In this document: positions 1 to 22,157 of the stretch, piece by piece | Position numbering within the stretch: the first letter of the stretch is position 1 | Layout of the letters: each line of letters starts with the position of its first letter | Program-made: the position numbers and the translations under genes | The notes under the pieces: model-generated | Told to the model about the DNA's origin: nothing | What the model saw: only the letters and a program-made list of their open reading frames with translations | The model's database searches: none | Source of the DNA: Jimgerdemannia flammicorona | Lineage: Eukaryota; Mucoromycota; Endogonomycetes; Endogonales; Endogonaceae | Assembly: GCA_003990745.1 (NCBI GenBank) | Contig: RBNI01001501.1 | Span: 1-22,157, forward strand | Direction: 5' to 3' | DNA: 22,157 nucleotides

Positions 1-1365
1 GGGGGGGGTGCTATCTGACTCCTCCTCCCAAACTTCAAAAGTACTATTGGCATAGGGATCCCTGCCCAGCACCTTCACAGCCCATTCCTCAGTCACCTCC
101 ACCTCCTCTCCTCCTTTGCTAGCCCATATGCTGGCTTTGATGCCTCCAGACTCCTCAGCCCCTTCTGCCTTCCTCTTCTCCTCTCCTGTCATACTCACCA
201 ACAGCTCCCTCTGCCTCTTGCACCCCTGTACCCTCTCCCACTGTCACCTGTCAGTATGGATATGCTTTCCATCCACCACCTCCAGATGCATCGACTCTTC
301 AAACTGCTTTTATGCTTTTGCCCTCCTCTCCACCATACTGCCCAGCTCCTCCAGCACCTCCAACAGATCCTCCTCCTCCTCTTCACTCCCTTTCACTCTT
401 GACACCTTACAGATGAAGGCTCCCCACATCAGCACTGAGGGCCAGTCACTTGTCTTCCCTGTGGCCTCCTTCTCCACCAGCCGAATCCTGACATCGACAT
501 TGCCCATCCTGAATGTTGTCCCCTCCCACATCTGGAAGCCAATGTCCACTACATCACCATACTCTACCATCATCTCCTCCACTCTCCTCCTAGTCTCCTC
601 CTTAGTCACTGTGGGCACCCTCCTCACCAGAAGCTGCACCACCCTGAGGTCCCACCTCATGCACCTCACTATGGGGACCACTACCTCCCTGACCACTACT
701 CCCATCTTCAGGGTCTCACCCAGAGGGCCTTCCTCCTCAAAGCCCACCTCAACCCCCTTCAGACCCTTCAAGAACTTCACCAATGCCGACCCAGCCACCT
801 GCTTTGAAATAAGCCCCAGGACCATCCTTGCTGTCACTGCCAAGCCCTGGAAGCACAAGGTAGTCACAAACTCTGAGATCGACTTCTTGAGCAATGGGGT
901 CACTGCCAGTCCCATTACACCATCTGCTAGATCCCCCTTCTACTTCGAGAACCCCTGCCCCCCCTGGCCATCAGCCATCACATCTCTTTTTTTTTCCTGA
1001 TTCGCCATCACACCTCCATTAGCAGTCCTGCCACTACCTCCAGCAGCTACTCCACTTCCCCCACCTCCCATCTGTGAAGGCCCCACTCCCCCATTATCCC
1101 CAGCCTTCTGCTTCCCCTTCCCTCCTACCTGTCTCCTGCAAGGTCCCATTGGCCAGCCCACAGTCCTCAGCATGTCTGCAAAGCTCCTTCCCTACAGCCC
1201 TCCAGCCCCCCCACCAGTGCCTCCTTTACTGCCCAAGCTGTCCTGTCCACTTGAGCCACCGAAAGACCCCATCCCCAGCCCATGCCCTCTCTTTACATGC
1301 TGCCAGTTGAAGGCCCCAGGTCCGCCCGACCTAGTATGCATGTCAGCTTGCTTACTGGTTGACAT
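1..1365 (-). pseudogene. LINE ORF1 (gag-like), copy A, decayed and cut by the window edge
   Basis: This is the nucleic-acid-binding ORF1 of a non-LTR retrotransposon, read right to left. One frame runs from an ATG at 1365 (MSTSKQADM) to position 1, interrupted by stops near 1192, 940 and 310. It matches the ORF1 at 7609-9527 block by block: GAFNWQ against SAFGWQ near the start, SFADM against TFADI, PLLKKSISEF against PLLKKSRSEF, then the RVKG-acidic-DLLEVLE segment. No CCHC knuckle is visible in the part present. About 55 bases of possible 5' UTR (to ~1420) separate the ATG from an unrelated RT fragment. CpG is reduced but present. The long Pro/Ser-rich open frames on the plus strand here are antisense shadows. 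The identity as ORF1 rests on synteny with the second copy, where an endonuclease/RT ORF2 follows it. Confidence 0.8.
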
Positions 1366-1419
1366 TGCCTTAGTATCTTTCTCCAATAAACGAGTTGAAA
1401 GTGTTCTGGAAAAGTGTGT

Positions 1420-2280
1420 GTAACGTTAATTGTAGTGGCCCAGCTCTCCTCTAGTAAACTGATAATAGTACCTCAAATGTCCTAGAGAATACTAATATAC
1501 TGTAGTACCCTACTAAGCCAAACCTTCTAAACTCTATCATAGGCTTTTTTCTGATCCAAGAACATCAGATGTCATCTACTTCTGTGGCCCTTGCTCTTTC
1601 TATAATGCTATAGACTCAGATAGTACTATCTCTAATAAGGCAACCCCCAACAAAGTCCCTCTGCTCTTTCTCTAATATCTGTTGAGCCACTCTCTACAAC
1701 CTGGCCATCAGAACCTTTATCACTATCTTATATCAAGAAGTATAATTGGTCTTCAGTTTTTCCAATCCTCTCTTTTCCCCTTATCTTTATACAACAAAGT
1801 CACCAGCCCTAACTGCTATCCTCCAATCTATATCTCAGAGCCAATAATCTCATCACACATCTGTGTCATCTCCTCCAGCACCTCCTCAACCAATGCTATC
1901 TTCTTTTAAAAATCTCATAACAGTTCATCCTTGCTGAGAGCAGTACCCAGACTTGTTAAAGCCAGAACCTGGATGATCTCCTCCTGCTGTACTGCCACTC
2001 TAAGTTCCCCCAGATCTATAGCCAGAGTAGAGTGCTACTCTTTCAGATATTGCTCAATGTTCAGCATCCTCTCCTCCCTCCTTCTTACTCTAAAGTCTGC
2101 TCCAATGTTCACTCAGCTATTTCAGTATACCCTGCACCCCCACCACTATCTTGCTATTCTCATTCAATACTCCATCTCACCTATGCCATGCTCCCCTTGC
2201 TTTAAGGAGCCTTGACAGAAATTTGGTAGGTTGCTCTCCTTCCTCCAGTCTCTGCCATCATAGCCTAGCTGCCAGTATGA
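1420..2280 (-). pseudogene. LINE ORF2 reverse-transcriptase fragment, copy B
   Basis: This is an RT-domain fragment of a related LINE, heavily decayed and nearly CpG-free. RT motif A reads FLDQKKAYDRV on the minus strand at about 1530-1563. Further left comes a segment aligning to the post-motif-A region (a VL...SLLEESWATTINV pattern), ending near 1420. Nucleotide similarity to the ORF2 at 5753-7577 is visible by eye: 1755-1905 matches 5975-6115, and 2150-2275 matches 6405-6490. Stops and shifts occur in every frame. It lies upstream of copy A ORF1 in the direction of reading, the reverse of the order in one LINE, so it is a separate older insertion. Copy A probably jumped into it. Confidence 0.78.
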
Positions 2281-2337
2281 GAGAATGGACATATGATAGT
2301 ATAGATTATAGATAGAGCCACCTCTCAACTAGTCTCA

Positions 2338-2440
2338 TAGGGAGTGGTAGAGCCTTAACAATATAGTAGTATAGAGTCTTGATAGTGAGGTACCTTGGTG
2401 GTACAGAGCCTCAGTGGTACAGAACCTTGGTAACATGGAA
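2338..2440. repeat. Degenerate ~16-bp tandem repeat
   Basis: About five imperfect units resembling TGGTACAGAGCCTCAG follow each other. The clearest pair is around 2398-2430 (GGTGGTACAGAGCCTCAG then TGGTACAGAACCTTGG). Differences between units are mostly A/G and C/T changes. No gene overlaps it. Confidence 0.5.
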
Positions 2441-3510
2441 CTGATACCCACACACCAGAGATTGCCCATGAGAGGTCTGCCTCCAGGAAGAATTAATAAG
2501 TAATAGTACAGCAGGGCTACTCCCTAATCAGCCTCAGTGGTAGTAGTGATATCAATGGCAGCAGAACCAAGCAGTAGAGTCAGGTGGTAGAGCTAGATAG
2601 TGGGCATATAAAAGTCCTGACCAAAAAACCCCAAATTTTACCTAATAAAAAAAGAAGTACCAGGAACAAGATGGTCAGAGTAAGAGAAATAGAGTGATCA
2701 GCAGTGGGGAGGCATAAGAGGTCAGAATGAGTGAATGAAGTAAAAGAGTATATTAGATTGCAGAAAGTTGGAAAAAGATATTAAAAAAGTCATAGAATGA
2801 TCTGACATCACCTACCTAAATGAAGAGATCAAATGGCAGGTCAAAATAAGTGAAATAAGACAGAGTGAGATGAGTAGGCACTCAATAGAATGAAGGTTTA
2901 AATGAGTGAAATGAGTAAAAACAGGTAATTTACCTGAAGTCATTAACAATAATAAGTAATTGGAACTCAGCACTTCCTCAAGAACTCAGAACTTAGAACT
3001 AATAGTTAGTTTTGATTATCTATAATATAATAATTCTATTAGTATATAGTTTTAATATAATTTAGTAATAATAGAAGTTACTCTCTTTTTTTATTTTATT
3101 TTATGGACTCAGAGTCCTGCAGATTTTATTAAAAGAGAACCTAGCCCAAACTCTCTCTCACCACTTATTAGACATTATCTATCCATTAACCTAGACCACC
3201 AAATTGTCCTGCAGTCCCATCATTCTCACTATATATATTAGATATGCTGACTCTCACTATATAGACTAGACTTGTCTGTTCACCAGAACTAGATCATCAT
3301 GACTACATATGAGGGCACACTTATATATCAGATCTAGCAATACTGGGACTGGATAAGAAATAGCCCTCTGAACTCCAAACAAAGACTCAAGGCAAAGAAA
3401 AACCCCTCAACTAACCAATAGATAACAGAATAGATTCAGAGTAGGTAAGTGAAAAACTTACATATAGGACTCTCTCAAAAGGACTGATATATAGACTAAG
3501 GCTTGAAAAA
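2441..3510. other. Gene-free AT-rich stretch, unassigned
   Basis: I see no coding frame or RNA gene. A run at 2690-2930 repeats variants of the words AATGAGTGAA and GAGTGAAATGAG, possibly an old tandem repeat too worn to phase. A GCATATAAAAG word lies at 2607-2617. CTCACTATATA words recur at 3226-3268. The stretch may hold the 5' LTR and leader of the plus-strand gypsy element E0, whose gag starts further right, but no LTR pair can be shown because the partner would lie outside the window. Confidence 0.3.
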
Positions 3511-3668
3511 GTCCCACTCCCACTCTCTGAGTCTGTGGGCCTTGATCACATTGCTATATTGGCTCTTAGTTTTAGTTGAATACTGCTAAAAGAGAGAGGT
3601 CACACTCCCTAAGCCTATGGGCCTCAATTATATTACTATATCAGCTCTTGGTTCTAGTTGAGTATAGT
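3511..3668. repeat. Two-copy direct tandem duplication, ~89-bp period
   Basis: The block at 3511-3585 (starts GTCCCACTCCC, then TGGGCCTTGAT, ending TTTTAGTTGAATA) recurs at 3599-3665 (GTCACACTCCC, TGGGCCTCAAT, TTCTAGTTGAGTA). The second copy is shorter by several bases in its first third. Most substitutions are transitions. No coding potential was seen. Confidence 0.6.
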
Positions 3669-5169
3669 CAAGATATCAGCCCCTATACTACCCCACCCTC
3701 TGCTAGTTAATAAAAAGACTCAACTGAGATAATACCTCCCCCAACCCTAATGACTGCCCCCAGCCTGACATCCTACTGATCTACCATTATCATCTTTCTG
3801 TCTATCTATGATGGCCATCTCCTCTCCCATTCCAACTCTACTCAAAAAGTAATCATCTATACTAGAACCACACTTGCTGAAAAGCTCACCAAAGCTCAGA
3901 GAGCCCCACTACAGATACTGAGGACCTACAGATAACCTATACTGACACCTGACACCCAAGGTTGGCTGACTCTATATATAGCCTGTGACTCATCAGATGA
4001 TACTTTATTGATGACAGCAAAAGGAAAAAGATACTACACCAAAATAAGTATACTCCAGATGTAGCCAAAGATACCAGAAACTGCAAAAAAGTGAAGAAAA
4101 CACCAATCTGATACTGATAAAGGGGCAACTCAACACCATTGCCTCCCTCTCATCCTATCCTTGCAGATATAGCAAACCAACCTGAGGTAGAGGGGATAAT
4201 GATAGAGAAAAGGAGACTCAGAAGGTTGCTTACCAAATCTTATGACTAGTAAGATAGCAGAGAAAGGAGTACTAAAAGTTACTCTCTACTCATGAGTAAC
4301 CTTTCTTCAAAAAATCTTCTATAGATAATTAGAACTAGTCAATATTATTAATAATGTTAGTAATAGTCAAGAAGTATCTTCACCCTAGATACTCTTCAGA
4401 CTTAAGTTAAAAAATCTAACAGATTTATTACCAAGTAGACTGAAACTCATACCAGCCAAGAAGAGTTTGAAAAACTCAATAATAAAACTATCTAAGAAGT
4501 ATTCAATACTTTTCCATACTCAACAAAGAAGTCTCCTATACTCCTAAACTTAAGAAGAAATTCAACAAGCTAGTCAGCAGCTACTTCTACAGGAAATATA
4601 TATGAGAATCTATTGAGGCTATAAGTGAATATTTTCTAAACCTCCTCTCTAATGATTGCTATTATAAGTCAAGATCTTTCTAAACTATAAGAGATACTAT
4701 ATTATTAAAAGAAATTCTACTTCTATTACTGAATTCTCTAAGCATAATTAAGAATAATCTAATGATAAAACTATAAGCCATCAGATCTAGTAAAGCCTCT
4801 GCTATATCATCCAGACCTAGGAGAATAATTGAAAAAATACTTAAATCTAATATTGATGCCCCAGTACTATTATAAAACTACTACTAAGAATATTAAGTCT
4901 ATTGAAAATTGCAGCAGATCTCTCCATTGAGACCACTAGTCTATAAGCTTATCTACCTCAGTAATATTATAGAAGAATCAACTCCAAATCATACAATATA
5001 CTATAGAAATAGAAGAACTCTAACCATCTTATCAAACAGATAAGAGAGATAGTAAAATAATATTAGTAGATAACAAGATAGCAGTATTGGCTAACTAAGT
5101 AGCCATACTCACTCAAGCTCTTTGTCTTAGTATTGAAACAAACAAAGCATAAAAGGTCTCTAACTTACT
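3669..5169. other. AT-rich stretch without an assignable gene
   Basis: No frame is convincing over a long distance. About 4640-4860 on the plus strand reads as a fairly open frame rich in Ile, Leu and Lys with few stops. It could be the N-terminal part of the E0 gag polyprotein or an unrelated relic. I could not match it to a family. CpG is essentially absent, as in the adjacent E0 gag. Confidence 0.3.
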
Positions 5170-5752
5170 CATTTAAAGATAAAGTAGATCAATTAACAAT
5201 ATTTATAGAATAGGTTGATATTAATTATTATATCAATAGTTGAAATGACAATTGAAATCCAGACAGTACTCTCAATAGTAATGAGCATTATGAGATTGAA
5301 TATCTCTATATAACTGCAGGCTTAAAAGTAGAAAAAGTCACTACATACTTTATAGACACAGCTGTCTAGTGATGGCATAATCTGCCAGTATATTCTCTTA
5401 CCTGGGAAACTCATATCAAAATTAATATAAGTAAAGGAGATAATGATCACCCTGACTATAAAGTCTACCTAACTATAATAGACCTAAAGAAACTAATAAC
5501 CCAACAGTTATACAGCTCTGTCCACATTACCAAAGTCAGAACTAAGCTCAAGAATCTGTAATTCTATAATAATAAAAAAGAAGATCTTAAAGTATTTACT
5601 ACAAGACTGAAAACTCTACTGAATACTATAGGAGCATAATACAGCTAGTGAGAATAGACTGTAAATAGAACTCAAGCTGTCTATTTATTTGATACTATCT
5701 CTGAATAGTTATTAGAAAAAATCTATAAATAAGAATAACTTTATGATTGCCT
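5170..5752 (+). pseudogene. Ty3/gypsy gag remnant (element E0), first segment
   Basis: This is the capsid part of a retrotransposon Gag. A single plus-strand frame, interrupted only by TAG/TAA/TGA that fit lost Gln or Trp codons, reads KDKVDQLTIF near the start. It continues with HNLPVYSLTWETHIK, DLKKLITQQLYSS and FYNNKKEDLKVFTTRLK. The pattern resembles the retrotransposon gag domain in which a Trp-containing helix precedes a long Gln/Lys-rich region. The frame is broken by the LINE at 5753 and resumes at 9639 in phase. Base composition is strongly AT with almost no CpG, unlike the inserted LINE. The 5' end of the gene is not defined. Confidence 0.7.
5735..5752. repeat. LINE target-site duplication, left copy (18 bp)
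   Basis: ATAACTTTATGATTGCCT occurs here and, identically, at 9621-9638. Removing 5753-9638 restores a continuous gag frame, so this is the target-site duplication of the inserted LINE. Confidence 0.93.
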
Positions 5753-7577
5753 TCTCCTGGTCCAGAAACACTAACCTGCCATCAACTCCTGCTGTCCGAG
5801 CACCCTCAATCATGCCATGAACCCAAGCTGTCCCATCTCTAATCAACTGCCCACCAACAAACCCACGCTGCTCCACTCCAAGCACCTGCTGAGCGATTCC
5901 TTGCAGCCTTAACACTAAGATCTTGGTCACCAATTTGCAGTCTATGTCGAGAAGCATAATCGGCTGCCAGTTCTTCCAGTCCTCATGCCTCCCCTTATCC
6001 TTGTAGAGCAAGGAGACCAACCCTAAGCACTGTCCCCCAATCCAGGCACCAGATCGAAGAACTTCACCACACATAGCAGTCATCTCTTCAAGCACCTCAC
6101 CAACTCCAGCCATTTTCTGCCAAAAATCCCAGAGAAGCCCATCCTCTCCTGGGGCAGTCCCTTTACTCATCAAGGCCATAACTCTGCAAATCTCCTCACC
6201 ACACACTGGGTCTCCTAATGTCCTAAGTCCCTCCACAGGGTTTGGAATCCAATCTCCCAACTGCCTCTCAATGTCCATAGCATTCATCCCTCCTTCTTCC
6301 TCACTCCACAAATTCCCCCACCTGTTCCGCAATAACCCCAGAATCGCTGGAGACCCCACTACCAGCTCGCCGTTCGTGTCCAGAACCCTCTCCCACCACT
6401 GCCTCGTTCGTCGCGCTTGCAATAACCTCGATAAAAACCTTGTAGGTCTCTCCCCTTCCTCCAGTCCCTGCCACCACAAGCAGGCCACCATTCCCTGAAG
6501 CTTCACCTCCTCCTCCTTCCGTAATACTCCTTTAAGCTCGTCGACCTCCTGTCGGATCTGCACAATATGCCAATCAGTCACCTCCCCATCCTCCAGCACC
6601 CCTGCCCACCTCCCCATAAGTGCTGCCAGGTGCCGGGAGGCCCACAGTACCCGCTATCTTCGCTGAGTACACTTCCCTTTCCCTGCCTCCCTCCAATACC
6701 TCTGGGCAGTTGCCTTCAGTCTTCTCCAATGGTCTCCAATTTCCAAGCCCTGGTCCTGCCACCGACTAATATTCCCAACCACCTCTGTCTCCCATCCCTC
6801 CCACAATATCCTATCCTCCAACAAAGAGGAATTTAGCCACCAATATCCAGGCCCATCCTCATTTCCCCCAAACCTCCCCCTACCAAGCAGCCCCCAGTGA
6901 TCAGACCATGGACACCATATCACATCCAGCACTGACCAGACATCTGCTCCCCAACACTTGGCTGTTAGAACCCAGTCAATCCTGGAACCCAGCCCTGCCA
7001 CCCAATGGGTGTATACCTGCCAATCGGCCCAAAGGTGTCTTCCGGAGTCTACTAAAGAACACAATCACTCTATTTCCAGCCAGTCCCCTAGCCCACCACT
7101 TTCTCCCCGCACACCTCTACCACCATCAGTCCTATCCTTCTCCTTATCTCGTACCATATTGAAGTCACCCCCCATACAATCCAAGCCAACTTCTCCCAAT
7201 ACACCAGCCTCTTTCAATCGGTGCATCCAATTCACTCTCTCCCCTCTTTCAGCTGGGCAGTAACATGACCCAACCATCAACGAGCCCTGTCCAGGCCTCC
7301 TCCACAAACCCCACACCACCCAAGACCCCCAATGTCCAATGTCCACAATGTCCCCCAACCCTCTCCTAATGAGAATACATACTTTCCCCCTCCATACTGC
7401 CACACTCCCCCATTCCTTAGTCCAATCCTGTAGGTCCACCTCTTCCTCATATCAAATATCCTGTAGCAAGAAGAGGTCCACGTCCAGTCCCTTGAGCCAA
7501 CCAAAAATGAACTTCCTCCTAGCTGCCCCCTGTAACCCATTCATGTTCAATGAGAATATCCTGGTTGTACTGTTCAT
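5753..7577 (-). pseudogene. LINE ORF2: apurinic-type endonuclease plus truncated reverse transcriptase
   Basis: The protein nicks target DNA and primes reverse transcription. The frame opens at ATG 7577 (MNSTTRIFSLNMNG) and runs about 608 codons to the truncation. Endonuclease motifs are visible in order: SLNMNG (Asn of motif I), LLQDI where LLQET is usual, GDFNMV, SRIDWVL, and SDHWGL with the catalytic Asp-His. The RT region shows VSLLYKDKGRHEDWKNWQPIMLLD, then EQRGFVGGQLIRDG, then FLDQEKA of motif A, where the copy stops. Compared with the usual pattern, NWRPI has become NWQPI and GR has become GQ, both G-to-A changes. In-frame stops are TGA at 7452-7454, TGA at 7065-7067 and TAG at 6654-6656, each one transition from an Arg, Trp or Gln codon. 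It cannot be active: RT motifs B to E are missing. Confidence 0.88.
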
Positions 7578-7608
7578 ATTGAAGAAATGTTGAATAGACT
7601 CCCCCAAC

Positions 7609-9527
7609 CTAATACTCCATGCTCATCTCATCTCCAGCCAGATCCAAGTGCCTTTCCACCTCCAAGTCACCCTCCACAATAGCCTGAGCATCCAGTGCCT
7701 CCAAGATTTCCTGGCATTCCACACCATCCATGACCTCCATCTCTGACCAGTAATCCAGGCAGACTGTGTGCCACTTCTCCAGCCCCTTCCTCAAATTCCA
7801 CAAGAACAGTGCCCTGTCGCTCACAATCTTCCGAAGCTCCTCCTCTCTCTGATCATCCACCTGATATTCAACAGATTCCAAGAGGACAGCCAGGATCTCA
7901 TTCCTCATCTTCCTCAGCACCTCCTTCCCTCGCAGAATCTCCTCCCAATGCCTCTCCTCCATCACCCGGAAGTCCTCACCCCCCAGCTCTTCTGCCGCCA
8001 CCCCTTCTAGGGTCTTCCACATCCACTTTTCCTCATCCACTGCCTCTGCCGCACCCTGAGAGATACAGCCCCCATCCACCCCCGGGTCTATCAGCATGCT
8101 CCTCCTCACTAACTCATCCCACTCCTCATCCGGCACATCCATCAGCCTCAGCCCCACCCGGAACACTATACTGAGGGTGCACACCCTTACCCATTTCCGC
8201 ATCTACTGCTGACACATCTTCCTCCTCTATCCTCCCTCCCATCTGAGCCCCACCTTGGGCTAACTCTCCCCCCTCAGCCCAAGTGCTCTCCTGCAATCCT
8301 GTAGCACCTTCTTCCGAGCTTCCACTGGTCCTTCCCTCACCCAGCCTCACCAGCAGCTCTTTCTGTATTTTCCTCCCCTGCATCTTCTCCCAAACCCCTT
8401 TCTCCATCTGAACCTTCTTCCCATCCACCTCCCCTACCACCATCCTGGCCTCGAACTCGTTCCAGGCCAATCTCCTCCTTGCAACCGCCCCTTCCAGATC
8501 CTCCAGCACCTCCAATAGGTCCTCCTCCTCCTCCTGGGTCCCCTTCACCCTCACAACCTTACACTCCACTGGCCCCCACCTTAGCATCACCGGCCAGTCC
8601 CTTGACCTTCCCGTATTCTCCTTCCTAAACAGCCTCACCCTGATGTCGACGTCACCAGTCCTAAGCATGGTGCCCTCCCAGACCTTGAACCCAACATCCA
8701 CGATCTCGCCATACTCCTTGATCGCCTCCACGATGAACTCCCTGGTCCCTGGTCCTCTCCTTCGACACAGTTGGGAGATCCAACACCGTCAACTGCACCA
8801 CCCGAGGGTCCCAGCACATGCACCGGGCCATAGGAACCACCACCCCACCAACCATCACCCCCTTCTCCATGGCTGCCAACAGGGTGTCTTCCTTCTCAAA
8901 CTCCACCTCTACCCCCTCCTTTCCCCTCAAAAACTTCACTGAGGCCGCTCCCTTAGCCTCTTGCACCACCAGCCCCAAAATCATCCTCACCGTCACTACC
9001 AGGCCCCGGAAGCACATAGTGACTGCGAATTCCGACCTTGACTTCTTGAGTAATGGGGCCGACACCATGCCCATCACACCATCTGCCAGGTCCCCGGGCC
9101 TCGTGCCCCCTCCCAGCCCCCCATCGCCAACCACCGTCACATCTGGATTTTTTGCCAGATCCCCAGTCACAGCCCCATCAGCAGTCACAGCCCCATCTCC
9201 AGCCCCTACTCTGGCTCCCACCCTACCACCAGAGGCACCCCTGGGCACACCGCCCTGTCTTCTAGCAGCAGTCGTCGAAGCCTTCCCCAGGCCCAGCCAA
9301 CCATCTAGTCCAGAAGCCAACTTCCCCATTCGGACTATATCAGCAAAAGTTGACCTCTCCTCTCCTCTCTGCCTCAGACTGCCTCTCCCTCCACCGCCGG
9401 TGCCTCTGCTCACCCTCGAGGCCTCTGGCATCCCCAAACCATCACCTCTCCTCCCCACCTGCTGCCAGCCAAAGGCACTGTCACCCCCCTGGCCAGTACA
9501 CTCACCAGTTTGATTGGTGCTATCTAT
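7609..9527 (-). pseudogene. LINE ORF1 (gag-like), frameshifted
   Basis: This is the RNA-binding ORF1 of the LINE, about 640 codons. Aligning its N-terminus with copy A (ATG at 1365) puts the start at 9525-9527, where ATA stands in place of ATG, a G-to-A change; the 21 residues up to the GAFNW/SAFGW block then align without a gap. The first frame runs to about 8750. There a 7-bp tandem duplication (CCCTGGT at 8740-8746 and 8747-8753) shifts the frame. Reading resumes as REFIVEAIKEYGEIVDVGF down to about 8150-8200, where a second shift leads to the C-terminal frame ending at TAG 7609-7611. The second shift cannot be pinned down because copy A does not extend that far. The C-terminal ~190 residues are Glu/Asp-rich and helical-looking. 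No CCHC knuckle is visible. Confidence 0.82.
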
Positions 9528-9620
9528 GTTGCTAGTCGTCCGTCACCAAAAATGTTGTAAAAAGTGTTGCCTGAGTCTTATGTCACCCGAATGGTACTGG
9601 TGAAAGATGATGCCTGCCTG

Positions 9621-9638
9621 ATAACTTTATGATTGCCT
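9621..9638. repeat. LINE target-site duplication, right copy (18 bp)
   Basis: This is an exact second copy of the 18-mer at 5735-5752, abutting the 5' end of the minus-strand LINE. The gag codons continue directly after it. Confidence 0.93.
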
Positions 9639-9960
9639 ACATAAGCAATAGTATCTAGGATAAGTTATTATCAAAATATATATCATTCTTATAGCTGAAA
9701 GATCAAAAGATAACAGAAACAACAAATGAGACAAATAATGTCAATTTGAGAAGAAGTATGAATCTCAAAATAAGTCCTCAAGACTATAAGATAGATTCTA
9801 GAAACTATTTAATAAGAAAATAGAGAAACTTATGAAGAAAGGAGTATGTTTTTACTATAAAAAGAGAGAATATATATTTTATAAATGCTCTAATAAGAAG
9901 ACCAATATGAATAAAGAACTATTCTTCTTATATATCATTACTATAATAAGAGAGATAATC
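9639..9960 (+). pseudogene. Ty3/gypsy gag remnant (E0), second segment with zinc knuckle
   Basis: This continues the capsid frame of 5170-5752 across the LINE: LYDCLHKQ spans the junction. Near 9835-9892 the frame reads KKGVCFYYKKREYIFYKC. This has the spacing of a CX2CX4HX4C nucleocapsid knuckle, but the second Cys and the His have both become Tyr, which are TGT-to-TAT and CAT-to-TAT transitions. The protein would have bound the element's RNA. Downstream the frame fades by about 9960, and no protease is readable. E0's pol is not found, either deleted or displaced beyond the window by E1. Confidence 0.72.
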
Positions 9961-9989
9961 TCAAAACATTCTTTGAGAATATCAAGATT

Positions 9990-10376
9990 GAGAGATTCTA
10001 CATTGCTATAAAGCTCTCTGATAAAGTATAATAAATATATATATTATAGAAAACAATTATACTTATTGAAGTATTCAGAGGGGGTATTTATATAAGAGAA
10101 ATGGAAAAAAAGAGAAACAGATAGAATATTACTAAGCTAGATACCAAGCAATGAGTCATGCTTGGCAGAACTTAGTAGAATATTATAAAGAGTTACTAAG
10201 TATCAATTAGTAATCAATGGAATCTTAGTAGAACTATTAGGAAATAGATTCTTAGCAAATAACTAAGTAATTCTATACTATTATAAGCTATTCTGGAATA
10301 TTCTACTAAATAATATAATAAAGAAAAGATGATAATTCAGTAAAAAGAAAAAATAGAATATATAGAATTATTATAT
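9990..10376 (-). repeat. Probable 3' LTR remnant of the minus-strand chromovirus E1
   Basis: This AT-rich segment lies just downstream (minus sense) of the E1 chromodomain. On the minus strand it begins after a purine run AAGAGAGGA (about 10376-10384), a plausible polypurine tract. The next bases are TATAAT rather than TG, which would fit a G-to-A change in the LTR terminus. A TATATAAATACCC word lies inside. A short inverted repeat (CTTAGTAGAATATT near 10170, AATATTCTACTAA near 10300) is present. No second LTR copy exists in the window, so boundaries are guesses. Confidence 0.45.
10084..10093 (-). promoter_or_regulatory. TATA box of the E1 LTR
   Basis: TATATAAATA on the minus strand is followed by CCCCCTCTG. 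The same word order (TATAAATA then CCCCTCT) marks the promoter of the E2 LTRs at 12883 and 20131, which supports the LTR reading. Confidence 0.45.
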
Positions 10377-10404
10377 CCTCTCTTACTTAAACAAGAACAT
10401 TACC

Positions 10405-10582
10405 ATTAATGTTTATATTTATAGAGAGCTTATTGGGCATTTTTAAGATTTTCAATAGGTTCTCAAGTACTATTATACTCTGGATATCCTACCTATTTGA
10501 TAAGATACTCAGTATGATTATAATGTATATATTTGTCAAGAATCTTCTCTACTTTATACTTGATATAACTATCAACCAAAAG
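10405..10582 (-). pseudogene. Chromodomain at the integrase C-terminus of E1
   Basis: Chromovirus integrases end in a chromodomain that tethers the integration complex to modified histones. The minus frame reads YKVEKILDK, then HYNHTEYLIK, then VGYPEYNST and EPIENLKNAQ. That is the standard chromodomain order, with the Trp positions of LIKWxGY and STWEP replaced by TAG and TGA. Both are single G-to-A changes in TGG. A further TAA follows in NAQ*AL. This identifies E1 as a chromovirus. The protein is dead, but the domain assignment is strong because the flanking residues are so well kept. Confidence 0.85.
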
Positions 10583-10599
10583 AGGTACTAATGGCTGAG

Positions 10600-11570
10600 G
10601 AGTCTAGTTCAGGTACTTATACAGACTATTAGAGTATAGCTTAAGTAGAGAGATATAGAAGACAGGATATATACAGATAGTCTGTAGTAATATTAACTTA
10701 TATACTGCAGAGAGTACTTGTTTAAGTATCTCTAGAAACTAATATATCTTGCTTGAAGTTTCTTAGATAAGAATACTTGATTACCAATCTTGAATTCAAT
10801 CTCCTGTCTCTTAATTTTGACATATATATTTGACTTATTATATCTGAGCCTTGAGCAGATTATTTTTAGCAACTTGAATCATTGTAGTTATATCATCAAT
10901 AAGGTCTTAGATAGTAGGAACTTTAGAGAGTTCTTTTCCAACTTGAGCCAGTAGGTTTGATGGAGTTTTTACATATTGACTATATAGTAACTTAAAAGAT
11001 ATAAAGTCTATTGATGCTTATACTGAGTTATTGTAGATAAACTTTATAAAGATATTATTTCTAGTTGTCTTGTTTATAAGAAACATAGTTTCTTAACATC
11101 TGTTTGAGGGTCTGGTTTACTTGCTCAGTTATCTATTAGTTTGTGAGTAATATACTATACTTAGAGCTTGTTGAACACTAAGTATCTTGAACAACATCTG
11201 TGGAAATAACTTGTAAATTTTGGATCTCAATCACTAATCATGATTTTTGAAAGACTATAATTTCAAAAGATTGTCTTAAAGAATATTTTAGCAGTATCAG
11301 AGGTAGTAGTATTGATTTTGGTTAGCTCTAGCTTGATAGTCTTAGTGAGGTGATTAATAAAGATAATAATGATATTATTTTCTTAAAATATCTTAGATAG
11401 TTGGATAATAAAGTCTATTGTAACTTACTTCTATTTAGTAGCTAAAACTGAGAGAGATTGGAGTAGACTATATAGCTATAATCTTGATATCTTGTTCTTT
11501 TGGCAGTAATCATAAGTAGATATATATTCCTTAATATCTTAATTTATTATAGGTTAGAAGAAGTATATAA
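10600..11570 (-). pseudogene. E1 integrase, heavily decayed and split by E2
   Basis: The minus-strand segments read as a Ty3/gypsy integrase. Near the E2 junction the frame gives YFF*P...DIKEYISTYDYCQKNK, the end of the zinc-binding region with one Cys now Tyr. Then comes VTIDFIIQL (first catalytic Asp). SD*DPKFTSYF follows (second Asp). The HPQTDGQTEQ-type segment has CAC, CCA, GAT and GGA turned into TAC, TCA, AAT and AGA, then loses one base before ACTGAGCAAGTAAACC, which still encodes the Glu. A C-terminal RQEIEFKIGNQVFLSKKLQ segment leads to the chromodomain. The upstream part of the integrase lies on the far side of E2, after 20371. Most damage is C-to-T on the coding strand or its complement. 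Confidence 0.83.
11567..11570. repeat. E2 target-site duplication ATAA (partner at 20372-20375)
   Basis: ATAA directly precedes the first TG of the 5' LTR and directly follows the final CA of the 3' LTR. Four bases is short, and 5 bp is commoner for Ty3/gypsy elements. The call rests on both copies being flush with the LTR ends. Confidence 0.6.
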
Positions 11571-11725
11571 TGTAATGGTGACTCCAGAATGATGACATCA
11601 GTACAGAAGACAGCCTTTCCTTGCAAGCCATCAGATCAAAGCATAAAGAGATCATATGGCATATAAGATGAGCAATAATGACCAACTGTGAGTCATTGTG
11701 ACCACCATATGGGTATCTTGAGAAA

Positions 11726-11733
11726 TATAAAAG
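11726..11733 (+). promoter_or_regulatory. Internal U3 TATA box (5' LTR)
   Basis: TATAAAAG lies 80 bases before the ATG of the LTR-encoded ORF. It is conserved at 18975-18982 in the other LTR at the same distance. It is a candidate promoter for that ORF, distinct from the element promoter 1.16 kb further on. Confidence 0.5.
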
Positions 11734-11813
11734 AAGGATCAAGGAACTGCAGTAGCAGTAACCAACAAGACTCACTAATTCCAAAATAGCTCAAAGACTT
11801 ACTATAAAACAAA

Positions 11814-12656
11814 ATGTCTGCTGCTTGCCAAACCTCAAGGTTAAGGAATTACCAAGACACCTCAGTTGAAGAAAGAATGTTCTAAGACATCAGAAGAATT
11901 ATGAGGACTCACTCAAGAAGGACTCCTAGTATCAACCTGGGTACTGGTGACTCTTATCATTATATCCTCTATCACTGTGAAATAGAAACAAGGATCACCA
12001 TTGCTACTGAATATCTCCAAATGTGGCAGGAGTACAAGATAGGAAACCTCCTCTGCCAGGAGTTTCCACAGGTTAGCACTCAAGAGCTACAAGATGCCAC
12101 TCCTATGAATATATACAAAACAAGGACAGCTAAGAAGATCTATCAGATCTTTAGGCATGTACCATGGTTGATCCCCAACTTGGAGTATATTAGAATCTCA
12201 GACTTCAGAGACCTGTCAGCCTACCATATCAATACACTAGAAGTCAGAGTGGCTACAGAAGCCCAGTCTACTATCACCCTCAATAGTGATAAAGTAGAAG
12301 ACTTCTGGTATCCCATCCTCCAGGACAACCCAGACCAATTCTTGCAAGAATTGATCTCAGTATTCCAAGGCCTAAGCATCCAAGTTAGACCTCCATAAGA
12401 CCCCATATTTGTCCCCTATTTTGTAGAAGAGAATTTCATAGACTGAAGAGCCCCAGACCTCCTTGTTCCTGCAACTGCTGAACATGATGATATCATTGGC
12501 AATGATGTCATCCTGCATGACATACATGAAATGCACAATATATATAAAACATGCAACCTACATGATAATGATAAATTTGTAGACCTCATCTCCTTCAAAG
12601 ACATCCTGACCTCTGATAAGGATAAAGCCCCTATAGTCTTGAACATTTTGCTCTAA
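11814..12656 (+). pseudogene. LTR-encoded ORF, 5' copy; unrecognised protein of 280 codons
   Basis: An open frame lies wholly inside U3, starting MSAACQTSR and ending at TAA 12654-12656. Stops interrupt it at 11883 (TAA), 12396 (TAA) and 12444 (TGA). At the first two the 3' LTR copy has CAA (Gln); at the third it has TAG, so the ancestor was most simply TGG (Trp). Visible traits: a basic N-terminus (MRTHSRRTPS), a Trp/Ile-rich middle (KKIYQIFRHVPWLIPNLEYI), then LNSDKVEDFW and DNPDQFLQELISVFQG. The acidic C-terminus is repeated more clearly in the other copy. No signal peptide, membrane segment or known domain is recognised. It could be a late accessory gene of the element or a captured host gene. 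Function is unknown. Confidence 0.75.
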
Positions 12657-12882
12657 AGTTCTTTGGTTACACTGAGTTATACCAGCACTGGCATTCTGAT
12701 GTAACACTGAATTATTTCAGTACCATTTTTCTATACTACTGAAATTATACTAGTATTCTGAACCTATATAACCATCAGTACCAATTCTGGAACTTAGTAG
12801 TTTTTCCTGTCCTGGCATTTTATTTTAGTTATTGGAATTTATATTTAGCTTTATATCTTAGCAACTATTGAATTATATTTTG

Positions 12883-12890
12883 TATAAATA
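12883..12890 (+). promoter_or_regulatory. Main E2 TATA box (5' LTR)
   Basis: TATAAATA followed by CCCCTCTTATT lies 240 bases before the LTR end and is conserved at 20131-20138. This is the likely start region of the genomic RNA (R begins shortly after). Confidence 0.65.
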
Positions 12891-12909
12891 CCCCTCTTAT
12901 TTTCTCTGA

Positions 12910-12915
12910 AATAAA
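12910..12915 (+). promoter_or_regulatory. Poly-A signal AATAAA (5' LTR)
   Basis: AATAAA lies 20 bases after the main TATA box. The same word is at 20158-20163 in the 3' LTR, where it could end both genomic RNA and a transcript of the LTR-encoded ORF. Confidence 0.5.
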
Positions 12916-13126
12916 CTCAGTCTACTTAGTATAATACATACAATTTCTTACAAGTAATCTAAAGAGATAATAAGACAGTTTAAAGATAAGAAGTTTGAGG
13001 ACTATAAGACCTTAGAAAGGTACTCCAATAAGAACTTGCTTATAACAAACTTGAGTTAGTCTAAGAGATATACCTTAAAGAGAATCTGACATATTTGAAG
13101 GACTCAGCAACCACTATGTGACAACT

Positions 13127-13143
13127 TGGTGCCTATTGGCTGG
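13127..13143 (+). promoter_or_regulatory. Candidate primer-binding site
   Basis: TGGTGCCTATTGGCTGG begins three bases after the 5' LTR and starts with TGG, as expected for pairing with the CCA end of a tRNA. A GATTCAAAAC word follows nearby, similar to the complement of a tRNA T-loop, but its spacing does not fit a canonical tRNA, so I do not name the primer tRNA. Confidence 0.45.
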
Positions 13144-13249
13144 TGATTCAAAACAAATCCCTCACTTTCAAGCTGAAAAATAAACAACCTCCACAACAAC
13201 TACTCTGACTACAAGAGTCACCTCTGCAAGAATTCAAGATAAGATAGAA

Positions 13250-14590
13250 ATGTATATCCCTATATTCTATAGATATACTACTAAAGAGTCAATCCTGACC
13301 TTCATTGAAGACTTTGAACAATTTGCCACTATATGAGCCCTTGGTGTGGATGCACAATTGGCCCTTCTATCAGTCAGCCTCAGAGGACCTGCCAGAGATA
13401 AGTTCAATACAGCCACTATTGCTGATAATGGTACAGCCAAACTTGCCAACATGAAGGTCTTCCTTGGAACAACATACTATACTGAAGAGATCAAGTAAGC
13501 TCTCAAGGATCAACTCAATACTATCTGCCAGGGACTCAGTAAAGATCCCAACTCATTCTATACCCAAATCTGCCACCAGATTGTCTTGGCTGGCTATGAT
13601 GACCACCTCAAGGAACAAATAGTAGATTTAACCATCCTCAAAGAAGTTCACCCTGAAATTGCCCTAGCAATCCAGTCTACCCCAGCTGTACTGACCCTTG
13701 ATCAGAAAGTGGTCTTTGCATAGAGATATTAGACTGCCAGACATCCTACCAAATACTCAATAGAGAAAATAACTGGCATCAAGATGGAGCCATCAAAGCC
13801 AACTAGTATTATACCTGCTACAGTTGTAAACAGACAACCAACCCCACCTACCCCCAAGGCAGCCAAAGCTAACTCAGTGGAGGAACTTGCCAAGTAGTTC
13901 ACCAAAATGACTGCACACCTTGGTGATGTTGTTAGAGAAGTCTGAAGTGCCAACAGAAGACCAGTGCAGAGATTTGTAGCTACTACAGAAGAATACAATA
14001 TCACATACTTCAGATGTAGAGAAGAAGGCCACTATGTAAAGAATTGCATGACTGAAACAAGATGCAAAGCCCAACCAAGCAATGCTAACAGAACCAGAGA
14101 ACAAACTAATGCAGTAGTCATTGAGGAGATTAGTGACACTGATGATGAAGAATACTACAAGGAGCTTGAATTCTATCCTACTACTAAAGGTACCAGAACC
14201 TGGTCCAAGCTCTATGACAAGAAGAGCAACAGTAAGCCAGTTGGAAGACCAAAGAAGACCCCAGCTATCACTATTCAAAGCAAGGCTCAATCTGAGGAGA
14301 TTGATCAAGACATAGAGTTAGATGAAGCTGCCTGCCAAATCATTGAAGGCACTACTCCAGTCTCAGGAGAAAGTGAAAGTAAGAAGGAACAGAAGCTGCA
14401 CAAGACCAAGATCCACTAGTATGATATCTACAAAGATCTCAAGGAACAGAAGGTCAATGCTACTTTTGGACAGCTAGCTGAAGTCCCTGCCTTCAGATAG
14501 TAGTTGAGAGTAGGACTTGAAACTATTGCTAAGAATCAAGAGTACAAGATTGTAGAAGCTTACAATACACAGAAAGAATCAGAAGACTCA
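13250..14590 (+). pseudogene. E2 gag (capsid and nucleocapsid)
   Basis: Gag builds the virus-like particle and binds element RNA. The frame starts best at ATG 13250 (MYIPIFYRY). It is open back to 13184 without another ATG. A capsid-like region follows, with ESILTFIEDFEQFAT, SLRGPARDKFNTATI and SKDPNSFYTQICHQIVLAGYDDHLKEQ. Then come a Pro-rich hinge and, at about 14009-14051, YFRCREEGHYVKNC, a CX2CX4HX4C knuckle whose first Cys is now Tyr (TGC to TAC). An acidic tail (EEISDTDDEEYYKELEF) precedes the protease in the same frame. Stops at 13334, 13496, 13721, 13730, 13895, 13943 and 14417 all fit single transitions from Gln, Trp or Arg codons. No length-changing break is needed in gag. Confidence 0.88.
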
Positions 14591-14599
14591 GGTAAAGAA

Positions 14600-15022
14600 T
14601 CTGAAGACTAGTACAAGACATCAGCCTATACCCTATGTCAGATCAAAGATTGTATTTTTGATGCCATTATTGATACTAGTGCTAGAGGATATCTCATGAA
14701 CAAGAAGGCAATTGACCACTTAGGCTGAGATATTGAAGAGTCTGCCAAGATGGTCTATGTCATAGCAGATGATATACAAGCTACCCCCCTTGGCAAAATC
14801 TGAGAAGTCCCCATCAAGATAAGAGGAGCTACTATCCCAGTAGATGTGATTGTTATAAGTGCCACCAACTATGACATCCTCATTGGCAACCAATGACTTC
14901 ACAAGGCCAAGGCCATCATTGACCTCAATGCCCAGAAGATGTAGATCAACTATAGAGGAAGAAAGGTATAAGTCTCTATCAATGTCCACAAAGAAGTCCT
15001 ATCAGACATGGAGGAAGGAGAT
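14600..15022 (+). pseudogene. E2 aspartic protease
   Basis: The protease cuts the Gag-Pol polyprotein. It shares the gag frame. The active-site segment is FDAIIDTSARGYLMN at about 14660-14706: the Asp is kept, but DTGA has become DTSA (GGT to AGT). The C-terminal hallmark ATNYDILIGNQ*LHKAKAIIDL (14859-14927) follows, with TGA in place of the Trp of the usual DWL segment. Other stops are TGA at about 14726 and 14801, and TAG at about 14939. The Gly-to-Ser change in the triad would probably abolish activity even without the stops. After this domain the reading frame changes by -1 to enter the dUTPase. Confidence 0.85.
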
Positions 15023-15024
15023 GA

Positions 15025-15790
15025 AGAGGACACAGAAGTCTTTATGCACTCAGTGAACAAGACAAGAACAAGACACCCAAGCTCACAGATGAGCAGTGGT
15101 ACAACAAGATCATTGATGGCTATACCCCTCAAGGAAGATGCCCCCATAGTACTAGAATGTACTGCTCTGAACACCTGAATGACTGCTGGTCCTGTATCAG
15201 TGAAGTTAGGAAAATCTGCCAACAGAAATATGAGCAAGAAGCCACCAAAGCAAAAAGGAAAGCTGAAGAAGATGACCAGCCCTCTGAGCTTCAAGCTGAC
15301 AGTGATGATGAGGAGGAACAAGAATCAGACATCACCCTCAAGGTCAAGAAGTTTTACCCCAAAGTCAAGATCTCAGAATACAAGACTAAAGGAGCCATAG
15401 GAATAGACCTTACCAGCATTCAAGATGCTACCCTTGAACCACAGACCACCACCCTACTTGGCACTGGAATTGGAGTCAAGCTGCTGGAAAACTATGCTGG
15501 AATTATCAATACCAGGAGCAGTCTGGCCAAAAGTGAAATCTCAGTTAAAGGAGGAGTAATTGACCCTGATTACACTGGTAAGATCTTTTTCATAGTCAGG
15601 AATCACAACCCCACCACCCCATTCAAAGTCAAGAAGCATGACAGAATTGGCCAGATGCTGATCCATGAAATCAAGAAGTCTAAGATCACTGAAGCCATCA
15701 AACTCATTAAGACTAAGAGAGGAGAACAAGGCTTTAGATCTACTGGAAGAGGAGCCTATACCACTACTAAGATTACTGAACTTGAGCACA
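15025..15790 (+). pseudogene. E2 dUTPase domain with N-terminal Cys/His linker
   Basis: dUTPase converts dUTP to dUMP and keeps uracil out of reverse transcripts. The frame (one base back from gag-pro) is open from 15025 to a TGA at 16015. It begins with a linker containing six Cys and two His (CPHSTRMYCSEHLNDCWSC then C) and a Lys/Glu-rich stretch. The trimeric dUTPase fold follows at about 15337-15757, with all five motifs: GAIGIDL, NTRSSLA, GGVIDPDYTGKIFFIVRN, HDRIGQM and RGEQGFRSTGRG. The catalytic Asp of motif 3 region and the Tyr are present. No stop interrupts this domain. It lies between protease and RT; betaretroviruses place dUTPase before the protease, and the dUTPase-bearing lentiviruses between RNase H and integrase. 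Confidence 0.92.
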
Positions 15791-17242
15791 AGAAAGACAG
15801 AGACCAGAACAAGTATATATATACCATTGGAGAAAACTTTTCCCTGAAAGAACAACTTCTTAAGATTCTGTACCAGAATGAAGGAGTACTTGCTACAGAC
15901 TTCAGAGATATCCATAATCAAGAACTCAAATACTATCATGAAGTTGATACTGATGATACCAAGCCCATCTACCAGAAGGCCAGATCTATACCATCTGCCT
16001 ACAGAGAATGGCTATGAGCAGAACTCAAGGAAATGGAAGAAGCTGGAATCATCAAGCAAGCTATTGGTCCCTGGGCTTCACCTATTGTTCTCACCCCAAA
16101 GAAAGGAAGCAAGCCTGAAGAGTTTGCACTAAAACTCTGCATTGACTACAGGAAGCTCAATGCCATCACCAAGAAGGATAGGCAGCCCTTGCCAAATATT
16201 CAAGAAATCCTTACCACTCTTGGAAGTAAAGCCAAATACTACACCACCTTGGATCTGTTTTCAGGCTTCCATCAGATTGGTCTCACTCAAGATGCCAGTG
16301 AGAAATCAGTCTTCATCACACCTGACACCACCTATATCTACCTGCAAATGCCATTTGGAATGTGCAATGCCCCAGCAAGTTTCCAGCAAATGATGAACAG
16401 AGTCTTCAGCAATGAGATTGGAAAATAGCTCTTTGTCTATGTTGATGATATAATTATCTTCAGCAATTCTATATAAGAACATATCAACTACATATAGCTA
16501 GTTCTCAAGAAGCTCAAGGAGCATGGCCTCTATATCAAGCCCAAGAAATGTAAGTTTGTGGCTCAAGAAATTGCCTACCTAGGACATCTCATCAACCAGA
16601 CCAGAATCTACACAGATTCTATGAAGATTGAGGCTGTTGTAGTCTATCTAAGACCCAGAACAACTATAGAAGTCCATGCCTTCCTTGGACTAACCAGCTA
16701 CTACAGAAGATTCATCAAAGGATACTCTAACATTGCAGTACCTATCTATAAGCTACTGAAGAAGGAAACCAAATTTGAATGAACTAAGAAATACCAAGAA
16801 ACCTTCAATGAACTTAAGACTAGATTGACCCAAGCACCTATCCTCAGAAGACCAGATTGGAATCTAGAATTCATCCTGCAGACAGATATAAGTGCTATAG
16901 GACTTGGAGCAGTCCTAGCTCAGAAGAAAGATAGATATAAATATGTTATCTCTTATGCAAGCTGAGATACTTGTGGAGCAGAACAGAACTATGAGTCATG
17001 TAAGCTCAAATACTTAGCAGTAGTTTGGGCAGTAGACAAGTTCCACTACTACCTAGCTAGGAAACACTTCACTCTTCAAACAGACCATTCTGCTCTTGCC
17101 TAGCTATTCCATACTCTGAACCCCAAAGAAATATATACCAGATAGATCTACAGACTGTAAGAATATGACTGTACTGTCAAGCACTGCTCAGAAAGAACTA
17201 ATACCAATGCTGATGCACTCTCAAGAATACCTCAAAACACTC
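15791..17242 (+). pseudogene. E2 reverse transcriptase and RNase H
   Basis: This is in frame with the dUTPase. The lead-in HEVDTDDTKPIYQKARSIP is the usual entry to gypsy RT. RT motifs: GPWASPIVLTPKK, LCIDYRKLNAIT, YYTTLDLFSGFHQI (motif A Asp kept), QMPFGMCNAPASFQQMMN, FVYVDDIII (catalytic YVDD at 16438-16449) and GHLINQ. The connection has AFLGLTSYYRRFIKGYS. RNase H shows LQTDISAIGLGAVLAQ (usually TDAS), NYESCKLKYLAVVWAV and LQTDHSAL, ending NADALSRIP. In-frame stops at 16015, 16426, 16474, 16495, 16780, 16963, 17101, 17146 and 17158 fit Arg, Gln or Trp codons. The catalytic residues survive although the frame does not. Confidence 0.93.
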
Positions 17243-17249
17243 TCATCAA

Positions 17250-18464
17250 GACTATTCAACATGAATGGAGTTATACTATGGATTAATCAGCTACCTTGGG
17301 CAGCAGAAGATGCCCAACCACCTTGAACTCTGGACAATTACCATCATTAACTGGACTTGGAAACAGTTTGAACTAGACAACACTATACTCAGAAAAGGAG
17401 GAAAGCTAGTAATATCCAAACACAAGAAGTATCAAGTAATGAAGGAAGTACACAAACAAGGATACCTAGGAGGAACCAACACATATGACAAGGTAAGAAG
17501 AACTATGTAGTGGCCCAAAATGGAAGAAAACCTGCACCAATTTGTCAAAGGGTGTGACAAGTGCCAAAAACAGAAATAAGATCAGTAAGATCAGGTACCT
17601 GAGTCATCAAGAATTGAGCCTATCCCCTTCCACCACATTGCAATAGATATCATTGGACCACTACCAGTAACACTATCTGGAAACTGCTATATTATAGTTA
17701 TTATAGACCTCTTTATTAAATAGATAGAAGCAGGAGCATCACAAAAAGCCAATGCCCTCTCTATAGCCAACTTCCTGCACTAAAAAATCATCTGCCACTA
17801 CAAGACACCAAAGCAAATCACAACAGACTGCAGCACAGAATTTGTCAATAGATTCCATGAGATAATGTATCAGAAATACAAGATTCAGTATATCAAGACT
17901 ACTGTATACCACCCTCAAGGAAATGGACAGACAGAGAGAACTAACAAAACCCTCAAGAACATCCTGGCAAAGATCTCAGAGACATACAAGAATTGGGATA
18001 ACTACCTCCCAACTGCCCTCTCTATCCTACGAGATATATGGTCACATAGCACACACTTTACCCCAAGAGAACTGCTCTTTGGAGAAGAAGATTCTGATGG
18101 AACCTCAGCAATAAATCTAGACCTAACTTGGAGATAGATTGATGTAGAAATCTGAAGACTACACCAAATCAGGAAGAAGGCTGAAGATTACATCATCAAG
18201 TCACAAATGCTAATAAGGAAAAATGCAAAAAAGAATCACAAGATCCTAGAACCCATCCAAATTGAAGAAAAGGTCCTACTGTATCAAAATATAATAGAAG
18301 TCTCATGGTTGTGAAAACTGGAGCCCAAATAGGAAGAACCCTTCTATGTGCAAGATATCAAGGGAACTATCTTCTGGCTCAGAAAAATCTCAGAGACTAT
18401 ACTGCCTACCACAGTATATAGGAACAGACTCAAGAAGTACCATGAACCTATACAAGAGAAGTAA
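17250..18464 (+). pseudogene. E2 integrase (DD35E)
   Basis: This enzyme inserts the cDNA. The frame is a further one base back from RT-RH, through an indel near 17250. The zinc region reads HKQGYLGGTNTYDKVRRTM*WPKMEENLHQFVKGCDKCQKQK; the second His position (GHLGG in most relatives) is Tyr. The catalytic core has IAIDIIGPLP (Asp codon 17646), ITTDCSTEF (Asp 17826) and NGQTERTNKTLKN (Glu 17934). The last two are 36 codons apart, the exact DX35E spacing. A beta-rich C-terminal part with EEPFYVQDIKGTIFWL ends at TAA 18462-18464. Stops earlier (17508, 17577 and others) fit Trp or Gln. No chromodomain is visible. Confidence 0.92.
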
Positions 18465-18824
18465 AACATAATGACCACCCATAAGGTTCTAGTCCACAAA
18501 TTGTAACAGTATGTCCTGTGATCAACAGGCTATCTGTCTGGACCATTCTCTAAGAGATACAGCACCAGCAACTACTCATCCATGAGACTTTTGAAGCCAG
18601 AGGAATTCAAACCATCAACTGATTGGTCAAGATCAGAATCAGGCCCTTACTCTATATGAAGGGAGCAACCCTTCACCATCATGCCAAAATACAAAGAGAA
18701 GATACCAGTCTATAAATACTACTTTTCAACCCCTTGCCAGAGGTTATAAGATCAGCAAATTTTTCAGAACTGGACCAATGAATAAGAATATTCAAGAAGG
18801 TCCTTATTCAGGAGGAAGATGTAA
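18465..18824 (+). pseudogene. Possible C-terminal extension of E2 pol, or a small 3' ORF
   Basis: After the TAA at 18462 the integrase frame continues about 119 codons to a TAA at 18822-18824, which lies in the first bases of the LTR (ATG then TAA overlapping TGTAATGG). Five stops interrupt it, all TAA or TGA that could be lost Gln, Arg or Trp. It has an ATG at 18471 and Ser/Lys/Tyr-rich content (KPSTDWSRSESGPYS, MPKYKEKIPVYKYYF). Another frame is also fairly open from about 18600 into the LTR, so coding status is uncertain. It could equally be an untranslated leader to the polypurine tract. Confidence 0.4.
18810..18819 (+). promoter_or_regulatory. Polypurine tract
   Basis: AGGAGGAAGA lies directly before the TG of the 3' LTR. 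It primes plus-strand DNA synthesis in LTR elements. Confidence 0.8.
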
Positions 18825-18974
18825 TGGTGACCCCAGAATGATAACATCAGCACAAGAGACAACCTTTTCTTACAAGCCACTAGATTGAAGTACAAGGAGA
18901 TCATACAGCATACAAGATGAGCAATAATGACCAACTATGAGTCATTATGACCACAGTATGGATATCTTGAGGAA

Positions 18975-18982
18975 TATAAAAG
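18975..18982 (+). promoter_or_regulatory. Internal U3 TATA box (3' LTR)
   Basis: TATAAAAG lies 79 bases before the ATG at 19062, the same word and spacing as in the 5' LTR, and in a locally conserved AAGAAGGATCAAG context. Confidence 0.5.
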
Positions 18983-19061
18983 AAGGATCAAGAAACTGCA
19001 GTAGTTGTAACCAACAAGACCCACTAATCCCAAAATAGCTCAAAGACTTACCATAAACAAA

Positions 19062-19904
19062 ATGTCTGCTGCACACCAAACCTCAAGGTCAAGGAACCAC
19101 TAAGATATCTTAGTTGAAGAAAGGATGTTCCAAGACATCAGAAGAGCCATGAGGACCTGCTCAAGAAGGACTCCTAGTGTCAACCTGGGTACTGGTGACC
19201 CTTATCATTATATCCTCTATCACTGTAAAATGGAAACAAGGATCACCATTGCTACCAAATGTCTCCAAATATAGCAGGAGTATGAGATAAGAAACCTCCT
19301 CTGCTGGGAGTTCCCACAGGCCAGCACTCAAGAGCTACAAGATGCCACTTCCATAGATATATGCAAAATAAGGACAGCTAAGAAGATCTATCAGATCTTC
19401 AAGTATATACTATGGTTGATCTCTAACTTGGAGTATATTAGAGTCTCAGACTTCAGAGACCTGTCAGCCCACCATATCAATGTACTAGAAGCCAGAGTGG
19501 CTACAGAAGCCCAGTTTACTATCACTCTCAATAGTGATAAAGTAGAAGACTTCTGGCATCCCATCCTCCAGGACAACCCAGACCAATTCTTGCAAGGATT
19601 GATCTCAGTATTTCAAGGCCCAAGCATCCAGGTTAGACCTCCACAAGACCCCACATTTGTCTCCTATTTTGTGGAAGAGAACCTCATAGACTAGAGAGCC
19701 CCAGACCTCCTTGTTCCCACCACTGCCAAATATGATGACATCATTAGCAATGACATCATTCTGCATAATATACATGAAATACATGACATACATGAAATAT
19801 GCAATCTATGTGACAATGATGAATTTGTGGACCTCATCTCCTTTGAAGACATTCTGACCTCTGATGAGGATGAAGCCCCTATGGTCTTGAACATTCTGCT
19901 CTAA
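19062..19904 (+). pseudogene. LTR-encoded ORF, 3' copy; unrecognised protein of 280 codons
   Basis: This is the same length as the 5' copy (843 bases with stop). Stops are at 19101 (TAA; the 5' copy has CAA), 19272 (TAG; 5' has TGG) and 19692 (TAG; 5' has TGA). From 19275 it is open for 139 codons. The C-terminus is acidic: DNDEFVDLISFEDILTSDED, then MVLNILL. A short iteration IHEIHDIHEI precedes it; the 5' copy has lost it by substitution, not by length change. In the genomic RNA this copy would be the last gene, after pol. That position is used by accessory genes such as sag of mouse mammary tumour virus. The analogy is positional only; no sequence relation is claimed. Confidence 0.75.
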
Positions 19905-20130
19905 AGTTCTTTGGTTACACTGAATTATGTCAGCACCAGCATTCTGATATGATACTGAATTATTCCAGCACCATTTTCCTATATCACTGAAATTATACCA
20001 GTATTCTGAACCTATACAACCATCAGTACTGACCCTGGAACTTAGCAGTTTTTCCTGTTCTGGCATTTTATTTTAGTTATTGGAATTTATATTTAACTTT
20101 ATGTCTTAGCAACCATTGAATTATATTTTG

Positions 20131-20138
20131 TATAAATA
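20131..20138 (+). promoter_or_regulatory. Main E2 TATA box (3' LTR)
   Basis: TATAAATA before CCCCTCTTATTTCC is the counterpart of 12883-12890. AATAAA follows at 20158-20163. Confidence 0.6.
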
Positions 20139-20371
20139 CCCCTCTTATTTCCTCTGAAATAAACTCAGTCTACTCAGTATAATACATACAATTTCTTACA
20201 AGCAATCTAAAGAGATAATAAGATAGTTTAAAGATAAGAAGTTTGAGGACTATAAGACTTTGAGAAGGTACCCCAATAAGAACTTGCTTATAACAAACTT
20301 GAGTTAGTCTAAGAGATATACCTTGAAGAGAATCTGATGTATTTGAAGGACTCAGTGACCACTATGTGACA

Positions 20372-20714
20372 ATAATAACAAATATTGTAAATAGTTTTCT
20401 AATATCTCATATAATTAGCAAGAGAGGAGTCATAGCTTTTCTTAAATCTTGAAGTGAAGATTATTGAAATTTGAATATCTTAATAGACTGAATATGTAAT
20501 AAATAATGAAGTCTGAGTAATTATGAAAAAAAAAAAAAAAAAAATTAGAATTTGAGATATACATTTTATCTTTTTTATATATAATTTCATCAGTGATCTT
20601 ATATTCTTTTGGTAGACTTGTAAGGATTTTCTTTGTAATCAGATCCTAGTGGTATTATTCTTTTATTATATCTAAAAGAGTCTTATCTGGGGTCATCTTG
20701 ATAGTACTAAGATT
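20372..20714 (-). other. E1 RNase H-integrase linker with A19 run
   Basis: E1 sequence resumes right of E2. Read on the minus strand, the part next to E2 gives DIRKLFTIFV, which continues across E2 into YFF*P and DIKEYI of the integrase zinc region. In the middle is an uninterrupted A19 (20526-20544, plus strand). Otherwise it is AT-rich and stop-laden. No gene other than this relic is present. Confidence 0.6.
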
Positions 20715-21772
20715 ATATCTTCTTGATAAGATATTAGCTACTATATTTATCTTATCTGGCTTTTAAATAATCTTGATATTGAAAGCTTAGATATACTTGA
20801 TCCATTTTGTCCAATTTGGGAACAGATAGAGACCTGAGTTAAGATATATATGTAACTTATAATTAGTAATAATATCAAAGTCTTAGCTCTTGAGATAATA
20901 TTGTCAATTTTATAAGACTTTATAGTAGATAGCTAGGTGGTTTTTTTCATAGGTAGCTTATCTTTATTCAGTCTCATTTAATTTTTATGAAGAATATGCA
21001 ACTGGTTGAGATTCTTTACTTATATTTTAAGATAGTACTATGCTGATTACATATTCAGATATACTGTATTGACTGTAAACTGCAGAACTGTATCTGAATT
21101 ATATAGAGTTAATATAGTTATCAATTTTATCTTCAGGGTTTGAAATATCTCTTGATAGACAGAGGTTTATTAAAATAGGTTACAGATCTTCAACAATTTA
21201 GTCATAGACTTGGCAATATCAGAGTAATCTTCAATAAATCTGTAGTAATATCTAGATAGTTCTAAGAAAGACCTAATATTATAGATGTTTACTAGAAGAG
21301 ACCAATCTGAGACTACTTGAACCTTTTTAGAGTCAGACTGAATATCATTAGCTGAGATAACATGACTGAGATATTATATCTTCTTCTTGAAGAATTTATA
21401 TTTACTAAGCTTACAGTAAAGCTTATTTTCTTATAATTTCTCAAATACTTATCTGAGATACTTGAAGTATTCTCTTTCTAATATACTTAATATCAGAATA
21501 TTATCTAGATATATAATAGTAAAGATATCAAGGTATAGTTGTAGAATGTCTTATATCAATCTCTAAAAGATTAATAATATATTGATGAGACCAAATAGCA
21601 TGACTAAAAAATCCCATAGATCATAGTATGTCTTGAAGACAGTCTTGGAAATATCTTCTTTCTTGATATTAACTTGATGATAACTAGCACAGAGGTCCAA
21701 TTTAGAAAAGACCTTAGTATGTAAAATTTTATCTAATATTTCATCTATTCTTAGTAATAGATACTAGTGCTC
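20715..21772 (-). pseudogene. E1 reverse transcriptase and RNase H, decayed
   Basis: This chromovirus RT is read right to left. It begins mid-domain at YLLLRIDEILDKI (usually YPLPLIDEL), then VFSKLDLCASYHQVNIKKEDISKTVFKT, DFLVMLFGL, a YLDN box where YLDD is expected (Asp to Asn, G-to-A), KLSKYKFFKKKI, HVISANDIQSDSKKVQVVSDW and IRSFLELSRYYYRFIEDYSDIAKSMTKLL. RNase H follows in poorer shape and ends NIVANILSRR. Cys-to-Tyr, Pro-to-Leu/Ser and Gly-to-Glu/Ser replacements recur, all by transition. The N-terminal RT, protease and gag are absent: the homology stops at about 21772, where an unrelated segment begins. Confidence 0.88.
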
Positions 21773-21774
21773 CG

Positions 21775-22157
21775 AACAAGTCAATTCAAATCAAATCCAG
21801 ATTCAATTCATCACATGATGGTTTGATCCGAATCTCAAATCTGAAGCCATCTGAATTAACTCGGATTAATCTGAATCACTCCATCCAAATTGCCCCATCT
21901 GAATTATCCATCTGAACTACCCCAATCCGAATCACTCAATCTGAATCACTCAATCCAAATCACTCAATCTAAATCACTTAATCTGAATCACTCAATCTGA
22001 ATCCTCTAATTCAAATCCTCCAATTCAAATCCTCTAATTCAAATTCTTCAATCTGAATTCTCATCTGAATTCTTCAACTGAATTCTCCAATCCAAATCTC
22101 TCCACATGACTCATATGTATATCAGACATGTCTACAATACAATACATTTTTTTTTTT
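21775..22157. other. Unassigned segment truncating E1, with minisatellite and terminal T-run
   Basis: The AT-rich, CpG-free character of E1 ends sharply and CpG reappears (CTCCGAAC, GATCCGAATC, ACTCGGATTAATC). The segment contains the 14-bp repeat described separately, the near-palindrome TCGGATTAATCTGA at 21861-21874, and ends in T11 at the window edge. It could be a short non-autonomous element or simple satellite DNA. Only one edge is visible, so the type cannot be settled. Confidence 0.4.
21868..22103. repeat. 14-bp minisatellite, consensus AATCCGAATCACTC
   Basis: From 21924 about thirteen consecutive units run in near-perfect 14-base register (a few are 13 or 15). Looser copies precede them from 21868. 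The central dinucleotide is CG, TG or CA in different units, giving CCGAA, CTGAA and CCAAA. These are the three states expected from deamination of an ancestral CpG on either strand. The second half of the array drifts to AATTCAAATCCTC. Confidence 0.85.

What the first reader, a model, noticed from the sequence alone, without database searches (positions are those of the whole stretch)
11814..12656. A 280-codon gene encoded entirely inside the LTR U3 of a Ty3/gypsy element
Both 1.55-kb LTRs of E2 contain an open frame of identical length (843 bases, second copy 19062-19904) on the element's sense strand, upstream of the main TATA box. LTR-encoded proteins are known from a few vertebrate retroviruses but are unusual in fungal gypsy elements as far as I know. 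The protein has a basic N-terminus, a Trp/Ile-rich middle and a strongly acidic C-terminus (FVDLISFEDILTSDED), which might suggest a regulator, but I recognise no family.
Basis: partly seen in the sequence, partly recalled or inferred. Interest (0 to 1): 0.88.

Follow-up and report, generated by a model that had tools for sequence, protein, structure and literature searches.

The report
Gene inside a fungal retrotransposon's LTR
A large family of jumping genes, in what looks like a fungus, carries a real protein-coding gene inside the repeated ends that normally hold only control signals, so each copy, and even a leftover lone end, may carry its own small gene, probably a regulator.

Summary
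Both LTRs of the Ty3/gypsy-type element carry the same 281-codon frame in U3, but here each copy has three in-frame stops. The LTRs differ by 162 transitions and 4 transversions, so this element is old and decayed. Younger copies in the same genome settle the question. Of 142 scored matches in one search, 55 have no internal stop. In 17 intact copies, transitions outside the decay context favour synonymous sites (N/S 0.27, against about 2 in both wrong frames). Codon-model omega is 0.60, against 1.5 and 1.4. Of 51 distinct loci, 25 are 5' LTRs, 21 are 3' LTRs, 4 look like solo LTRs and 1 is unclear: the gene is an LTR gene. It encodes a protein of about 270-285 aa with an Arg-rich N-terminus and an acidic C-terminus, without Pfam or PDB relatives. 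U3 reads: bZIP-type site, TATA box, gene, array of 35-bp repeats, main TATA box. I propose a self-regulating LTR: a U3-encoded nuclear regulator acting on the repeats beside its gene. That mechanism is inferred, not shown. The closest precedent is MMTV sag, by position only.

The parts
11571..13123 (+). 5' LTR (TGTAATGG...GTGACA), 1553 nt
   Evidence: Pairwise alignment. Ends set by TG...CA and by a 4-nt target duplication ATAA at 11567-11570 and 20372-20375, read from the sequence
18820..20371 (+). 3' LTR, 1552 nt; 162 transitions and 4 transversions from the 5' LTR
11814..12656 (+). U3 gene, 5' LTR copy; decayed, 3 in-frame stops
19062..19904 (+). U3 gene, 3' LTR copy; decayed, 3 in-frame stops
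11689..11695 (+). TGAGTCA, AP-1/Gcn4-type bZIP site (motif name recalled); 3' LTR copy at 18938-18944
   Evidence: exact in the first 330 nt of 33 of 49 LTRs; the other 16 hold a one- or two-transition form somewhere in those 330 nt (position not checked); 29-30 nt before TATAAAAG in 30 of 30 LTRs that have both; 0 after the first 330 nt
11726..11733 (+). TATAAAAG, proposed promoter of the U3 gene (87-88 nt before ATG); 3' LTR copy at 18975
   Evidence: TATAAA 48 of 49 LTRs, TATAAAAG 46 of 49; inside the longest fully conserved run of an 8-sequence upstream alignment
12657..12765 (+). Degenerate 35-bp tandem repeat array between the gene and the main TATA box; 3' LTR copy about 19905-20013 (outer limits approximate)
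   Evidence: Spacing 35; segment length varies 193-366 nt over 49 LTRs; 35-nt unit steps in 6 younger copies
12883..12888 (+). Main TATA box of the element; 3' LTR copy at 20131
   Evidence: 46 of 49 LTRs
12910..12915 (+). AATAAA, polyadenylation-type signal; 3' LTR copy at 20158, the only AATAAA in that LTR
   Evidence: 47 of 49 LTRs
13127..13140 (+). Primer-binding-site-like TGGTGCC...
   Evidence: TTGG or TTAG just after the LTR end in 24 of the 25 5'-LTR loci, counted by eye; primer tRNA not identified
13250..14419 (+). gag region (broken), with a weak CCHC knuckle
   Evidence: zf-CCHC E 0.011, below Pfam's cut-off
15157..16017 (+). pol part with a dUTPase domain, upstream of RT
   Evidence: Pfam dUTPase E 1.4e-25
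16033..18440 (+). RT to integrase part of pol (broken)
   Evidence: RVT_1 E 1e-15; rve_3 E 0.0055, below cut-off
18810..18819 (+). Polypurine tract AGGAGGAAGA
   Evidence: A similar purine run precedes the LTR in 20 of the 21 3'-LTR loci, counted by eye

Best explanation
Shown: U3 of this Ty3/gypsy-type family contains a real, selected protein-coding gene of about 270-285 codons, carried in both LTRs and so copied with the LTR; this window holds two decayed copies. Inferred: the gene is its own transcription unit, running from a bZIP site and TATA box near the LTR start, through the gene, to the AATAAA in R. It makes a small soluble nuclear protein with an Arg-rich N-terminus for entry or nucleic-acid binding and an acidic C-terminus for activation. 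That protein acts on the 35-bp repeats lying between its gene and the main TATA box, and so sets gag-pol transcription. Each LTR would then hold both regulator and target, and solo LTRs could still supply the protein in trans.
For: Gene: no internal stop in 55 of 142 matches and 11 of 138. In 10 of 10 copies fetched the longest ATG frame is 267-284 aa. N/S of non-YR transitions is 0.27 (0.18-0.39), against 2.01 and 1.95 in the wrong frames; omega 0.60 against 1.51 and 1.39. Distinct indels in multiples of 3: 14 of 26 inside the frame, 5 of 37 outside, or 3 of 28 outside without nine match-end trims. LTR location: 50 of 51 loci placed as 5', 3' or solo LTRs. Own unit: TGAGTCA, 29-30 nt, TATAAAAG, about 87 nt, ATG. 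Array: 35-nt steps, variable copy number; the motif (up to 2 changes) is never found after the main TATA box in 49 LTRs. Protein: 13 K/R in residues 1-60 and 18 D/E in 211-270 of P0002.
Against: No transcript, binding or activity was tested. The fold prediction failed (mean pLDDT 35.5), so no DNA-binding fold is shown. A/T-only motifs barely change under C-to-T decay, so TATA conservation is weak evidence. A TATAAA within the 60-130 nt before an ATG has a chance of roughly 7% by my own estimate, which comes from no call. Palindromes of the kind in the array are not specially dense there (5.94 per kb, against 11.2 in R-U5). Transversions do not show purifying selection (N/S 1.66, 0.89-4.55); the excess is mainly in the C-terminal 54 codons. 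CpA-context transitions are near or above neutral. The motif also turns up before the gene's stop in 15 of 49 LTRs. The array could serve host factors only.
Confidence: 0.45

Rival explanations
1. Accessory protein read from the 3' LTR. The gene is translated from genomic or spliced RNA that runs into the 3' U3, as MMTV sag is (mode of expression recalled), and works in the particle or against a host defence rather than on the LTR promoter.
For: In the 3' LTR the gene lies before the AATAAA, so on the genomic RNA (inference). No other gene lies between pol and the 3' LTR (each frame has stops shared by 21 of 21 copies). The C-terminus is hypervariable with excess nonsynonymous transversions, as in proteins that meet a variable partner.
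Against: A conserved TATA box and bZIP site sit just upstream of the gene inside the LTR, which a 3'-LTR-only gene would not need. Five of six relatives have no membrane-like segment (P0004 does reach 1.78). I did not search for splice sites.
Confidence: 0.3
2. A copy-number brake. The protein is made from LTRs and represses the element, like Ty1 p22 in yeast (recalled), so that old and solo LTRs restrain new copies.
For: High copy number: 138 of 4475 and 142 of 4424 first-look candidates were scored, and each listed match is near full length. Solo LTRs carry the frame: 4 of 51 loci, each with in-frame stops.
Against: Ty1 p22 is a Gag fragment (recalled); this protein shows no similarity to the one Gag piece tested. 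An acidic C-terminus suggests activation more than repression.
Confidence: 0.13
3. A captured host gene that rides in the LTR without serving the element.
For: No relation found to known retroelement proteins.
Against: The coding frame shows constraint across the family. All 21 distinct loci brought in by the protein search carry the LTR, 20 placed as 5' or 3' LTRs and 1 cut off by a contig end. No host homologue was seen, though the score caps would hide a distant one.
Confidence: 0.07
4. A chance open frame in U3.
For: Both window copies have stops.
Against: Intact copies, codon bias, in-frame indels and frame-specific stop depletion: mean 3.95 stops in frame against 11.8 and 27.2 in the other forward frames, 20 of the 30 DNA-found copies.
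Confidence: 0.01

Closest known systems
MMTV sag, superantigen gene in the LTR of a betaretrovirus
   Same: A gene carried by the LTR, kept open in most endogenous copies, with a highly variable C-terminus; MMTV also encodes a dUTPase (PMC11998498, passages read).
   Different: Vertebrate retrovirus with env; Sag is a type II membrane protein. This protein shows no membrane segment in 5 of 6 relatives and no match to any Pfam family or solved structure of note.
Foamy virus Tas/Bel1 and HTLV-1 Tax with its 21-bp U3 repeats (both recalled)
   Same: An element-encoded transactivator that works through U3 sites, and tandem repeats upstream of the main TATA box.
   Different: Those transactivator genes lie between env and the 3' LTR, overlapping it at most in part (recalled). 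Here gene and repeats are both wholly in U3, and transactivation is not shown.
dUTPase-bearing fungal Ty3/gypsy elements (Phanerochaete, Postia, Tuber)
   Same: Fungal gypsy element with a dUTPase; in PosPlaTy3-5 it lies between PR and RT (PMC2864245, passages read).
   Different: No LTR gene is mentioned in the passages I read.
Bdelloid rotifer LTR retrotransposons with captured extra ORFs
   Same: dUTPase and extra element genes (PMC5408684, passages read).
   Different: Their extra genes are ORF3s in addition to gag and pol. None in the passages read is in an LTR.

Membership tests
Ty3/gypsy LTR retrotransposon | Paired LTRs with target-site duplication | tested here: met
   LTR pair, 4-nt ATAA duplication
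Ty3/gypsy LTR retrotransposon | Primer-binding site after the 5' LTR and polypurine tract before the 3' LTR | tested here: met
   24 of 25 5'-LTR loci and 20 of 21 3'-LTR loci, by eye; the primer tRNA was not identified
Ty3/gypsy LTR retrotransposon | RT before integrase in pol | tested here: inconclusive
   RVT_1 at 16033-16428 E 1e-15; integrase piece at 17865-18137 only E 0.0055, below Pfam's cut-off; the order fits Ty3
Ty3/gypsy LTR retrotransposon | gag with CCHC knuckle | tested here: inconclusive
   zf-CCHC E 0.011, below cut-off, in a decayed copy
MMTV Sag family | Gene carried by the LTR | tested here: met
MMTV Sag family | Type II membrane protein | tested here: not met
   highest 19-residue Kyte-Doolittle mean 0.48-0.97 in 5 of 6 relatives (0.74 in the full-length P0002); the partial P0004 reaches 1.78
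MMTV Sag family | Sequence homology to Sag | tested here: not met
   no Pfam family at E 1 (window protein) or E 10 (P0001, P0002); that Pfam holds a Sag family is recalled, and weak homology could be missed
LTR transactivator (Tax/Tas-like in function) | Repeated U3 sites upstream of the main promoter | tested here: met
   35-bp array before the main TATA box
LTR transactivator (Tax/Tas-like in function) | Protein binds or activates those sites | not testable with these tools
   needs binding and reporter assays
LTR transactivator (Tax/Tas-like in function) | DNA-binding or known regulator fold | tested here: inconclusive
   mean pLDDT 35.5, pTM 0.25, five-sequence alignment; no fold search was run on such a model

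The most novel reading that the evidence does not exclude
Each LTR of this family is a complete self-regulating module: a stress-type (bZIP) promoter, a regulator gene, that regulator's own 35-bp operator array, and the element's main promoter, all within 1.5 kb. Full elements and solo LTRs then form a genome-wide network of regulator genes and targets in the host, which could wire host genes to the element's regulator. Nothing I saw in my literature searches is built this way.
Probability: 0.3. Interest if true: 0.87.

Novelty: new variant of a known kind. Interest (0 to 1): 0.74.

Why it matters
LTRs are usually treated as non-coding control DNA. A selected gene wholly inside U3 of a high-copy Ty3/gypsy-type family shows that the coding-LTR design, which I know otherwise from MMTV-type retroviruses, also exists in a retroelement with no env-like gene found. 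It also means that solo LTRs, usually dismissed as relics, can carry a gene, its promoter and its candidate target sites together. That makes an open question testable: whether an LTR can carry its own trans-acting regulator, and whether host genes near such LTRs are drawn into its control. Repeat-masking would be expected to hide this gene.

Tried and rejected
Chance ORF: rejected.

An extra gene between pol and the 3' LTR (about 18470-18818) looked possible in one frame, but in each of the three frames some stops are shared by 21 of 21 3'-LTR loci. Rejected; it also serves as a negative control for the LTR gene.

Origin from Gag: the one 74-aa Gag piece tested (window 13499-13720) shows no similarity. 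The rest of Gag was not tested.

Palindrome enrichment in the array: the inverted-repeat look of each unit is visible, but 7-2-7 palindromes are also frequent elsewhere (5.94 per kb in the array, 3.48 in the ORF, 11.2 in R-U5, 0.68 before the ORF, 0 between array and TATA). I dropped it as evidence.

Structure: AlphaFold on P0002 with four relatives gave mean pLDDT 35.5. I used neither the helices nor a fold search. Translations of genome-search loci are not on the tool's allowed list, so I did not submit them.

Distant homologues: three protein searches gave only six proteins on short unnamed contigs (787-1625 nt, sources ena and jgi), P0001-P0006, one of them full length. PDB, Pfam and PHROGs gave nothing of note; a chitinase (E 0.92) and a phrog of unknown function (E 0.1) were discounted. 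NCBIfam and PADLOC were not searched.

Host: a chitin synthase 2 match over positions 2-527 of 527 (E 4.6e-244) supports a fungus, but the same search also rang over the cut-off in 4 of the 14 control genomes, named bacteria, so it is support and not proof. A Glomeromycota rRNA primer recalled from memory had no match; the rRNA search never ran, so it is unknown whether the assembly holds rRNA. Hydrophobin was uninformative because the controls were silent.

One search treated 12 minus-strand loci in the wrong orientation; it is superseded.

Selection statistics that do not help: CpA-context transitions N/S 1.10 in 11 intact and 1.16 in 40 stop-bearing copies, YR transitions 0.81, transversions 1.66 in 17 intact copies, and 1.09 and 0.75 in the two sets. 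Transversion-variable columns do not differ by codon position (13, 12, 13 of 254). Ten of 61 distinct copies were dropped before because their length was not a multiple of three.

Full report
WHAT IS THERE. The window (G000:C1501, in a 134.8-Mb assembly of 7754 contigs) contains a complete but decayed Ty3/gypsy-type element at 11571-20371. Its LTRs are 1553 and 1552 nt, start TGTAATGG and end GTGACA, and are flanked by a 4-nt duplication ATAA. A TGGTGCC-type primer site follows the 5' LTR and AGGAGGAAGA precedes the 3' LTR. Between the LTRs lie a broken gag, a pol with a dUTPase domain (E 1.4e-25) ahead of RT (E 1e-15), and a weak integrase match. The host is probably a fungus: a chitin synthase 2 family matches over nearly its full length (E 4.6e-244), although that family also rang in 4 of 14 control genomes, named bacteria.

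THE FRAME IN THE WINDOW. Both LTRs carry the 843-base frame at the stated coordinates, but each has three in-frame stops. The LTRs differ by 162 transitions and 4 transversions. Of the transitions 108 of 162 are at CpA/TpG, and neither LTR holds a single CpG where 53 and 57 would be expected. So the copy is old and worn by cytosine decay, and the question has to be settled on its relatives.

RELATIVES. A DNA search of the same genome scored 40 candidates and returned 43 matches at 84-100% identity, 37 of them over nearly the full LTR. Protein searches scored 138 matches with the window protein and 142 with P0002, a protein from a short unnamed contig, 67% identical over the whole query. Of these, 11 of 138 and 55 of 142 have no stop in the matched stretch (counted by hand). 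In 10 of 10 copies fetched the longest ATG frame is 267-284 aa, with 2-30 CpG each. Of the 11 stop-free copies, 7 start with ATG; 4 (L062, L067, L069, L070) have ATA where the window has ATG.

IT IS A SELECTED GENE. (a) In 30 LTRs found by DNA alone, the ATG is kept in 26 and is ATA in 4. Distinct indels are multiples of three in 14 of 26 cases inside the frame and 5 of 37 outside; nine of the outside ones are trims at the match ends, without which it is 3 of 28. (b) In the 20 of these 30 whose frame length is a multiple of three, mean stops are 3.95 in frame against 11.8 and 27.2 in the other forward frames and 12.5-25.6 in the reverse frames. (c) In 17 of the 21 intact copies held (the four ATA-start copies were left out; 254 gapless of 296 codon columns), variable columns number 85, 59 and 125 of 254 at codon positions 1, 2 and 3. 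Transitions outside YpR contexts give N/S 0.27 (bootstrap 0.18-0.39) in the true frame and 2.01 and 1.95 in the wrong ones. The same test in non-CpA C/G transitions gave 0.67 in 11 intact and 0.63 in 40 stop-bearing copies, against 1.30-1.48 in the wrong frames. (d) A codon model gives omega 0.60 against 1.51 and 1.39 in the wrong frames, stops masked. Against: YR-context transitions are near neutral (0.81), the few transversions give 1.66 (0.89-4.55) and do not differ by codon position (13, 12, 13 columns), and CpA transitions give 1.10-1.16. Regional counts put the transversion excess mainly in the C-terminal 54 codons, a length-variable tail. I infer that the selection signal is diluted because most changes in these copies came after insertion.

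IT IS AN LTR GENE. Of 60 loci duplicates were dropped. Of the remaining 51, 25 are 5' LTRs, 21 are 3' LTRs, 4 have no element sequence in the flanks held and look like solo LTRs (3 of these 4 with a matching 4-nt duplication, by eye), and 1 is cut off by a contig end. All 21 distinct loci brought in by the protein search carry the LTR: 20 placed as 5' or 3' LTRs, plus the one that is cut off. Of four LTR pairs tested, three are each other's nearest relatives by transversions and one is not. No second extra gene exists before the 3' LTR.

ANATOMY OF U3. In order: TGAGTCA (exact in 33 of 49 LTRs; the other 16 have a one- or two-transition form in the first 330 nt, position not checked); 29-30 nt; TATAAAAG (46 of 49; within the longest fully conserved run among 8 upstream regions); about 87 nt; ATG; the gene; then an array of about 35-bp units whose number varies (stop-to-TATA segment 193-366 nt over 49 LTRs, mostly 193, 225-229, 261-265 and 296-299); then the main TATA box (46 of 49) and the AATAAA (47 of 49). 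In six younger copies that distance is 210, 211, 246, 246, 247 and 281 nt, which are 35-nt steps, and 14 of 15 spacings between unit hits are 34-36 nt, the other 70. The array motif, with up to two changes, is absent after the main TATA box in all 49 LTRs and before the gene's stop in 34 of 49.

THE PROTEIN. P0002 (271 aa) has 13 Lys/Arg in residues 1-60 and 18 Asp/Glu in 211-270. The highest 19-residue hydropathy is 0.48-0.97 in 5 of 6 relatives; the partial P0004 reaches 1.78. It has no Pfam match at E 10 and no PDB relative of note. AlphaFold gave no confident model.

HOW IT PROBABLY WORKS. The order promoter, gene, repeat array, main promoter suggests a U3-encoded regulator acting on repeats beside its own gene. 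Shown: the gene, its location, selection on it, the two TATA-type sites and the array. Inferred: own transcription, nuclear action, binding to the array, and the direction of the effect. The leading rival is a sag-like accessory protein read from the 3' LTR.

COMPARISON. MMTV sag is the closest known case by position (PMC11998498, passages), but the protein does not look like a membrane protein. Fungal and rotifer LTR elements with dUTPase or extra ORFs are known (PMC2864245, PMC5408684, passages), but none in the passages read has an LTR gene. Searches of the held open-access library (seen as listings, with passages of PMC10787394, PMC12037069 and PMC4016481) showed me no case in a Ty3 retrotransposon; most listed papers were not opened, and subscription papers are not covered. 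Tas, Tax and Ty1 p22 are cited from recall.

VERDICT. A real and unusual gene; a new variant of a known kind, an LTR retroelement with a coding LTR. The mechanism is open but directly testable.

Noticed in passing
window 15157-16017: dUTPase domain in pol upstream of RT (Pfam E 1.4e-25); known from some basidiomycete, Tuber and rotifer LTR elements.
   Followed up: partly
window 11570-13124 and 18819-20372: No CpG at all in the LTRs and one in the internal part, against 77 in the GC-rich 5501-9600 stretch; LTR differences are nearly all transitions, mostly at CpA/TpG. This looks like methylation- or RIP-like decay.
   Followed up: partly
window 5712-9458, minus strand: GC-rich (51-60% in the 6001-9500 windows) LINE-like ORFs, with a weak reverse-transcriptase match at 5712-6617 (E 0.0038, below cut-off); by eye a related stretch lies at 310-915, minus strand.
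   Followed up: no
window 19770-19799: Nine-base tandem repeat inside the gene's acidic linker, in the part where many in-frame indels lie.
   Followed up: partly
L015 and L055 (C161 pair): Two LTRs about 7 kb apart on one contig are not each other's nearest relatives, perhaps recombination between elements.
   Followed up: no
LTR R-U5, about 20270-20330: A recurrent near-palindrome ATAAGAACTTGCTTAT, counted 35 times over 49 LTRs; unexplained.
   Followed up: no
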